Origin: Fibrobacter succinogenes
GTDB lineage: Bacteria > Fibrobacterota > Fibrobacteria > Fibrobacterales > Fibrobacteraceae
DNA length: 64,000 nt
Assembly: GCA_902762305.1 (NCBI GenBank)
Contig: CACWNW010000002.1
Location: 124,001 to 188,000, forward strand
Reading direction: 5' to 3'
Below, piece by piece: positions 1 to 64,000 of the stretch. Within the stretch, counting starts at the first letter, position 1. Each line of letters starts with the position of its first letter. Made by a program: the position numbers and the translations under genes. Below the pieces are notes generated by a model that worked only from the letters and a program-made list of their open reading frames with translations, had not been told where the DNA came from and made no database searches.

Positions 1-1633
1 ATGCCACAAGCGCATCCTTGAGCGCCTGGTTCACTTCGGAGGCGGCATCGTCCTTAGAATTCTCGAAGCTCCACTTGAAATTGCCACCCTGCACGCGGCC
101 CGCATATGCCATCACGTTCGCCTTCGCCGTCGCGGCATCGTCCGCCTTGTAGCTGTACATCACGGACTTGTCGGTATCGAAATTGTTGTAGGTATTTTCC
201 CCGTCATACGACTTGACCGTAGAAGGCACCTTCGTATCGCGGCCATCCACGACGTACGCGTCGAAATCCACGGAGGTACTGATTCCCTGACTTGCCGCCG
301 TCGTTTCCGCGCCCTTTACTTTATACAAAGCAGCGCCATACGGAATGAACGTGTAGGAACCTTCCATGTAGTTGCCGTAAGCCTTGATCGTGCCACCCGC
401 TTCCTTGCTAAACGTACCGTTGTTGGCCGGGTCGCGCTTGGCACCACCCGCATAGACGTCGCTCCCCTGCATGGAGGTGAGCATCGGGTACTTGCAGTTG
501 CGGAAGTAATTTGCCTCCATGAACACCGAGGAGCCGAGCGTGGAACCCGCGCCGTACTTCGCATTGCCATCGTAGTAGTTGTTGTAAACGTGAGCGCTGT
601 AGAACCGCACGCGCGGGTGGCGGCTGTCGGAATGGTCGTACCAGTTGTGGTGATACGTGATGTAGAGCCCGTCCGCCGTATTTTCCTTGAGTCCGAGCAG
701 GTTCGACTTGCCGTTATCCCAAAAATGGTTGTAACTGAAGGTGATATAGGTAGACTTCTTGCAGTCGAGTGCACCATCGCCCTTCACCTGGTCCTTGTCG
801 CTGCCCGCATCGCCGTAAAAGAAGTCGCAGTTGTGCACCCACACGTAGCTGTTGTCCTGTTGGAGCCCGATGTTATCGCCTTCATCGCTATCCACGTTCA
901 TGATTCCGAGGTTACGGACTTCCACGTCCTGCGCATTCTTGATGCGGATGCCCCAGCCGTTCGCGGTCGCATCGGGACCGATGCCCTCGATGGTCACCAA
1001 CACGCCTTCCTTCTTGTCCATGTCCACCAGGACATCGCCCTTGTCCGTGGAATCAGGGTCCGTGATGTTGCCCACCAGGCGGAAATCGAGCGGACGTTTC
1101 TCGAAGCCCTTCTTGACGGCGGCAAGGATCGCCTGGAAGCCGGTACAGTTCGTCGCTCCGCCCTTGTTGTCTGTCGTGACGTCGAGCTTGACCGAGTTCT
1201 TCGTCGATTCGCTGATGTAGATAACGACGGCGCCGTCCTTGAGCGTGCCGTCCACCTTGTAGGCGCCGGGGACGTGATTGTTGCTGAACGCAAATCCCGC
1301 GCGGTCGTGCGCCTTCACCGAAAGCGTCTTCGTCGTAGCGGCCGCAGCCTCCTTGCCGCCCTTCACTCCCGCGACCTTCAGCGTGTAGTCACCCGCCTTG
1401 AGGCCCGGCACGTCCACACGCCAGGTGGAGCCGTACTTGCGGACAAGCTGGGCATCGACCTTCACGTCGGTCTTGCCCGCACCGCTATAGTAAACGTTGT
1501 AGCTGTCGGAGCCGTCGTCGGCCCACTGCGCATACGCGGATTCGAGCCAGCCCCCGGCCGCCACCAGGGAAATTTCGGCATAGGCCCCGGCCGCGAGGCC
1601 GAGCCCTAGGAACAAAATCGAAGAAATTTTCAT
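1..1633 (-). CDS. Secreted pectate lyase, polysaccharide lyase family 1 (C-terminus beyond window)
   Basis: The reading frame starts at the ATG ending at 1633 and is still open at the left edge, so about 544 residues are visible and the C-terminus is missing. A signal peptide (MKISSILFLGLGLAAGAYA) is followed by an N-terminal beta-sandwich-like region (about residues 20-110) and a right-handed beta-helix lyase domain. The segment with VWVHNCDFFYGD near residue 262 and the SDSRHPRVRF motif near residue 338, which carries the catalytic arginine region of PL1 lyases, support the family call. It would cleave polygalacturonate by beta-elimination outside the cytoplasm, which suits a plant-wall degrader. 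The region after residue 430 may be a further module; a secretion tail or binding module could lie past the edge. The gene is divergent from the barrel gene at 1920. Confidence 0.88.
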   Translation of the reverse strand, partial: MKISSILFLGLGLAAGAYAEISLVAAGGWLESAYAQWADDGSDSYNVYYSGAGKTDVKVDAQLVRKYGSTWRVDVPGLKAGDYTLKVAGVKGGKEAAAATTKTLSVKAHDRAGFAFSNNHVPGAYKVDGTLKDGAVVIYISESTKNSVKLDVTTDNKGGATNCTGFQAILAAVKKGFEKRPLDFRLVGNITDPDSTDKGDVLVDMDKKEGVLVTIEGIGPDATANGWGIRIKNAQDVEVRNLGIMNVDSDEGDNIGLQQDNSYVWVHNCDFFYGDAGSDKDQVKGDGALDCKKSTYITFSYNHFWDNGKSNLLGLKENTADGLYITYHHNWYDHSDSRHPRVRFYSAHVYNNYYDGNAKYGAGSTLGSSVFMEANYFRNCKYPMLTSMQGSDVYAGGAKRDPANNGTFSKEAGGTIKAYGNYMEGSYTFIPYGAALYKVKGAETTAASQGISTSVDFDAYVVDGRDTKVPSTVKSYDGENTYNNFDTDKSVMYSYKADDAATAKANVMAYAGRVQGGNFKWSFENSKDDAASEVNQALKDALVA

Positions 1634-1855
1634 ACAAGCATCCCTTTTTTCGAGAACACTCGGGAACAATCCCGATTACACCAATTTTAAATGTTCTCAA
1701 AATAACAAAAACAATATAGCTTTATTTTCAAAATTTTAAGCAAATTTTTCAATAATTTTACAAAATATGTTCTCATTTTTAAAATTAAACTTCTTTTATT
1801 TAACGCAATTTCTGCGTTGAATATTCATTTTTCACAACAAAAAACAACACAAATA

Positions 1856-1884
1856 TTGACTGGAAAGCCCCTCAAAAAGATATT
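1856..1884 (+). promoter_or_regulatory. Possible sigma-70-type promoter for the 1920-5260 genes
   Basis: In the 286-base AT-rich gap between the divergent pectate lyase and barrel genes, TTGACT (1856-1861) is followed after 17 bases by GATATT (1879-1884), which keeps four of six consensus -10 positions. The predicted transcript would begin about 30 bases before the ATG at 1920. The rest of the gap (1634-1855) holds only A/T-rich runs, and no clear promoter for the lyase was picked out. AT-rich DNA gives such matches by chance. Confidence 0.35.
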
Positions 1885-1919
1885 TTTTTATTATCATTCC
1901 TATAAATTAATTCGGAACG

Positions 1920-3131
1920 ATGATGAAGCCAAAATTACTATTGACAATGTTGTCCCTATTTTTTGCAACAAGCTTTGCAGAAAATGAACCCGATACGGCC
2001 AACTTCAATGTTCTACACGGGAGCGCCTACTACAACGCCACAAGGACACCTGGCGAAGCCCCTTCCGTGTTCCGGAACATCTATTCTCCTTACCTCATGT
2101 ACGGGAGCAACCTGGTAACCCTGAGCCCGACAAACGGCTACGGTATTGCAAGCTACACGTCTGGCGAGCGGACCTCCTTCGCCGCGTACATGAATAACCA
2201 GGTGATGCTCGGTATCGCCACCAAGTCCCTCGGTTTCAGTTTCGCATTCAGCGTCGGTGAAAAGCTGAGCTTCTTCGAAGAGCGATCCGTCTACCACAAG
2301 CTCGAGGTCGACGAAATCGTCGGTTCCTCCAGGAACAACTTTTCGCTCCGTCTCTCCCTCCCCTTCACATCAGTCGATTTCACGACCGTCCTCCGCTACT
2401 CCCAGTCCAACAACGATTCATCGAACACACAGGCATACACCGATAGCAAAGGCAAGTCTACTAAGGAATTCAGCAGGCACGGCCACACTTTCGGCGGCAA
2501 CCTCACCTTCACGAACAGGCCTGTCGCCAAGGACTTCACCTGGAGCCTCGGGGCTTCGGCCACGCGTTACCTCAATACACTGGATTCCTCCTACACAAGC
2601 ACAAGAGATCCAGACGAGAACTACGACGTCGAGACCCGTTCCAATCAGGACTACACCTACATAAACCTCTTCTACAACTTCGGCAATATTGTCCTCAAAT
2701 CCAAGAACGGCCGAGTCCATGTCGGCAACAACACCTCCATCTCGGCAAACATCTACGACTGGCTTAAGGACAAGGAAAATCACCGCATGGACTACTACCT
2801 GCAGGGCGCAATTTCCTTCACCCCGCACATTCTCGCAGAATATTTCCTGACCGAGAACTGGATGCTCTGGGGCAGTTCCTACTACACATGGAGTTCTTCC
2901 GCCCTTCGCGAAAAATACGTCGAGCACTGGGAAATCAAAGGCGAAAGAAGAAACAACCTCATGCAATTCTCGACAAAGACCGGCGTCCCCTACATGAGCA
3001 CCGGCGCACGCTTCAACTACAAGAGCGTCACGCTCGAAGCGGGAATCGAAGCCGGCATGTACAGCAATCCCTTCAGAGGTTTCGACGGGAAAGCCATTGC
3101 ATATGATTTCGCAGGAATCATAACATTCTAG
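1920..3131 (+). CDS. Exported beta-barrel-like protein, paralogue of the gene at 3734
   Basis: This 403-residue protein has a signal peptide (about MMKPKLLLTMLSLFFATSFA) and then alternating aromatic/polar strands typical of an outer-membrane barrel, ending in a hydrophobic stretch with a C-terminal phenylalanine (IITF). It aligns along its length with the protein at 3734: both have LHG(S/I)AY near the mature N-terminus, a GIA(T/N)K(S/G)(L/F)G block, an NPFRGF motif about 20 residues before the end and a C-terminal F. No named family was recognised. The next gene, a small lipoprotein, starts 14 bases downstream, so the pair is probably one transcript. ATG is present at 1920 and 1923; no strong ribosome site separates them. 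Confidence 0.8.
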   Translation: MMKPKLLLTMLSLFFATSFAENEPDTANFNVLHGSAYYNATRTPGEAPSVFRNIYSPYLMYGSNLVTLSPTNGYGIASYTSGERTSFAAYMNNQVMLGIATKSLGFSFAFSVGEKLSFFEERSVYHKLEVDEIVGSSRNNFSLRLSLPFTSVDFTTVLRYSQSNNDSSNTQAYTDSKGKSTKEFSRHGHTFGGNLTFTNRPVAKDFTWSLGASATRYLNTLDSSYTSTRDPDENYDVETRSNQDYTYINLFYNFGNIVLKSKNGRVHVGNNTSISANIYDWLKDKENHRMDYYLQGAISFTPHILAEYFLTENWMLWGSSYYTWSSSALREKYVEHWEIKGERRNNLMQFSTKTGVPYMSTGARFNYKSVTLEAGIEAGMYSNPFRGFDGKAIAYDFAGIITF

Positions 3132-3145
3132 CCGAGGAAAAGAAG

Positions 3146-3676
3146 ATGAATAAGATTTTTTCAATAGCCTTGTTCCTGGTCCTCGCCCTCATCGCAGCAT
3201 GTTCCCACGAGACCACCATCACCGGCCCGTTCAACAGCAAGACGCCGCACGGTTATTCGTTCGCCGAAATTTCCAGCAGTTCCGAAGGATCGTCGAGCAG
3301 CATTGAATCGTCGAATTCCAAGTCCTCCAGCAGCGAGGCTTCATCGAGCAGCGAAGAAGAAGAGGAATCAAGCAGTTCCGAGGAACCGGAAAGTTCTTCG
3401 AGCTTAGAAGATTTGGAAGAATCTTCCAGCAGCGACGATGAGTCCAGCAGCTCAGAAGAATCATCGAGCAGCATTGAATCGTCGAGTTCCGAATCCTCCA
3501 GCAGCGAGGCGTCGTCGAGCAGCGAAGAAGAATCTAGCAGTTCCGAAGATCCGGAAAGTTCTTCGAGCTCCGAAGATCCGGAAAGTTCTTCGAGCTCCGA
3601 AGAACCGGAATCTTCCAGCAGCGAAGAGGAATCAAGCAGCTCCGAAGAACCGGAAAGCTCCACAAGCGAAGACTGA
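3146..3676 (+). CDS. Small lipoprotein with a Ser/Glu-only low-complexity body
   Basis: The 176-residue product has a lipoprotein signal (LIAAC, cysteine near residue 19), a short segment containing TTITGP, and then about 135 residues made almost only of Ser, Glu, Pro and Asp in repeats such as SSSSEEPESSSS. There is no folded domain after the repeat, so it is unlike the usual Fibrobacter pattern in which poly-Ser links two domains. The DNA repeats too (agttcttcgagc-type units), so length may vary between strains. GAGGA just upstream of the ATG supports the start. The short TIT motif after the cysteine is shared with the lipoprotein at 5120. A highly acidic, flexible tether is a reasonable inference; its partner is unknown. 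Confidence 0.8.
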   Translation: MNKIFSIALFLVLALIAACSHETTITGPFNSKTPHGYSFAEISSSSEGSSSSIESSNSKSSSSEASSSSEEEEESSSSEEPESSSSLEDLEESSSSDDESSSSEESSSSIESSSSESSSSEASSSSEEESSSSEDPESSSSSEDPESSSSSEEPESSSSEEESSSSEEPESSTSED

Positions 3677-3733
3677 TTCAACAGAATTTAAGGTTTAACA
3701 CAAAAAGTTTAAATGCATAACAAAGGATACAGA

Positions 3734-5104
3734 ATGAACATAAAACTGATTACCCTGACTGCAGCGGTTGCAATGACTACCGCCATGGCCCAGGAAAGCC
3801 TGAATACGAGCTTTGACGCGCAGACGACAGCCCCGGCATCAGCAGAAGTATCTGCTCCCGCCGCAGAACCTGCACCGGCGCCCGCTCCGGCTCCTGCACC
3901 CCAGGTTCAGCCCGCAGCTCCGGAAGCCAAGGCCGCAGCCCCCGCCGAAGAAGCAACCGCAGCAAAGCCCGCCGCCCTGCACGGCATCGCCTACAACAGC
4001 GTCGGCAACCAGGCCGCAGACGCTACCGTCGCCGACAACCTGAACAAGCCTTACAAGATGGCCGGTGCCAAGTTCGTCTACATGGAACCCACCAGCAAGT
4101 TCAGTGCAGTCTCGTTCGGTGACGCAAGCACGAAGTTCATCTCGTTCGAAATGGCCAACAATCTCGGGCGCACCACCGTCGGTATCGCAAACAAGGGATT
4201 CGGCGCCTCCATCAGCTACGCCTTCGGCAAGGAACTCACCTTCACCAAGACCCGTGACGTCTACCAACAGACAACCGATGACACGTACTCCGTAACCGCA
4301 GGCGACATCGTCCGTGCAAGGTTCGCTCTCCCCCTGGGAGGCTTGGACCTGAACGCCTCCCTGTTCTGGCTCACCTACCAGGACGAGTCGTCCTCTTCTG
4401 GCGAATTCGAAGATGCTGACGTCATCAAAACTTCCGACGCTGAACACGACTTCTGGGATTTCGGCGGTACTGTCGCCGTGAGCAACGAACCCGCAGCAAA
4501 GAAAATTTCCTGGAGCGCAGCCCTTACGCTCGTACGTCACGAGAATTCTTTCTCGGGCGAAGAAAAGGAAGGTTCGAAGACCACTACCATGGATACCACA
4601 GGCAAGGAAGCCAACGTCTACCTCCAGCCGGAATTCAATATCGGGACAACGATTCTCCAGGGGAACGGCGCCCGCGTCATGCTCGGCCTCAACACCCGCG
4701 CCCCGTTCGTGTTCTACGATGAATTCAATGACAAGAGGAACAAGAACAAAGACAGCTACTTCACCATGGGCATCTACACCCAGCCGAACATCTTTGCCGA
4801 AATCGCTCTCGGCAACTGCTGGATGGTCTATGGCGGAGCCGACTACACCTGGGACCTGTTCACCATGGAATCGGAAGAATTCATCACAAACTACAACGAC
4901 GAACGCGCCATCATAACGAACAACACGACCCAGATCCGTTCCCTCACGGGCGCAACCAGGGTCAATCTCGGCCTCCGCTTCCAGTACAGCAACTTCGCAT
5001 TGGAAGCCTCCATCGAGAACACCTTCTACAACAACCCCTTCCGCGGATTCTCCGACGGCAACAACAACATCTTCGCCAACTTCGGCGGATTCATCTACTT
5101 CTAA
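3734..5104 (+). CDS. Exported beta-barrel-like protein with Ala/Pro-rich N-terminal spacer
   Basis: The start at 3734 is preferred to an in-frame ATG at 3713 because AAAGGA lies just ahead of it and the signal peptide (MNIKLITLTAAVAMTTAMA) then begins cleanly. The 456-residue product has an Ala/Pro-rich spacer (about residues 25-75, with APAPAPAPAP) that its paralogue at 1920 lacks, then the same barrel-like domain with LHGIAY, GIANKGFG, NPFRGF and a terminal phenylalanine. An Ala/Pro spacer could span or anchor in the periplasm. It is followed after 15 bases by another small lipoprotein, repeating the order seen upstream. The function is not recognised. Confidence 0.8.
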   Translation: MNIKLITLTAAVAMTTAMAQESLNTSFDAQTTAPASAEVSAPAAEPAPAPAPAPAPQVQPAAPEAKAAAPAEEATAAKPAALHGIAYNSVGNQAADATVADNLNKPYKMAGAKFVYMEPTSKFSAVSFGDASTKFISFEMANNLGRTTVGIANKGFGASISYAFGKELTFTKTRDVYQQTTDDTYSVTAGDIVRARFALPLGGLDLNASLFWLTYQDESSSSGEFEDADVIKTSDAEHDFWDFGGTVAVSNEPAAKKISWSAALTLVRHENSFSGEEKEGSKTTTMDTTGKEANVYLQPEFNIGTTILQGNGARVMLGLNTRAPFVFYDEFNDKRNKNKDSYFTMGIYTQPNIFAEIALGNCWMVYGGADYTWDLFTMESEEFITNYNDERAIITNNTTQIRSLTGATRVNLGLRFQYSNFALEASIENTFYNNPFRGFSDGNNNIFANFGGFIYF

Positions 5105-5119
5105 TCGGGAGGCCTAATC

Positions 5120-5260
5120 ATGAAAAAATATATCGCTATTCTCTTCTGTTCCATGATGCTCGCCGCTCTCGCCGCATGCTCCGCAGGAAGCGACAGCACC
5201 ATCACCTCTCCGCGCATGGGAAAGGCAGTCTGCACCATCGATGACGACTGCGAAGAATAG
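5120..5260 (+). CDS. 46-residue lipoprotein, partner of the second barrel gene
   Basis: This short gene encodes a lipoprotein signal (MKKYIAILFCSMMLAALAAC, cysteine at residue 20) and only 26 mature residues, among them STITSP, two further cysteines' worth of spacing (one Cys in KAVC, one in DDC) and an acidic end (DDDCEE). GGGAGG sits upstream of the ATG, and the gene lies 15 bases after the barrel gene and 30 bases before a strong terminator. The TIT(G/S)P motif soon after the lipid-bearing cysteine matches the Ser/Glu lipoprotein at 3146, which suggests both descend from one ancestor. It is small enough to be missed by automatic annotation. Confidence 0.75.
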   Translation: MKKYIAILFCSMMLAALAACSAGSDSTITSPRMGKAVCTIDDDCEE

Positions 5261-5290
5261 AGTCAACCCTCGTCAAATGTATCCTTAAGA

Positions 5291-5320
5291 AACACGCCAG
5301 CTCATTCTGGCGTGTTTTTT
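5291..5320 (+). terminator. Rho-independent terminator after the barrel/lipoprotein operon
   Basis: AACACGCCAG (5291-5300) and CTGGCGTGTT (5307-5316) form a perfect 10-base stem with a six-base loop, followed by TTTT for a run of six T. It ends the 1920-5260 transcript and lies just before the convergent gene at 5323. Confidence 0.9.
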
Positions 5321-5322
5321 AT

Positions 5323-5649
5323 TTACAAGTTCTCTAATTCCGCATACAGGTCGTACAGGCGCTGCACGCCATTTTCGAGCCCATAGTAATGCTTGATGTA
5401 GGGAACCAGAAGCACAAGGAAAAGCGCCGAAAGTATGAGGACAGGAATGTCGGGGCATGCGGCAAAGAACAAGAAGCCCCCGACGGTGAGGAGAGCAAAA
5501 AGCACAAGCACCATTTCGTGTGCAAGGCGCTCATGCTGAAAAAAGCCGATGTGCGTACGCACCGACAGCAGCTGTTCCGCAGTCAGCGGACAGCCCGTCT
5601 CCAGGAGCGTTTTCAGGTACGCCTCATAATCGGACAGTTTCTTAATCAT
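5323..5649 (-). CDS. Small membrane protein with two transmembrane helices
   Basis: The start is placed at the ATG ending at 5649 (MIKKLSDYEA), giving 108 residues. An in-frame extension far upstream would run back through the acyl-CoA synthetase gene on the other strand and is not credible. A charged amphipathic N-terminal region (1-42) precedes two hydrophobic segments (about 44-65 and 69-86) and a short C-terminal helix. No family was recognised. It is divergent from the gene at 5728 with an AT-rich 78-base gap between them. Confidence 0.7.
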   Translation of the reverse strand: MIKKLSDYEAYLKTLLETGCPLTAEQLLSVRTHIGFFQHERLAHEMVLVLFALLTVGGFLFFAACPDIPVLILSALFLVLLVPYIKHYYGLENGVQRLYDLYAELENL

Positions 5650-5727
5650 AAACGCCTTTTTGTGGAAAAATAAATAAAAAACAAAAAAAAGTACCCTTTT
5701 TCGGGCAAGATAACGTATTTTGTAGGC

Positions 5728-7497
5728 ATGGAACCATTGCAGTTCACATCTCTCCCGTCCATGTTCTTCGCAAATTGCTCCCGGGACAATTTCGGAGGGT
5801 GGTACAAGCGCGTCAACGGGGAATGGCTGCACTACTCCAGGGAATTCCTGCGGGACACCGCGATATACTGCGCCATCGCGCTCGACAACTGCGGGCTCGA
5901 GCCCCAGGAGAACGTGGGCATAATCGCCCCGAGTTCGCCGGAATGGCTCATCGCCGACATCGCGACGCAGGTGAACCACAGGGAAACAATCCCGCTGTTC
6001 CCGAACATCGCCCCCGAAAACTTCCTGTACCAGTGCGAAGAATCGCATGTAAAGGTGCTCGTCGTAAACGCGATAACGGATCTCGATCTGCCGCTACAGG
6101 CTATCCTATCCCAGTTCAAGCGAATCGTATGCATCGACGGCACATCGCACCTGCCCGAAAACGGCATCTACTGGAACGACTTTATCGAAGAAGGCCACAA
6201 GCAGAGCGAAGACCCGAAGTATTTCAGCTGGATAGACGACAAAATCCAGACCATCCATCCGGACGACATTTTCAGCGTCATCTACACGAGCGGTTCGACA
6301 GGCGTCCCCAAGGGCGCGGAACTTTCGCACAGGAACATGCTCGTGCAAATCCAGAGCCTGCTCGGGCTGTACCGCATGAACAGCCGCGAAGATACGACCC
6401 TCACCATACTGCCGGTAGCGCATGTGCTCGAGCGGATGGTCGTATACTTCTACACCCTGAACGGCGTCAAGACCTATTTTGCAGACGACCCGAAGAACAC
6501 GGCGCAGATTCTCAACGAAGTACACCCGACGGTAATGGTGGTTGTGCCCCGAATCCTCGAGCGGCTCTACGAAAGCATGACGCTCATCGCCGACCATGCG
6601 AAGGGTCCGAAAAGCCTCTTTATCAAGAACGCCGTCAAGCTCGCCAAGCTGAGCGACCCCGAGAAACGCAAGACCCCCTTGCAGAGGTTCTACGACAGGC
6701 TCGTATACAAGAAGATGCGCGCGGCACTCGGCGGCAACTTCAAGCTTATCGTGAGCGGCGGGAGCGCCTTGAACAAGTCCATACTGCGGTTCCTGCTGAA
6801 CATCGGGCTCCCCATTTACGAGGGCTACGGCATGACGGAATGCAGCCCAGTCATTTCGGCGAACAGCCCGCAGATTTCGAAGCCCGGCACCATAGGGCTC
6901 CCGCTCCACCACCTCGAGGTGCGCATCGGCGAACAGAACGAAATCGAGGTGAAGGGCGACAGCGTCTTCAGGGGCTACCGCAACAAGCCCGAGCTGAACG
7001 CGCAGATTTTCACAACAGACGGATTCTACAAGACGGGAGACCAGGGATTCTTCGACGAAGATGGCTTCTTGAACTTCACCGGACGCATCAAGGAACTCCT
7101 CAAGACAAGCACCGGGAAGTACGTGAGCCCGAACCCCATCGAACTCGAAATATGCAGGCACCCTGCAGTAGAACAGGCGCTCGTCATCGCGAACGACCGC
7201 AAGTTCGCATCGGCCGTCATCTGGCTGAACCCGGAAGGTGCCCGCCGCCTGCTCAAGCTCACAAAGGAAGAATTCGACATCGAAAAGGCGCTGCAGTCGC
7301 TACGTGTCCGCGAAGCCATCCACAGGCATATCACGCGCGTGAACAAGAAACTCAACCACTGGGAACAGATACGCAAGTGGACGCTCGTGGGCGACGAGCT
7401 CACCGTGGAATCGGGCCTGCTTACGCCCACGCTGAAAATCCGGAGAAAAATCGCCGAAGCCCGCTATGCGGAGCAGATAGAAGCGATGTATGCTTAG
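5728..7497 (+). CDS. AMP-forming acyl-CoA synthetase (long-chain fatty acid-CoA ligase type)
   Basis: The 589-residue protein belongs to the adenylate-forming ANL superfamily. The nucleotide-binding motif YTSGSTGVPKG begins at residue 186, the A5 motif YEGYGMTE is near residue 365, the D-containing hinge segment KTGDQGFFDEDGFLNFTGR is near 435, and KYVSPNPIE follows, where the usual catalytic lysine region of the C-terminal domain begins. It would activate a fatty acid to acyl-AMP and then to acyl-CoA at the membrane surface. The sequence resembles the FadD15-like branch more than acetyl-CoA synthetases, but the chain length cannot be read from it. It is a single gene, convergent with the gene at 7543. 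Confidence 0.9.
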   Translation: MEPLQFTSLPSMFFANCSRDNFGGWYKRVNGEWLHYSREFLRDTAIYCAIALDNCGLEPQENVGIIAPSSPEWLIADIATQVNHRETIPLFPNIAPENFLYQCEESHVKVLVVNAITDLDLPLQAILSQFKRIVCIDGTSHLPENGIYWNDFIEEGHKQSEDPKYFSWIDDKIQTIHPDDIFSVIYTSGSTGVPKGAELSHRNMLVQIQSLLGLYRMNSREDTTLTILPVAHVLERMVVYFYTLNGVKTYFADDPKNTAQILNEVHPTVMVVVPRILERLYESMTLIADHAKGPKSLFIKNAVKLAKLSDPEKRKTPLQRFYDRLVYKKMRAALGGNFKLIVSGGSALNKSILRFLLNIGLPIYEGYGMTECSPVISANSPQISKPGTIGLPLHHLEVRIGEQNEIEVKGDSVFRGYRNKPELNAQIFTTDGFYKTGDQGFFDEDGFLNFTGRIKELLKTSTGKYVSPNPIELEICRHPAVEQALVIANDRKFASAVIWLNPEGARRLLKLTKEEFDIEKALQSLRVREAIHRHITRVNKKLNHWEQIRKWTLVGDELTVESGLLTPTLKIRRKIAEARYAEQIEAMYA

Positions 7498-7542
7498 CGC
7501 CTGCAGTGCAGCAGGCAGAGCCTAGGCTGTATAGCCCGGGCC

Positions 7543-8871
7543 CTACTTACCCACAATCTTGAACTTTCCGGTCGGAGTACCCTTGCCCGGCGGGAGAATC
7601 ATCATCACCTTCTCCATGCGGGTCCCGTCCATCTTGAGGACGCGGAACTTGTACCCCTTTATCTCGACTTCCGCACCCGGCGAAGGGATAATCCCGAGGG
7701 TCGCCTGGATAAGGCCGGAAAGCGTTTCCACATGGGAGCCTTCGGGCGGCGTGAGTTCCACTTCGAGTTCGTCTTCCAAGTCCGAAAGCGTCATGAGCGG
7801 GTCGAGAATGTAGCGGCCGTCCTTCAGCTTCTGCACGTCATCTTCCTCGTCGACGTCGTCTTCGTCGCGGATTTCGCCCACGATTTCTTCGAGGATGTCT
7901 TCGAGAGTCACGAGGCCAGCCGTTCCGCCGTACTCGTCGATGACGATGGCAAGCTGGTTACCCGTCTTGCGCAGTTCCGTCAACAGGTCGTCAATCTTCT
8001 TGTGGTAGGGCACGAACACCGGCGGCATCACAATCTTCATGATGTCGAACGGTTCTGTCCCATGTTCGGTATACCATTCCAGGAAGTCGCGGTTCGAAAG
8101 GATTCCCACGATATTGTCCATCGTGTCCTTGTACACGGGCAGGCGCGAATGGCGTTCGTTGTTCAAGACCTTCACCAAATCGGCTAGCGGAGTTTCCACA
8201 TCGATAGCGCACATGTCCACTCGCGGGGTCATGATTTCGCGCACCGGGGTTTCCACGAAGTCGAAAATGTTGAGGATCATCTGCTGCTCTTCTTTTTCGA
8301 GGCCTTCGTCCTCGACATCCTGCATGTCGGAAAGGTCGGCCTGCACGGCATCGCGCATTTCTTCGGGCAGGAAACTGAGCTTGGAATCGTAGCCCAGAAG
8401 TTCGAGCAGTTTCACGAACACCACATGGCAGAACTTGGCCGCAGGCACGAACGGCAGGCGGATAACCCGGAACAGCGGCACGAGAATTACAGACAAAGTA
8501 TCAGGCTTGAGGCTAGCCAGCAGGTACGGGATGAAAACCGTCAGCACGTACAGCACGGCGCATACCGCAATCAGGTACACGACGACGCTCGCATACGGGT
8601 GCTGGACAACAAACGTCGTCAGGTTCTTCGAGAACAGGAAAAAGCCGAGCACGCCTGCGCTCACGTTGCCGAAAATGCGCCCGATGGAGACGCACTCGTT
8701 GAAACCGTTCCACCTCACGAGGGCAGCAATCTTCTCTTCGCGCTCGTTGCGTTCCTTCGGGTCACGCTTCGCGAATATCAGGCTGAAAGCGCACTTGGTG
8801 GCCGAGAACGTGGCCGACGTAAGCACGAACACGCACAAAAAGACAATCGCGAGGATTTCGGAATTGCCCAT
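7543..8871 (-). CDS. CNNM/CorC/HlyC-family membrane protein (DUF21, paired CBS, transporter-associated domain)
   Basis: The 442-residue protein has an N-terminal DUF21 membrane domain (four hydrophobic segments, about residues 1-190), a pair of CBS domains (about 212-335, with [14 protein letters not shown] and [22 protein letters not shown]-type features) and a C-terminal CorC/HlyC domain. Members are linked to magnesium or cobalt efflux and were once called hemolysins; the substrate here is not shown. Its ATG overlaps the ybeY stop as TAATG, which implies translational coupling. The ybeY-corC order is conserved in many bacteria. Confidence 0.9.
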
Positions 8872-9329
8872 TACACACGCTCCTTGTACAAGTCGAGCCC
8901 GAGGAATTCACATTCACGCTTGCGCATGACCTTGCGGTCGGAAGCCTTGATGTGGTCGTAGCCCGACAAGTGCAAAAGCCCGTGGACGATCACGCGCTTG
9001 AGTTCGGCATAGAACGTATTGCCGTATTCGGGAGCCTGGCGTTTCACCTGGTCGCGGGCGATATAGATTTCGCCCAGGAAATCCTCTTCGTGCCATTCAT
9101 AAGAAAGCACGTCCGTCACCTTGTCGAGCCCGCGGTAATCGCGGTTCATCTCGCGCACGAAGCTGTCGGTGCAGAGGACAATGTTAACGTTCTTCTCCTT
9201 GCCTTCTTCGGCCAGGAGCTTGCGGGCCATGGACTCGAACTTCGCCTTCCACGGGAAAGCCTCGATGTCCCCCTCGCACAGGAAATCAATCGTATATTTT
9301 TTCTTTTTACTACTAGCAGGGTCTGCCAT
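8871..9329 (-). CDS. ybeY: Endoribonuclease YbeY (rRNA maturation factor)
   Basis: The 152-residue product carries the UPF0054 metal-binding signature HGLLHLSGYDH, with His116, His120 and His126 as zinc ligands, and the usual TDVLS(Y/F) segment near residue 72. YbeY is a zinc-dependent endoribonuclease used in 16S rRNA 3' end maturation and ribosome quality control. It is the middle gene of a three-gene operon with TAATG overlaps on both sides. The N-terminal lysine run (SSKKKKYT) is a local feature. Confidence 0.95.
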   Translation of the reverse strand: MADPASSKKKKYTIDFLCEGDIEAFPWKAKFESMARKLLAEEGKEKNVNIVLCTDSFVREMNRDYRGLDKVTDVLSYEWHEEDFLGEIYIARDQVKRQAPEYGNTFYAELKRVIVHGLLHLSGYDHIKASDRKVMRKRECEFLGLDLYKERV

Positions 9330-9619
9330 TAAATATTATACCACTTCTTGAGGTTTTCAATAATGGCTTCGGCCTGGGCCTTGCCACTGATATTGAACTT
9401 GCTACGTGCCTTGAACGCACCGCCGGCCTTCTGGTAACGGCGCAGGTAGACCTTCGGTTCCCCGAATTCACCCGTCTTGGCGTTCTTTTCTTGGCAAAGG
9501 AACATCATGGTCTGCCAGGCACCCTTGGTAAGGACAGCCTTGTCCAGTTCCTTGATAACCTGTTCACCCGTTTCGGTGTCGGTCATTTCGACGGTAGGTT
9601 CTTCTGCTTCCATGCTCAT
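9329..9619 (-). CDS. Small conserved-looking protein of unknown function, first gene of the ybeY operon
   Basis: The 96-residue protein has an acidic N-terminus (about residues 1-25) and a basic C-terminal half containing KVYLRRYQKAGGAF and KFNISGKAQAEAII. An AGAGG ribosome site precedes the ATG, and its stop overlaps the ybeY start. The alternation of short strands and the final helix faintly recall PC4-like single-strand nucleic-acid-binding proteins, but this is only a structural impression. Being coupled to ybeY it may have a role with RNA, which is inference. Confidence 0.65.
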   Translation of the reverse strand: MSMEAEEPTVEMTDTETGEQVIKELDKAVLTKGAWQTMMFLCQEKNAKTGEFGEPKVYLRRYQKAGGAFKARSKFNISGKAQAEAIIENLKKWYNI

Positions 9620-9734
9620 ATTGGACCTCTTTTAAATAGCACAATTTTCTTATACCAAAGATACAATTATTGCACGGGTTTTCACCACAAAAGAATATAT
9701 TTGTAATGTGTTTACAACTCGCAAACGAGGATTT

Positions 9735-11648
9735 ATGTCATTTTCTGCGAAAATCAAGGCAACGGCAGCCCTTTTCGTGGCAGCAGGAACGTGCGCCATG
9801 GCTGCAACAAGCCCCTCTGGCAAGGTCATCGACAGGCTCGGCGACGCGAAGTTCCAAAAATCGACCAACATCGGAGAATGGAACGATGCCAACGTGGGTA
9901 TCCGCATCAAGGAAAAAGACCAGATCCGTACCGGCATAGAATCATGGGTCGTGATGGCCCTCCCCGACGGCAGTACCATCACCGTCCAGGAAATCTCGCA
10001 CGTCGAGTTCACCACGCTCCAAACCGAAAAGGAAGCTCAGACCGTCCTCACCGACGTGAAGACCGGAAAGGTCAAGTTCAACGCGCAGAAGCAGCGTTCC
10101 GGAGGGAGCTTCAAGTTCAAGACAACTACGGCTATAGCCGCCATCCGCGGTACAAGCGGCATATTCGGCCAGACCCCGAAGGCCACATTCATGGCGCTTG
10201 CAAACGGCAACGCCCTGCTCCAGACACCCAAGGGACTGGAATGCGAAGTAAACGGCGGCCAGACCGTGTACATCAGGCCCGATTCGAAGACATGCAATAC
10301 CGTAAACGCGAAATCCTCGGGCAGCGACGAGTTCCAGAAAATCCTCGAACAGCTGATCGAGGACCCGAACAAATCCGATGAACAGGTCATCAAGGAAGCC
10401 CAGCAGGCCGACAGCAAAATTCAGGACGAAATCGAGAAGTACAAGGACAAGCTCAAGTGCGTCTTCGATTCCCTCAAGGACACCATCACGGCGAATTACG
10501 TGACCATCAAGGGTTCCTGCAACAAAGGTGTCAGCCTGTCCCTGGCGGGCAAGACCTTCAAGGACGCAAGAAAATTCGAATATACGGCAGACTGGGAGCC
10601 GGGCGTGAGCGGCGCAAAGAAATTCCCCGCCACCTGCAGCATGGACATTCCGGCCGAATGCCCGAAAAAAGACAAGGCAAACAAGGCCTGCACGAAGAGC
10701 ATCTCGACGGACTGCGGGCTGCTGACTACATACTACGAGGCTAACGAAGCGCTCGGGGATTCCAACCTCATCGTGATTACGAACCCGGCGCCGGTAGATG
10801 TCTGCGAACCGGGAGCCGTGACCATCGAGGGTAAATTCGACCCGACCGACCCCGAAGGAACACTCTTTGTCAAGGTGGGAGACAACAAGTCGAAAAACCT
10901 CGTGCCCCTGAGCGCGAACGGGGAATTCGACCACACGGTCTCTATCAGCGATGTCCACCACAACTGGAACGCGAAGGATGTGATCGTGGAATACCAGGGC
11001 AAGAACGGGAAACAGACCAAGAAGGTCGCCCTGAACATCAACAAGACCTGCCCGCAGGTAAACCAGCTCCCCCCGACGCTATCCCTCATCCATTCCGATT
11101 CCCTCAAGTGCGAGGCTTTGTTCTCGCTTTTGGACGCGAACGACGACCTAATCCACATTTCGACCGAAGTCGACGATGTGACCACGAAGGAACATTCGTT
11201 TACACAAGACGCCTCCTTCAAAGTGAAGCTCAAGCCGGGTGTCCACAACTACGCCCTCCTAGCCAAAGACCAGGCCGGCAACAGCAGCACCCTAAAGAAA
11301 ACCCTCGGGTGCTACCCCAAGAACAAGCCGACCATCACCATATCGGGCGGGAACCACGAATCCCTGCGTGTGCCTCCACCTCCCCCGAAAGCACAATCGA
11401 TTTTCTTATACAAGACCCTGCGCTTCAAGATTTCGAATGTCGTGCAACAGGACCCCATCCACATCGAGCATATCCGGGTTTCCCTGGAAGACGCCACGCT
11501 TCTTGATATCCGCAACAGCCAAATTACGGAACTGGACTACAGCATCCCGCTAGAACTTCCATACGGAAAGAGCTCCAGGGTTAAGATCTTCGTCGAAATG
11601 AAGAATGGCAGGAAGGCGACCGCAATCAAGACTTACGAGATCCCGTAA
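9735..11648 (+). CDS. Exported FecR-domain protein
   Basis: The start at 9735 is chosen over an in-frame ATG at 9708 because GAGG lies just upstream and a signal peptide (MSFSAKIKATAALFVAAGTCAMA) begins there. The product is 637 residues. A FecR domain spans about residues 25-150, with QIRTG, LPDGS, GKVKF and the AIRGT motif that is typical of the family. The remainder holds an Asp/Glu/Lys-rich helical stretch, then repeated beta-rich segments of Ig-like character with paired cysteines, and a proline run (PPPPPK). It lacks a membrane helix like that of signalling FecR and looks fully exported. The stop overlaps the start of the next gene (TAATG), so the two are coupled. Confidence 0.82.
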   Translation: MSFSAKIKATAALFVAAGTCAMAATSPSGKVIDRLGDAKFQKSTNIGEWNDANVGIRIKEKDQIRTGIESWVVMALPDGSTITVQEISHVEFTTLQTEKEAQTVLTDVKTGKVKFNAQKQRSGGSFKFKTTTAIAAIRGTSGIFGQTPKATFMALANGNALLQTPKGLECEVNGGQTVYIRPDSKTCNTVNAKSSGSDEFQKILEQLIEDPNKSDEQVIKEAQQADSKIQDEIEKYKDKLKCVFDSLKDTITANYVTIKGSCNKGVSLSLAGKTFKDARKFEYTADWEPGVSGAKKFPATCSMDIPAECPKKDKANKACTKSISTDCGLLTTYYEANEALGDSNLIVITNPAPVDVCEPGAVTIEGKFDPTDPEGTLFVKVGDNKSKNLVPLSANGEFDHTVSISDVHHNWNAKDVIVEYQGKNGKQTKKVALNINKTCPQVNQLPPTLSLIHSDSLKCEALFSLLDANDDLIHISTEVDDVTTKEHSFTQDASFKVKLKPGVHNYALLAKDQAGNSSTLKKTLGCYPKNKPTITISGGNHESLRVPPPPPKAQSIFLYKTLRFKISNVVQQDPIHIEHIRVSLEDATLLDIRNSQITELDYSIPLELPYGKSSRVKIFVEMKNGRKATAIKTYEIP

Positions 11649-14600
11649 TGAAATACCCCTACAAGACCCTACTTTCGACCATCGCCATCGGTGCCACCAT
11701 GGCATTTGCACAGGCCGAGGCAACGGATTCCTCAATCGCAGACCTTGTCTCCGACTCGACTCCACCGCCGCAGGCACTTCACGAAGGCACCGAAATCGCG
11801 GGCGAAATCCACGGGTTCCTCAAGCAGGACAAGTCCCCCTACCTCGTTACCGGCGACCTCACCGTCGCCCCGAATACAAGCCTCATCGTCGAGCCAGGTG
11901 TCGTCCTTTACTTTAGGCCCGGAACCGGTTTCCAAGTGAACAACGGCCAGCTAATCGTCGCCGGATCCAGAACAGCGCCGGTCCAGTTCCTTTCTGCAAG
12001 CGACAACCCCAATGCCGGGGACTGGAAGGGAATCACCATTACGGGCGAAGAAACCGCAGAAATCAAGAACGTGCAAATCAGCGGTGCGGACGCAGGCATT
12101 GCGGTCGAGAACGGCTCGGTGAACCTTCAGGGCGCCTCCGTCGAGAATTCCGTACGCGGCTTCTACGCACGCAACGCAAGCGTCACCGTCAGCGACTCCA
12201 AATTCAAAGTGAACCAGGTGGCGTTCCACCTTTCCAACTATGCCAACGGCACACTCGAGCGATGCACCTTCGAAAACAACAAGGTTGCCGTCGTCAATTC
12301 CGAACTTGCAGAAACGAAGATTCTGACCAGCCGGATAACCAACAACGAAACGGGCATGCTGAACATGGGCAACACGCTCGTATCCCTGAGCAAATCGAAG
12401 ATTTCCCTGAACGATATAGGCATCCTTTCGGCCGAAATCCTCCCTCCCGAAATCATCGAATCGGCCAAGGGAAACAAGGACAACATAAACAGCGAGGCCG
12501 AAGCGGCATTGGCGACATTGCCCCCTGCGCCCGAAATTCCAGGAATCGAAGTCCGTCCGTACAACGCATCGGATAAAATCGCCGACATTTCCGAACAGCG
12601 CCAGAACGCGCTCACAAACGACAAACCGACAAAGGCCCGCTGGAGCATCGTCGGCAACGCGATGATCGGAGCCACATACCACATCGTAAGCACTAGCAAA
12701 AACGATACCGACAAAGACGACATCGTCGATGCCGATACTATAGCCCCGGGCAAGAGCTACAAGAACAGTTTCCAGGTTCCGGGACTCGCCGGAGCGGCCA
12801 GTGCCTACCTACTGATGCAGTCAACCGACGGAAGGTCTATCGAATTCACCACCGACCTGAGCGCCGACGCATGGAACCACTTCTCCCCCAACCCGGTAAC
12901 CCTGAGCTACAAGGACAATTTCAACAAGGTAACGCTCGGCGATTTTTTGCAGGCGGGCGGAGAGACCTACATGGCGGGCATCCCGGTCTTCGGTGCGGAA
13001 TACACGGTATCGTTCCTCAGGAACAACGCGAACCAGCCGCTATTCGAACTCAACGGATTCTTCGGCGAAACACGGCGCAGCCTCGTAGAAGGCGCACGCC
13101 ACCCCTTCATCTACAACGAATATATTGACGACGGCGAATTGCAGGCCCAGCGCATCGCCTATGGCGGGTACATCAAGTGGGCACCATTGCGCCGCTTCGA
13201 CATAAAGGCCGGTGTAATCTACGCGAACGACGAACTCGAAGACCCGATACTGCGCGACGGTGCCAGCACTTCGTGGACGACGAGCGACCCGATGCAGGAA
13301 TCCGTCACGTTCTATGCCGACGGAAACTGGCTGTTCTTCCCGGGAAATATCGAACTCAACACGCAAATAGCCATAGGCCGAGCCGACACCACCGACGTTA
13401 TCCGCCAGAGGGCAATCAACAAAGTGTTCTCCAATGCAGGGATAACTTCCTCTTCGTTCAACCTGTTGCGCCAGCTGATGCAGAACCAGTCCAAGATAAA
13501 CAGCCTATCCGATGCGGAACTCTATTCCATATTTGGCGACAACACGACGCTCAACAGGGTCCAAATGCGCGATTCACTGCGCACGCTTATAAGCGAAGCC
13601 AAATCCGTACAGAAGCAAGAAGAAGAGAACCGCGACGATGAACGGGTTCTCGGACTCAACTGGGGCAGCCAGAACTTCGCCGTCGGCGCATCGCTCAACT
13701 GGAGTTTCAACAAGACAAGCATAGACGGCCACATCAAATACGTAGGCGAAGACTTCTACAGCGCAGGCTCGCCGAACCAGCTTTCGGACACACGCGAACT
13801 CGGGGTACACCTGGAACAACAGAACATTTTAAAGTTCTGGAATCTCGGAATCAGCTATCAAGTCAACGTAGAGAATGCGGCAAAAGGCAACAAGAAGAAC
13901 ATCTTCGGCCTAAAAGAAGGTTCCGAGTGGGGCCTGTTCGACAACGTGAGCGATTCCTGGCTAGACAAGCACGAACTCGACTACGACCGTACAAAGTACA
14001 TCCAGAACGCGAGAATCGACAACACCTTCAAGATAAACAAGAACGTAAGCGCGAACTTCTCGTACAATCTGGAATACAAGACTCAGCACCGTCCATTCCA
14101 GTTGCAGAGCAACTACGCCCTAGACGACGGCATCTACAAAGACGGCTGGTTCAGCGCCCGCAACGGCCGCGACTCGATATTGATTGTCAACGGAGGCGAT
14201 TCCTCCTATGTCGACAGCGCAAGATGGATCAGGTACATGGGACTCGCGGAAGAACCCTATCTCGCCTCGTGCTTCCAGGAAAGGCTTCTCAAGCACACTT
14301 GGAACATCGGAGCGACTCTCCGGGCAAGGAAATCCGTCATCAAGGCCAACGGCATATTGGCCCTGCGCACCGACGAATCTATATTCCACAAGGACAAGCC
14401 TATCAAAGGCATGAACCTTTCGGACACCAACTGGAGCAAACTCGGGTATTACTTCGGAGGCTCAAACTACTTCGAGCAGGCCTACCCCATCTCCGTAACA
14501 ACGACGCTCCCGATTCTGCAGAACCGCTTCGGCATCACGCCGCGCTACAAGAGCTACAACCGCGATGACATGAGCGAACTCGAGTTCACTGTCGAAGACG

Positions 14601-14866
14601 AAATCGAAATCCCGTTCATGAGCCGGTTCCTGATACTAGACATCAGTTCTTCGTTCCGCTACATGAATACGGGCTGGAAGGAAGCTGGCGAGGACATCAA
14701 GGAAACCGAGATGGACATACTCAGTAACGTGAATGTGCGCGTGAACCACAACAAGAAGTTCTACACGGAATGGTTCGTGGGATCGGCGGTCTATTTCCGG
14801 CCCGACAACAAGAGCAACGAATACAGCGACATCTACATGGGCGTGAACGCACACTACGTATTCTGA
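11648..14866 (+). CDS. Large beta-helix plus outer-membrane-barrel-like protein
   Basis: The 1072-residue product has a signal peptide (about residues 1-21), then a right-handed parallel beta-helix region (about 50-250: repeated short strands with aligned Asn and small residues, such as VAPNTSLIVEPGVVL and NVQISGADAGIAVENG). From about residue 330 it becomes rich in alternating aromatic strands and ends in YVF, as outer-membrane barrels do. A coil-like insertion near 610-675 separates parts of the barrel. The likely role is surface display or adhesion with the FecR partner; this is inference. No enzyme active site was recognised. It is coupled to the FecR gene by a TAATG overlap. Confidence 0.78.
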   Translation: MKYPYKTLLSTIAIGATMAFAQAEATDSSIADLVSDSTPPPQALHEGTEIAGEIHGFLKQDKSPYLVTGDLTVAPNTSLIVEPGVVLYFRPGTGFQVNNGQLIVAGSRTAPVQFLSASDNPNAGDWKGITITGEETAEIKNVQISGADAGIAVENGSVNLQGASVENSVRGFYARNASVTVSDSKFKVNQVAFHLSNYANGTLERCTFENNKVAVVNSELAETKILTSRITNNETGMLNMGNTLVSLSKSKISLNDIGILSAEILPPEIIESAKGNKDNINSEAEAALATLPPAPEIPGIEVRPYNASDKIADISEQRQNALTNDKPTKARWSIVGNAMIGATYHIVSTSKNDTDKDDIVDADTIAPGKSYKNSFQVPGLAGAASAYLLMQSTDGRSIEFTTDLSADAWNHFSPNPVTLSYKDNFNKVTLGDFLQAGGETYMAGIPVFGAEYTVSFLRNNANQPLFELNGFFGETRRSLVEGARHPFIYNEYIDDGELQAQRIAYGGYIKWAPLRRFDIKAGVIYANDELEDPILRDGASTSWTTSDPMQESVTFYADGNWLFFPGNIELNTQIAIGRADTTDVIRQRAINKVFSNAGITSSSFNLLRQLMQNQSKINSLSDAELYSIFGDNTTLNRVQMRDSLRTLISEAKSVQKQEEENRDDERVLGLNWGSQNFAVGASLNWSFNKTSIDGHIKYVGEDFYSAGSPNQLSDTRELGVHLEQQNILKFWNLGISYQVNVENAAKGNKKNIFGLKEGSEWGLFDNVSDSWLDKHELDYDRTKYIQNARIDNTFKINKNVSANFSYNLEYKTQHRPFQLQSNYALDDGIYKDGWFSARNGRDSILIVNGGDSSYVDSARWIRYMGLAEEPYLASCFQERLLKHTWNIGATLRARKSVIKANGILALRTDESIFHKDKPIKGMNLSDTNWSKLGYYFGGSNYFEQAYPISVTTTLPILQNRFGITPRYKSYNRDDMSELEFTVEDEIEIPFMSRFLILDISSSFRYMNTGWKEAGEDIKETEMDILSNVNVRVNHNKKFYTEWFVGSAVYFRPDNKSNEYSDIYMGVNAHYVF

Positions 14867-14927
14867 CGAGACCGTTCGCGCCTAGCCCAGGTTTTAAATT
14901 GCTCCGGCAAGCGCTCACTCTCACTCC

Positions 14928-14952
14928 AAAGGCCCGTTAATACGGGCCTTTT
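14928..14952 (+). terminator. Terminator-like hairpin after the beta-helix/barrel gene
   Basis: AAAGGCCCG (14928-14936) pairs perfectly with CGGGCCTTT (14943-14951) around a six-base loop. The T run on the plus strand is short (TTTT), so termination may be partial. Confidence 0.65.
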
Positions 14953-15010
14953 CCGTTCACGGGGTACTGCTAATTTCGAAATCACTTACCAGTTTTTTAT
15001 TTTTACACTG

Positions 15011-16624
15011 ATGTTCACGTACCGCTACAGAGAATTGCCAGTCGCCCTCGAAAAGAAGGGCGAAGTCCGCAACGCCTTGGCGCGAGAACTGCGCCTGAAT
15101 CCCGAAGAGATTTTCAACCTGGAGGTGGAGCGGTTTGCGCTGGACAGTCGTCGCAAGGGAGCGCCGCACTGGAGCTACAACGTTATCTTTGACGTGGAAC
15201 ACCCGTTTCGCGCTTCGGGCAATGCGGCCCGCGGACTAATCGAGGCGACACGGGAGCGTGAAACTCTCGAGAGCGACCCGCTTGCAGGTAGCGTACCGAT
15301 GGCAAGCCATGTGGATATTGTCGGGGCGGGCCCCGCAGGGCTGTGGGCAGCCCTCCACCTGCTGCGTCGCGGATTTACCGTCGATTTGTACGAGCAGGGC
15401 AAACCCGTAGAAGAGCGGTTCCGCGACATCCGCAGGTTCTTCGCCGACCGAATCTTCAACGAGCATTCCAACGTACTGTTCGGCGAAGGCGGGGCCGGCG
15501 CATTCAGTGACGGCAAGCTCAATACCCGCAGCCGCAATATATTCTCGGAAACGGTCCTGCGCGACATGGTAGATTTCGGCGTGGACTCGCACGTGGTAAC
15601 GTTCGCGAAACCGCATATCGGCACCGACAGGCTCGTTCTGATGCTGCGCCAGATCCGCGCGGAGATTGCACGGCTCGGCGGGAAGATTCATTTCAATACT
15701 GCGCTCGAAGATGTGGAAATCAAGGATGGCCGGATTTGCGCGATTAAGCTGCGTGACGTTTCTAGCGTGTCGCAGGCATTAAACAGCGCCACCCGCTGGC
15801 AAAAATGCGAGGCCCTGGTGCTTGCCACGGGGCATTCCGCCCGCGGGATATACGAACTTCTCGCGGCCCGCGGGGTTACGCTCGAAAGCAAGGCCTTTGC
15901 GATGGGTGTGCGCGTAGAACACCCGCAGACCCTTATCAACCTCAAGCAACTCGGGAAAGGCGTAGACACGCGCCTCACGGGAGCCGCGGAATACTTCCTC
16001 GCCACCCCGACACTAAACAAGACGAGCAGCGCCTACAGTTTTTGCATGTGCCCGGGTGGCGTCCTGGTGCCCTGCGCATCGGAACCGGGAACGCTCGCCA
16101 CCAACGGCATGAGCTATAGCCGCCGCAACGGGCACACCGCGAACGGCGCGATTGTCGTACCCGTAGAGGCGAGCGAAACTACCTTCGGCGGGCTCGATTT
16201 CCAGCGCAAGACGGAACGCGATGCCTTCGAGGTCGGCGGCAAGGCCTACGCGGCCCCTGCCCAGACCATCAAATCATTTCTCGCCCACCACGCCGACAAG
16301 AATTTGCCCAAAAGCACTTACCCGTGCGGGCTTGTCGCCTGCAACATGTGGGACTGGCTCGACAAGAAAATCTGCAAATCGCTTGCCGAAGGTTTCCAGA
16401 ATTTCGACCGCAAGATTCCGGGATTTATCGAGCAGGGCCTGATTGTCGCACCCGAGACGCGCACGAGTTCCCCGGTACGCATCACGCGCAACAACGATAC
16501 GCTCGAAAGCGTCAACACGCAGGGGCTATTTGTGCTCGGCGAAGGCGCGGGATATTCCGGCGGAATCGTCACAAGTGCCGCAGACGGCGTAAGGCTTGCC
16601 GTGCGCGCCAAAATAAGCAAATAA
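15011..16624 (+). CDS. FAD-dependent oxidoreductase of the COG2509 type
   Basis: The 537-residue protein begins with a small N-terminal domain (about residues 1-85) found in this group and then shows a dinucleotide-binding motif VDIVGAGPAGLWAALHL near residue 99 followed by DLYEQG. A second conserved block, GEGGAGAFSDGKLNTR, follows near 160, and the C-terminal FAD motif is LGEGAGYSGGI near 515. These are the features of a widespread family annotated as FAD-dependent or NAD-utilising dehydrogenases whose substrate is not established. It stands alone, with a convergent gene downstream. Confidence 0.85.
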   Translation: MFTYRYRELPVALEKKGEVRNALARELRLNPEEIFNLEVERFALDSRRKGAPHWSYNVIFDVEHPFRASGNAARGLIEATRERETLESDPLAGSVPMASHVDIVGAGPAGLWAALHLLRRGFTVDLYEQGKPVEERFRDIRRFFADRIFNEHSNVLFGEGGAGAFSDGKLNTRSRNIFSETVLRDMVDFGVDSHVVTFAKPHIGTDRLVLMLRQIRAEIARLGGKIHFNTALEDVEIKDGRICAIKLRDVSSVSQALNSATRWQKCEALVLATGHSARGIYELLAARGVTLESKAFAMGVRVEHPQTLINLKQLGKGVDTRLTGAAEYFLATPTLNKTSSAYSFCMCPGGVLVPCASEPGTLATNGMSYSRRNGHTANGAIVVPVEASETTFGGLDFQRKTERDAFEVGGKAYAAPAQTIKSFLAHHADKNLPKSTYPCGLVACNMWDWLDKKICKSLAEGFQNFDRKIPGFIEQGLIVAPETRTSSPVRITRNNDTLESVNTQGLFVLGEGAGYSGGIVTSAADGVRLAVRAKISK

Positions 16625-16683
16625 AAAATGTGCGCAAGCAAGATGCGCACAAATGCGATATCAAACAGAGTAGTACAGGCTAT

Positions 16684-16995
16684 TTACTTGAATTTTACGG
16701 CCGTACCGTAAGCGATAATCTCGGAAGCGCCCGCCATGACAGAGGATGTCATGAAGCGCATGTTCACGATTGCATCGGCGCCAAGGCGCGAAGCCTCGTC
16801 CACCATGCGCTGCGTCGCAATACTGCGGGCGTCGTTCAGCATTTCGGTATAGCCTGCAATTTCGCCGCCAACAAGAGTCTTGAGGCCGGCAAATACATCG
16901 CGCACGACGTTCTTGCTGAACACGACACTGCCCTTGACCATCTGAAGGGTCTGGATTTCCTTGCCCGTAATAAAATCGGTTGTCACAATCTGCAT
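16684..16995 (-). CDS. YbjQ/UPF0145-family protein
   Basis: The start at 16995 (MQIVTTDFI) is chosen because AAAGGAGGC lies just upstream; an in-frame ATG 21 bases earlier would begin before that ribosome site. The 103-residue product matches the YbjQ (DUF74) family through its GSVVFSKN(V) segment, ARSIATQRMVDEA and GADAIVNMRF. Members form pentamers and are sometimes labelled heavy-metal-binding, but the role is not settled. It lies between the convergent FAD enzyme and the ccs gene and is probably its own transcript. Confidence 0.88.
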   Translation of the reverse strand: MQIVTTDFITGKEIQTLQMVKGSVVFSKNVVRDVFAGLKTLVGGEIAGYTEMLNDARSIATQRMVDEASRLGADAIVNMRFMTSSVMAGASEIIAYGTAVKFK

Positions 16996-17049
16996 ATTAC
17001 ATGCCTCCTTTTTCATGAATATATATAAAATAACACGGAAAAGCGAGGG

Positions 17050-19221
17050 CTACATAGCGTTTCTCTTGACGAAGCGCTCAATAAGCACGATAAACAGCAC
17101 ATCGGCAAGCACAAATACGCCGAGCCACATGGCCGTACCGCCCTGGAACCCGTAACTGTGCAAGCCCACGCCGAGCAGGTTCACGCCGAACCAGCAGAGG
17201 AAAGTCACGATTACGTTGAAGCAGTTGAGCAAGGCGAACATGCGCGCATTCACCAAGCGGCCAGAGCGCAAATGCAAAAGGAGCATCGCCCACAAGATAA
17301 CGAAAAGTGCGCCACATTCCTTCGGGTCAAATCCCCAGAAGCGGCCCCACGCATAGTCCGCCCACACGCCGCCCAGGAGCGTACCGATTACGGTAAAGAC
17401 CGCCCCGAATACGAGCGTGCCGTACAGGAGCGAATCGAGCGGAGAGCCCGCGCGGTCCTTTTCTGAAGTGGAAGCAATTTTGCCGGTAATAGATGCGCGG
17501 AACAGTGCCACATGAGCCACGATGCCCGAAAGGATCATTCCCGCAAAGCCAAGCGCAATCGTGAACACGTGTATCGTGAGGAATACCGAAGAATTCAGCA
17601 CCGCAGGGATAGGCCGGAAAGTATCGCCCGGTTCCAGCACGAACTTTGCAAAGAACAGGAGTACCGCCGCCATGAACGTCACGGGAACCATGAGCGTGTA
17701 GGTTCTTCTTTTGCAGAATAAAAACGCTCCGGCTTCAAAGGCCATCAGGAGCATCGCCACGAGCAATACGATTTCGTACAGGCTCGAAAGCGGAGCTCGG
17801 GCGGCAATGTATGTGCGCAAGGCAAACAGGACAGCAAGAATACCCGCAGTCGCGATGCAGGCCCCGTTCGCCGCGATATCGAGTTTGCGCGACTTGAATA
17901 CCATATTCAGCGAAGCGAGCAGGCAAGCGATAAAAGCAAGGACAAAGGCGACCAGGGCAAGATTCGCCTTATGGTAAGACACCTCCGTCGCAAGCCGTTT
18001 CACATCCACCGACTCCGAAGAAGATTCCTCGACAATGGTAAACGCAGTTTTATTCTTTACCGCTTCATACTGCAAAACGTTTGCGTAAAGGCGCTTCATT
18101 TCGGCCGTTGCCGGGTGATTGTCTTCTCGGCTCGCATAGAGTTCCAGCAAATTACGCGATGACGCCAACTCCGCATAACTTACATAGCGAGAATCAGCCG
18201 GCAGACGCAAGGCTTCCAACACATCGCTGCGCAACACCTTGAAAAGCGCCAGATTGCTTGTTTTTTCTGATAAATCCTTTATCCACCCAACAATGTTTAC
18301 GGCAGACTCCTTCCCGTCGCAAAAATCCTTTTCTCGACACTTGTATGTAACTCGCCCGCTCAAATCATCGAGGAATCCCCGTGCAAACGAATCAAACGGA
18401 CGCACTACGCCATCCGCAATCACCGGAGCCTTTCCATCCACCGAGAACCATATCAGGGCATCATCCGGAATTTCGTCAGCCCGTACATCCATCGGCAATG
18501 CAAGCATCGCTAGCGCCAACACCGACACAATTTTTGCGGCCATACGAGTAGCAGACTTTCGCGACATACGCACCTTCACCACATAATGGAATGCAGCCCC
18601 CAGCAGGAACAGCACCATGAACACATACGGCACAAAATGGAACGGGTCGTAATAAACCTTGTACATCGAGATGACCTTATCCTTCGACATACGAAGGTCA
18701 CCCCGGAAATGCGCATAGTAAGGCCAGCCTTCGAAGAGAACGGATTCGTCCAGATCCAAGGGCTCTGCGCCCAGGCTATCATTTGCCGCATAGAACTTGA
18801 GCTTCTGCGCGGTCGCACTGGAATCAGGAAGTTCGACAGAATTCAAGGTAATCACCTCGAACCCATTATATTCCCGCTTCATGGAGCTCCCGACAACGCC
18901 ACCTGCGAGCAGCACGAGCAATGCCACATGCATAAGCCAGAGACCCGCGTTTTTCCAACCGCGGGGCATCCGGAAAGCCATGCTCGCGACAAGGTTCACG
19001 CACGCAAGAACCGCGATACTCTTGAACGCGGGCAACGGCACCACGCCCAGCGCCCATATAAAGTAACTGCCAAAGAAACGCTCGATGGCAATCGACGCTG
19101 AAAACCCGGCCGATTCCGCATTCGCCTGTGCCAGGGTTCCCCAGAAAGTTAGCACCAGGAAGGCGGCAAGGACTGTAGCAGTCACCTTCAGCGACGCCAA
19201 CTTTTTCAGCAGGGGCTTCAT
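17050..19221 (-). CDS. Fused system II cytochrome c biogenesis protein (ResB/CcsB + CcsA)
   Basis: The 723-residue polytopic protein joins a ResB-like N-terminal half (helices near residues 12-30, 65-85, 92-110 and 190-212, with a periplasmic domain after it) to a CcsA half from about residue 410. The CcsA part has the tryptophan-rich haem-handling motif WADYAWGRFWGFDPKE and the flanking histidines in LTIHVFTI and GVGLHSYGF; the ResB half keeps membrane histidines in LWLMHVALL and GAAFHYVV. Such fusions carry haem across the membrane and attach it to apocytochromes c. Its ATG directly follows the stop of the phosphatase gene upstream. No cytochrome c gene is present in the window. Confidence 0.9.
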   Translation of the reverse strand: MKPLLKKLASLKVTATVLAAFLVLTFWGTLAQANAESAGFSASIAIERFFGSYFIWALGVVPLPAFKSIAVLACVNLVASMAFRMPRGWKNAGLWLMHVALLVLLAGGVVGSSMKREYNGFEVITLNSVELPDSSATAQKLKFYAANDSLGAEPLDLDESVLFEGWPYYAHFRGDLRMSKDKVISMYKVYYDPFHFVPYVFMVLFLLGAAFHYVVKVRMSRKSATRMAAKIVSVLALAMLALPMDVRADEIPDDALIWFSVDGKAPVIADGVVRPFDSFARGFLDDLSGRVTYKCREKDFCDGKESAVNIVGWIKDLSEKTSNLALFKVLRSDVLEALRLPADSRYVSYAELASSRNLLELYASREDNHPATAEMKRLYANVLQYEAVKNKTAFTIVEESSSESVDVKRLATEVSYHKANLALVAFVLAFIACLLASLNMVFKSRKLDIAANGACIATAGILAVLFALRTYIAARAPLSSLYEIVLLVAMLLMAFEAGAFLFCKRRTYTLMVPVTFMAAVLLFFAKFVLEPGDTFRPIPAVLNSSVFLTIHVFTIALGFAGMILSGIVAHVALFRASITGKIASTSEKDRAGSPLDSLLYGTLVFGAVFTVIGTLLGGVWADYAWGRFWGFDPKECGALFVILWAMLLLHLRSGRLVNARMFALLNCFNVIVTFLCWFGVNLLGVGLHSYGFQGGTAMWLGVFVLADVLFIVLIERFVKRNAM

Positions 19222-20217
19222 CTAGATAGCCTCCACCCACACGAACTTGCTTTCGTCAAGTTTCTGTTCGCCATCGAAGCGATAGGCCACCAGGTGTCCG
19301 TCGCCACGATAGCCCGCCACGCTAAAGTCAAGGCAGCACACGTTATCACGAATGAGTTTCGGAAGCCCCGTAAGCCAATAGTGCCCGAAGAACACGGGAC
19401 GCTCCTTCTCGCCGTAAAAACTGCGGCGACGCACTTCCGGAGCGACATCCGCCACAACATCCATCGACACACCCGGTTGGAAACACAGTTCGCGAAACGA
19501 CGCACCCGCGGGGTCGACCCACCAGGCGATGCGGGTTTTCACCCGACGCACGCCTTCGGCATCGGTAAAATGTTCGCCTACGGGCAAGTCCATCTCGGGG
19601 CCCTTCAGGAGCGTACTCAACGGTCCAAAAAGGCTGTCCGCGTATTCATGATCCTCATCGTTTGCGCGCGCAATCAATTCATCAAAGTTCCCGTCGGCAA
19701 AGCAGCGGATTCCTTCACGCTTCAAAGCGGCCACCGCAGAGCCGTCGAAGCAGGCGTGCTGCGCCCTGAAAGATTCTTCTTCTAGGTAAAAAGGCAAGGT
19801 CTTCGCGAACTCCAGCATATCGAGGAATTCCTGGCGCCGCCCGACAAACGAAGATACGGTCCGCGAATGAATCGCAATCTTGTTGAAGCTATGTTCGCGC
19901 AGGTAGCCGTCCTTCATCCGGTGCAGGAAATGCCCGCCTCCGGAACCATTCCTTTGCCAGAACGACAGCATATTAAACTCATGGTTGCCCATCAAGGCGA
20001 TAGCCGAACCCGCATCGCGCATGGAACGCACCAGGTTCACCGTGTCGCGGACTTCGTCCCCGCGGTCGACGTAATCTCCCAGAAACACGACGGTGCGCAC
20101 CCCGCCCGGATAGCGGAACGCGCCCTGCGTTTCTTCGTACCCGAGCTTATTCAGAAGCAGCCGCAGTTCGGAGCAGTGGCCATGGATATCGCCGATAAAG
20201 TCGATGGAAGGGTTCAT
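19222..20217 (-). CDS. PPP-type metallophosphatase (calcineurin-like)
   Basis: The 331-residue protein has the full metal-binding set of the family: GDIHG at residues 9-13, GDYVDRG at 47-53, GNHE at 77-80, and a later histidine in FFGHYWL. This pattern matches bacterial protein or diadenosine-polyphosphate phosphatases of the PPP group; the target is unknown. Its stop codon abuts the ATG of the cytochrome c assembly gene with no gap, so they are likely one transcript, although no functional link is established. Confidence 0.85.
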   Translation of the reverse strand: MNPSIDFIGDIHGHCSELRLLLNKLGYEETQGAFRYPGGVRTVVFLGDYVDRGDEVRDTVNLVRSMRDAGSAIALMGNHEFNMLSFWQRNGSGGGHFLHRMKDGYLREHSFNKIAIHSRTVSSFVGRRQEFLDMLEFAKTLPFYLEEESFRAQHACFDGSAVAALKREGIRCFADGNFDELIARANDEDHEYADSLFGPLSTLLKGPEMDLPVGEHFTDAEGVRRVKTRIAWWVDPAGASFRELCFQPGVSMDVVADVAPEVRRRSFYGEKERPVFFGHYWLTGLPKLIRDNVCCLDFSVAGYRGDGHLVAYRFDGEQKLDESKFVWVEAI

Positions 20218-20280
20218 GCGATAAAGATATATTTTTTACGGGTTACGGCCGCTCGCCGCGCATTTCAAACCCGAAATAAA

Positions 20281-20310
20281 CAAAAAAGACGATTTGCTTT
20301 GCGCAAATCG
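20281..20310 (-). terminator. Terminator following the headless tRNA copy
   Basis: CGATTTGC (20290-20297) pairs with GCAAATCG (20303-20310) around five bases. Read on the minus strand, it is followed by GTCTTTTTTG. It sits directly after the truncated tRNA-Arg 3' end, in the same position as the terminator of the intact tRNA, but the stem sequences differ. Confidence 0.75.
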
Positions 20311-20318
20311 CCTTTTTC

Positions 20319-20346
20319 TGCGGGTGCCAGGACTCGAACCTGGAGC
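20319..20346 (-). pseudogene. 3' fragment of tRNA-Arg (headless tRNA copy)
   Basis: These 28 bases are identical to the 3' end of the intact tRNA-Arg at 20523-20596: the discriminator base, 3' acceptor strand, complete T arm and part of the variable region. With the linker the identity extends to 35 bases (20312-20346 and 20516-20550). Upstream on the minus strand (20347-20480) the sequence is GC-rich and does not supply a D arm, an anticodon arm or a 5' acceptor strand that I could find. It reads as a truncated duplication or an attachment-site remnant, not a working tRNA. Confidence 0.7.
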
Positions 20347-20484
20347 GGGGTTTCGACCGCTCGTTCGTCGTCTCTAGCGTAAAAATTCCGGTTACTCACT
20401 CGCTCTCGCGTTCACGCTCGGCTTTCGCACGGGCGCGAACTGCTCACGGCGGCTCCCGTTTCTCGTCCTAAATTGGGGATATAA

Positions 20485-20517
20485 CAAAAAAGATGCCTCG
20501 CTTATCGCGAAGCATCT
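20485..20517 (-). terminator. Terminator of tRNA-Arg
   Basis: AGATGCCTCGC (20491-20501) and GCGAAGCATCT (20507-20517) form an 11-pair stem with one G-T wobble and a five-base loop. On the minus strand it is followed by TTTTTTG. It lies six bases after the tRNA 3' end. Confidence 0.85.
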
Positions 20518-20522
20518 TTTTC

Positions 20523-20596
<74 letters not shown>

Positions 20597-20686
20597 TTGA
20601 ACGACCCCAAATATAGCATTATCGGTTGAATTGTCAAGGGATTTTTCTAAATTTGTTTAATAATTTCTTCTTGCGAAGTGTCTACG

Positions 20687-22969
20687 ATGCAAAAAATAAA
20701 GACTTTTCTCAATTTGGCAGGCTCCTACCTAAAGAATCTCTTTACGGACAGGAAATTCCTGATTTGCCTCGCTATCCTGTTTGCGCCTGTCTTCCTCGGA
20801 ATCATCGGCGTCATCATCACCTACAACCATTACTCTTCCGAACTCCCGTCCCTCGCGCAGCTCGAGCAGATCAACCCGAAGCTCGTCACCAATATATATG
20901 ACATGAACGGGAAAATCGCGCACGAATACTTCGTGGAGCGCCGCGAATGGACTCCCTTCGACTCCATCCCCGAAAACGCAATCCACGCCGTGATGGCGAC
21001 CGAAGACCGAGCCTTCTACAAGCACTGGGGCATGAACGTCTGGGCCATCCCGTCGGCCATCATCGAGAGTGCCCTGAGCGGCAAGCAGCTCCGCGGAGCC
21101 TCCACCCTCACCCAGCAGTTGACCAAGCTCCTGTTCCTCACGCCGGAACGCTCCATCGCCCGTAAAATCAAGGAAGCGATGACCGCCATCCGCATCGAAC
21201 AGACCTACACCAAGCAGGAAATCCTTGAATTCTACATGAACGAGGTGTACCTGGGCGGCGGCAACTACGGGTTCCAGGCCGCAGGCAAATACTACTTCGG
21301 GCATGCGCTCGACAGCCTCTCCATTCCCGAATACGCTGTCCTCGCGGGCATGCTCAAGGCACCCGAGTCCTACCGCCCCGACAGGCACCCGAAGGCCTCG
21401 CTCGAACGCCGCAATACGGTACTTTACGCCATGTACGACGCAGGCTACATCAGCAAGGAAGACTACCGCAAGTACATCGCCACGCCGATCGTCCTCGCCG
21501 AAAAGGAACCCGAAACGGGCAACGGCCTGTACTACTTCGAAGAAATCCGCAAGTACATGGAAAAGAAGTACGGCCAGAACTCGCTCTATGCCGACGGCGT
21601 CTCCATTTTCAGTACCATCGACCCCGATATCCAGAGCGTTGCCGACAGCGTGGCCAAGGTGACGGTCGCCAAGTACCGCACGGAATTCAAGAAGAAGGCC
21701 ATCAAGAACCTCAAGCTCGCCGAGAAATACGAGATGGACAAGGATTCGGTCTACGCCCATTTCGACAGCGTCTACGCACTTTTCAAGAAGGATTACCTGG
21801 AGAAGGACAACGGGCCTAACCCCAAGAAATGGCGCTATCCGCCCGAAGTCCGCTACCACGAAGCCCAGATAGCGATGGTCGTCATCGAGAACGAAACCGG
21901 CGCCATCCGTGCGATGGTGGGCGGAAACGATTTCAACGAATCCCGCTACAACCGCGCCGTGCAGTCCCTGCGCCAGCCGGGATCCTCCTTCAAGCCCATC
22001 GTCTACTCCGTGGCCATGGACAACGGAGCCTCCCCCTGCGACTCCGTGAACGACGCCCCCATCACGATGACCGACGAGACGGCAGCCAACGGCATGTGGC
22101 GCCCGCACAACTCCGAAAAGAACTTTGAAGGCATGATGACGCTCCGCAAGGCGCTCTACCGCTCCAAGAACATCCCGGCAGTCCTTACCGCATCGAAGTA
22201 CGGGCTCAGCGCCGTAGTGAACTACGCCCGCGCATTCGGCATCCGCAAGGCCCCGCTTGTCGCCGTCCCGAGCCTCGCGCTCGGCTCCGTAGGCGCCACC
22301 CTCCTCGAAATGACATCCGCCTACACGGTGTTCCCGAACCTCGGTACAAGAATCGAGCCGTACATGATCGAATCCATCGAAGACAAGAACGGCGAAGTCA
22401 TCGAGAAGAACTCCAAGATTGAAAGCGTCGTGATGAAGCAGCCTTCCGCCTACCTGATGGTAGACATCCTGAAAGACGTGAACCTCCGCGGCACAGGCTA
22501 CAAGGTCACGGCGAGCGGGTTCAACCACCCGAGCGGCGGCAAGACCGGTACCACGAACGACTATACCGACGCATGGTACATCGGCTTCACCAAGCACTAC
22601 ACCATGGGCGTTTGGGTCGGATTCGACCAGGCCGTCTCCATGGGCGTTGGCCACACGGGCGGAAACTACGCGCTTCCGCCGTGGATTGCCGTGATGACGA
22701 AAATCCACAAGGGACTCAGGCAGAAATCCTTCCCCGTCCCCGCAGGAGTTATCGGCAAGGGCGTCTGCAACATTACAGGTAAACTAGCAGGCGAATTCTG
22801 CACCGAAAAGACTTACTGCCTCTACACGACGAACAATTACCCCGACGAAGTCTGCGACGGTGACCATTACAAGGTACGCACCAAGTCTGCCGACGACGCG
22901 ACCCTATTTAGCAACAAGGGAAGCATAGAACATTCCGAAGGCGCAAAAAAGACGCGCAAGATGTTCTAG
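20687..22969 (+). CDS. Class A penicillin-binding protein 1A (glycosyltransferase + transpeptidase)
   Basis: The ATG at 20687 is used; a GTG three codons earlier is possible. The 760-residue protein has an N-terminal membrane anchor (about residues 24-48), a GT51 domain with EDRAFYKHWG, RGASTLTQQLTK and EFYMNEVYLGGGNYG, and a transpeptidase domain with the active-site serine in PGSSFKP, the SxN motif in YRSKN and KTGTTNDYTDAW. It polymerises lipid II and cross-links the glycan strands in the periplasm. Three cysteines near the C-terminus (CNITG, FCTEK, YCLY) may form disulphides. It is a single gene followed by a hairpin. Confidence 0.95.
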   Translation: MQKIKTFLNLAGSYLKNLFTDRKFLICLAILFAPVFLGIIGVIITYNHYSSELPSLAQLEQINPKLVTNIYDMNGKIAHEYFVERREWTPFDSIPENAIHAVMATEDRAFYKHWGMNVWAIPSAIIESALSGKQLRGASTLTQQLTKLLFLTPERSIARKIKEAMTAIRIEQTYTKQEILEFYMNEVYLGGGNYGFQAAGKYYFGHALDSLSIPEYAVLAGMLKAPESYRPDRHPKASLERRNTVLYAMYDAGYISKEDYRKYIATPIVLAEKEPETGNGLYYFEEIRKYMEKKYGQNSLYADGVSIFSTIDPDIQSVADSVAKVTVAKYRTEFKKKAIKNLKLAEKYEMDKDSVYAHFDSVYALFKKDYLEKDNGPNPKKWRYPPEVRYHEAQIAMVVIENETGAIRAMVGGNDFNESRYNRAVQSLRQPGSSFKPIVYSVAMDNGASPCDSVNDAPITMTDETAANGMWRPHNSEKNFEGMMTLRKALYRSKNIPAVLTASKYGLSAVVNYARAFGIRKAPLVAVPSLALGSVGATLLEMTSAYTVFPNLGTRIEPYMIESIEDKNGEVIEKNSKIESVVMKQPSAYLMVDILKDVNLRGTGYKVTASGFNHPSGGKTGTTNDYTDAWYIGFTKHYTMGVWVGFDQAVSMGVGHTGGNYALPPWIAVMTKIHKGLRQKSFPVPAGVIGKGVCNITGKLAGEFCTEKTYCLYTTNNYPDEVCDGDHYKVRTKSADDATLFSNKGSIEHSEGAKKTRKMF

Positions 22970-23016
22970 TTCCTTTTCGCAAAAAACAAACACTATTCGA
23001 ATTGTAAAAAGCGTTG

Positions 23017-23040
23017 AAACCCTTTATTTTAAAGGGTTTT
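23017..23040 (+). terminator. Hairpin after the PBP1A gene
   Basis: AAACCCTTTA (23017-23026) pairs perfectly with TAAAGGGTTT (23030-23039) around TTT. Only one more T follows on the plus strand before AAGCG, so it is a plausible but weak terminator. A T-rich stretch follows at 23061-23081. Confidence 0.5.
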
Positions 23041-23093
23041 AAGCGTATTTAGCCCTTAACAAAAAACTGTTTTTTTTCTATCTTTACACCACT

Positions 23094-24161
23094 ATGGAAT
23101 GGCCGCGCAACATAAAGTCCCTCACGACAGACGAGCTGAAAGCTTGGCTCAGGGACGTGAACGAAAAGCAGTACCGCGCCGACCAAATCCAGAAGTGGCT
23201 TTTTTGCCAGCAGGTGCGCAGTTTCGACGAGATGATGAACGTCCCGCCCGCGCTCCGCGAAAAACTTTCCGCCCAGTTCAGCATGCTCGCCCTCAAGGAA
23301 GACCAGCACCTGGTCTCTACCGACGGCACCGTGAAATGGCTTTTCGAGACCCACGACGGGCACCACATCGAAACGGTCATGATTCCCGCGAACGGGCGTT
23401 TTTCCGTATGCGTATCTACGCAAATCGGCTGCGCGCAGAACTGCGCCTTCTGCCGTACCGCCAAGATGGGCTTCACCAGGAACCTCGAAGCAGGCGAAAT
23501 CCTCGAGGAAATCCTCTGCGTGAACTGGTACCTGAAGGACAACGGCATCCTCGATGCCGACGGCAAAACAGCCCAGGTCACGAACATTATCTTCATGGGC
23601 ATGGGCGAACCGCTCAACAACCTGGAGCAGGTGCACCGCGTGTGCTGCACGCTGCATAACCAGAGCCTGTTCAACATGGGCGCAAAGCGCATGACCGTGA
23701 GCACCTCGGGCGTCGTCCCGAAAATCAAGGAACTCGTAGACAGGAACACACCCTGCTGCCTCGCGGTAAGCCTCAACAGTACGAACAACGAGTACCGTTC
23801 GTCCGTGATGCCCGTGAACAGGGTCTGGCCCATTGAGAAACTGCTCGAGGCGGTCGATGACTACATCCGCCGCACCGACAACTATGTAACTTTCGAATTC
23901 GTCCTCATCCAAGGAATCACCTGCACCCCGAAGGCAGCAAAGGAACTCATCCGCATCTGCGCCCCCCGCCGCGTGAAGGTGAACGCTATCGTGCTTAACG
24001 ACGGGGACGATCCGACACTCCACGCTCCGACACCGGAAGAAGTCGAGGATTTCCTCGCCGCGGTTCGGGCAGCCGAAATTCAAATAACGATCCGCAATCC
24101 GCGGGGGCGCGACATTCTCGCCGCCTGCGGACAGCTTGCGTACAAAAAGGAAGGTAAATAA
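23094..24161 (+). CDS. rlmN: Dual-specificity rRNA/tRNA adenine-C2 methyltransferase RlmN
   Basis: The 355-residue radical-SAM enzyme carries the iron-sulphur motif C113-x3-C117-x2-C120 within IGCAQNCAFCRTAKMGF and a late conserved cysteine in ILAACGQL that forms the protein-RNA adduct. The first methyl-carrying cysteine of the family is expected at about residue 345. It methylates A2503 of 23S rRNA and A37 of some tRNAs. The stop overlaps the ATG of the next methyltransferase gene (TAATG). Confidence 0.95.
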   Translation: MEWPRNIKSLTTDELKAWLRDVNEKQYRADQIQKWLFCQQVRSFDEMMNVPPALREKLSAQFSMLALKEDQHLVSTDGTVKWLFETHDGHHIETVMIPANGRFSVCVSTQIGCAQNCAFCRTAKMGFTRNLEAGEILEEILCVNWYLKDNGILDADGKTAQVTNIIFMGMGEPLNNLEQVHRVCCTLHNQSLFNMGAKRMTVSTSGVVPKIKELVDRNTPCCLAVSLNSTNNEYRSSVMPVNRVWPIEKLLEAVDDYIRRTDNYVTFEFVLIQGITCTPKAAKELIRICAPRRVKVNAIVLNDGDDPTLHAPTPEEVEDFLAAVRAAEIQITIRNPRGRDILAACGQLAYKKEGK

Positions 24162-24781
24162 TGTTAACGCAGAACCTCCCGGAATTCTGGGACAGTCTCT
24201 ATGCCAACGGCAAGGATTACTGGAATTTCAAGAAGGCGACTCCGGCCCTGCTTGAATTCTTCAAGCATCCCTCCTGCCCTGCCGAGGGCTCCGTTCTGGT
24301 TCCCGGCGCAGGTTTCGGCTACGATGCCGAAGCATGGGCGAAGCGCGGGCACGAAGTCCTCGCCGTTGACTTTGCTGCAACCGCAGTTGACGAACTGGAC
24401 CACCTGAGCCGTGCGCACAAGAACCTGCATTCTCTCGACCTCGACCTGTTCACGCTCTCGCCCAAGGACCCGAAGCGCGGCGGCCAGCTGTTCGACATCG
24501 TGTACGACTACGGTACGTTCTCCGCCATCCACCCGGGACGCCGTGACGAATTCTTCGAAGTCTGCTACAAGATGCTCAAGGACGACGGACTTTTCATTTG
24601 CCTCATGTTCCCGCTGATGAACGGCAAGACCCTCCAGGGCCCGCCGCACTGCACCAGCGAAGGCGAACTCATGGCGCGCCTCGACGGCGTGTTCGATATC
24701 GTCGAACGCGTTCCGGCAGTGAACAGCCTCCCCGGCCGCGAAGGCAAGGAAGAATTCTGGCTCATGAAGAAGTGCCTGTAA
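24161..24781 (+). CDS. SAM-dependent methyltransferase, thiopurine methyltransferase-like
   Basis: The 206-residue protein shows a Rossmann methyltransferase fold: the SAM-binding motif LVPGAGFGYDAEAWAKRGH near residue 46, the acidic residue in VLAVDFA at about 70, and YDYGTFSAI at about 115. The N-terminal FWDSLYANG.DYWN pattern is that of the TPMT-like group, which includes thiol and halide methyltransferases. The natural substrate is not evident. It is translationally coupled to rlmN. Confidence 0.8.
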   Translation: MLTQNLPEFWDSLYANGKDYWNFKKATPALLEFFKHPSCPAEGSVLVPGAGFGYDAEAWAKRGHEVLAVDFAATAVDELDHLSRAHKNLHSLDLDLFTLSPKDPKRGGQLFDIVYDYGTFSAIHPGRRDEFFEVCYKMLKDDGLFICLMFPLMNGKTLQGPPHCTSEGELMARLDGVFDIVERVPAVNSLPGREGKEEFWLMKKCL

Positions 24782-24923
24782 TTCAGCGTCGAACGATACG
24801 CTGCATGCAATGTGCCACCAGTAGAACTTCATTCAGACATTAACTATTTTTTAATAAAAAGAGCATCGGGTAGAAAGCGACAACACTCAAAGCCCGCTGC
24901 TCATAACAAATAAGGATTGGACT

Positions 24924-25421
24924 ATGGCTAAAGATTTATGCCCCTGCGGATCTGGTAAAGAATACTCCGAATGCTGCGAACCCATCATCAAGGGAACGGC
25001 CCTCGCTCAGAGCCCCGAAGCCCTGATGCGTTCCCGCTACACCGCATACGCCAAGCACGAAATTGCATGGCTCAAGGATTCCCTCGAAGCCACACAGCGT
25101 AGCGACTTCGACGAACCGAGCGTTGAGGCATGGAGCCGCGAGTCCGAATGGCTCGGCATCGAAATCAAGCAGACCAAGACCGAAGAAGAAAAGAACATCG
25201 GCTGGGTCGAATTCGTCGCCCGCTTCAAGCAGGGCAACATCACCCGCAACCACCACGAACTCGGCGAGTTCCACAAGGTGGGCGGTGCATGGTTCTTCTA
25301 CGACGGTCGTGCAGTGAAGCAGGAAACCGTCCGCCACGAAGGTCCGGTCGTTGGCCGCAACGACCCGTGCCCGTGCGGTTCCGGCAAGAAATACAAGAAG
25401 TGCTGCGGCGCAGGAAAGTAA
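24924..25421 (+). CDS. YchJ-family SEC-C motif protein
   Basis: The 165-residue protein has a SEC-C zinc motif at each end: [13 protein letters not shown] at the N-terminus and [13 protein letters not shown] at the C-terminus. Between them is the NTF2-like domain of the YchJ/UPF0225 family ([30 protein letters not shown]). Zinc binding by the C-x-C-x8-CC ligands is expected; no reaction is established. An AAGGA ribosome site precedes the ATG. Confidence 0.88.
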
Positions 25422-25435
25422 TTTAAAGGGTAAAA

Positions 25436-26401
25436 ATGTTCAAAGTTTTCGTAGATGGTGAAGCAGGGACTACAGGCCTGCAGATTTATGAGAGACTCGC
25501 AAAGCGCACCGACGTCGAAGTGTTGCGCATTTCTCCCGAACTCCGCAAGGATATTAACGAACGCAAGCGACTCATCAACGAGTCCGACGTGACGTTCCTG
25601 TGCCTGCCCGATGCTGCGGCTGTCGAAAGTGCCGCCCTCTGCGAAAACCCGAACACGCGCGTGATCGACGCCTCCACGGCGCACCGCGTGAACCCCGCGT
25701 GGACCTACGGCATGCCCGAACTCTCGGCCGCCCAGCGCGAAGCCATCGCGAAGAGCAAGCGCATCGCGAACCCCGGCTGCCACGCTTCCGGCTTTATCCT
25801 GGGCGTGTACCCGCTAGTCGCCTCGGGAATCCTCCCGAAGAGCGCGAACCTCGCCGCCTACAGCATCACGGGCTATTCCGGCGGCGGCAAGAAGCTCATC
25901 GCCGAATACGAAGACGAAGCGAACCTCGCGCACAAGGCGGGCGAATCGAAGGCCATCATGGCTCCCGCGCCCTATGCACTCGCGCTCGCACACAAGCACC
26001 TGCCCGAAATGAAGAAATACTGCGAACTCGACAACGTTCCCTTCTTCAACCCGGTGCTCGGCCCCTACTACAAGGGCATGGCGGTCACGGTTGCCATCTT
26101 CGCGAACATGCTTACCAAGAAGGTCGGCCCCGAAGGCCTCACCGAAATTTTGGCAAAGCACTACGAAGGCAGCCGTTTCGTGAAGGTGATACCCTACGAA
26201 GCAGCCCCCGTGCTGTTCAACGGCCGCCTTGACGCTACCGTCGAAAACGACACGAACAACGCCCGCATCCAGGTTTTCGGCAACGAGAACGTGATGCAGG
26301 TGACGACAATTATCGACAACTTGGGCAAGGGCGCAAGTGGAGCCGCCATCCAGAACATGAACATCGCTCTGGGTCTCGACGAATCCATCAGCCTGGTTTA
26401 G
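25436..26401 (+). CDS. argC: N-acetyl-gamma-glutamyl-phosphate reductase, type 2
   Basis: The 321-residue enzyme begins with the nucleotide-binding segment VFVDGEAGTTGLQIYERL and contains the catalytic cysteine in NPGCHASG (about residue 117). Its length and the absence of the longer type 1 insertions fit the type 2 ArgC family. It reduces N-acetylglutamyl phosphate to the semialdehyde with NADPH in arginine synthesis. No other arg gene is adjacent; it lies between the ychJ-like gene and obgE with short gaps. Confidence 0.93.
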   Translation: MFKVFVDGEAGTTGLQIYERLAKRTDVEVLRISPELRKDINERKRLINESDVTFLCLPDAAAVESAALCENPNTRVIDASTAHRVNPAWTYGMPELSAAQREAIAKSKRIANPGCHASGFILGVYPLVASGILPKSANLAAYSITGYSGGGKKLIAEYEDEANLAHKAGESKAIMAPAPYALALAHKHLPEMKKYCELDNVPFFNPVLGPYYKGMAVTVAIFANMLTKKVGPEGLTEILAKHYEGSRFVKVIPYEAAPVLFNGRLDATVENDTNNARIQVFGNENVMQVTTIIDNLGKGASGAAIQNMNIALGLDESISLV

Positions 26402-26425
26402 CCCACAACCCACAGTCACTATCCT

Positions 26426-27466
26426 ATGTTCCTAGACGAAAAATCAATCGAAGTTCGCTCCGGCAAGGGCGGTGACGGCATCTGCAGTTTTCACCGTGAA
26501 AAGTTCGTACCCCTGGGAGGCCCCGACGGAGGCGACGGCGGACGCGGTGGCCACGTGATACTGCAGGTCAACGAGCAGTACTCCACGCTTTTGGACATGG
26601 GCAACGCCCGCCTCTACAAGGCTGGCAACGGACAGCCCGGCGGCGCCAAGCGCTGCACCGGGCGTAGCGCCGAAGACCTTATCGTAAGCGTCCCGCGCGG
26701 AACCATCGTGAAGGATTCCGAAGGACGCATCCTCGCAGACCTGACCGTTCCGGGCCAGAAGTGGATCGCGGCGCGCGGCGGCAAGGGCGGCATGGGCAAC
26801 CAGCATTTCGCAACGCCGAAGGTACAGGCGCCCCGCAAGTGCACGCCCGGCGAAAAAGGCGAAAAGCGCGAACTTTTCCTGGAACTCAAGCTCATGGCAG
26901 ACGTCGGCCTCGTCGGATTCCCGAATGCGGGCAAATCGAGCCTCGTGAACAAGATTTCTAGCGGTCGCCCCAAAGTCGGCGACTACCCGTTTACAACCCT
27001 CGAACCGGTGCTCGGCATCGTGCAGACAAACGGCCACAGCTTCGTGGTCGCCGACATTCCCGGTCTCCTGGAAGGCGCCAGCGAAGGCAAGGGCCTCGGC
27101 CACCAGTTCCTCAAGCACATCGAACGCACGCACACGCTGCTGTTCGTCATCGACGGCTTTGCCGAAAACGCCTACGAACAGTTCAAGGTCCTGAAGGATG
27201 AACTCAAGGCGTTCCATCCGAAACTCGCCGAAAAGACATTCGTTATCGCGCTCAACAAGTGCGACCTCGGAATCGACGACGCCATCAAGGAATTCAAGAA
27301 GCACCGCCAAAAGGTCATCGTCACCTCCGCCGTGACAGGCGACGGCTGCAAGGAACTCGTGCAGGCGCTCGACGAAGCTGTCCCGCACGTGCAAAAGAAG
27401 AAGGTCGGCTGGGAATCGAAGCCTGCCGACAGCGGCAAGAAGGGCGGCTGGGGCAAGAAGGCATAG
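26426..27466 (+). CDS. obgE: GTPase ObgE/CgtA
   Basis: The 346-residue protein has the glycine-rich Obg fold (residues 1-158; GGDGGRGGHV and GGKGGMGNQHF) and a GTPase domain with G1 GFPNAGKSS near residue 167, G3 DIPGLLEGA and G4 NKCD. It acts in late 50S ribosome assembly and stress control. There is no long C-terminal OCT domain, only a short Lys/Gly tail. It is four bases upstream of smpB. Confidence 0.95.
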   Translation: MFLDEKSIEVRSGKGGDGICSFHREKFVPLGGPDGGDGGRGGHVILQVNEQYSTLLDMGNARLYKAGNGQPGGAKRCTGRSAEDLIVSVPRGTIVKDSEGRILADLTVPGQKWIAARGGKGGMGNQHFATPKVQAPRKCTPGEKGEKRELFLELKLMADVGLVGFPNAGKSSLVNKISSGRPKVGDYPFTTLEPVLGIVQTNGHSFVVADIPGLLEGASEGKGLGHQFLKHIERTHTLLFVIDGFAENAYEQFKVLKDELKAFHPKLAEKTFVIALNKCDLGIDDAIKEFKKHRQKVIVTSAVTGDGCKELVQALDEAVPHVQKKKVGWESKPADSGKKGGWGKKA

Positions 27467-27469
27467 CGC

Positions 27470-27943
27470 ATGGCCAAGAAGGAGCAACAGAGCACGCCGG
27501 TCATCATGAACCGGAAGGCATCTCACCTCTACTTCGTCGACGAGACGTTCGAGGTGGGCATTATGCTCATCGGCTCCGAAGTCAAGTCCATCCGCGACGG
27601 CAAATGCACCATCGGCGAAGCCTGGGTCGATGTGGACGAGAAGAAGGACGAGCTTTGGCTCGTGGGTGCCCGCATAGACGAATACCTCTTCGCAAACCAG
27701 TTCAACCATTTTCCCGCCCGCAAGCGCAAGCTCCTCGCCCACGCGCACGAAATCCAGAAAATGCGCAAGGCAAAGGAACTCAAGGGTTGCACCATCGTCC
27801 CGCTAAAACTATACTTTAAGAACCGACGTGCAAAACTCGAAATCGGAATATGCAGAGGCAAAGATCAACGCGACAAGCGACAGGACATAATCAACCGCGA
27901 AGCAAAGCTGGAAATGGATCGCGCCGCAAAGGCACACCGCTAA
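27470..27943 (+). CDS. smpB: SsrA (tmRNA)-binding protein SmpB
   Basis: The 157-residue protein matches SmpB throughout: NRKASHLYF, a GIMLIGSEVKSIRDGK segment, HFPARKRKLLAH, and the C-terminal basic tail KGKDQ(R)DKRQ-like region (GICRGKDQRDKRQDI). It binds the tRNA-like end of tmRNA for rescue of stalled ribosomes. The tmRNA gene itself is not in the window. The last 94 bases overlap the start proposed for the amidase gene. Confidence 0.95.
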   Translation: MAKKEQQSTPVIMNRKASHLYFVDETFEVGIMLIGSEVKSIRDGKCTIGEAWVDVDEKKDELWLVGARIDEYLFANQFNHFPARKRKLLAHAHEIQKMRKAKELKGCTIVPLKLYFKNRRAKLEIGICRGKDQRDKRQDIINREAKLEMDRAAKAHR

Positions 27944-29067
27944 TTCTGGCCTTGTTGCTGGTTGTCGGCTGGACGTTCTCTTTTGCCGACGTTACCGCAG
28001 TCGATGCCGAAGCCTTCTCGAAAAAAATTGGAGCCTCCTTCCACTGGTTCCCCGTACAGAAATCTTTCATCCTGGTCGCAGGCAAGGACACCGCGAAATT
28101 CGCGGTAGGCATCCCCTACGCTTCGGTGAACGGCAGCACCATCGACCTTTCCGCAACTCCGGTACTCGAAGACGGGCACCTGTGGGTTGCCGAAGCCGAC
28201 GCGAACCGCATTTTCCAGAAACCACAACCGGCAAGTAGCAGTTCTACCGCAGCAAGTTCAAGCGCGGCAAAGAAAGCAACCGCGCAGGCAGTCAAGTCTT
28301 CGGCCAGCAGCAAGACTGCCGCCCCCAAGAAAGAGACCGCGGGCACCCGCGAAGTCAAGACCATCGTGATTGACCCGGGCCACGGCGGCAAGGACTCCGG
28401 AGCGCTCGGCAAGAACTCGCAAGAAAAGGACATCGTACTCGCCATCGGGAAACTCCTGAAGAAGGAACTCGAGAAGGCGGGCTTCAACGTGAAGATGACC
28501 CGCGACAAGGACGTGTTCATTGAACTCGGCCAGCGCGCAAACCTTGCAAACCAGTGGGACGGCGACCTGTTCGTGAGCCTGCACTGCAACGCCATCGACG
28601 CCACTCCCGAACGCAAGAAGCAGATCCGCGGCTACCACGTGTACGTGCTGCGCGCCCCCGAAAGCGAAGAAGACAAGGCGATTGCCCGCCGCGAAAACAA
28701 GGTGGCCACACTCTACGGCGAAAAGAACGCGAAGGAAGAGCTCTCCCCCATCGAGTGGTTCAAACTGGAAGCGCGCCTCGAAAAATACAAGCAGAACAGT
28801 TACATGTTCACCGAAGAAATGCTCAAGGCCATGGACGGCGGCAAAATCAAGCGCCAGGCCGGCGGCGTCGGCGGTGCCGGGTTCATGGTGCTGGTGGGCG
28901 CGCTCATGCCCGCAGTGCTATTCGAAATCGGGTTCATCAGCAACCTCGAAGACGAAGCCTACATGATGAGCAAGGCCGGCCAGGCCGATATCGCCGAGCG
29001 CATTTCGAAAGCGGTCAGCACCTACAAGGATGCCGTGCACAGCTACCGCGAAACGCTCGGACGGTAA
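27850..29067 (+). CDS. Exported N-acetylmuramoyl-L-alanine amidase (Amidase_3)
   Basis: The catalytic domain (about residues 170-405) has the zinc ligands of Amidase_3: His in DPGHGGKDSG, Glu in NSQEKD, His in SLHCNA and the catalytic Glu in LFEIGF. A beta-rich N-terminal domain (about 50-115) and a Ser/Ala/Lys linker precede it. It cleaves the amide between MurNAc and the stem peptide in the periplasm. The first in-frame ATG (27850) lies 94 bases inside smpB and gives a 28-residue basic leader (with SRRKG) before the hydrophobic signal core. If that start is wrong, a non-ATG codon just upstream of the signal core must be used. Confidence 0.88.
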   Translation: MQRQRSTRQATGHNQPRSKAGNGSRRKGTPLILALLLVVGWTFSFADVTAVDAEAFSKKIGASFHWFPVQKSFILVAGKDTAKFAVGIPYASVNGSTIDLSATPVLEDGHLWVAEADANRIFQKPQPASSSSTAASSSAAKKATAQAVKSSASSKTAAPKKETAGTREVKTIVIDPGHGGKDSGALGKNSQEKDIVLAIGKLLKKELEKAGFNVKMTRDKDVFIELGQRANLANQWDGDLFVSLHCNAIDATPERKKQIRGYHVYVLRAPESEEDKAIARRENKVATLYGEKNAKEELSPIEWFKLEARLEKYKQNSYMFTEEMLKAMDGGKIKRQAGGVGGAGFMVLVGALMPAVLFEIGFISNLEDEAYMMSKAGQADIAERISKAVSTYKDAVHSYRETLGR

Positions 29068-30129
29068 CTATTCTTCGTCAAGTTTTCTATTAATCAGGTC
29101 CAGGCATTCCTGGAGGATTTCTTCGTACTTTTCCCGATAGAGCGCAGTCGTCTCGGGCGTTCCATCCGCACAGGTTTTGGTCTTCGCAACATAGCCATCA
29201 AACCAGTAATTGGACTCATACTTCAGGCTTATATATTCTAAATCATAATGCTGACCCGGATAATAGGGGTACAGATTTCCGTTCAGAGTCTTTTCTTCTC
29301 GATTAATGATACTATCCAGGAACGCCTTTTTCGCTTCGGGCAATGTATCGTTTTCATCAAGGACCTTCACGATCTTTTCGTACAGTTCCTTCTGCACATC
29401 GGCAAGGACATCGTAAAACAGGGCGAAGGAATCCTGCGGGCAGTTCGTGGTCAGGTCTTCCGGCTGCGCACTGGAGCTAGAACTTTCAGCCACGGAGCTG
29501 GAACTGTGCGTCTCGTAGTATTCCTCTTTTGTAATATAGGCGATTCCATCTTCATCCGCATACGGCTTGTACGTCTTGCCATCGGAGCATTTTAGGTACG
29601 TAACCTGATAATGGGGACAAACACGGTACACAACCCCATAAAGGGGCTCCGATTCGTGAACGGCGCCACACGACAAAAGCTTATCTTCCCACTTGTCCAG
29701 AATCTTTTGCGACACCGTGGTGTCCTTTTTCAGGAATTCCTGCAAATCCGTACATGAATAGTACGGTTCAGACGACACGGGGCACTGCTCCTCTAAAAAC
29801 TGGAACTTAGTACAGGTTATGGAAGGATCCCTAGCCAGCCTAAACAGCTCGGCGCTCGAAGAACTTTCTATCCCTGAACTGGAGGAACTCGCATCGTCGG
29901 ACGAACCTACTCCCAAAGCATCCGACGAAGAAGACTCGGGCACAGCATCGGCAGAATTCGGCTCCGCGGAAGAACTGGTCTGTTGCAAGGCATCAGATGA
30001 ACTTTCCGGATCAGTACCGGAATTAATACCCGTCACGCTGGTCGAAGTATCGGAGTCGCTACCGCAACTTGCCCAGAATAGGCTTGCGATGGTCAAACAG
30101 CTTAAGCGAAAGAACTTGCGAATATTCAT
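29068..30129 (-). CDS. Lipoprotein of unknown function with poly-Ser linker
   Basis: The start is placed at the ATG ending at 30129 because AAAGGAG sits just upstream; this gives 353 residues. The signal ends in a lipobox (FWASC, cysteine near 22), followed by a Ser/Asp-rich linker (about 25-100). The mature part has eight or so cysteines in C-x(n)-C spacings and a second short poly-Ser stretch near 210, dividing it into two regions. No named domain was recognised. Its stop codon is directly next to that of the convergent amidase gene. Confidence 0.75.
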   Translation of the reverse strand: MNIRKFFRLSCLTIASLFWASCGSDSDTSTSVTGINSGTDPESSSDALQQTSSSAEPNSADAVPESSSSDALGVGSSDDASSSSSGIESSSSAELFRLARDPSITCTKFQFLEEQCPVSSEPYYSCTDLQEFLKKDTTVSQKILDKWEDKLLSCGAVHESEPLYGVVYRVCPHYQVTYLKCSDGKTYKPYADEDGIAYITKEEYYETHSSSSVAESSSSSAQPEDLTTNCPQDSFALFYDVLADVQKELYEKIVKVLDENDTLPEAKKAFLDSIINREEKTLNGNLYPYYPGQHYDLEYISLKYESNYWFDGYVAKTKTCADGTPETTALYREKYEEILQECLDLINRKLDEE

Positions 30130-30212
30130 GGCATTCTCCTTTTCCATTTTAATATATATACATTCGTCACCAGGTAGTAATTTGTCAAAAAAAATTTTTT
30201 CATGAACAAATA

Positions 30213-30243
30213 GTAAAAACCGGATGCATATCGCACCCGGTTT
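30213..30243 (-). terminator. Terminator of yebC
   Basis: AAACCGG (30217-30223) pairs with CCGGTTT (30237-30243), with an inner TGC/GCA pair and a loop ATATC. On the minus strand it is followed by TTTTTA. It lies 57 bases after the yebC stop. Confidence 0.65.
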
Positions 30244-30260
30244 CTACATTCTCGTTAGTG

Positions 30261-30288
30261 ATTGCCGCGCACCTTCGGTGCTTGCAAT
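30261..30288. repeat. Palindromic intergenic element
   Basis: Outer arms ATTGC (30261-30265) and GCAAT (30284-30288) enclose a second stem GCACC-TTC-GGTGC (30269-30281). The nested, imperfect palindrome sits between the yebC stop and its terminator. It has the form of a dispersed intergenic repeat, but only one copy was found in this window. Confidence 0.5.
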
Positions 30289-30300
30289 GACACGCAGAAC

Positions 30301-31044
30301 TTATTCGGCATCCATATCGGCTTCGTCGATTTCGGCGTTGTGGTAGACTTCCTGGACGTCGTCGTGGTCTTCGAACTTGTCGATGAGCTTGAGGAGCTTC
30401 ACAGCGTCGTCGTGGCCGAGCTTGACCGGGTCGTTGGCAACATAGGAAAGTTCGGCGCTCATCATTTCGATGTTCGCTGCTTCGAGGGCCTTGGAAACGG
30501 CGTCGAATGCTTCCGGAGAGGTGGAGATTTCATGCACGCCGTCTTCGGTGGACATGTCTTCGGCACCGGCTTCGAGCACGAGGTCCATCACCTGGTCTTC
30601 GGGGTACTTTTCAGCGTCGACGACAATCACGCCCTTGTAGGTGAACGCCCAGGACACGGAACCGGATTCGCCCATGGAACCGTTGTTCTTGTTGAAGATG
30701 TTGCGGATTTCGGCAACGGTGCGGACCTTGTTATCGGTCATGCACTGCACCATGATGGCGATTCCGCCCGGACCGCGTCCTTCGTACAGCGGTTCCGTCA
30801 TTTCGGTACCGGAGTTCGCACCCGTACCCTTGGCGATGGCGCTTTCGATGTTCTTGGTCGGCAAGCTCTGGCTCTTGGACTTGAGAATGGCGGCACGCAG
30901 ACGCGGGTTCGCATCCGGGTTTCCGCCACCGAGCTTGGCAGCGATAGAAATTTCCTTGATAAGTTTGTTCCAAGCCTTGGCGCGAGCGACGTCAGTCTTG
31001 GCTTTCTTGCGTTTGGTGGTGGCCCATTTGGAGTGACCGGACAT
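30301..31044 (-). CDS. yebC: YebC/PmpR-family protein
   Basis: The 247-residue protein begins with the invariant MSGHSKWATTKRKKAKTDVA-type start and continues with ARAKAWNKLIKEI and RLRAAILKSKSQSLP, as in all YebC proteins. Members were described as transcription regulators; recent work links some of them to translation of polyproline stretches. GAGGT lies upstream of the ATG. It is a single gene. Confidence 0.95.
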   Translation of the reverse strand: MSGHSKWATTKRKKAKTDVARAKAWNKLIKEISIAAKLGGGNPDANPRLRAAILKSKSQSLPTKNIESAIAKGTGANSGTEMTEPLYEGRGPGGIAIMVQCMTDNKVRTVAEIRNIFNKNNGSMGESGSVSWAFTYKGVIVVDAEKYPEDQVMDLVLEAGAEDMSTEDGVHEISTSPEAFDAVSKALEAANIEMMSAELSYVANDPVKLGHDDAVKLLKLIDKFEDHDDVQEVYHNAEIDEADMDAE

Positions 31045-31086
31045 AGATTACCTCAAATTATTGCGGTTTTCGTTTTGGTTAAAAAT

Positions 31087-31821
31087 TTATCTTTTCTTCT
31101 TCATGAGACAGCGCTTCTTTTCCTTCGGAGTGAGACTGGGATCGTCGCATTCGTCCTCGTCCCTAGAAGCCTTCTTCTTTTTCTTCTTCGACTTGCCGTT
31201 TTCCTCAGCCATATCCTTCATGCGCTTCTTCTTCTTTTCAGAAACGCTCATGGCGGCAGCTTCCTCTTCGGCGGCTGCCTTCTTACGCTTGAGCGCATTC
31301 AGCTTGCCCTTGTCCATCGGGTCGGCAGAAGCCTTCGTGATTTCGCGTTCGTACTTGCCGTTCCAAATCTTGCCCAGCAGCGAGCCCGAAGACTGAGCGT
31401 CTTGCAGACCCGACTTGGACCAGTCGTCATCGGCCGGAGGCAGGAGCTTGAACTTCACGTTGCGGACAGTAGTCGGTTCGTCATCGAAAAAGAGCATTAT
31501 GTCGAAGAGCCCTACCTGATATTCCTCGCCTTTCACTTCGACGGGATAATCAATGTAGGCCAGCACTGCATAGAGGTCGCCCTCGAAAAGCGCTTCGCGC
31601 AAGGCTTCCGTATCGCCGTTAGGCACACGCACCTCGCCAATCGCCTGGAACGCCCACGGGGCGACATCGACCTTCAGCGAGAACTTGTGGAACCCCTTAT
31701 CGGCTTCCTTCAGCTTGAGAAGTGCTCCAGAGAACGCCTGGAACTTCGGCTTGATGTTGCCTTCCTGTGCGTAGCCGACCATGGCCAGCGCCAGCACAAG
31801 CAATGCTAGAATCTTCTTCAT
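31087..31821 (-). CDS. Exported protein with Lys/Glu-rich C-terminal tail
   Basis: The 244-residue protein has a clear signal peptide (MKKILALLVLALAMVGYAQ) and a beta-rich domain (about residues 20-165; LKVDVAPWAFQAIGEV, FDIMLFFDDEP). The last 75 residues are charged and lysine-rich, with several K runs (up to six in a row), two cysteines and a final KKKR. GGGAGGGAG precedes the ATG. No family was recognised. Such a basic tail on an exported protein could bind acidic polymers or nucleic acid; this is inference. Confidence 0.72.
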   Translation of the reverse strand: MKKILALLVLALAMVGYAQEGNIKPKFQAFSGALLKLKEADKGFHKFSLKVDVAPWAFQAIGEVRVPNGDTEALREALFEGDLYAVLAYIDYPVEVKGEEYQVGLFDIMLFFDDEPTTVRNVKFKLLPPADDDWSKSGLQDAQSSGSLLGKIWNGKYEREITKASADPMDKGKLNALKRKKAAAEEEAAAMSVSEKKKKRMKDMAEENGKSKKKKKKASRDEDECDDPSLTPKEKKRCLMKKKR

Positions 31822-31839
31822 AAACTCTCCCTCCCTAAA

Positions 31840-33380
31840 TTAATTCTTGAAGAACAGCGCCTTCGCAGCCTCGAACATCGGGTCCTTCTCGTCCGGTTCG
31901 CGGCATTCGGTGTAGATACGCACCTTCGGTTCGGTACCCGACGGACGCACGAGCATCCAAGAGTCGTCGTCGAAGATGACCTTGACGCCATCGAGCGTCA
32001 AAAGCTGCTTCACGGTCTTCTCGTTCTTGCCGACCATGACCTTGGCACCCGGCTTCGCGATATCGGCGATAGCATTGACCTTGGCCTTGAGCGGTTCGCC
32101 CACGAGGGACTTGTCCACTTCGAAGCCCGAACGGGTCGGATAGAAGCGGCCATATTCTTCGTAGAGGGCGTCGAGGTATTCACCGAGGTTCTTGCCGGTG
32201 ACAGCCATGATTTCGAGAGCGATGAGGAGGCCGAACTGGGCATCCTTCTCGAGCGTGTTGTTGAGGCCGGAGATACCGTCAGATTCTTCGAACGCCACAA
32301 GAGCCTTCTGCTTGGCATTGCGGCTGAGCCACGGGCGGAAGTTCTTGAAGCCCACCGGAGTTTCCATCACGGGCACGCCGAGCTTTTCGGCAATGATGTT
32401 CACGAAGTTGGAGGTCGCGACGGACTTGGCCACGCAGCCCTGTTCCTTGCGCCAGGTAGCCATGTAGTGGAACGCGATGGCACCGAACTGGTTCATGTCG
32501 ATTTCGCGCGTGCCGTCGCCTTGCGGACCTTCTCGAGGTTCTTGCTGGACGGTTCCGGGGCGATGCCGCCGAACAGGGAGTCATCCTCGTTGCGGAGCGT
32601 GATGAGGCATTCCGGATTGTCGAGCAGCGCAGCCGGGCGGCGGCGGGTAGAGCCGTGCACGTGGTCGCACACGAGAGTGAGGCGGCCCTTCTTGATGAAT
32701 TCCTTGATGCGGTCGAACTTGATGGTTCCCTGCTTCACGAGGAATTCCTTGTAAATCTTGAGGGAGTCGATGATTTCCCAGTCAACCTTGCCCACCGGTT
32801 CAAACTTCCAGGTGGCCATCATCTCGTTAGAGAGCTTCGTGATGACGTTCGTGATTTCCGGACCGGCAGGACCGCCGTCGGCCGGGTTGAACTTGATACC
32901 GTTGTAGTGGCTCGGGTTGTGGCTCGGGGTCATGTTGATGGAGCAGGCGGCACCGAGCATCTCGATAGCGGCGCTGAATTCCGGAGTCGGCATTTCGCCA
33001 CCGTAGTAGACCTTCACGCCGGCCTTCGCAAACTGGTCGGCAACGGCCTCGCAGAATTCGTGACCGAGCAAGCGGTTGTCGTGGCCAACGACCACGCCAC
33101 GCTTCTGGAGTTCGGCAAAGTCCTTCACGCCGAGAGCGGCAAAGAGTTCGGGAGTAGCTTCCTTGTAGAGGCGCACGATGGCGGCACCCACGACCTGCAG
33201 ATTGCGGAGCGTAAATTCGGACCCGATTTCGCCACGCCAACCGGAAGTTCCAAAGCTCACCTTGGCGCTTTCCTGGGAGGTCAGTGCGACCTGCTTCACT
33301 GTTTCAACCAGGTTCATATCGGTAGCCGGGTTGAATTCGGGGGACTGAATCTTCTTCCAAATCTGGGTAATGTTTTCCAT
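31840..33380 (-). pseudogene. Phosphoglucomutase/phosphomannomutase gene broken by an internal deletion
   Basis: Two overlapping frames make up one alpha-D-phosphohexomutase. The first (32493-33380, 295 codons) has the active-site serine loop MTPSHNPSHYNGIKFN and ends out of frame after NLEKVRKATA. The second (31840-32496) resumes with DGTREIDMNQFGA when read upstream of its ATG and carries the substrate loop RPSGTEPKVRIYTE. Between NLEKVRK and DGTREID the family normally has about 25 residues that include the metal-binding DPD(A/G)DR loop; they are missing here and the frame shifts. The enzyme should be inactive unless this is an assembly or sequencing error. AAAGGA precedes the ATG at 33380. 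Confidence 0.8.
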
Positions 33381-33485
33381 ATCGGTTCCTTTTGAGTTTT
33401 AACGCGGAAAATTTAGAAAAAACAAGGCAACAAAAATGGTCCTAAATCGTTCTCCCCGCACCAATCTCACCCTAATATCTGATTC

Positions 33486-34598
33486 TTATTTGTCGCGGGC
33501 CTTCGCGTAATCGAATTCAAACTTTTTGTACTTCACTTGGAGCTTCGCTATTTCGATATTTGCGTAAAATACGAATCCCGACGACTCCAACAAATCATCA
33601 ATCAAGAGACTCTTTATGCCGGTCCTCAAACGAATTGCATAAGAACTGGAAAGATTTTCAAGAACTGTAAAATCATACGCGATTCCCACGTCAATCATCA
33701 CAGTCGCCTGGTCCTTTATTGTCCCACTTTCTCCCTTATCGGAAAGCGAGGCCATCTGCACTCCGAAACCTGCATAAGGCTTCAAAATCATGCCCGTCGA
33801 AACATTCGGAGCAGCCCCCAGATAAAATTCTAATCCGCCAGAAACGATTTCGTACGAATCTTGATTCGGGATATCGTGAAAGGCTCCAAAAACCTGCATC
33901 CCAAACATGAACAATTTGTAAACGATCCCCACATCAATTATAGCGCCCTTTCCGCAGTCTATATCATTCCAAAAACTGCCAATCGGCACATTGAACTGGA
34001 AGCCGACAGAGTAGCTAGTGTAATTACCATAGTCATACCCTTCCTTTTTCCAAAAGCGATGGACTAAAAATTTCAGTTGTTCATCCTTGTCTAAATCCTT
34101 GGCTAGGCGGTCTATCATCTCCGTCAATTGATTCTGGTCCACATTCATGAGCCGCGCCATTATTACACGCACGAACGCTCGGTCGCTCGCATTTTCAATT
34201 TTCAAGAGTTCCTCTTCAAGTTTACCGGCAGCATTCATCTCCTTGATGCACTTGAGAAGTTCCGAATAGAGCTTATCCACAAAAAGTGAATTGGACAAGT
34301 ATGCGGCAATCGAATCCGGATTTGCGACAAAGGCAAAATCCCTCTCCAAGAACTTCATCATGATAACTTCGACATCACGGAACACCGGCTTGCCATACCC
34401 GGAACTATCCCTGAACGCCATAATGTCTTTTTCAATCTGCGCCAGATCATTGAATCGATGATCTTCGACCGCCTTCGTCGCAGCATTCCTGAATTCCAGT
34501 ACCACCCTAGACCTGTCAACTTCATCAGCGTAGGTTGTCGCATTCGACACAGGCGCAAGCGTCAACAATAGAACTAGCATTACAAATAAATGTTTCAT
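33486..34598 (-). CDS. Exported protein with helical N-terminal and barrel-like C-terminal half
   Basis: The start at 34598 (MKHLFVMLVLLLTLAPVSNA) gives a standard signal peptide; an in-frame start 13 codons earlier would put extra hydrophobic residues before it. The 370-residue product has a helical region (about 25-190, Asp/Glu/Lys-rich) and then alternating beta strands (about 200-350; YSVGFQFNVPIG, GLEFYLGAAPNVSTG, AYDFTVLENL). It is the last gene of a four-gene run of exported proteins on this strand. No family was recognised. Confidence 0.7.
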   Translation of the reverse strand: MKHLFVMLVLLLTLAPVSNATTYADEVDRSRVVLEFRNAATKAVEDHRFNDLAQIEKDIMAFRDSSGYGKPVFRDVEVIMMKFLERDFAFVANPDSIAAYLSNSLFVDKLYSELLKCIKEMNAAGKLEEELLKIENASDRAFVRVIMARLMNVDQNQLTEMIDRLAKDLDKDEQLKFLVHRFWKKEGYDYGNYTSYSVGFQFNVPIGSFWNDIDCGKGAIIDVGIVYKLFMFGMQVFGAFHDIPNQDSYEIVSGGLEFYLGAAPNVSTGMILKPYAGFGVQMASLSDKGESGTIKDQATVMIDVGIAYDFTVLENLSSSYAIRLRTGIKSLLIDDLLESSGFVFYANIEIAKLQVKYKKFEFDYAKARDK

Positions 34599-34639
34599 CG
34601 TCACAAAAATAAAAATTCCCCCTATAACAAAAGACAAAT

Positions 34640-35350
34640 CTACGGCAAGTCGAAATGCTCTAGCGGCAATTCCGAAGCATCCAACTTCAGGGGCTCATAG
34701 CCCTTGAAACCCATGACATTCCTGTGGTACGTGATGGTATAGACCGGCATATCCAGCGGGAAAATCATCTCGTTAATAAAGGTCCCATGTGCAGGCGTAC
34801 CGACGCTCCTTTCTTCGAACTCCGCATGGATTTTCTTCGATTCCTCCGGCATCAGTTTCCGGTGAACGACAGCAGGGTCCGGTGTTTCCAAAAGCGAATC
34901 GCCGGAATAATAGATGTGCAATTCTTTGCCAATCACCTTCGTGAAAACAGCCCTGAAGAAGGCTTCGTCAACAAGGTAGTCTATCTTATTGACATCGTGC
35001 CAGCCGTCTATTCTCCAGACGCATTTTGCATCGAAAGTTCCCTCCTTCGAGGGTTCAATCGACACGCCGACATCCCCGCACAATTCCATCGGAAGGACCC
35101 GTTTCTTTGCGTTCGTCCCGTTGACAGCGCCGACAAGCAGGTCCTTGTTCCCGTAGCCATCCCGCAGGTACAGGTTCTCGTTTGTACGTACCACCACGCC
35201 GAGTTCCCAGTAGAACTGCAATTTCACGTTTTCCGATGTCAGCAAGCCACCAGCCGGCGTAAAGCCGTCACTGACTTTCGTGCGCGGCAACAGCACATAG
35301 CACGAGGCAAGCGAGAGCGTTATCAACAGCAGAAGGATCCTCATTCGCAT
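34640..35350 (-). CDS. Predicted lipoprotein of unknown function
   Basis: The 236-residue product has a short lipoprotein signal (MRMRILLLLITLSLASC) and a beta-rich mature part with two cysteines (ELCGDV, AKCVW). Its start overlaps the end of the preceding gene by ten bases, which points to coupling. No domain was recognised. It belongs to the operon running from 36700 to 33486. Confidence 0.7.
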   Translation of the reverse strand: MRMRILLLLITLSLASCYVLLPRTKVSDGFTPAGGLLTSENVKLQFYWELGVVVRTNENLYLRDGYGNKDLLVGAVNGTNAKKRVLPMELCGDVGVSIEPSKEGTFDAKCVWRIDGWHDVNKIDYLVDEAFFRAVFTKVIGKELHIYYSGDSLLETPDPAVVHRKLMPEESKKIHAEFEERSVGTPAHGTFINEMIFPLDMPVYTITYHRNVMGFKGYEPLKLDASELPLEHFDLP

Positions 35351-35985
35351 CTTGCGGCCCTCCTGTTGAAAAGCAATGCATCCAGCTTTTTCAGGCCCTG
35401 CTCAATAGCATCCAGGGGGTACGTCAACTTTTGCGAGTCGACCCGAAAATCCCTGAAGGCAAAATACTGCACCCGCTCCCCCTCCTTCTTGTAGCCGAGA
35501 TAGAGAGGCATCTGCAGGGTATTGACCTCATAATGAAAAGCTTTTGCGGAATCCGCCTTCGTGGGGATTACTACCGGGAATTCTGCCAGCGGCAAACCCT
35601 CGATTTCATTATACGATGCGGAATCAAGCGTAAAGCGCTCCACGCATTTTTCAAAATCACTGTAACCCTTCAGGCCTTCACGCTCCCGGAGGTATGCCTC
35701 GGGGTTACGCCAGCGCGATTCCTTCTGGCTGGGCTTCTGGTACAGCACAGCCTCCCCGCCTTTCGCGACAACAATCAGCCGGAGAGAATCTCCCCTCTCG
35801 CGGAAAATATAAAGCCCGTCGCCGTCCCAATCGATTTTTGCCTGCGAGAAAATTCCGTCTAGGGCGTTCTTCCTGAAGTTCACGCTAACCGGAGCATCCT
35901 TCTGGTCCTCCGGCGCAAAGAACCACGAAGTTTCGGCACAGGCTAGCCCTGCCATCAGGAACATTATAGCCACAAGCCTACGCAT
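35341..35985 (-). CDS. Exported protein of unknown function
   Basis: The start at 35985 (MRRLVAIMFLMAGLACAE) is chosen because GAGGAG lies just upstream; an earlier in-frame ATG lacks such a site. The 214-residue product has a signal peptide, then WFFAPEDQKDAPVSV and a mixed alpha/beta mature part. It overlaps the following lipoprotein gene by ten bases and starts two bases after the preceding gene. No family was recognised. Confidence 0.7.
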   Translation of the reverse strand: MRRLVAIMFLMAGLACAETSWFFAPEDQKDAPVSVNFRKNALDGIFSQAKIDWDGDGLYIFRERGDSLRLIVVAKGGEAVLYQKPSQKESRWRNPEAYLREREGLKGYSDFEKCVERFTLDSASYNEIEGLPLAEFPVVIPTKADSAKAFHYEVNTLQMPLYLGYKKEGERVQYFAFRDFRVDSQKLTYPLDAIEQGLKKLDALLFNRRAARCE

Positions 35986-35986
35986 A

Positions 35987-36700
35987 TTAAAACTCCTCAA
36001 GCGAACATTCGTATCCGCTACACACAACCTTGCACACGCCCGAAATTCTTTCCAAGGTTGCCTTCACGCCCTTGTACAGCGTAAAATAGTCCTTGATGAG
36101 TTCCTTCGGTTCGAACCACCGTTCAAGATAAAACAGGTGCATTACATCCAGGAACGTGCGGTTCTGATTTTCGTCTACGCGTACAATGTGGAGTCCGCCT
36201 TCTTCGGCACCGCCCCAGGCCCCCACAATAGACATGCTGTTCCTTTCGAAGAACGTCTTCATCAGGGCCACGAGTTCCTCGGGAAATTCAGTCTTCTTCT
36301 TGCAGGCCTTTTGCAGTTGCGGGCGCATCTTTTCAATCGATTTTTCCCTAGCCTGGAGAGTATCCGCCTTCCACTGGTCCATATAATATCCCGAAACCAA
36401 CGCCTGCATGAAACTCACCTCCGCTTCATTCCCGGACAACGGCAAATACGCAAAGAAGGTTCCGCGCACCTTGTCATCGTACATGTAATTTCCGAGGACA
36501 ATGTAATACCCCGGTTTCGACATGCCTATCGGCTCGCCAAAGTACAATTCATGCTTTCCGGAAGGGACCGTTCCATACCCGGTCGAGGGCGCAAACCTGC
36601 AAATGCACTTGTCCGTGCCAAAGCAGGAACAGAAGCCTTCGGCACAAAGCACAAGGAGCAACGAGCAGAACACCCTTCTGCAATTTATACAAACTTGCAT
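35987..36700 (-). CDS. Exported Cys-rich protein, first gene of a four-gene operon
   Basis: The ATG ending at 36700 is used (MQVCINCRRVFCSLLLVLC); a TTG five codons earlier is possible. The signal region holds an unusual number of cysteines, and the mature N-terminus has CSCFGTDKCICRF. The C-terminal end again has paired cysteines (GVCKVVCSGYECS). It may be a lipoprotein, but no clean lipobox can be chosen. The three exported-protein genes downstream follow with gaps or overlaps of a few bases. Confidence 0.68.
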   Translation of the reverse strand: MQVCINCRRVFCSLLLVLCAEGFCSCFGTDKCICRFAPSTGYGTVPSGKHELYFGEPIGMSKPGYYIVLGNYMYDDKVRGTFFAYLPLSGNEAEVSFMQALVSGYYMDQWKADTLQAREKSIEKMRPQLQKACKKKTEFPEELVALMKTFFERNSMSIVGAWGGAEEGGLHIVRVDENQNRTFLDVMHLFYLERWFEPKELIKDYFTLYKGVKATLERISGVCKVVCSGYECSLEEF

Positions 36701-36795
36701 AGCCCCAATATACAAAAAGCCCCCGCCGCTCGGCGCCGTTTATTCCAGGCAGGAAAGACAATCTTGCACAAGATTCTCGAAAAGCATTAGAAACG

Positions 36796-36815
36796 GCAGG
36801 CACAAACGCCTGCCT
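36796..36815 (-). terminator. Hairpin after the NhaC-type gene
   Basis: GGCAGGC (36796-36802) pairs with GCCTGCC (36809-36815) around six bases. On the minus strand it is followed by GTTTCTAATG, a weak U tract. It lies 30 bases after the antiporter stop and ahead of the exported-protein operon. Confidence 0.5.
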
Positions 36816-36844
36816 TCTTTACTTTTCCAAAAACAATAAACAAC

Positions 36845-38197
36845 TTAAACTTTCAAGTTCTTGTTCTTTCGCGGAGAAATCGCAATGAACACGAGTACAC
36901 TTATAAGCAACAAGAACGGATAGAACATGTAGGGGATCAAGTCGAACGCACTCACGCGAGCATCCGGCAAAACCGAAGCAATTGCAGCAAGCGCAACCAA
37001 CATCTGCGCGCCGTAAGGCAAAATCCCCTGCACCACGCAACTGAAAATATCCAAAAGCGAAGCCGTCTTCTTGGGAGAGATGCGGTATTCGTCGCCCATC
37101 TGCTTTGCTATCGGGCCCGCCATCACAATCGCCACCGTATTGTTCGCAGTCGCAATATCCAACGCACTCACCAAAAGACCGACACCCACCTGCCCGCTGC
37201 GATGCCCCTTGAACACCTTGTGGATAAAGTCGAGCAGAGCCGCAAACCCGCCATGAATGCGGATAAGCCCGCACAAGGCACTCACCAGCACCGCCACGAG
37301 AATCGTCTCGTACATGCCCGAAATGCCATTCCCGATATTCTGCAACAAGCCAATCATATCGAGCGGTCCGAAAGCAACCATAATGATTGAAGCAGCGACA
37401 ATTCCCACCAAAAGCACAGTGAACACGTTAATCCCCGTGAGAGCCAACGCCAGCACCAAAACGTAGGGAATCAGTTGCACCAAGCTGTAAGAATTCTCGG
37501 CAACCGCACGAGCCTCCGTCGCGAACGAAATCGCCGTGATAATCGCCACCGCAAGAAGTGCCGCCGGTAGCGCAATAATAAAGTTCACATGGAACTTGTC
37601 CTTCATCTTGCAGCCCTGCGTCGATGTCGCCGCAATCGTCGTATCCGAAATAAAACTCAAGTTGTCGCCGAACATAGCGCCGCCAATCACCGTCGCCACG
37701 CAGAACGGAACGCCAAAGCCCGCCATCTGGGCCACCTCTACCGCAATCGGAGAAACCACCGCAATCGTCCCGACAGAAGTTCCCATCGCCGTAGAGACGA
37801 ACGCCGCCACCACGAACAGCACCACCACCGCGAACTGCGCCGGGATAAAGTCCAGGAGCAAGTAAGCCGCAGCCGACGCACTCGAGCGCCCCAAAATCCC
37901 CGCGAAAATGCCTGCGCAAAGGAAGATGAGAATCATCAAGAAAATATTGCGGTCGCCCAGCGCCCCCGCCATGATGTTCATCTTCTTGTCGAAATTCAGC
38001 TTGCGGTTCTGCATGCACGCCACAAAAATCGCAATCAAGAACGCCGCCACGATAGGAATGTTGTAGAACCCCATAGAAATATGGAGAACGTATTCAAACG
38101 TAATGCCAAGCCCCAGATAAAGTACCAGGAACACGGCGACCGGCAAAAGGGCAATCGGGTTACCCTTGATTTTATCTTCAATGTGTTCGTTCTGCAT
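36845..38197 (-). CDS. NhaC-family Na+/H+ antiporter-type transporter
   Basis: The 450-residue protein has about eleven hydrophobic segments. The segment GAMFGDNLSFISDTTIAATSTQG near residue 175 is the signature of the NhaC family, and a second related region (LDIATANNTVAIVMAGPIAK) follows near 355. It would exchange Na+ for H+, or an organic ion in some members, across the inner membrane. It is a single gene. Confidence 0.85.
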   Translation of the reverse strand: MQNEHIEDKIKGNPIALLPVAVFLVLYLGLGITFEYVLHISMGFYNIPIVAAFLIAIFVACMQNRKLNFDKKMNIMAGALGDRNIFLMILIFLCAGIFAGILGRSSASAAAYLLLDFIPAQFAVVVLFVVAAFVSTAMGTSVGTIAVVSPIAVEVAQMAGFGVPFCVATVIGGAMFGDNLSFISDTTIAATSTQGCKMKDKFHVNFIIALPAALLAVAIITAISFATEARAVAENSYSLVQLIPYVLVLALALTGINVFTVLLVGIVAASIIMVAFGPLDMIGLLQNIGNGISGMYETILVAVLVSALCGLIRIHGGFAALLDFIHKVFKGHRSGQVGVGLLVSALDIATANNTVAIVMAGPIAKQMGDEYRISPKKTASLLDIFSCVVQGILPYGAQMLVALAAIASVLPDARVSAFDLIPYMFYPFLLLISVLVFIAISPRKNKNLKV

Positions 38198-38280
38198 GCA
38201 AAAAAAGATAGAAAAAGCTCAGCCAAAAGCCAAGCTTTCAATAACCAGTGAACACTCCGGCATAAAGCTCGGAATATCAA

Positions 38281-39510
38281 CTAATCTTTTACACAACGAA
38301 TGCTGTTATACTCAAAACTTGAACAAACAAATCCAACACCCGGACTCGAATTAACTACAGCACATTCATAGTAGCCATCTTTATCCACAATTTCTCTGTT
38401 CGTCCAGAACGACGTATGTTGACCATTCGTGTGGCAACTGACTGCGTTTTTCGAATAAACATACCTGCAATTACCAACAGGAAGTGCTGTAAATTCAAAG
38501 TCATCCGCACTCGTCTGTCTATCGTATTCCTTCCAGCCATAATCCGATTTTAGCGAAAGATAATCGATCAATGCATGAGACTCTATCAACTTGATAAGGC
38601 TATTAAAATCATCAGCCGACGGAAGATGCCAGCCAGCAGGGCAAGCCGTTAACGCAGCCGAATGAGTATAAAAGCGCCCCGGTTTTTCGAAATCTATTTC
38701 ACCCACGAATTCTATACTAGAATCGGCCGCAAAATTAAGGTTTTCCTGCATCCAGACAGTGTTTCCAAGGCGAATTGTCTTGTAGGCTTGGCCATCACGC
38801 GGATCCACTAAAGTGCCCTTGTTCTCACGAATACAACGGACAAACTGTTTGTCACTTTTTTTTGAGCCTCCGGACTTTTCAACGGAATCGTTCAAATAAC
38901 TATAGCCATCTAAATAAAGAATTGATGTTGCCGCATGATCCGCATCCACTTCTTCAAGATCCCAAAAATAAGCGGCTTTATTTCCAGAATTCCAACTCAT
39001 TTCACCATCATATTCCGAATAGCGACCGGTCATGACATAGTTAATTTCGCCCTTATTTTCCACACCTGACGTTGCAATCAGTTTCTCTAACAAATTCCAA
39101 TCCTTCGAGGTTGGCAAACGATATCCATCAGGACAAGCCTGCTTGGCAGATTCCCAATTATAGGCACGTCCAAGCAAATCGCAATTCTGTTCAACATCGT
39201 TGTAGCACCAGCTAGAATCACTTGCATAATTCATATTGCGATTAAGCCAACGCTGCATTTCAATATCGACAATAGGATAGACTTGTCCATCGCGAGGGTC
39301 CTTAAGTTCGGTATTCGATTCGATTTCTTCAGAAGACGAACTTTTTATTTCAGCAGTAGAGCTAGAGATAAAGTTTCCTTGCGAATTAGGAGTCTGCACG
39401 CTACTCGAAGATTCATTTACAGATGATTCACTTGCATTCGGAGACGTGCTAGAATCATCTCCACAAGCGATGAGAAGTGTTGTAACCAAAAGAATTTTTT
39501 TGTAATCCAT
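38281..39510 (-). CDS. Lipoprotein with two Fibrobacter major paralogous domains
   Basis: The 409-residue product has a short lipoprotein signal (LLIAC, cysteine near 16), a Ser-rich linker (about 18-70) and two tandem copies of the Fib_succ_major domain (TIGR02145). The copies begin at DPRDGQVYPIVDI (about 71) and DPRDGQAYKTIRLG (about 237), and each has the W(M/L)..N(L/M)N(Y/F)A(S/A)DSS block, a CP(D/A)G(W/Y).LP(S/T) motif and a final VRCI or IRCV. The domain is expanded in Fibrobacter and thought to be surface-exposed, with no known reaction. AAGGAGG precedes the ATG. Confidence 0.88.
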   Translation of the reverse strand: MDYKKILLVTTLLIACGDDSSTSPNASESSVNESSSSVQTPNSQGNFISSSTAEIKSSSSEEIESNTELKDPRDGQVYPIVDIEMQRWLNRNMNYASDSSWCYNDVEQNCDLLGRAYNWESAKQACPDGYRLPTSKDWNLLEKLIATSGVENKGEINYVMTGRYSEYDGEMSWNSGNKAAYFWDLEEVDADHAATSILYLDGYSYLNDSVEKSGGSKKSDKQFVRCIRENKGTLVDPRDGQAYKTIRLGNTVWMQENLNFAADSSIEFVGEIDFEKPGRFYTHSAALTACPAGWHLPSADDFNSLIKLIESHALIDYLSLKSDYGWKEYDRQTSADDFEFTALPVGNCRYVYSKNAVSCHTNGQHTSFWTNREIVDKDGYYECAVVNSSPGVGFVCSSFEYNSIRCVKD

Positions 39511-39544
39511 ATAAAATCCTCCTTCTGAATTCTATACAAAATAT

Positions 39545-39580
39545 AAAAAAGGAACGCCCCGGCGTTATGCCGAGGCGTTC
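39545..39580 (-). terminator. Terminator of the Cel51A-type gene
   Basis: GAACGCC with its inner CGGC arm (39552-39563) pairs with GCCG and GGCGTTC (39569-39580), with one mismatch, around GTTAT. On the minus strand a run of T (39545-39550) follows. It lies 45 bases after the stop. Confidence 0.88.
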
Positions 39581-39624
39581 GCTTCAAGTTTGAATCCTAT
39601 CGCGCTAAGCGCTCCAGGATGACT

Positions 39625-42600
39625 TTACTCGATCGTGATGAGCGTGATGGTGCGCTTGCCGACCTTGATCGGCTTGCTCACGTCAACACCCTTCTTGGCC
39701 TTCTTGGACGGATCGTTCGCCCAGCCTTCCTTGAGCTTTTCGGAGCTCTTGTCAAGCGTCTGGACAGTGGCCTTGCCCTTGAAGCCCGGAATGTCGAGCT
39801 TGAGTTCGTAGTCGCTGTACGGGCTCTTGTTGATTACGAGGAGGCTCTTCTTCTTGCCGTTTTCGGTGTAGTAGGTCGTGATGAGCGATTCCTTGTCACC
39901 GGTAATCACGGTCTTGAGGAGCTTGCCGCGGAGAGCGTCAGAAGCCATCTGGAATGCCCAGTAGCTCGGGCGCGGGCAGTTCATGCAGTCTTCTGCAGAA
40001 CGGGTCAGGTAACCGTAGTCACCGCCTTCCGGAGTGATGTCGTTGTGGATGTCCCAGTACTGTGCGTTGTCCACGTTTTCGGTGGCCAACATTGCGAGGT
40101 AGTCAGCAACGAACAGGCCGTTTTCGAGAGCGATGGTCTGCGGACCCGGGTTGAAGTCCACGGAGTTCCATTCGGTGAGCCAGAGCTCGAACTTCTTGTC
40201 CTTGTTGAAGTGCTTGGTCCACTTGTCCACGAGCTTGTGCAGGCGGCTGTAGATAGGCACGAGGTCCTGCGGGGCGCTGAGCATGGCGAAGTCGTTTTCT
40301 TCACCGAAGTGCTGCGGGTAGTGGTGAACAATGATACCGTCGGCAATGTCACCGGTTTCCTTGAGCACGTTGTCGTTCCACTGGCCGTCGAGAACGCCGA
40401 GCACCGCCACCTTGATGGTCGGGTCAACCTTCTTCATGGCTTCGATGAACTTGCGGGCGCGCTTACCATAGATGGTACCGCCGTCCTTACCGTACTTTTC
40501 GTAGTACGGGTGCCAGTTACCGTAGACTTCGTTACCGATTTCCCAGTACTTGATGCCGGCCTTCTTGTCGATGTTCGTGTGCTTCACCCAAGCAGCGGCT
40601 TCCTGTTCGGTGCCGGAACCGAAGTTCACGGTGAACATGGCGTTGGAGCCGGTCTTCTTCAGCCATTCGAGGAATTCGTCGGTATCGACCATCCAGTCGT
40701 GGTTGTCGAGGATTTCCTTCCAGTGGTCGTCATCGGCACGGAGACCACCCGGGTAACGGATGATGCCGTGGTTGATGCGCTTCACGAAGTCGCGGGTCTG
40801 AACCTTGAACTTCGGATTGTCAAGCATGTCGCCATCCCAGAGGGCAGCGTTGATACCGAAGAGGCCGCCCGAGATGTTCGGGTTGATCACTTCGCCGGTA
40901 CCCTTCACGTCGACCTTCACGACAGCCGGACGAGCGGCAGCCTTGACTTCGCGCTGGTTGGTGAGCTTGATGTTGTCGATTTCGAAGGAGCCGTTAGAAC
41001 CTTCTCCACCCGGTTTGAAGTCGATGGACACGACGTTCTTCAGGTCGAACACGCCGTTTTCCTTCGCGTTAGGCGGCTGGTAGTACGGGAACTTGCTGAA
41101 GGTGCGGAACGGAACAATCACAGTGGTACGACCGCGAGGCACACCGGTGTTGGACACGAAGAGCTCGTTGCCGGCGTCACCGACCTGGACCGTGATGGAC
41201 TGCCATGCACGTTCAGAGTAGACGTCGAACATAATGCCCCAGTGCTTGGTCCAGTCGCGGAGCTTGGCATCGTGAGCGGCAGTGTTCTTGGTAAAGTCGA
41301 GAACGAAGTCCACCCAGTCAGACATTTCGAAGTGCTTGATGAAGAGGGAGTTGCCATCGAGCTTGGAACTCTTGTACGGCATCTCGATTTCGGCCTTGGA
41401 CTTCGGGCCGAAAGACGGTTCCCACTTGTCCTTGGCGAACTTGCCTTCGAAGTCAGAGATAATCAGGTCAGCTTCCTTAGACTTCCAGTTGTCCCACTTG
41501 ATATCCGGGTCAACCCAGTCGATGGTTTCGGTAAAGGTGATCTGGTCGACGAAGATGGTCACAGGAGCCGGCTTGCCCGGTTCGCCCTGGTTTTCACCCT
41601 TGCCAACGGAGAAGCGGATTTCCTGAATCTTGTTCCACTGCACGTCCTTGGCGACTTCGGCCTGCTTGTTAGCATCCCAAGCCTTACCCTTGTCGACGAA
41701 CTTCTTGAGAGGAATCTTCACGAGCTTCCAATCGGTGCCGACCTTGGCGCCAGCAATCCAGTCGTTCAGGCTGACCTTGGTCTGGCTCTTGATGTCGTTG
41801 CCCTGGTTGTCGAGGATACCGACGTACACCTTTTCGCCGCCGAGCTTACCCTTGATCCAGAAGTAGAGACCGCCCTTGTTGCGGACCTTGGAAAGGTCGA
41901 TGTACTTGCCTTCACCGAGCGAGTAGGTCACGCCGGACCAGTCGTTGTTATCGATGTAGAGGGCGAGCACGTTCTTGTTGCCCGGGGTCTTGGACTGAGC
42001 TTCACGCTGGGCAGAAAGACCACCGTAGCTGTAGCTGAAGCCCTTGAGGCCGTCGGAGTAGAACGTACCGTTAGCCACCGGCTTGACCTTGCCGTCGAGC
42101 TTTTCGGGGTTCTTCGGGCCGTCGATGACGTCGTTGTTTTCATCCCAGTAGACAATCTGCTTCTTCGGGGCAGCCTTCTTGTTGCCCTTCACGATTTCGA
42201 TGTTGTCCACCCAGATTTCGAAATCGCTTGCGCCGCTCTTGTCGATGGAGAAGCGGATTTCAGCAATCTTGTCCCAGTCGATACGGGCCGGGAATTCAGA
42301 CTTGCGGGTGTTGTCCCAGTAGAGACCGCGGTCCGGGAAGTCCACGAGAGGAATGGAAACCTTCTTCCAATCCGTCGTAACGGCACCGCCCTCGATGTAC
42401 TTGTTCATCGGGAGCACGACCTGAGTTTTCTTGCCGTCAGAAACTTCTTCGTCAAGGAGGCCAATCTTCACGGCTTCGCCGCCCTTCTTGCCCTTGATCA
42501 TGAATTCGACCTTGGAATCAAGCATGTACTTGTTCAGGTCGAAGAACTCGTTGTACAAGCAGATGGATGCACCGGAGTATTCCTTCGGGTCCAGCTTGAT

Positions 42601-42810
42601 GTTCAGGGCGGCCTTGGACTTGTAACCGCCGTCCTTCGTAATGGTCACACCCTTGCTAGTGCCACCGTAGGAGTAGTCGAAACCACCCGGACGATACTGC
42701 TCATCGAAGAACTTGTAGACGACCGTCTTCGGCTTCTTCGGCTGAGCCATTGCAGCCACGCTGACACCCAGGAGGATGACGGACGCGACTTTCAATGTTT
42801 GCTTGATCAT
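39625..42810 (-). CDS. cel51A: GH51 glycoside hydrolase with N-terminal CBM-like modules (endoglucanase F / Cel51A type)
   Basis: The 1061-residue protein has a signal peptide (residues 1-22), three beta-sandwich modules of about 190 residues (25-205, 220-435, 440-625) that share DSKVEF/GGLYFWIKGK, DWKKVSIPL/DWKLVKIPL and EIRFS(I/V) blocks and resemble CBM11/CBM30-type modules, and a C-terminal catalytic domain. There the acid/base Glu is in EIGNEVYG (near 757) and the nucleophile in WLTEWNS (near 879); the spacing of about 120 residues is that of GH51. Size and layout match F. succinogenes endoglucanase F (Cel51A); arabinofuranosidase activity, the other GH51 type, remains possible. It has no Ser linker or T9SS-like tail. 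Confidence 0.85.
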   Translation of the reverse strand: MIKQTLKVASVILLGVSVAAMAQPKKPKTVVYKFFDEQYRPGGFDYSYGGTSKGVTITKDGGYKSKAALNIKLDPKEYSGASICLYNEFFDLNKYMLDSKVEFMIKGKKGGEAVKIGLLDEEVSDGKKTQVVLPMNKYIEGGAVTTDWKKVSIPLVDFPDRGLYWDNTRKSEFPARIDWDKIAEIRFSIDKSGASDFEIWVDNIEIVKGNKKAAPKKQIVYWDENNDVIDGPKNPEKLDGKVKPVANGTFYSDGLKGFSYSYGGLSAQREAQSKTPGNKNVLALYIDNNDWSGVTYSLGEGKYIDLSKVRNKGGLYFWIKGKLGGEKVYVGILDNQGNDIKSQTKVSLNDWIAGAKVGTDWKLVKIPLKKFVDKGKAWDANKQAEVAKDVQWNKIQEIRFSVGKGENQGEPGKPAPVTIFVDQITFTETIDWVDPDIKWDNWKSKEADLIISDFEGKFAKDKWEPSFGPKSKAEIEMPYKSSKLDGNSLFIKHFEMSDWVDFVLDFTKNTAAHDAKLRDWTKHWGIMFDVYSERAWQSITVQVGDAGNELFVSNTGVPRGRTTVIVPFRTFSKFPYYQPPNAKENGVFDLKNVVSIDFKPGGEGSNGSFEIDNIKLTNQREVKAAARPAVVKVDVKGTGEVINPNISGGLFGINAALWDGDMLDNPKFKVQTRDFVKRINHGIIRYPGGLRADDDHWKEILDNHDWMVDTDEFLEWLKKTGSNAMFTVNFGSGTEQEAAAWVKHTNIDKKAGIKYWEIGNEVYGNWHPYYEKYGKDGGTIYGKRARKFIEAMKKVDPTIKVAVLGVLDGQWNDNVLKETGDIADGIIVHHYPQHFGEENDFAMLSAPQDLVPIYSRLHKLVDKWTKHFNKDKKFELWLTEWNSVDFNPGPQTIALENGLFVADYLAMLATENVDNAQYWDIHNDITPEGGDYGYLTRSAEDCMNCPRPSYWAFQMASDALRGKLLKTVITGDKESLITTYYTENGKKKSLLVINKSPYSDYELKLDIPGFKGKATVQTLDKSSEKLKEGWANDPSKKAKKGVDVSKPIKVGKRTITLITIE

Positions 42811-42909
42811 ATGTCGTTTCCTTGTTTAGTGATTGTTTCTCTTGAATTTAAACTTTTATCGCATAACTAGAAGGCGCGCCCGCAAAAATCGCGTGCACGC
42901 CTGAAAACA

Positions 42910-43644
42910 CTACTTGGCTTCCTTGAGGAGCTTTTCCACGAGGTCCGGGCTGAAGCGGTCCTGACGCTTGCCGTTGATGTAGAAGTTCGGGGTGCCCTGC
43001 ACGCCGACCTTCACGCCCAACTGGAAGTCCTTGTCGATGCGGGCTTCCATGGCAGAATCGAGAACCATGTCCTTCTGGAACTTTGCGACATCGAGGCCGA
43101 TTTCCTTAGCGATGGCGAGGTAGGTGGAATCGCTGAGTTCGCGGCTATGCGGAGCGAGGGCGTAGCGGTATTCCCAGAACTTACCCTGCTTCTGAGCTGC
43201 AATGGCGGAAGCGGCAGCGGCCTTGGCATTGCTGTGGAAGCTGAGCGGGAAGTGCTTGTAGACGAACTTAATCTTGTCCGGGTACTTTTCGTTGAGTTCC
43301 TTCATCACAGGAGCGATGCGGGAGCAGTACGGGCACTGGAATTCGGTAAATTCAACAATCGTGAGCTTCGGGTTCTTGGTGTTGCCGAAAACCGGGCTGT
43401 CTTCGTCGGGGATGTCCCAGACCTTGTTGTCCGCTTCCATTTCGGCACGGGCCTGTTCCAAGGAGATGCCGCGCTTGTCGAGAGCGTACTTGATGACCTC
43501 AAATTCTTCCTTGAGGACGTTGAAGTCCTTTTCGAGAGAATCGAGGCGGGCCTGCTGGTTGAATGAACCACCGGCGGCGGCCTGATTGCAGGCAACGAGG
43601 CTGGCGGTAAGAATTGCCATAGCGACGATAGAGATACGTTTCAT
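42910..43644 (-). CDS. DsbA/thioredoxin-fold lipoprotein
   Basis: The 244-residue product has a lipoprotein signal (SLVAC, cysteine near 19), a helical coiled-coil-like spacer (about 28-75) and a DsbA-type thioredoxin domain with the redox motif CPYC in FTEFQCPYCSRIAP and the cis-Pro in GVQGTPNFYINGK. It would catalyse disulphide exchange while tethered to a membrane in the periplasm. AAAGGAAT precedes the ATG. Its stop is about 100 bases before the Cel51A start on the same strand. Confidence 0.88.
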   Translation of the reverse strand: MKRISIVAMAILTASLVACNQAAAGGSFNQQARLDSLEKDFNVLKEEFEVIKYALDKRGISLEQARAEMEADNKVWDIPDEDSPVFGNTKNPKLTIVEFTEFQCPYCSRIAPVMKELNEKYPDKIKFVYKHFPLSFHSNAKAAAASAIAAQKQGKFWEYRYALAPHSRELSDSTYLAIAKEIGLDVAKFQKDMVLDSAMEARIDKDFQLGVKVGVQGTPNFYINGKRQDRFSPDLVEKLLKEAK

Positions 43645-43757
43645 GTTATTCCTTTTAGTTAAAAAATAATCCTGCAGGCGAAGTCCGCCCGCATTTTGAT
43701 TGAAATATATAAAAACAAGCCATCGGTCATTGGTCTTCAGTTAATGGTCATTGGTAA

Positions 43758-43786
43758 TAAAAAAAGACGCCGTCAAAAACAGCGCC
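43758..43786 (-). terminator. Terminator of prfC
   Basis: GACGCCGT (43766-43773) and ACAGCGCC (43779-43786) form an eight-pair stem with two G-T wobbles around a five-base loop. On the minus strand seven or eight T follow (43758-43765). The remaining gap up to 43645 holds a direct repeat of GGTCATTGGT (near 43725 and 43747). Confidence 0.75.
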
Positions 43787-43819
43787 GTTTAATAGTAAAC
43801 GAAAATTTACAGCAGCGGG

Positions 43820-45385
43820 TTAGCCTTGCGAAGTCTCCGCGAACGTCAGGTTCTCGTAGTTCTTCATCGCGAGGTTCAGGCGGTACTCGTTCGGGAAGAG
43901 GCACACGAGGTTACGTTCCTTGTCCATCATGCAGTCCATCGCATATTCGTCGGCGAACTTAGCGACGTCCTTCTCGGGGCCGGATACCCAGCGGATTCCG
44001 TGGGCCGGCACGCGGTCCAGAGACACGTCGGCACCATATTCGCTCTGCAGGCGGAACTTGAGCACGTCGAACTGCAGCTCGCCCACCACGCCAATCACGG
44101 GGATGGCCGACTTGAGCGGTTCGTAAAGCTGGGTCGCACCTTCTTCGGAAAGTTCGGCGAGGCCCTTAGCCATCTGCTTAGACTTGAGCGGGTTCAACAA
44201 GGTAACGCGGGCGAAGTGTTCCGGAGCGAAGTCCGGGATGCCCGTGAAGTTCATCTTCTCGCCGTCGGTCAGCGTATCGCCGATGCGGAAGAGTCCCGGG
44301 TCGTTGATACCCACGATATCGCCCGCCCAGGCGTGGTCGATGACTTCCTTGTCCTTCGCGAGGAACGCCGTCGGGGCAGCCAGGCGGATGTCCCTGCCCG
44401 TACGCACGTGATAGACCTTCTCGCCGCGGGTAAAGCTACCCGAGCAGATGCGCAGGAATGCCGTACGGTCGCGGTGCTTGGGGTCCATGTTGGCCTGAAT
44501 CTTGAACACGAACGCGCTGAAGGCATCTTCATCCGGCTTGACCGGGCGCTTGTCGGTCTCGCGCACCATCGGGGGCGGCGCAAGCTTGGCAAAAGCGTTC
44601 AAGAGCTGGCGCACACCGAAGTTGTTCACCGCAGAACCGAAGAACACGGGGCACATCTCGCCCTTCAGGAACTTCTCGTGGTCGAACGGGTCCATACCGC
44701 CAGTGACCATCTCGTATTCTTCCTTGAACTGGTTCACCCAGTTCTCGCCACACATTTCCACAAGGCGCGGGTCATCCGGACCTTCCATCTGGATGATTTC
44801 CTGGTGGCCTTCTTCCTTGTTGAAGGTGTGGAAGGTGTTCTCGGCGATGGAATAGACGCCCTTAAAAAGCTTACCCACACCAATCGGGAGGGTGAACGGA
44901 GCCGTCTTGATGTGCAGAATGTTTTCAATCTGGTCGAGCAGGTCAAACACATGGCGGCCATCAAGGTCCATCTTGTTGATGAACGTGATAATCGGGGTGT
45001 GGCGCATACGGCACACGTCCATGAGCTTGATAGTCTGCTTTTCCACGCCGTTCACGCTATCGATAAGCACGAGGGCAGCATCAACAGCCGTCAGGGCGCG
45101 GTAGGTGTCTTCACAGAAGTCCTGGTGCCCCGGGGTATCGACGAGGTTGAACATGCAACCTTCGAACGGGAAATTCAGCACGGAACTCGAAACCGAGATA
45201 CCGCGCTGCTGCTCGATCTTCATCCAGTCACTCACGGTATAGCTGCGGTTCGCCTTGGCGCGCACGTGGCCCGCCTCGCGAATCACATTCCCGTACCACA
45301 GGAACTTCTCGGTGATGGTGGTCTTACCCGCGTCAGGGTGGCTGACGATGGCGAATGTGCGGCGTTTCTCGATTTCTGCGTTCAT
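43820..45385 (-). CDS. prfC: Peptide chain release factor 3
   Basis: The 521-residue translational GTPase has G1 SHPDAGKTT (about residues 15-23), the switch region QQRGISV, G3 DTPGHQDF, and G4 NKMD, followed by the RF3-specific domain (RVTLLNPLKSKQMAKGL and LQFDVLKFRLQSEYG). It recycles RF1 and RF2 from the ribosome. It is followed by a terminator and lies 39 bases downstream of rlmH on the same strand. Confidence 0.96.
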   Translation of the reverse strand: MNAEIEKRRTFAIVSHPDAGKTTITEKFLWYGNVIREAGHVRAKANRSYTVSDWMKIEQQRGISVSSSVLNFPFEGCMFNLVDTPGHQDFCEDTYRALTAVDAALVLIDSVNGVEKQTIKLMDVCRMRHTPIITFINKMDLDGRHVFDLLDQIENILHIKTAPFTLPIGVGKLFKGVYSIAENTFHTFNKEEGHQEIIQMEGPDDPRLVEMCGENWVNQFKEEYEMVTGGMDPFDHEKFLKGEMCPVFFGSAVNNFGVRQLLNAFAKLAPPPMVRETDKRPVKPDEDAFSAFVFKIQANMDPKHRDRTAFLRICSGSFTRGEKVYHVRTGRDIRLAAPTAFLAKDKEVIDHAWAGDIVGINDPGLFRIGDTLTDGEKMNFTGIPDFAPEHFARVTLLNPLKSKQMAKGLAELSEEGATQLYEPLKSAIPVIGVVGELQFDVLKFRLQSEYGADVSLDRVPAHGIRWVSGPEKDVAKFADEYAMDCMMDKERNLVCLFPNEYRLNLAMKNYENLTFAETSQG

Positions 45386-45424
45386 AAAGAATCCCGTTTT
45401 TTTACGCGCGCAAATATAGAAAAA

Positions 45425-45886
45425 TTAGCGGTGATGATATGGGTGATTCTGCATCACCATCTGCACGCGGTACAGCTGTTCGGCAAAAAGCACGCGGGCA
45501 TGATCGTGCGTAAATGTAAGCGGCGAGAGCGAAAGCAGCAAGTCCGCAGTCTTTTTCAGGTTCTCGTCAATGCCATACGCCGACCCAATCAAAAAGACGA
45601 TATTTCCCGGAAAGCGGTCGCGCAATGTATCGGAAAGCTTCACCGTATCCATGAGCTTGCCTTCTTCAGACAAAATAACACGGCGGTACTCCGACTTGGG
45701 GAATTTTTTCTCGAAAAGTGCAGCCTCCTGGGCGAGCGACTGCACGCGGTCATCGAGCTTAGATTCCTTGAGTTCCACGACCTCGAGCGGGAACATTCCG
45801 CCCCGCAAGCGCTTCACGTACTTTTCCACCTCGTCCGCGATAAACGGCGAACCGGCCTTACCGAAAACAGCTAGAACCCATTTCAT
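45425..45886 (-). CDS. rlmH: 23S rRNA pseudouridine-1915 N3-methyltransferase RlmH
   Basis: The 153-residue SPOUT methyltransferase has the family's knot and C-terminal signature: FLIGSAYGID near residue 100 and LSLSPLTFTHDHARVLFAEQ running to YRVQMVMQNHPYHH at the end. It methylates pseudouridine 1915 of 23S rRNA in assembled ribosomes. It sits between a phosphoesterase gene and prfC on the same strand with short gaps. Confidence 0.95.
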   Translation of the reverse strand: MKWVLAVFGKAGSPFIADEVEKYVKRLRGGMFPLEVVELKESKLDDRVQSLAQEAALFEKKFPKSEYRRVILSEEGKLMDTVKLSDTLRDRFPGNIVFLIGSAYGIDENLKKTADLLLSLSPLTFTHDHARVLFAEQLYRVQMVMQNHPYHHR

Positions 45887-45899
45887 ATCGAGGTAAAAC

Positions 45900-46631
45900 T
45901 TACCTTCCCATGCTCAGGCGGTCTATCAAGAAATTCGGCAACCCGGCCTTGCGCATGCGTTCCTGCGTGCGGAACACGTCGTATTCCACGCGAATAATAC
46001 GGACACACTTCGTCTCGGTATCGAGCAGGCACCAGCAAGCACGGCAATCGCGGTCACGCGGCTGGCCCACGCTGCCCACGTTCACCAAAAGGCGCTCGGT
46101 ATTCACTATGGTATATTCATACTCGTCGAGAATCTTCGGGATTGCCATCGGGCGGCTCGCCACGATTACCGGGCTATGCGTATGCCCGATAAAGCAATAT
46201 GTACCGCGGAAATGGTCGAAGGCATCAAGCGCCTCTTCCAGGTCAGTCACATACACCCAGTCTGCAGGCGAAAGCGGAGATGCGTGCACAAACGTAATGT
46301 CGTCTAGTTCTTCCTTGATGTAGGGAAGCGCCTTCAGGTAGTCGATCGAATCCTTGCTCAGGTGCGTCTGCGTCCATTCGATGGCCTGTTTCGCATATGG
46401 ATTGAACCCCACGCTCGATTCATACTTGATAGCCACACTGTCATGGTTTCCGATGAGGCACAAATCCATATTCTTGCGGGCAAGTTTCACACACTCGTCG
46501 GGGTCCGCTCCATACCCCACCAAGTCTCCCAAGCAGACGCGTCTTTCGACATGATTTTCCTCCATGGACTGGAGCACAGCTTCGAATGCGGTCGCGTTGG
46601 AATGAATATCAGAACAAATACCGTAAAGCAT
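45900..46631 (-). CDS. Calcineurin-like metallophosphoesterase (YfcE type)
   Basis: The 243-residue protein has the metal-binding series of the family: SDIHSN at residues 7-12, GDLVGYGADP near 35, GNHD near 61, a histidine in FVHASP and GHTHSP near 150. This pattern matches small bacterial phosphodiesterases of the YfcE/MJ0936 type. The substrate is unknown. Its start is 28 bases from the divergent slyD start, and rlmH follows after 13 bases. Confidence 0.85.
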   Translation of the reverse strand: MLYGICSDIHSNATAFEAVLQSMEENHVERRVCLGDLVGYGADPDECVKLARKNMDLCLIGNHDSVAIKYESSVGFNPYAKQAIEWTQTHLSKDSIDYLKALPYIKEELDDITFVHASPLSPADWVYVTDLEEALDAFDHFRGTYCFIGHTHSPVIVASRPMAIPKILDEYEYTIVNTERLLVNVGSVGQPRDRDCRACWCLLDTETKCVRIIRVEYDVFRTQERMRKAGLPNFLIDRLSMGR

Positions 46632-46659
46632 GCGGAAAATTTAATATATTTGCGCGCGT

Positions 46660-47256
46660 ATGGAAGTAATCGAAGACAAGACCAAGGTTAGTATCGCCTA
46701 CGTGCTCCTGGAAAAGGGAGGGCGCATACTGGAAGAAATTCCCGCGACGCACCCGTTTGTCTATATTCACGGCTACAACAACATCATCCCGGGGCTCGAA
46801 ACCGCTCTTGCCGGGCGCAGGCTCGGGGAAAAATTCTCGGTCGACATTCCCTCGGACCTCGGCTACGGGGCCTACCGCAAAGACCTGCTGCTCAAAGTTC
46901 CCAAGGAAGAACTGCAGGATGTCGGCGAACTCTGGCTCGGCATGGAACTCGAGATGTTCATGGACAACGACATCCGCGAATTCCAGCTTCCCGACACCGC
47001 CGACGAATTCGTCGAAGACCTGAACCTCGACAATGACGAGAGCGACGGCATCTACACCGTCAAGGAAATCTACCGCGACTCCGTGCTCGTAGACGGGAAC
47101 CACCCCTTCGCCGGCAAGGACCTCACGTTCGAAGTCGAAGTGGTCGATATCGAAGAACCAAGTTTTTCCGAACTGGAATCGGGATTCCCCGACCAGGACG
47201 AATACGACGACGGCTACGATGACGGTTACGACGACCGCTACGACGAGAAGTACTAG
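46660..47256 (+). CDS. slyD: FKBP-type peptidyl-prolyl isomerase SlyD
   Basis: The 198-residue protein has the SlyD layout: an FKBP domain split by an IF chaperone domain (about residues 70-125), with YIHGYNNIIPGLE.AL.G at 40-58 and the returning strand DGNHPFAGKDLTFEVEV. It folds proline-containing peptides in the cytoplasm. The usual His/Cys metal-binding tail is replaced by an acidic Asp/Tyr repeat (DDGYDDGYDDRYDEKY), so nickel delivery by that tail is unlikely. No ribosome site is obvious. Confidence 0.92.
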   Translation: MEVIEDKTKVSIAYVLLEKGGRILEEIPATHPFVYIHGYNNIIPGLETALAGRRLGEKFSVDIPSDLGYGAYRKDLLLKVPKEELQDVGELWLGMELEMFMDNDIREFQLPDTADEFVEDLNLDNDESDGIYTVKEIYRDSVLVDGNHPFAGKDLTFEVEVVDIEEPSFSELESGFPDQDEYDDGYDDGYDDRYDEKY

Positions 47257-47344
47257 TACCTACATCGCAAAAGCAGGCCTAACTAACCCCTGCGGTCTTT
47301 CAACCTGCAATACCCCGTAATGCGCAATCTATACAAACTAAAAA

Positions 47345-47370
47345 TCCCCCGGCAGAGCCGAGGGACTTTT
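47345..47370. terminator. Bidirectional terminator between slyD and the 47394 gene
   Basis: TCCCCCGGC (47345-47353) pairs with GCCGAGGGA (47357-47365) with one mismatch around AGA. TTTT follows on the plus strand and TTTTTA on the minus strand, so it can serve both convergent genes. Confidence 0.8.
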
Positions 47371-47393
47371 AAGTTTCGCAATTTTCCGCGGAA

Positions 47394-48029
47394 TTAGGCT
47401 TCGTCAGCGAGTTCGGGAGCCTTCTTGATCACATTGCGGCGGCCATAGCGGACCTTGCTCGGGTCGAAAGTCGTTTCGACCGGGGCAACTTCAGCAGCGG
47501 CGGGAGCGGCAACAGCGGGAGCGGCCTCGACTGCAGGAGCAGCCGGAGTTTCAACCGGGATACGCGGAGCGAGCGGGCGACGAGCTTCGGCAGCTGCAGG
47601 GGCAGCGGCTTCGACTGCGGGGGCCTGTTCGGCGGCTGCGGCAGGAGCAGCAGCTTCGGCGGCCGGCTTATTGAATTCGCGGCGCGGACGGTCGGGACGG
47701 CCTTCACGGCGGTCACGGCGCTGGCCACGGTCAGAACGCTGTTCGTTGCGGTCACGGTTCTGGGCAGGCTGAGCCTGCTTGTCACCACGAGCGTCCTTGT
47801 TGTTATTCTGACGATCCTTGCCATGGTCCTTGTTGTTGCGGTCACCGCGCTGAGCCATTTCCTGGGCACCGACAGGGCGGCGGGAATTCGGCTTCAAATT
47901 CATATCCGGGGTGAGCTTTTTAACAATCGGAGTATGGAGATTGTCGAGAATCTTGTTAACCTTAGTCAGGATAACGATGCACAGAATCACTGCGACGAGT
48001 GAAAGTGCGATTGCGATGTAGTTTTCCAT
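47394..48029 (-). CDS. Membrane-anchored, intrinsically disordered Arg/Ala/Pro-rich protein
   Basis: The 211-residue product has one N-terminal transmembrane segment (about residues 5-22), a short conserved-looking stretch (KILDNLHTPIVKKLTPDMN), and then two low-complexity parts: an Arg/Asp/Gln/Asn-rich region (about 50-120; RDRNEQRSDRGQRRDRREG) and an Ala/Pro/Glu-rich region (about 120-190). It ends in a basic segment (RYGRRNVIKK). The Arg-rich part resembles RNA-binding linkers, which is inference. GAGGT precedes the ATG. No family was recognised. Confidence 0.72.
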   Translation of the reverse strand: MENYIAIALSLVAVILCIVILTKVNKILDNLHTPIVKKLTPDMNLKPNSRRPVGAQEMAQRGDRNNKDHGKDRQNNNKDARGDKQAQPAQNRDRNEQRSDRGQRRDRREGRPDRPRREFNKPAAEAAAPAAAAEQAPAVEAAAPAAAEARRPLAPRIPVETPAAPAVEAAPAVAAPAAAEVAPVETTFDPSKVRYGRRNVIKKAPELADEA

Positions 48030-48070
48030 CTGGGCACCTCATAAGTAAGGGTTGGCCACATCGGAAGGCT

Positions 48071-48244
48071 GGAAAAGACCCGCCGAAGGGGTGATTGCAT
48101 GTGTGTGTTGTTTAGGGCCATCTTAATAGCGCTTCTAAGGAAGCTTGACGGCCAAGGAGGCTCCTATCCAGCGGACCTAGTCCGGCTCAGGATTTCGGAG
48201 CAGGGCAGTTTTCGCCGCAGCGACAAACCGCAGGGGGCAATCAC
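48071..48244 (-). other. Possible structured RNA or cis-regulatory element upstream of the 47394 gene
   Basis: This GC-rich, gene-free stretch holds several self-complementary segments. GTGATTGC (48091-48098) pairs with GCAATCAC (48237-48244) and would close the whole region; inside are GCTTC-TAAG-GAAGC and CGGAC-CTA-GTCCG hairpins. On the minus strand it ends with ACCCC-TTCG-GCGGGT, a stem with a UUCG tetraloop, followed by CTTTTCC, which looks like a terminator and partly competes with the closing helix. No known RNA family was recognised, and an eight-base match at this distance can occur by chance. Confidence 0.35.
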
Positions 48245-48281
48245 GGGCGGAAATTTAACAAAATTTTCTGTAAAAAAAACG

Positions 48282-49388
48282 CTATTTGAGCGCTTTTTCG
48301 ATGACTTTTTCCATTTTTTCGGCCATCGCCTCCCAACTCATGGTGAGGGCCCGCTCGCGGGCGTTCTTTTCGAGTTCAGACAGGCGCGCCTTGTCGTGCA
48401 AAACGGCCGCAGCCTTCTCACAGAACCCCGCGGGATCGTCGTTCTCGTACAGGAGGCCGGTCACGCCGTCCACCACGGAATCCTTGAGGCCGGCAACGTT
48501 GTTGCTCATCGAAATCGTACCGCAGAGGTTCGCCTCGATGTTGTTGATGCCCCAGCCTTCCTTGAAGGAGGGGTTGATGAACAGCGAGGAACGGCTCAAG
48601 AGGTCGCGCTTGCCCTCTTCGGAGACACGCCCGAGGAACTTTACGGAATCGCGCACGCCAAGCTTGTCCACCAGTTTCTCGAGTTCGCCGCGGTAATCCC
48701 CGCCACCGGCAACTTCAAGTACGATACCCGGAACAAGTTCGCGGAGGCGCGGCATGGCATTGATGACAAACTGCGCATTCTTGTACTTCATGAGGCGGCC
48801 CACATACGAAATTACCGGAGGGTCGGCCTTCTTCTCGGTCGGGTGGAAGTACTCGGTATCGATACCCGGTTCCACGACCTCGATCCACTTGGCCTTGATG
48901 CCCATGTCGACAATCTCGTCGGAAGTGCTTTGCGAAATCGCGAGGAAGTTTTCGCCCTTGTAGAAGAGCGCCACCGCACGTTCCATCAGGTACACGTACA
49001 GCGCCATCGGGAAGAACGTCTCGCGGAAAATCGACTTGCGGAAAAAGTGCATCACCATGTGGAGACGCTTGACCTTCGTATTGCACGGCGTGAAGAACGG
49101 AATCTTGTTCAGGTCTTCCACGATAAGGTCGTATTCCTTCTGGTGCTTGCGGGCGTAGCGGTGCGCCGTGTAGTTGAACAGGAACTTGTTGCCCGTGCGG
49201 ATGGTGCGCATGCCGTCGACGACTTCTTCGTCGGGGAGTCCCTTCACGCTATGCGAAAGGACGGTCACTTCGTAGTTGCGGGCGTTGATGCGCTTGAAAA
49301 TCTCGTGAAAGTACAGTTCGGCGCCACCCGCTTCCGGGTTCTTGATATCGCGCCAGTTGATGAGCAAAATCTTTTTCTTGTCAGCCAC
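48282..49388 (-). CDS. GT4-family glycosyltransferase
   Basis: The 368-residue enzyme has the two-domain GT-B layout of family 4. The acceptor domain begins with ILLINWRDIKNPEAGGAE; the donor domain has ISYVGRLMKYKN near residue 190 and the nucleotide-sugar motif SFKEGWGINNIEANLCGT near 275, with the E-x7-E glutamate pair. It transfers a sugar from a nucleotide donor, probably for an envelope polysaccharide. The target cannot be told from context. It is downstream of the aminotransferase gene, with a 22-base palindrome in the gap. Confidence 0.87.
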   Translation of the reverse strand: MADKKKILLINWRDIKNPEAGGAELYFHEIFKRINARNYEVTVLSHSVKGLPDEEVVDGMRTIRTGNKFLFNYTAHRYARKHQKEYDLIVEDLNKIPFFTPCNTKVKRLHMVMHFFRKSIFRETFFPMALYVYLMERAVALFYKGENFLAISQSTSDEIVDMGIKAKWIEVVEPGIDTEYFHPTEKKADPPVISYVGRLMKYKNAQFVINAMPRLRELVPGIVLEVAGGGDYRGELEKLVDKLGVRDSVKFLGRVSEEGKRDLLSRSSLFINPSFKEGWGINNIEANLCGTISMSNNVAGLKDSVVDGVTGLLYENDDPAGFCEKAAAVLHDKARLSELEKNARERALTMSWEAMAEKMEKVIEKALK

Positions 49389-49427
49389 AATAAAACCTGT
49401 TCAATTTCCGCGTGTAATATACAAAAT

Positions 49428-49449
49428 TGACATTCTCGCGAGAATGTCA
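49428..49449. repeat. Perfect 22-base palindrome upstream of the GT4 gene
   Basis: TGACATTCTCG (49428-49438) is followed at once by its exact complement CGAGAATGTCA (49439-49449), with no loop. It lies 40 bases upstream of the GT4 start and overlaps the stop codon of the aminotransferase gene and the left end of a dispersed repeat. A loopless palindrome is more like a protein-binding site than a terminator. Confidence 0.75.
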
Positions 49450-49473
49450 TCCCCGGCTTGACCGGGGATCTCC
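49446..49473. repeat. Dispersed palindromic repeat, copy 1
   Basis: The 28 bases contain ATCCCCGG-CTTGA-CCGGGGAT and are repeated exactly, in reverse orientation, at 62695-62722. This copy forms the last codons and the stop of the aminotransferase gene. Confidence 0.85.
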
Positions 49474-50826
49474 TACCCGAATCCTGCTAATTGCTTCCTT
49501 AAACAGCGCCGGTTCCTGCAGGAGCGAGACCACCACCCAGCCGTCCTCATCAAAGTCGAAGAAGAAACCAGGCTGGACCAGCACATGCTTTTCCTTAAGC
49601 AAGCGAAGCGTGAGTTCCTCGTCGTCTTCGCCCAGGCGCACTACCGCATACCAGCCGCCGAGAACTTCGGGGCAGTACTTGGAGGGGAACGCTTCGCGGA
49701 GGGTCTGCCAGTTCTGCAAAAGGCGTTCCTTGACGCGGGCCTCGTAGGCGGCGGACTGCCTGAGGAGCGACATGCCGAGCGCCTGTGCCGAGGCGGATAC
49801 GCTCAAGTAGGCATCTTCCACAAACTCGAGGGCCGCACGGATGGGTTCGAACTGTTCGCGCGGGGCATAAAAAGCCATCCAGCCCAATTTGAGCTGCGGG
49901 GACCCCACAGCCTTGCTCAGGCCGTTCAGCCAGAAGATGGGGCACTTGGGGCCGTCTTCGGGAAGGTTAATGAAGTCGCCGCCACCAGCATCCCAAAGAG
50001 ACTCTCGCCCACAGTCATTCCCGCGCAGGCGGGAATCTCTCTTTCCGCCAAACACATATTCCCAACTACGGCGGACCTCCGGCGAAAGAGCGTAATCGCC
50101 GAAGACTTCGTCCACCACGAGGATCAAGTTGTTTTCTTCGCAAAAACGAACCGCCGCATTCCATTCTTCGCGGGAAACACAATGTCCCGTCGGATTGTGC
50201 GGCGAGACGAGCAGCAGGATTTTCGCCTTTTCAGGAGCCGCCAACAGGCTGTCGGAATCGAGGACAAAGCGGAAACAACCCTTATTGTCACCCTGGAGCA
50301 TCGTAGATGCGATAGGGGCCATGGATTCTATCGCCTTCGGCTCCAGAATGACACCTTTTTTCTTCTCTCTCTTCAATTTCAAAAAGTACGGAGCACATTC
50401 CAGATGTTCCAGCTGGGCAAGCGTATCGAGCAGCGGGTAGCCCGGCATCGGCGTGAGGATTACATCGCCCGGATCGCAGAATGTCTTGAACAGCACCGAA
50501 TACGCTTCGCTCGTACTTGCGGTCAAAATGATTTGCCCCGCCGTAAAGTTGCCACCACGTTCACGGTAGTACTCCACCACCGCCTCGCGAGCCGATTTCC
50601 ACCCCGCCGCATCGGGATTCCAGCAACCAAAGCCGTTTCGAGCCGACTCCACCGCCGCGTTCAAGTCAACCGGCAAGCCCGCCTTTACTGGCGAACTTAC
50701 CGTCATGTCGATAAACGGGAGCGCGTTTGAGCCTGCACATTCCGCACACACATCAGCCTTCGCGCGTTCCAGTTCGGCAAAGAACGGCGATGGAGACAGA
50801 TCTTTGGGGAGTCGGGATGAGAGCAT
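49447..50826 (-). CDS. Class I/II PLP-dependent aminotransferase carrying repeat-derived insertions
   Basis: The ATG ending at 50826 overlaps the stop of the upstream lipoprotein gene (TGATG). The 459-residue enzyme has fold type I features: SPHNPTGHCVSREEW near residue 210, DEVFGDYAL near 240 and the PLP lysine in LNGLSKAVGSPQLKLGW near 305. It would move an amino group between an amino acid and a keto acid; the substrate is not clear. Between DEVFGDYAL and the PLP lysine is a foreign-looking stretch (GGKRDSRLRGNDCGRE) encoded by a palindromic repeat, and the C-terminus (VGDPRSSRG) is encoded by another. The frame remains open throughout. Confidence 0.82.
   Translation of the reverse strand: MLSSRLPKDLSPSPFFAELERAKADVCAECAGSNALPFIDMTVSSPVKAGLPVDLNAAVESARNGFGCWNPDAAGWKSAREAVVEYYRERGGNFTAGQIILTASTSEAYSVLFKTFCDPGDVILTPMPGYPLLDTLAQLEHLECAPYFLKLKREKKKGVILEPKAIESMAPIASTMLQGDNKGCFRFVLDSDSLLAAPEKAKILLLVSPHNPTGHCVSREEWNAAVRFCEENNLILVVDEVFGDYALSPEVRRSWEYVFGGKRDSRLRGNDCGRESLWDAGGGDFINLPEDGPKCPIFWLNGLSKAVGSPQLKLGWMAFYAPREQFEPIRAALEFVEDAYLSVSASAQALGMSLLRQSAAYEARVKERLLQNWQTLREAFPSKYCPEVLGGWYAVVRLGEDDEELTLRLLKEKHVLVQPGFFFDFDEDGWVVVSLLQEPALFKEAISRIRVGDPRSSRG
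50014..50040. repeat. Palindromic repeat inside the aminotransferase gene
   Basis: ATTCCCGC-GCAG-GCGGGAAT forms a perfect eight-pair stem. It belongs to the same general class as the ATCCCCGG repeat at 49446: both have GTCAT before the stem and TCTC after it. Read on the minus strand it encodes RDSRLRGND without breaking the frame. Confidence 0.8.
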
Positions 50827-51896
50827 CAATCCTCATCCTTTATGCAACGGACTGAATAACCATTATCCATAAATCGAAAATCAACACCATCGTGCGAACA
50901 ATTAAAAAGCATAGCGTATGCTTGTGTATTAGAACGAGAACTCATTCTAGGACTCCAGATTATCGAGAAACGGTCCTTACCATAATATTTATTATCGCTA
51001 TACAGAATTCCCGCAGGAAGTAACGAAAATCCATAATCATTATCAGAATTACAATCTTCCCATTCAGGAGGATCATAAAGAGCCCTAGGATAATCCTCAG
51101 CAGCCTTAAACAATATCATCCATTCCGTTGTATCCGGAATGTGCCAGCCTTCGGGACAAATGCCTCGCACGGGGAATTTAGGTTTACATTCTCGCAATCT
51201 ACCGCACCCCTCTCCATCAGTACTGAATACAGCGGCGCTATCCATCGCTGCACCCCAAGTATAGAGTCTTCCGTACTTGGTGCAGTTGCTGTCAGCATCA
51301 TCATAACAAGAACTATTGTCAGTTTCATAGTTTAGATTCTCAGCCATCCACCATTGTTCACCAACCAATACCGTCTTGTATTTTTTTCCATCGCGTTCAT
51401 CAATCAGCACATCATAAACACAGGTATCAACAGTACTTCGCTTACACCATATAGCCGCAGCCACAGAACTGGACGACACTGAAGAACTGGACATTCTAGA
51501 GGAGCTACTCGACGAAGACATCGCCCTTGAAGAAGACCAGACAGAACTACTGGACTCAACACTAGAACTCGATGTCACACTCGACGATGTACCAGGATTG
51601 CTGTTTTCACTACTACTAGACACACTTGCCAAGTTACTCGAACTAGAAACATCTTTTGCAGAAGAAGACGAACTCTTTTTTAAGGAAGATGAACTTTGGA
51701 CTTCGGAAGACAACACCTTTTCAGGCCGTGAAATAAAATCGCTCTCATCGTCACCACAGGCAACGAGAACAAGAAACAGGCAAGCTATTATCGCAGAAAC
51801 GATGGTTCGCGATTGCTTCAGGGCAGAGCCCTTCGCAATGGCAAAGCCGATTAGAGACAAACATGGCCTTTGGCCCCGCCATGATAACTTCATCAT
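50826..51896 (-). CDS. Lipoprotein with one Fibrobacter major paralogous domain
   Basis: The start is set at the ATG ending at 51896 (a second ATG follows at once); longer starts would overlap the preceding gene. The 356-residue product has an unusual 28-residue basic N-terminal region before the hydrophobic core and lipobox (FLVLVAC), then a Ser-rich linker (about 60-150) and one Fib_succ_major domain from ERDGKKYKTVLVG to YSVRCIKDED. The domain keeps WWMAENLNYETD and CPEGWHIPDTTEW. The long N-terminal region contains short palindromes (GGCC-AAA-GGCC, GGGC-TCT-GCCC) and may be repeat-derived or upstream of the true start. Confidence 0.82.
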   Translation of the reverse strand: MMKLSWRGQRPCLSLIGFAIAKGSALKQSRTIVSAIIACLFLVLVACGDDESDFISRPEKVLSSEVQSSSSLKKSSSSSAKDVSSSSNLASVSSSSENSNPGTSSSVTSSSSVESSSSVWSSSRAMSSSSSSSRMSSSSVSSSSVAAAIWCKRSTVDTCVYDVLIDERDGKKYKTVLVGEQWWMAENLNYETDNSSCYDDADSNCTKYGRLYTWGAAMDSAAVFSTDGEGCGRLRECKPKFPVRGICPEGWHIPDTTEWMILFKAAEDYPRALYDPPEWEDCNSDNDYGFSLLPAGILYSDNKYYGKDRFSIIWSPRMSSRSNTQAYAMLFNCSHDGVDFRFMDNGYSVRCIKDED

Positions 51897-51918
51897 ATTT
51901 TCTCTTTTTCTTGTTCCC

Positions 51919-52269
51919 TTACTTATTCCGGCGCAGGAGCCCCGCGAGGGCGACCGCAATCAAGATACCCGCAGGCAGCACGACTGCAATCGTCAAGAGG
52001 ATCAGCTTCTGGAAGTCGGAAAGTCCCTTGATAGACTTCTTGAAATCCTTGAGCTTGGCAAGCAGCCCAGGCTTCTTACCTGCGGCATCTTCGCCAGCAG
52101 GGATGCCATGCTCCTCGCCCAAATCTTCGGAGCCCGCGAAGGCCTCCCCCTTCGGGATCATCGCGAGCAACTTCGACGCCGATTCCCTGACAGGCCCGAC
52201 AAAGCCTTCCAGCTTACCGCGGTACTTGTTGTAACGCTTCTTGAACGGGCGTGTCAGTTGATCGAACAT
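51919..52269 (-). CDS. Small protein with C-terminal transmembrane anchor
   Basis: The ATG ending at 52269 is used because TTGGAG is positioned just before it. The 116-residue product has a basic N-terminal region (FDQLTRPFKKRYNKYRGK), a flexible Gly/Ala/Glu middle part and one hydrophobic segment (about residues 90-112) followed by LLRRNK, which suggests a tail-anchored inner-membrane protein. No family was recognised. It lies 24 bases after the surface-protein gene on the same strand. Confidence 0.68.
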   Translation of the reverse strand: MFDQLTRPFKKRYNKYRGKLEGFVGPVRESASKLLAMIPKGEAFAGSEDLGEEHGIPAGEDAAGKKPGLLAKLKDFKKSIKGLSDFQKLILLTIAVVLPAGILIAVALAGLLRRNK

Positions 52270-52293
52270 TGGTTTCTCCAAATTTCCATTTGA

Positions 52294-54822
52294 CTAAGGG
52301 ACAAACACCTTGGAACTTAATCCCTTATACCTCAAAATATACATTCCACGGCGTTCCAGCGGTATCGCCACGCGATTTTCCGAGGGCGTTTCGCGTTTGA
52401 CCAGATTGCCCTGAATATCGAACAAGGCAACGGGTTCCGCAGATGTCAAGCCTTCGACATAAATCCAGCCATTCTCCACGGAATACTTCAGCATCGCCTT
52501 GGCCGCAGCCGTGTGAATCTGTTCCGTCGAAGAAGAACTCGACTTTGCAGAACTCGAAGAACTTTTTGCAACCGACGAACTCGATTCATCTTCTGCGCCT
52601 TTCTTTTTCGGCGTAAAGACTGCATAAAGCGTGGTATCCGACTTGACAACGAGAGTCTTGCAATCCGGCTCCCATCCCTTAAAGACGTAATCGTATTCAT
52701 CGTCCGATTCCTTTGTCGGGTCTTTGCCGCAATCGATTCCCACCTGTCCATAATAGGCAACGACATAGCTCCAGCGCCTTGCCCCCGGAGCATAGTTAAC
52801 TTCTAGAGCCACCTTGTAATTCCTGACCGTCGAGTCATAGACCGCCTTGTAGGTCTGGTTTTCAAAAACAGGCGAGAGTTCAGGAGTCCAGCCCGCAAAC
52901 TTGTAGCGGTATTTCAAGTCCGCAGAATCCCTAAACGGCTCTGCCCTAGGATAAACAGGAGTCTTCCCGTAGGCAACCTTTTCCTGCACGCTCAAGACCG
53001 TATCGTTATAATCCGTGAAGGTCACCTTAAAGAACAGGCCCGTGCTGTTTTCTACAGATGCGTATATGTTCGTATCGCCCGAGAACACAAACTGCAGCCC
53101 GACATCCTGTGTCATGCTGCCGCTCTTAAGTTTCCAGTCGCCAATCATCTTTCCCGTAGCGGGATCGGGGATACTGTCACCCCAAACGGCGTGACCATTG
53201 CAATCGGTATAGACCGTATCGAACACGACGTCGTTCACATAGCGCACAATGCCGTATGTGGACTTGCGGCCATCAAGGGCAAGCACCGGGTAGTTCCCGT
53301 TGTGGCACCAAATATTCCGGTTCGCTACCGTCTGGTACTTCGTATTCAACATCCACGCAAATCGCGGGGATTTCATCAAGGTCTGTTCGAGCCCAGTCGT
53401 ATCGCCAGGGAAAGCTTTTTCCAGCATAACGGAATCATAATGATTGCCTACATGCTCGCCACCCAAGATTACATTGTAAAGCGGAGCCTTTTTTCCGGCT
53501 TCCGAGATTTTAGAAAACGCCGCATACGAATTATAGACGCTACCCGAATCGGCTCCGACAAGGCCACCCGTATACATGCCAACAGTGCTAGAAATATTGG
53601 TTCCAAGAATAATCCTTGAAACTCGAACGCCACAATCCTCCACAACACCATTATTAGATTGCTTCGCCACAATGCCACCTGCGTAGGCTGCGGGGCTAAT
53701 TCCCGTACCATAAGGGTCCGTAAGACTTGCAGATAGCATAAGCGTTTTGGTCCCCTCGGTAACGCCATAGAAGGATTTAGAAATCTTTCCCAAATTATAG
53801 GCAGCAATGCCACCAATCGTCACGCCCCCCTCACCGGCACGCCCCAGTGAGCCCGTATATTCCGCCCACTCTACAAGGCCATGATTTTCGCCGACAATAC
53901 CCGCAGCAAAACCCGTAACAGTCGATATGTCACCGACCACTTTAACATGGTCAAGCGTTCCCTTGTTTAATCCACAAATACCCGCCATCGCCGATGGATA
54001 ATCATCTTTCAAATCACCTTCAACGCGAGATTCCGAAACGGTCCCTACATTTGCGCCAACGATGCCCCCCATGTACATCGAAATCATTTTGCTATGCGAG
54101 GGCACAACCAATCCATTCACATAAGCATGGGTCACCGAACCCCTATTGAGTCCAACAACACCGCCCACATAAAATTTCATCGTATAGGCATTTACCATTA
54201 TCGAAGCAATCGTAGAACTGGAGTTCACCACTTTCGAAGAAACGCTACCCTTAGCAACAGCCTCACAATCAATCACACGGACACTATCGACAAGGCCTCG
54301 GTTTTCCCCGACCACGTTACCGACAACAGGATAGAAAATCGGCATATTCGCTAGCTCAGTATAAGAGATGAGCACATCAGAGCCAAGGTGTTCCACCTGG
54401 AAGACACTCTTTTCTAACGTGAAATTCTTGACGACGCCTTTTTCGCCGACAAACCTGAAGAACCCGTTAAAAACGGAATCCACCTTTTCTAGCGAATACT
54501 CGGAATGCGCCCCGGAAATGGTCTTCCCGTTGCCATCGAAGACCCCCTCGAACGCAAGCGTATTAGACGGACCGATAGGGTTCCAATAATTGGTATCGCC
54601 CGATACAGAATCCCAAAGGGCGATATCATTTTTGAGGACTGCATTAATTTCGGTTTTGCCAGAAGCGACCTGCTTCGAGAACCAGGCAAGTTCACCGGCA
54701 GAGGTAATCTCGTAATACGATTTCCCTTCTACCTGGACCTGCGAGGGTTCCGAGGCATAATCATTCCAATCAGCAGCAACGGCAAAACTTGCTGCGACCA
54801 AAAGAGCTAAGATAAAAAACAT
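52294..54822 (-). CDS. Large surface protein with GLUG and InlB-type repeats and a T9SS-like C-terminal tail
   Basis: The 842-residue protein has a signal peptide (MFFILALLVAASFAVA), a long repeat region of GLUG-like units (about 50-480; FEGVFDGNGKTISG, GGIVGANVGTVSES, GGIAAYNLGKIS), two InlB_B-like repeats (about 590-730; VSVQEKVAYGKTPVYP-type and YKFAGWTPE, YVFKGWEPD), a Ser/Lys linker and a final 70-residue domain. That last domain (VENGWIYVEGL, ALFDIQGNLV, GMYILRY, KVFVP) resembles a type A T9SS sorting domain. It is probably a surface adhesin or scaffold. AAGGAGAAATC precedes the ATG. No catalytic residues were recognised. Confidence 0.8.
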   Translation of the reverse strand: MFFILALLVAASFAVAADWNDYASEPSQVQVEGKSYYEITSAGELAWFSKQVASGKTEINAVLKNDIALWDSVSGDTNYWNPIGPSNTLAFEGVFDGNGKTISGAHSEYSLEKVDSVFNGFFRFVGEKGVVKNFTLEKSVFQVEHLGSDVLISYTELANMPIFYPVVGNVVGENRGLVDSVRVIDCEAVAKGSVSSKVVNSSSTIASIMVNAYTMKFYVGGVVGLNRGSVTHAYVNGLVVPSHSKMISMYMGGIVGANVGTVSESRVEGDLKDDYPSAMAGICGLNKGTLDHVKVVGDISTVTGFAAGIVGENHGLVEWAEYTGSLGRAGEGGVTIGGIAAYNLGKISKSFYGVTEGTKTLMLSASLTDPYGTGISPAAYAGGIVAKQSNNGVVEDCGVRVSRIILGTNISSTVGMYTGGLVGADSGSVYNSYAAFSKISEAGKKAPLYNVILGGEHVGNHYDSVMLEKAFPGDTTGLEQTLMKSPRFAWMLNTKYQTVANRNIWCHNGNYPVLALDGRKSTYGIVRYVNDVVFDTVYTDCNGHAVWGDSIPDPATGKMIGDWKLKSGSMTQDVGLQFVFSGDTNIYASVENSTGLFFKVTFTDYNDTVLSVQEKVAYGKTPVYPRAEPFRDSADLKYRYKFAGWTPELSPVFENQTYKAVYDSTVRNYKVALEVNYAPGARRWSYVVAYYGQVGIDCGKDPTKESDDEYDYVFKGWEPDCKTLVVKSDTTLYAVFTPKKKGAEDESSSSVAKSSSSSAKSSSSSTEQIHTAAAKAMLKYSVENGWIYVEGLTSAEPVALFDIQGNLVKRETPSENRVAIPLERRGMYILRYKGLSSKVFVP

Positions 54823-54849
54823 GATTTCTCCTTCTTTTTGTTTTTCAGC

Positions 54850-56409
54850 TTATTTCTTATACAAGAGGTTTACGCCGCCGAAGAGGGCGCGCATGTTGGC
54901 CTTGAGCGTATCGCTAGAGACGCCGCGGCCTTCGACCTCGGCATCGCCCGCCTTCAGGAGCATGCGGCTAAGCCCGCGGCCCGCCCACAGCTTGTCCTTC
55001 TCGGGAACGACGAGCTGGCGGTACTTCACGAGTTCGACCGGCATGCCGATTTCGCGCATGAGCATGAGGGCGGCCTCGATGGGGCCTTCTGCCGTCACGG
55101 ACTTCACCAGCGCCTCGCCATCCTTCTTGAAGTGGAAGATAAAGCGGTTTTCGTCGGGAATGACCTCGATGTTGTTGAACACCAGGCGTCCGTTCACGTT
55201 CACGCGCTGTTCGCGGAACACGTCCAGCACGCGCTCGGCAGAGAGCTCGCCTTCTTTTTCGCTGCAAGCCTTCAACACGGGCTGCAGTTCCGCGGCTTCG
55301 GCCAAAGACATCTTGTAGCCGAACTTCGTGATAATCTCGTACACGGCGGTGCGGCCGCTCTGGCTCGTGAAGCTCAGGGCGTCGTTCTGGTGGCGGCCGA
55401 TGATGGAGTAGTCGATCGGGCGGTAGGCGCCCTTCTTCATGTCCTTCGTCTTGCTTGCGCCATCCTGGTGGATGCCGCTACGGTGCACGATGGCCTCGGC
55501 ACCAATCAGCGGGGCACGGCTGTAGATGCCGATGCCGGACCACTGCGAGATGAGAATTGCCGTCTCGTAGATGCGTTCCAGGTGCAGGCCGGTATTCACG
55601 CCGGAGTTGTGCAGCGCGACCGCGACTTCGTAGAAGTTCGTGTTGCCGCAGCGTTCGCCCAAGCCGTTCAGCGCGACTTCGAGCTGGGTTGCGCCAACGA
55701 AGAAGCTTTCGACAGTGGCGGCAGTCGCCATGCCCAGGTCGTTGTGGCAGTGCACCGAAATCGTGATGTTCTTCGGCAGAGCCTCGTACACCTGCTTGAT
55801 CTGGTTCACATACAGGAGCGGGCGGTAGCGTTCCACCGTGTTCGGCAGGTTGATGGTCGTCGCACCGGCTTCGACCACGGCCTTCAGCACGTCAATCACA
55901 AAATCCATGTTCTCGAGGCAGTCACCGAAATGCTCGGCGCTGAACTCCACGTCGCCCTTGTCGCCCACGAGCGACTTCGCGAACTTCACGCAATGAACCG
56001 CCTTCTCCTTGACCTGTTCGGGGCTCAGGTGCAGCACGTGCTCCATCGAGAGCGGGCTTGTCGCGAGGAAGGTATGGATACGCGGGTGCGGCGCAAACTG
56101 CACGGCCTCCCAGCAGCGCTGGATATCGCTTTCCACGCAGCGGGCCAAGCCCGAAACCACGACGCGCTTTGCCACCTCGTCGCCTTCCTCGGCCATCTTC
56201 GCGGTGAGCTGCGCCAGTTCCTTGCAAGATTCAAAGTCCATCTCGGACGAAGCCGGGAAACCGACTTCGGCACCCTGCACGCCGAGTTTCAAGAGCTGCA
56301 GGTAAACGTCCTTTTTCTGGGCGTTGTTCCAGGGCTTCGGGAGCGCCTGGTTGCCGTCACGCAGGGTGACATCGTAAAAGAAGGGTTGTCTTGCATTAGC
56401 TTCGTTCAT
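54850..56409 (-). CDS. leuA: 2-Isopropylmalate synthase
   Basis: The 519-residue enzyme has the HMGL-like barrel start (DVTLRDGNQALPKPWN), the metal-binding HCHNDLG and the NGLGERCGNTN block, then a C-terminal regulatory-type domain. It condenses acetyl-CoA with 2-oxoisovalerate in the first step of leucine synthesis. The KPWN element fits the LeuA2-like branch rather than homocitrate synthase. AAGGAGA precedes the ATG. A leucine attenuator (56480-56640) lies upstream, which supports leucine as the end product. No other leu gene is adjacent in the window. Confidence 0.9.
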   Translation of the reverse strand: MNEANARQPFFYDVTLRDGNQALPKPWNNAQKKDVYLQLLKLGVQGAEVGFPASSEMDFESCKELAQLTAKMAEEGDEVAKRVVVSGLARCVESDIQRCWEAVQFAPHPRIHTFLATSPLSMEHVLHLSPEQVKEKAVHCVKFAKSLVGDKGDVEFSAEHFGDCLENMDFVIDVLKAVVEAGATTINLPNTVERYRPLLYVNQIKQVYEALPKNITISVHCHNDLGMATAATVESFFVGATQLEVALNGLGERCGNTNFYEVAVALHNSGVNTGLHLERIYETAILISQWSGIGIYSRAPLIGAEAIVHRSGIHQDGASKTKDMKKGAYRPIDYSIIGRHQNDALSFTSQSGRTAVYEIITKFGYKMSLAEAAELQPVLKACSEKEGELSAERVLDVFREQRVNVNGRLVFNNIEVIPDENRFIFHFKKDGEALVKSVTAEGPIEAALMLMREIGMPVELVKYRQLVVPEKDKLWAGRGLSRMLLKAGDAEVEGRGVSSDTLKANMRALFGGVNLLYKK

Positions 56410-56479
56410 TTTTTATCTCCTTGCCGGCTCCATTACGCCGCAAAGTCCTTTTTCCAGTTCAAAAATAGCATTTTGCCAT

Positions 56480-56510
56480 AAAAAAGAACCCGCTTCGTAA
56501 CGGAAGCGGG
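56480..56510 (-). terminator. Attenuator terminator in the leuA leader
   Basis: On the minus strand CCCGCTTC (56510-56503) and GAAGCGGG (56496-56489) form a perfect eight-pair stem with a six-base loop, followed by TTC and six T (56485-56480). It lies 70 bases upstream of the leuA start and 34 bases after the leader-peptide stop. GGAGCGAGG within the leader peptide gene (56551-56559) can instead pair with CCCGCTTC, using one G-T pair and a bulged A, which would act as an antiterminator. The hairpin also has TTTTT on the plus side. Confidence 0.85.
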
Positions 56511-56544
56511 CCTTTTTAGTTAAATCCTATCCAAATAAAATAGC

Positions 56545-56604
56545 CTAAAACCTCGCTCCGTGCGCGATGCAAAGTAGAAGTCGAAGGTTAAGGTTCTTTC
56601 TCAT
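56545..56604 (-). CDS. leuL: leuA leader peptide, Leu-rich, 19 residues
   Basis: The short gene encodes MRKNLNLRLLLCIAHGARF. Five of residues 5-11 are leucine, read by CTT four times and CTA once, codons that this genome uses less than CTC and CTG. Its position between a strong promoter and a terminator upstream of leuA is that of a classical attenuation leader. If the ribosome stalls at the Leu codons, GGAGCGAGG downstream in the same gene is free to pair with the terminator's first arm. The predicted transcript start is at or within a base or two of the ATG, so it may be translated leaderless. Confidence 0.85.
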   Translation of the reverse strand: MRKNLNLRLLLCIAHGARF

Positions 56605-56611
56605 GCTATAG

Positions 56612-56640
56612 AATATACAAAGTTTTGGGCTACATGGCAA
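56612..56640 (-). promoter_or_regulatory. Promoter of the leuA leader
   Basis: On the minus strand TTGCCA (56640-56635) and TATATT (56617-56612) are separated by exactly 17 bases, five of six matches to each sigma-70 consensus. The expected transcript start is about seven bases on, at 56605-56604, next to the leader ATG. Confidence 0.8.
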
Positions 56641-56764
56641 GGGGCGCAAAAAACGCCGGCAAGGGGCTGCTTCGAGACGCCCGCAACAGTTGAACTGGGC
56701 AAATGGCGAAAAACAAGGGCGGAAAGGGCGCAAATCGGGGGTCAAAAAGGGAAAAATCGCAAAA

Positions 56765-56995
56765 TTGGGGATTAAACAGCCTGATTTTCGCCCGTTCAAT
56801 CCCCAAAATTTTAATTTATCTGCAATAAAAACGGCAAAATTTATGTTCATTGGGGATGAAATCGCCACAAAACATCATTTTAATCCCCATAAAAAGAGAT
56901 TTCACCCACCCTGACGGGTCCGCGGCGCCCAAAACTCATTACTTTATACACAAAAATGGGGATTAAAACGCTAAAAAGCAACGTTTTAATCCCCA
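56765..56995. repeat. Array of three inverted pairs of a GGGGATTAAA motif
   Basis: In this 430-base gap without a long gene, GGGGATTAAA-like motifs occur in three head-to-head pairs. Pair 1 is TTGGGGATT (56765-56773) with AATCCCCAA (56798-56806). Pair 2 is TGGGGAT (56851-56857) with ATCCCCA (56883-56889). Pair 3 is a perfect 14-base arm TGGGGATTAAAACG (56957-56970) with its complement (56982-56995) around 11 bases. On the minus strand pair 3 is followed by TTTTTG and may serve as terminator for the antitoxin-like gene; pairs 1 and 2 are not explained by that. The rest of 56641-56760 is purine-rich (GGGCGCAAA-like) with nothing recognised. Confidence 0.75.
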
Positions 56996-57040
56996 ATTTG
57001 AGCAAATTCGCTTTTTTCGTTCCCCCCATTTCTGGACGGC

Positions 57041-57247
57041 CTAGCGTTCCTCCCAGATACCGTTCGGAAGCTTACCGATATCGCGGAAGTCCAGTTCACC
57101 GCCGGAACGCGCAGAAGAAACGTTCACGAGACGCGCGAGCGGTTTGCCCGCACGCTCAATCACGATTTCTTCTTGCGAGAGCGAAACCTGGTTCAGCAAG
57201 TTGCCGAAGTTCTGCCTCGCCTCCATGGCGGTGACGGTCTTCGCCAT
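57041..57247 (-). CDS. Orphan Phd/YefM-type antitoxin-like protein
   Basis: The 68-residue product begins MAKTVTAMEARQNFGNLLNQ and continues with IVIERAGKPLARLVNV, the pattern of Phd/YefM antitoxins: an N-terminal DNA-binding region and a short C-terminal toxin-binding arm. The start is three bases after the ompA-like stop, so it rides on that transcript. No toxin gene (RelE, Doc or PIN type) is next to it on either side; the array of inverted GGGGATTAAA motifs follows. It may be a remnant antitoxin, a solitary repressor, or work with a toxin elsewhere. Confidence 0.78.
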   Translation of the reverse strand: MAKTVTAMEARQNFGNLLNQVSLSQEEIVIERAGKPLARLVNVSSARSGGELDFRDIGKLPNGIWEER

Positions 57248-57250
57248 CGG

Positions 57251-58405
57251 TTACTTAGCCTCGGGAGCTGCCGGTTCTGCAGCCGGTTCAGCAGCGGCCG
57301 GTTCGGCGCTCTGCTGCAGGGCCTTGTCCTGAATGACGAGGTCCACGCGGCGGTTCTTCTGGCGGCCTTCCTTCGTCTTGTTGTCGGCAATCGGCATGCT
57401 CATGCCGAGACCCTTGGCGGTAAGGCGGCCAGCGTCGATACCCTGATCCACGAGGAACTTCATCACGTTGTCGGCACGCTGCTGCGAGAGCTTCATGTTG
57501 TGCTCTTCGGAACCCGTGTTGTCGGTGTTACCTTCGATGGACACATTGAACTGCTGGTACACGGAGAGGATACCCGCAACCTTCGCGAGGCTCGTCTTGA
57601 GGTCGGCCTTGAGGGATGCCTTGTTCACGTCGAACAGGATATCGGACATGGAGAGGATAATACCGCGAGCGTCCTTCGTCACCTGGATGAGCTTGGACTG
57701 GAGTTCGTTCAGCTTGTTCATGGCTTCGGCCTGGCGGGCTTCGGCCTTGGCGCGTTCCTCGGCGAGGGCCTTCTTTTCGGCCTCGAGCTGCTTCTGCAGG
57801 TCAGCCTGCTGCTTCTGCAAGTCGGCCTGCTGCTTCTGGAGGTTGGCCTCGCGCTCACTGGCGGCCTTGAGGGCGGCTTCCTTGGCGGCGGCTTCAGCCT
57901 GGAACTTTTCCTGGTTCTGCTGCATTTCGGCCTGGAGGCGGGCTTCCTGGTCCTTCATCTTGGCCTTTTCGGCTTCGAGGTCGTTCACCTTGCCGCTACG
58001 TGCCTGGCTGATCTGTTCCTGGATGGCCTCGATGGAGCGGGCCGTGGCGGCGCGCTTTTCCCAGTTCGAAGCGGTGTGGTTGCGGAGCTTCTGCGTCTCG
58101 GCCTGGGCCGCTACGATCTTTGCGTAGATATCGCACTTGGCAGCAAGGGCCTGAGTCGCTTCCGATTCGGGATCGTCCTTGAAGGCTGCATCCAGGTCAG
58201 CGAGGGCTGCCTTGGCTGCGGCAAGGGAATACTTGGCAGAAACAGCGTTCGCGGGAATGTCCTTGGCAGCGGCATCGAGCGAGGCCGAGCAGGTTTCGAC
58301 AGCGCTCGGGGCGGCAACTTCGGCAGCTTCGGTCGCGGCCTCTTCTGCAGCAAAGCAGAGAGAAGCGGCAAAAGCACTAATGGCAATCAAATTCTTCGTA
58401 TTCAT
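57251..58405 (-). CDS. OmpA-family protein with long coiled coil
   Basis: The 384-residue protein has a signal peptide (ending near CFAAE), an Ala/Glu-rich helical region, a long coiled coil (about 130-235) with the QKQQADL unit repeated three times, and a C-terminal OmpA domain with ILFDVNKASLK, IEGNTDNTGSEEHN, LSQQRADNV and the final RRVDLVI. The OmpA domain binds peptidoglycan, so the protein likely ties the wall to another envelope layer. It ends in an Ala/Pro/Glu tail. The start overlaps the preceding lipoprotein stop (TAATG). Confidence 0.88.
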   Translation of the reverse strand: MNTKNLIAISAFAASLCFAAEEAATEAAEVAAPSAVETCSASLDAAAKDIPANAVSAKYSLAAAKAALADLDAAFKDDPESEATQALAAKCDIYAKIVAAQAETQKLRNHTASNWEKRAATARSIEAIQEQISQARSGKVNDLEAEKAKMKDQEARLQAEMQQNQEKFQAEAAAKEAALKAASEREANLQKQQADLQKQQADLQKQLEAEKKALAEERAKAEARQAEAMNKLNELQSKLIQVTKDARGIILSMSDILFDVNKASLKADLKTSLAKVAGILSVYQQFNVSIEGNTDNTGSEEHNMKLSQQRADNVMKFLVDQGIDAGRLTAKGLGMSMPIADNKTKEGRQKNRRVDLVIQDKALQQSAEPAAAEPAAEPAAPEAK

Positions 58406-58800
58406 TACTTGGCTCCTCCGTTCTTCACTTCCTTGTCAAGGATGCTCTGGTAAATGAGTTTTCTTTCGACATCACTGCGAAGTTCCTTCTCGACGCGTTC
58501 GTCTTCCTTCTTCGCTGCATCGCGTTCGGCGTTAGCAACAGCGAGCTTGTATTCGAGAACACTCTGTTCGGCCAAGGCAGCAGCCTGTTCGTCTTCTCCG
58601 TCGGCCTGCAGGGCCTTTGCGGAATCAAGCTTTGCATTTGTCGCTTCCATCTGGGCGGCATCGACCTTGACTTCTTCGGCAATAGTCTTGTTGGCGTCGG
58701 CAAATTCAATCGACTTGGTAGCGTTTACACTTCCGGCACAACCGGACAGGAATGCGAGCGCCGTGAAGGCCAGGCCCGCAGCACAGAATCTGTATTTCAT
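58405..58800 (-). CDS. Helical lipoprotein (DUF4398-like), partner of the OmpA-like gene
   Basis: The 131-residue product has a lipoprotein signal (FLSGC, cysteine near 21) and a fully helical mature region rich in Ala, Glu and Lys (ADANKTIAEEVKVDAAQMEATNAKLDSAK is split here only for position, about 33-62). DUF4398-type lipoproteins are often found beside OmpA proteins, as here. It is probably outer-membrane-anchored and may pair with the OmpA-like coiled coil. Its stop overlaps the ompA-like start. Confidence 0.75.
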   Translation of the reverse strand: MKYRFCAAGLAFTALAFLSGCAGSVNATKSIEFADANKTIAEEVKVDAAQMEATNAKLDSAKALQADGEDEQAAALAEQSVLEYKLAVANAERDAAKKEDERVEKELRSDVERKLIYQSILDKEVKNGGAK

Positions 58801-58953
58801 CGAATTCTCCTGTTAATGTTAAAATACTCTTCAAGGAAATATAGCAAAGAGACTAAAAAATAGACCACAGGGGTGCTCAAAACTGAACCATCGTGGCTTT
58901 TTTCATAATTTATCAATAGAAGTAACAAAAAAATTACTATTCTTCGCAAAACC

Positions 58954-60252
58954 ATGGAACAGCCCGCGCGCACATTCTCGGTCATGCAGTACATGACATC
59001 CATCAGGAACAAACTTGCCGATACACCGGCGGTTTGGGTCCATGGAGTCATCACGCAGATTGCCGAAAAGCAGAAAGTCGTCTACATGAGCATCGCGGAC
59101 TTCGCCGAAGGCGACGTGAAGCCCATCGCGACAATCGCGCTCAACTGTTTCGCGGGCCAGTTCGCCGCACTCCGCCGCAAGACCGAGACCTCCCCCACGC
59201 CGTTTGTCATCAGGGAGCAACTCAAGGTATGCCTGCTCATCCAAGCCGACGTATACATCCCCTTCGGCAAGCTGCAGGCAAAGGTCCTCGACATAGACCC
59301 GGTCTATACGCTGGGCGAACTCGCCGTCACGAAGGCGGCAATCCTCAAGAAACTCGCACTGGAAGGCCTGCTCGAAAAGAACAAGGCGCTGGAGCTCCCG
59401 CAGATGCCCCTGCGCATTGGGCTCATCACCGGCGAAGGGACCGCGGCCTACAAGGATTTCACCACGAGGCTCGCCGCCTCGATGTTCAAGTTCACCGTCA
59501 TTACCGCCTATGCCAAGATGCAGGGCAACGACACGGAATCGAGCGTCCTCGATGCGCTGGACAAGTTGCGCGAAGACGGCGAAATCGATGTCGCGTGCAT
59601 CGTACGCGGCGGCGGCTCCAAGACGGACCTCAACTACTTCGACAGCGAGGCCCTCTGCCGTGCCGTCGCGAACTACCCGATTCCCGTCTTTACGGGCATC
59701 GGGCACGAAATCGACAGGAGCCTGCTCGACGAGGTGGCGCACATGGCCTGCATCACGCCCACCGACTGCGCGAAGAGGCTCGTGGAACGTGCGCAAGACA
59801 GCTGGAACACGCTTACCGAAGTCGCTAGGGGCATCGCAAGTTCTACACGCGAGCTGCTCGCCGACAGCAAGCAGACCCTGAACGAATGCGCCACAAGGCT
59901 GCAACAGCGGGTGACATCGCGCATCCAGGGCGAAAAGACCCGGCACGCGATTATCTGCGCCACCCTGCAGAAGGAATCCCGCTTTATGCTGAGGGAAGAA
60001 CGCGCGAGGCTCGACCGCAACGCAGAAGGCCTCCGGCAAGGTTCGCGCAAAATCCTCGACCTCGAGAAAACGCGCTTCGAGCTCATCGAGACCAAGGTCA
60101 AGGGCGCCGACCCGCAGAGCATCATCGCAAAAGGCTACACGCTCACGCTCGACAAGAACGGCAAGTTCATCCGCAATGCAGCGCAAGTCGCTCCGGGCGA
60201 CCTGCTCCAAACGCGCTTCAAGGACGGGATGGTCGAATCCATCGTCCGCTAG
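58954..60252 (+). CDS. xseA: Exodeoxyribonuclease VII large subunit
   Basis: The 432-residue protein has an N-terminal OB-fold (about residues 8-105) and the catalytic region with RIGLITGEGTAAYKDF near 153 and the conserved RGGGSKTDLNYFD near 208, followed by FTGIGHEIDRSL. A long helical region closes it. With XseB it degrades single-stranded DNA from both ends. No xseB gene follows; the next gene is folC on the other strand, so the small subunit must lie elsewhere. No ribosome site is evident. Confidence 0.93.
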   Translation: MEQPARTFSVMQYMTSIRNKLADTPAVWVHGVITQIAEKQKVVYMSIADFAEGDVKPIATIALNCFAGQFAALRRKTETSPTPFVIREQLKVCLLIQADVYIPFGKLQAKVLDIDPVYTLGELAVTKAAILKKLALEGLLEKNKALELPQMPLRIGLITGEGTAAYKDFTTRLAASMFKFTVITAYAKMQGNDTESSVLDALDKLREDGEIDVACIVRGGGSKTDLNYFDSEALCRAVANYPIPVFTGIGHEIDRSLLDEVAHMACITPTDCAKRLVERAQDSWNTLTEVARGIASSTRELLADSKQTLNECATRLQQRVTSRIQGEKTRHAIICATLQKESRFMLREERARLDRNAEGLRQGSRKILDLEKTRFELIETKVKGADPQSIIAKGYTLTLDKNGKFIRNAAQVAPGDLLQTRFKDGMVESIVR

Positions 60253-60300
60253 GGCACAAATCTATCCGGTAAAAAACTACAGGCCTTTAGGGCACCGGGA

Positions 60301-61650
60301 TCAGCGGTGTTCGTTTGTCGAGGGTTCCATTCCCCTGAAGAAGGCGAGTTCCGCGTAATCGTTCTTCAGAATCTCGATGCACGCACCGAGCATGTAGAGG
60401 CTGCCCGTTATCAAAAGCGGCAGGCCATCGTTACGGATGTCCATGCTGCACCCGCGAAGGACCTGCTCCAGGTGGCCGCGCGAAAGCGTTCCCTCGCTCG
60501 ATACGCGAAGGTGGAGCGCCTCCATTTCGGCACGCAAGTCCGAGAGTTCGCGGAAACGGGGGTACGACGTCTTGGTGATATGCCAGTGCGAAACATGCGG
60601 GGCCATCATCTTGAGCATCTCGCCCACATCCTTATCCTTGAGGGCACCGAACAGGCAATGGAATTTCGCATTCGGGTAGTATTCACGCAAGGTCTCGACC
60701 AGACGGCGCACCGCATGCGAATTGTGCGCCCCGTCCAGAATAACGCGCGCCCTGCCGTCCGGGCCAGCGAGCACCTGCATGCGGCCCGCCCACGAACGCG
60801 ACTTCAGCACGGTGCGGGAAAGTTCCGGATTGAAGGGTTCGTGATACGCGCCCCCTAACGAATTCAAGAAAATTTCCGCAGCCGCAAGCGAAAGGCTCGC
60901 GTTCTCGATATAGTGATGCCCGAGGTTCGGGAGCCGCACGTCTTCGCAGATTTCGGGAACAATGCAGTTGCACCCGAGTTCCGCGGCATATTCACGGGCC
61001 TCATCGAGCAATGCACCCGAAATGCCGCCGACAATAAAAGTCTTCCCGCAGGCGCGTTCGCGCGTATCGCCCGCGACAGCCATCTTCTCGCGGAGTATCG
61101 CCGACTCCGTAGGCCCGAGCACTTCGGTGTGCTCCAGCCCGATGCTCGTCACGACCGCAATCTCGCCGCCCGCGACAGCCGTACTGTCGAGCCTTCCGCC
61201 CATGCCCGCCTCGAGCACGGCGACATCGACACCGCATTCCGCATAGTACAGGAAGGCGACAAGCGTGAGCACCTCGAAAAAGGTGGGTTCCAGCGCGACA
61301 CCGCCCGCGGCAATGCGCTCCCGCGATACCGACTGCGCAGCGGATTTCACCTGCAACAGCAGGCGGTCCAGGACAGCGGCAGGAATCTGCACGTCGTCGA
61401 TGCGGATACGTTCCCGCAAGTTCACCAGATGCGGACTCACGTACAGGCCCGTCTTGAGCCCGTGCGCCTTCAGTATGCCCGCAAGGTAAAAGCTCGTAGA
61501 GCCCTTACCATTTGTTCCGACCACATGAATAGACTTGAATTTTTTCTCGGGATTCCCGAGAGCGTCACAAAGAGCGCGCGTCGATTCCAATCCAGGAACC
61601 ATCCCGAACATCAGGCGCGATTCCAGATATTCCAAACCAGCTGATTGCAT
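60301..61650 (-). CDS. folC: Folylpolyglutamate / dihydrofolate synthase
   Basis: The ATG ending at 61650 is used; a GTG two codons earlier is possible. The 449-residue enzyme of the Mur ligase superfamily has the ATP loop VVGTNGKGSTSFYLAG near residue 45, YVSPHLVNLRERIRID near 72, the EAGMGGRLDSTA block and the late DGAHN motif near 315. It adds glutamate to folates and may also make dihydrofolate. It is a single gene, with xseA convergent downstream. Confidence 0.92.
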   Translation of the reverse strand: MQSAGLEYLESRLMFGMVPGLESTRALCDALGNPEKKFKSIHVVGTNGKGSTSFYLAGILKAHGLKTGLYVSPHLVNLRERIRIDDVQIPAAVLDRLLLQVKSAAQSVSRERIAAGGVALEPTFFEVLTLVAFLYYAECGVDVAVLEAGMGGRLDSTAVAGGEIAVVTSIGLEHTEVLGPTESAILREKMAVAGDTRERACGKTFIVGGISGALLDEAREYAAELGCNCIVPEICEDVRLPNLGHHYIENASLSLAAAEIFLNSLGGAYHEPFNPELSRTVLKSRSWAGRMQVLAGPDGRARVILDGAHNSHAVRRLVETLREYYPNAKFHCLFGALKDKDVGEMLKMMAPHVSHWHITKTSYPRFRELSDLRAEMEALHLRVSSEGTLSRGHLEQVLRGCSMDIRNDGLPLLITGSLYMLGACIEILKNDYAELAFFRGMEPSTNEHR

Positions 61651-61661
61651 GGTCACAAATA

Positions 61662-61875
61662 TAGTTACTAGTTCTGAGTTCCTAGTTACTAGTGATTATC
61701 TTTATCAAGAATTTAGTTGACAGAGCTTAGTTGGCAGAGCTTAGAAAATGCCCGCAATAAACAGTTTATATCGCACATGTTCTAAGTTCAGAGTTATTAG
61801 TTACTAGTATCGTTTAAATCAAGAAGCTTCTTATAACCTGATATTCTAGTAACTAGTAACTATTAACTATTAACT
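61662..61875. repeat. AT-rich intergenic repeats of TAGTTACTAGT
   Basis: TAGTTACTAGT occurs at 61662-61672, 61683-61693 and 61798-61808, and its complement at 61852-61862; CTAGTAA and AACTATT units continue to 61875. The segments around the first and third copies (GAGTTCCTAGTTACTAG and GAGTTATTAGTTACTAG) are alike, suggesting two diverged copies of a longer unit. No gene was seen in 61651-61921. The repeats end just before the endonuclease gene. Confidence 0.7.
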
Positions 61876-61921
61876 AAATGCTATAATTTCCAACAACATC
61901 TTTACAATTTTCATTGCTTTT

Positions 61922-62674
61922 ATGATTAACGCCTTCAAGCCCATGTGTCGCGCCGTCGTTTTCGCATTTTCCCTGATAGAGTTTTGTGCGACGTTCTCCG
62001 AAGCGCGCGTAGACCCGACCGCCGCCCCGCAGCACTACAACTACCGCGATGCGAGCAAGCAATTGCGGCGCGTGTATTACGGAGAGCTGCAAGAGACGCT
62101 CTACTGCGGCTGCAAATACGATGACAAGAAGAACGTCGACTTTTCGAGTTGCGACTTCAAACCGCGCGAAAACCCGAACCGCAAAAGTTTCAAGCGCGCC
62201 GAACGCATCGAATGGGAGCACATGGTAACGGCCCACAACATGGGGCACTTTCTGCCCTGCTGGAAAGACGGCGGACGCAAGAACTGCAGCATGAACGACA
62301 CCACGTTCAAGCTGATGGAAGGCGACATGCACAACCTCTACCCCGCCATCGGCGAAATCAACGGCGACCGCAGCAACTTCATGTACAGCCAGTGGACCAA
62401 CAATCCCGAACCGATGTACGGCAAGTGCAAGACCATCGTCGACTTCAAGGAAAAGAAGGCACAACCCCGCGAAGAAGCCCGCGGCATCATCGCCCGCGCC
62501 AGTTTCTACATGGAAAAGACCTACGGCGTAAAGCTTTCGAACCAGGACCGCAAACTATTCGAAGCCTGGGACAAGATGTACCCCGTCACGGAAAAGGAAT
62601 GCGAACGCGACCGCCGCATCTTCAAGGTGCAGGGAGACCACAATCCCTTTGTGTACGAAAGATGCCCGCAGTAA
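61922..62674 (+). CDS. Exported endonuclease I (EndA/NucM family)
   Basis: The 250-residue protein has a signal peptide (about residues 1-28) and the EndA/NucM beta-beta-alpha-metal signature: IEWEHMVTAHNMG near 98, GDMHNLYPAIGEINGDRSN near 138, and GDHNPFVYERC at the end. Paired cysteines (YCGCKYD, SSCDF, PCWKD, NCSM, KC, EC, RC) suggest disulphides. It would cut DNA non-specifically outside the cytoplasm, for nutrition or uptake. It stands alone between repeats, with a dispersed palindrome just after it. Confidence 0.9.
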   Translation: MINAFKPMCRAVVFAFSLIEFCATFSEARVDPTAAPQHYNYRDASKQLRRVYYGELQETLYCGCKYDDKKNVDFSSCDFKPRENPNRKSFKRAERIEWEHMVTAHNMGHFLPCWKDGGRKNCSMNDTTFKLMEGDMHNLYPAIGEINGDRSNFMYSQWTNNPEPMYGKCKTIVDFKEKKAQPREEARGIIARASFYMEKTYGVKLSNQDRKLFEAWDKMYPVTEKECERDRRIFKVQGDHNPFVYERCPQ

Positions 62675-62694
62675 TGCAGGCAAAACTATAAAAA

Positions 62695-62722
62695 GGAGAT
62701 CCCCGGTCAAGCCGGGGATGAC
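62695..62722. repeat. Dispersed palindromic repeat, copy 2
   Basis: The 28 bases are the exact reverse complement of 49446-49473 and contain the ATCCCCGG stem. It lies between the convergent endonuclease and pilT genes, where it may help end transcription, although neither side has a T run. Confidence 0.85.
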
Positions 62723-62733
62723 ATCGGGTAAAG

Positions 62734-63834
62734 TTACATCCAACCGCGGTCGGATGTGCCAGAAATACCGCGAACCTTGAGGTCGAAATCGTCCTTGTTC
62801 GTGGCGGCATTCATGGCCGTTTCCAGCGTAATCTGTTCCGTCCTGTAGAGTTCTAGCAGAGCCTGGTCGAACGTCTGGCTGCGGTACTGCATGTGGCCTT
62901 CGGCAATGGCATGTTCCACCATCGAAAGTTTGTCCTTGTCGCGGATGTATTCCTTGATGGCAGCCGTATTCACGAGCACTTCGGCAGCAGGCACACGGCC
63001 CTTGCCATCGGCAGTCGGCAACAGACGCAGCGAAATGATGCCCGCAAGAACTTCGGAAAGAAGGATACGGATTTCGTCGTGCTGGTGCGGCGGGTACATC
63101 GAAAGCACACGCTGGATAGTTTCGGTCGCGTTCGTCGTATGGATTGTCGCGAACACCATGTGGCCCGTATCGGCCGCAGTAAGCGCAATCTGCATCGTCT
63201 CGAGGTCACGGATTTCGCCCACCAGGAGCACGTCCGGGTCCTGACGGAGAGCGGCGCGCAACGCGTTCGCATAAGAAAGCGTATCCACGCCGATTTCACG
63301 CTGCGAGATAATCGCCATGTTGTCGCGGTACAGGTATTCGATAGGGTCTTCGACCGTAATGATGTTCACCGGTTCCGTCTGGTTGATGTAATCCAGCATG
63401 GAAGCAAGCGTCGTCGACTTTCCAGAACCCGTCGTACCCGTAACGAGCACGAGGCCACGGCGCGTAAGCGCCATGTCGCGAATGACATCGGGCAAATGGA
63501 GTTCCTCGAACGCAGGAATCTTCGCCTTGATATGGCGGATAACCATAGCGATCGTACCGCGCTGGCGGAACACGTTCACACGGAATCGGCCCATGTCGCG
63601 GGCGCCCACGGCGAAGTCGCATTCCTTGTTCGCCTCGAAACGCTGCTTCTGGTCGCGGTTCATGATATCGTCCAAGAAGGAATCCATCATGGCCGAATCG
63701 ACGCGCGTTTCGAACAACTTAGTCAACGCACCATTGATACGGTAAATAGGCGGAACGCCGGCACGGATATGCAAGTCCGAAGCCTTGTATTCCACCATCG
63801 CACGCAACAACTGTTCAATCTTAAGATCTGCCAT
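62734..63834 (-). CDS. pilT: Type IV pilus twitching motility ATPase PilT
   Basis: The start at 63834 (MADLKIEQLL) is chosen because GGAGGTG lies just before it. The 366-residue protein has an N-terminal PAS-like domain and a AAA-type ATPase core: Walker A GTTGSGKST at 133-141, the Asp box ITVEDPIEY, Walker B LLVGEIRDLETM and the His box HMVFATIHT. The AIRNLIRE motif of PilT proteins is replaced by AIKEYIRD near 293. It drives pilus retraction at the inner membrane. The start lies within the last codons of the TPR gene. Confidence 0.93.
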   Translation of the reverse strand: MADLKIEQLLRAMVEYKASDLHIRAGVPPIYRINGALTKLFETRVDSAMMDSFLDDIMNRDQKQRFEANKECDFAVGARDMGRFRVNVFRQRGTIAMVIRHIKAKIPAFEELHLPDVIRDMALTRRGLVLVTGTTGSGKSTTLASMLDYINQTEPVNIITVEDPIEYLYRDNMAIISQREIGVDTLSYANALRAALRQDPDVLLVGEIRDLETMQIALTAADTGHMVFATIHTTNATETIQRVLSMYPPHQHDEIRILLSEVLAGIISLRLLPTADGKGRVPAAEVLVNTAAIKEYIRDKDKLSMVEHAIAEGHMQYRSQTFDQALLELYRTEQITLETAMNAATNKDDFDLKVRGISGTSDRGWM

Positions 63835-64000
63835 TAGTGCCACCTCCGAACCTGTTCTGGTAAGCCGCCTCTATCTCGGCCAAGCGCTGGGCGATGGCCT
63901 TGTTTCCGGGTTCCTTGCGGGCCAAGTCCTGGTAAATATCCAGCGCCTTCCCGTAAAGTCCCTGTTCAAAATAGATTTCGGCAAGCGTCGGCGTGTTCAG
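63821..64000 (-). CDS. End of a TPR-containing protein (N-terminus beyond window)
   Basis: The last 59 codons of a gene that begins beyond the right edge read TPTLAEIYFEQGLYGKAL and continue with DIYQDLARKEPGN and AQRLAEIEAAYQN, a clear tetratricopeptide repeat. The gene overlaps pilT by 14 bases, so the two are coupled. Its full domain content and any pilus role cannot be seen. Confidence 0.75.
   Translation of the reverse strand: MNTPTLAEIYFEQGLYGKALDIYQDLARKEPGNKAIAQRLAEIEAAYQNRFGGGTNGRS

Follow-up and report, generated by a model that had tools for sequence, protein, structure and literature searches.

A highly probable leucine attenuator upstream of leuA, conserved across the class Fibrobacteria, with a leader peptide gene that is very probably leaderless

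The window analyzed here, a stretch of 64,000 nucleotides of Fibrobacter succinogenes DNA (GCA_902762305.1, contig CACWNW010000002.1, positions 124,001 to 188,000), carries leuA on its minus strand. The leuA product scores 542.8 bits against NF042434 (cut-off 500), and its identity to many named Fibrobacter and Fibrobacteraceae records is 85-99%. The elements that precede the gene are given below in the direction of transcription, with window coordinates:

56635-56640, minus strand: -35 element, TTGCCA; this sequence or a near variant is present in nearly all Fibrobacter leuA loci
56612-56617, minus strand: -10 element, TATATT, 17 bases past the -35 element; it ends 7 bases before the leader ATG
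56545-56604, minus strand: leader open reading frame (ORF) of 19 codons, MRKNLNLRLLLCIAHGARF and then TAG, with its ATG at 56604 and five Leu in seven residues
56572-56592, minus strand: regulatory Leu codons, codons 5-11 (CTT AAC CTT CGA CTT CTA CTT), from the alignment of 37 Fibrobacter sequences
56582-56597, minus strand: segment 1, which overlaps the Leu codons and is an arm of the protector hairpin (1:2) predicted by the minimum-energy fold of the leader
56551-56559, minus strand: segment 2, the antiterminator strand GGAGCGAGG, within the 3' end of the leader ORF; covariation indicates that its GGAGCG pairs with 56503-56508
56503-56512, minus strand: segment 3, the terminator 5' arm GGCCCGCTTC, whose CGCTTC is the partner of GGAGCG
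56487-56496, minus strand: segment 4, the terminator 3' arm GAAGCGGGTT; the core CCCGC/GCGGG is invariant in 37 sequences
56512-56487, minus strand: terminator hairpin, followed by a tail that ends in six T
56480-56485, minus strand: terminator T run
56417-56422, minus strand: Shine-Dalgarno sequence of leuA, AAGGAG, from the sequence
54850-56409, minus strand: leuA, 2-isopropylmalate synthase of the LeuA2 type (NF042434 above cut-off), with its ATG at 56409

Promoter, 19-codon leader, antiterminator strand, terminator, and leuA are thus found on the minus strand in the order of classical attenuation, each in the place that the earlier note had assigned to it from this single sequence. Features that characterize a classical ribosome-mediated attenuator can be read from the DNA: a run of the relevant amino acid (five Leu in seven residues ahead of leuA), an intrinsic terminator between the leader ORF and leuA, and an antiterminator whose pairing with the terminator 5' arm is mutually exclusive with the terminator.

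All 61 genomes searched contain leuA or a relative of it. Wherever sufficient upstream DNA was available, the gene is preceded by a Leu-run leader (49/49 loci, with 37 sequences from Fibrobacter and others from f2, f3, and f5, three more families of the class), and the same is true of all 59 named Fibrobacter or Fibrobacteraceae loci with sufficient upstream DNA, a set that overlaps the first and includes F. intestinalis ATCC 43854. In f4, another family of the class, a genome with a different leuA subtype also has a leader, MTQTIQQSLFLLLQLHKG, whose promoter reads TTGACA-17-TATTCT-6-ATG. Across the 37 Fibrobacter sequences, the five aligned leader codons specify Leu in 35, 36, 36, 37, and 36 cases, respectively, while the codons themselves are swapped synonymously among CTT, CTA, CTG, and TTG. 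Retention of Leu while the codons change is a hallmark of selection on the amino acid. The earlier note had proposed such an alignment as a check on its reading, and both retention of the Leu run in relatives and a compensating change in the antiterminator (described below) were seen. On this comparative evidence, the leucine attenuator is real and is conserved across the class.

Same-type leuA genes are present without the leader in three non-Fibrobacter records; consequently, the leader is not just carried along with the leuA gene. Nine genomes from outside the class showed no clear leaderless Leu leader in their leuA regions, and no such leader was found upstream of ilvB and hisG in seven genomes. 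Among the nine, a locus in a genome of the same phylum (L310, genome G052) contains the ORF MQFKHNISVYQRALLRLIRPRGGAQG with LLRL codons, GGAGGTGCG, a pairing terminator, and a different leuA; it is perhaps an older relative of the Fibrobacter attenuator.

The pairing between the antiterminator strand and the terminator 5' arm was assessed in an alignment of the 37 Fibrobacter sequences, which gives 34 distinct rows. GGAGCG and its variants are matched to CGCTTC or CGCTCC in 98.5% of the cells, a level reached by 0 of 500 shuffles, and all slid registers remain at or below 61%. One pair is G-C in 16 rows, A-U in 10, and G-U in 8, and it is broken in none of the 34. For the 3' base of this pair, at alignment position 199, the antiterminator partner is kept in 34/34 rows, while the terminator partner is kept in 18 and the base is unpaired with respect to the terminator in 16. 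Because this base is always paired within the antiterminator and often not within the terminator, it is held by the antiterminator. Within the genus, a single antiterminator pair changes on both sides; in other families the pairs themselves differ (GGCGGG/CCCGCC, GAGTG/CACTC, and AGGAGTG/CACTCCT). The segment at 56551-56559, first proposed as capable of antitermination from one sequence, is therefore upheld by a conserved and covarying pairing. Antiterminator duplex energies are modestly below those of shuffled sequences (mean z -2.1; z -0.9 at the window locus), and since such z-scores are weak evidence in single sequences, covariation was used instead. The putative protector hairpin 1:2 appears in single-sequence minimum-energy folds.

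Another role for translation of the leader has also been weighed. The leaderless attenuator RNA of trpL in Sinorhizobium meliloti has functions in trans, as does the peptide that it encodes (PMC7298713), and the Fibrobacter leader peptide or the short attenuated RNA might act like peTrpL or rnTrpL, either besides attenuation or instead of it. Residues of the leader peptide beyond the Leu run, such as GARF, are indeed partly conserved. However, the conserved residues of the tail are encoded where the antiterminator strand GGAGCGAGGTTTT lies, so that the pairing explains their conservation, and in other families of the class the peptide is dissimilar. Action in trans is thus considered very unlikely.

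Attenuation by a translating ribosome is also what the spacing of the elements would lead one to expect. In 44 of the 49 loci, the start of the antiterminator strand lies 10-18 nt past the final Leu codon of the run (23-24 nt in the other five), whereas, measured from the stop codon, that start shifts by 32 nt, between -25 and +7 nt. The footprint of a ribosome extends about 12 nt downstream of the A-site codon. Consequently, a ribosome stalled on the Leu run would leave the antiterminator strand accessible, while a ribosome at the stop codon would hide most of it. This geometry agrees with a ribosome-controlled switch. Given the size of the comparative set, the footprint rule can be read from it directly: the distance from Leu run to antiterminator stays mostly within 10-18 nt and the stop codon moves.

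The likelihood that such an arrangement arises by chance was estimated in 2.06 Mb of the same genome, which contains 15,456 ATG-started ORFs of 12-30 codons. At least five Leu in 8 residues occur in 73 of these ORFs, and a promoter that ends 6-7 bases before the ATG occurs in 52. Both properties are combined in the leu leader alone (about 0.25 expected), a joint rarity that makes chance a poor explanation. This bears on the idea that the hairpin is an ordinary constitutive intergenic terminator and the Leu-rich ORF incidental. Intrinsic terminators are common, and a permissive scan of 1.26 Mb yields 1,068 candidates; yet an incidental ORF would account neither for this joint rarity nor for the synonymous conservation of the Leu run, the antiterminator covariation, and the spacing. 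Such a terminator is an extremely improbable account of the locus.

The leaders also differ from the genome in their choice of codons. CTA makes up 3.1% of the 42,039 genomic Leu codons vs 37% of leader Leu codons, an enrichment of about 12-fold, and CTT rises from 23.0% in the genome to 42% in the leaders; CTG and CTC account for 24.8% and 32.9% of the genomic total. Thus, of the earlier suggestion that CTT and CTA are both less used here than CTC and CTG, the part concerning CTA stands, while CTT proves about as common as CTG. The codon choice fits a sensor role. For the Salmonella leu leader, the portion of PMC1183508 that describes Carter et al. 1986 relates that a change of CUA to CUG lowered the sensitivity of attenuation.

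The position of the leader ATG relative to its promoter is nearly fixed. In 48 scored loci the gap from the -10 box to the ATG is 7 bases in 33, 6 in 14, and 8 in one; 43 of these loci have a -35/-10 spacing of 17. With gaps of 3-12 permitted in the named set, 48/59 loci have a gap of 7 and 5/59 a gap of 6, although these gap figures are slightly favored by construction because the leader-calling script rewards good promoters. The letters between the -10 box and the ATG vary among loci, and such a constant distance over changing letters would be expected if translation is fixed to begin at the transcription start or beside it. There is no Shine-Dalgarno sequence ahead of the leader ATG, since the upstream bases are those of the -10 box and the 7-base variable stretch. 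The leader start is predicted to lie at the 5' end of the transcript or within about 2 bases of it, and the leu leader is very probably leaderless.

Alternatively, leucine attenuation could be real but not leaderless, with transcription starting further upstream at another promoter or with the ATG-proximal promoter not being the main one. Two weaker promoter-like sites are present upstream, at about 56808-56905, and the leaderless 5' end is itself a prediction. Nevertheless, the upstream DNA is not conserved, and several relatives have the end of another gene a short way upstream of the promoter. In addition, the distances between -35 element, -10 element, and ATG are constant throughout the class, and the leader ATG is without a Shine-Dalgarno sequence, whereas leuA has one. 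A start further upstream is therefore regarded as unlikely.

The leaderless start is favored, and the coincidence of the predicted transcription start with the leader ATG, noted earlier from the single sequence, is backed by the fixed distance across loci. The accompanying view that such a start is unusual does not hold: it is known elsewhere, is shared by other attenuators of this genome, and looks common in the genome at large. Among promoter-like matches, the ATGs of ORFs of at least 100 codons show a sharp peak at 6 or 7 bases past the -10 box, with 41 cases vs about 10 expected (a background of about 5 per position). Leaderless translation thus seems common in Fibrobacter, a point of relevance for start-codon annotation in these cellulose-degrading rumen bacteria. 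As a separate observation, the proteins at L114, L144, L164, L169, L177, L185, and L199 begin MKPIxEYxDYRK...QDYYEE and are apparent paralogues, and several genes of this type have a near-identical leaderless promoter (TATATT, gap 6-7).

Sequence comparison establishes the elements, their conservation, the antiterminator covariation, the codon bias, and the spacing, and from these it is highly probable that the locus is a ribosome-mediated transcription attenuator that senses charged tRNA-Leu by way of a leaderless leader peptide gene; for the exact 5' end, ribosome loading, the leucine response, and the protector hairpin, we infer the following. The first transcribed base would be the A of the leader ATG or one beside it, and the 5'-terminal AUG would be where a ribosome loads. 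When leucine is short, the ribosome would stall at the CTT/CTA run with the 3' edge of its footprint just short of GGAGCG. The free GGAGCG would then pair with the CGCTTC of the terminator 5' arm, forming the antiterminator, and leuA would be transcribed. When leucine is ample, a ribosome at the stop codon would cover GGAGCG and the terminator would form, ending transcription about 70 bases before leuA. If no ribosome is present, the modeled 1:2 hairpin would leave segment 3 free, making termination the default. In this way, a rumen Fibrobacter very probably turns its first gene for leucine synthesis on and off by ribosome stalling on a tiny Leu-rich gene.

Control of the terminator by a riboswitch, a T-box, or a protein-binding leader, for example of the L10 or PyrR kind, is a further alternative. 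A search of the region against Rfam, whose leader families include those for Thr, Trp, L10, and PyrR, gave nothing above gathering threshold. At a relaxed threshold it gave sub-threshold matches to unrelated leaders alone, the weak ones to L10_leader (29 bits) and Thr_leader (24 bits) being below the gathering scores of 44 and 55 bits; the probability of such control is close to negligible. The Rfam family for the Leu operon leader had no match reported at the Fibrobacter locus, even at the relaxed threshold.

In enteric bacteria, the leu leader belongs to a conventional leadered transcript and has a ribosome-binding site of its own; in Fibrobacter, by contrast, the leader ATG is predicted at the 5' end. 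Otherwise the attenuator resembles leuL of Salmonella and E. coli in having a competing antiterminator and an intrinsic terminator before leuA and, as far as the discussion of Carter et al. 1986 in PMC1183508 goes, a run of Leu codons with the rare CUA. Attenuator leader peptides are made from leaderless transcripts in Streptomyces lividans (LeuL, IlvL, and TrpL; PMC8079986), and the ilvB leader of Corynebacterium diphtheriae likewise encodes a leaderless leader peptide (PMC5784534). Fibrobacter would share with these Actinobacteria a leaderless leader peptide before amino acid genes, in some cases with Rho-independent terminators (PMC8079986, PMC5784534). However, what precedes leuA in Actinobacteria is the LEU element (PMC1262725), a different structure that is without a typical terminator and is thought not to work by classical attenuation, whereas Fibrobacter has a terminator and an antiterminator (PMC8079986, PMC1262725). 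In S. meliloti trpL, the 5' end of the attenuator RNA is the leader peptide ATG (PMC7298713), as predicted in Fibrobacter; the amino acid is Trp there and Leu here, and functions in trans have been shown for trpL. Mycobacteria have leaderless polycysteine attenuators (Canestrari et al. 2020, as cited in PMC13236596), which are similar in that a short leaderless ORF contains a run of codons for the amino acid under regulation; they differ in preceding cysteine operons and in having no obvious terminator in a comparative study (PMC1262725).

A search of the open-access literature, with most subscription journals outside it, gave for Fibrobacter no publication that deals with attenuators or with leaderless transcripts. 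The present locus thus extends ribosome-mediated attenuation, its leaderless version included, to a phylum for which no description was found in that literature. Leaderless attenuator peptides are already known; the more novel parts are the putative class-wide leaderless design and an Ala-rich leader, described below.

The leu attenuator is one of at least four of such build in the genome. A scan for leaderless leader ORFs with a terminator, covering 57% of the genome, gave 12 candidates, of which three are convincing by amino-acid run and downstream gene: the leu leader, a trpB leader, and an Ala-rich leader before an aminotransferase gene (NF005334 above cut-off). A fourth leaderless leader lies upstream of trpE. 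Without the promoter and ATG filter, a broader scan that accepted every ORF with an amino-acid run and a terminator gave too much noise for interpretation. The additional leaders are as follows:

L065 (G000:C3 90396-90435, plus strand): Trp-run leader MKMNSAIRFNRWWWGSRT with terminator and antiterminator, before trpB
L082 (G000:C8 87238, minus strand): Trp-run leader MVNATSTIFNRRWWRGL with terminator and antiterminator, before trpE
L084 (G000:C11 98644-98682, plus strand): Ala-rich leader MNKIFGQNLAAAAIAASPAAARAIMGLSRETKICKA with terminator and covarying antiterminator, before the aminotransferase gene

These leaders are kept in the genus, with gaps mostly of 6-8, and the trpE leader reaches a sister family. 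Their antiterminators also show compensating changes, for example from GAGTCCG/CGGACTC to GAGTCTGG/CCAGACTC in the trp leaders and from GGGGCTG/CAGCCCC to GACTG/CAGTC in the aminotransferase leader. Whether leaderless initiation is the standard build of attenuators in the class Fibrobacteria (those of leuA, trpE, trpB, and the Ala-rich aminotransferase leader) is evenly balanced. If it is, immediate loading of the ribosome at the 5' AUG would contribute to how the switch is timed, and the leader rich in Ala would be an alanine-sensing attenuator of a metabolic enzyme.

Finally, the DNA further upstream of leuA has features of its own. Inverted repeats of the GGGGATTAAA type are clustered directly upstream of the leu promoter, at window positions 56767-56995, a segment that holds 4 of the 9 exact copies in 2.06 Mb; the cluster is absent from the same place in relatives whose upstream DNA was inspected. 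Beyond it, at window positions 57041-57247, lies an ORF resembling a Phd-family antitoxin (TIGR01552 above cut-off), and a coding sequence similar to this Phd-like ORF is found upstream of leuA in several relatives as well.
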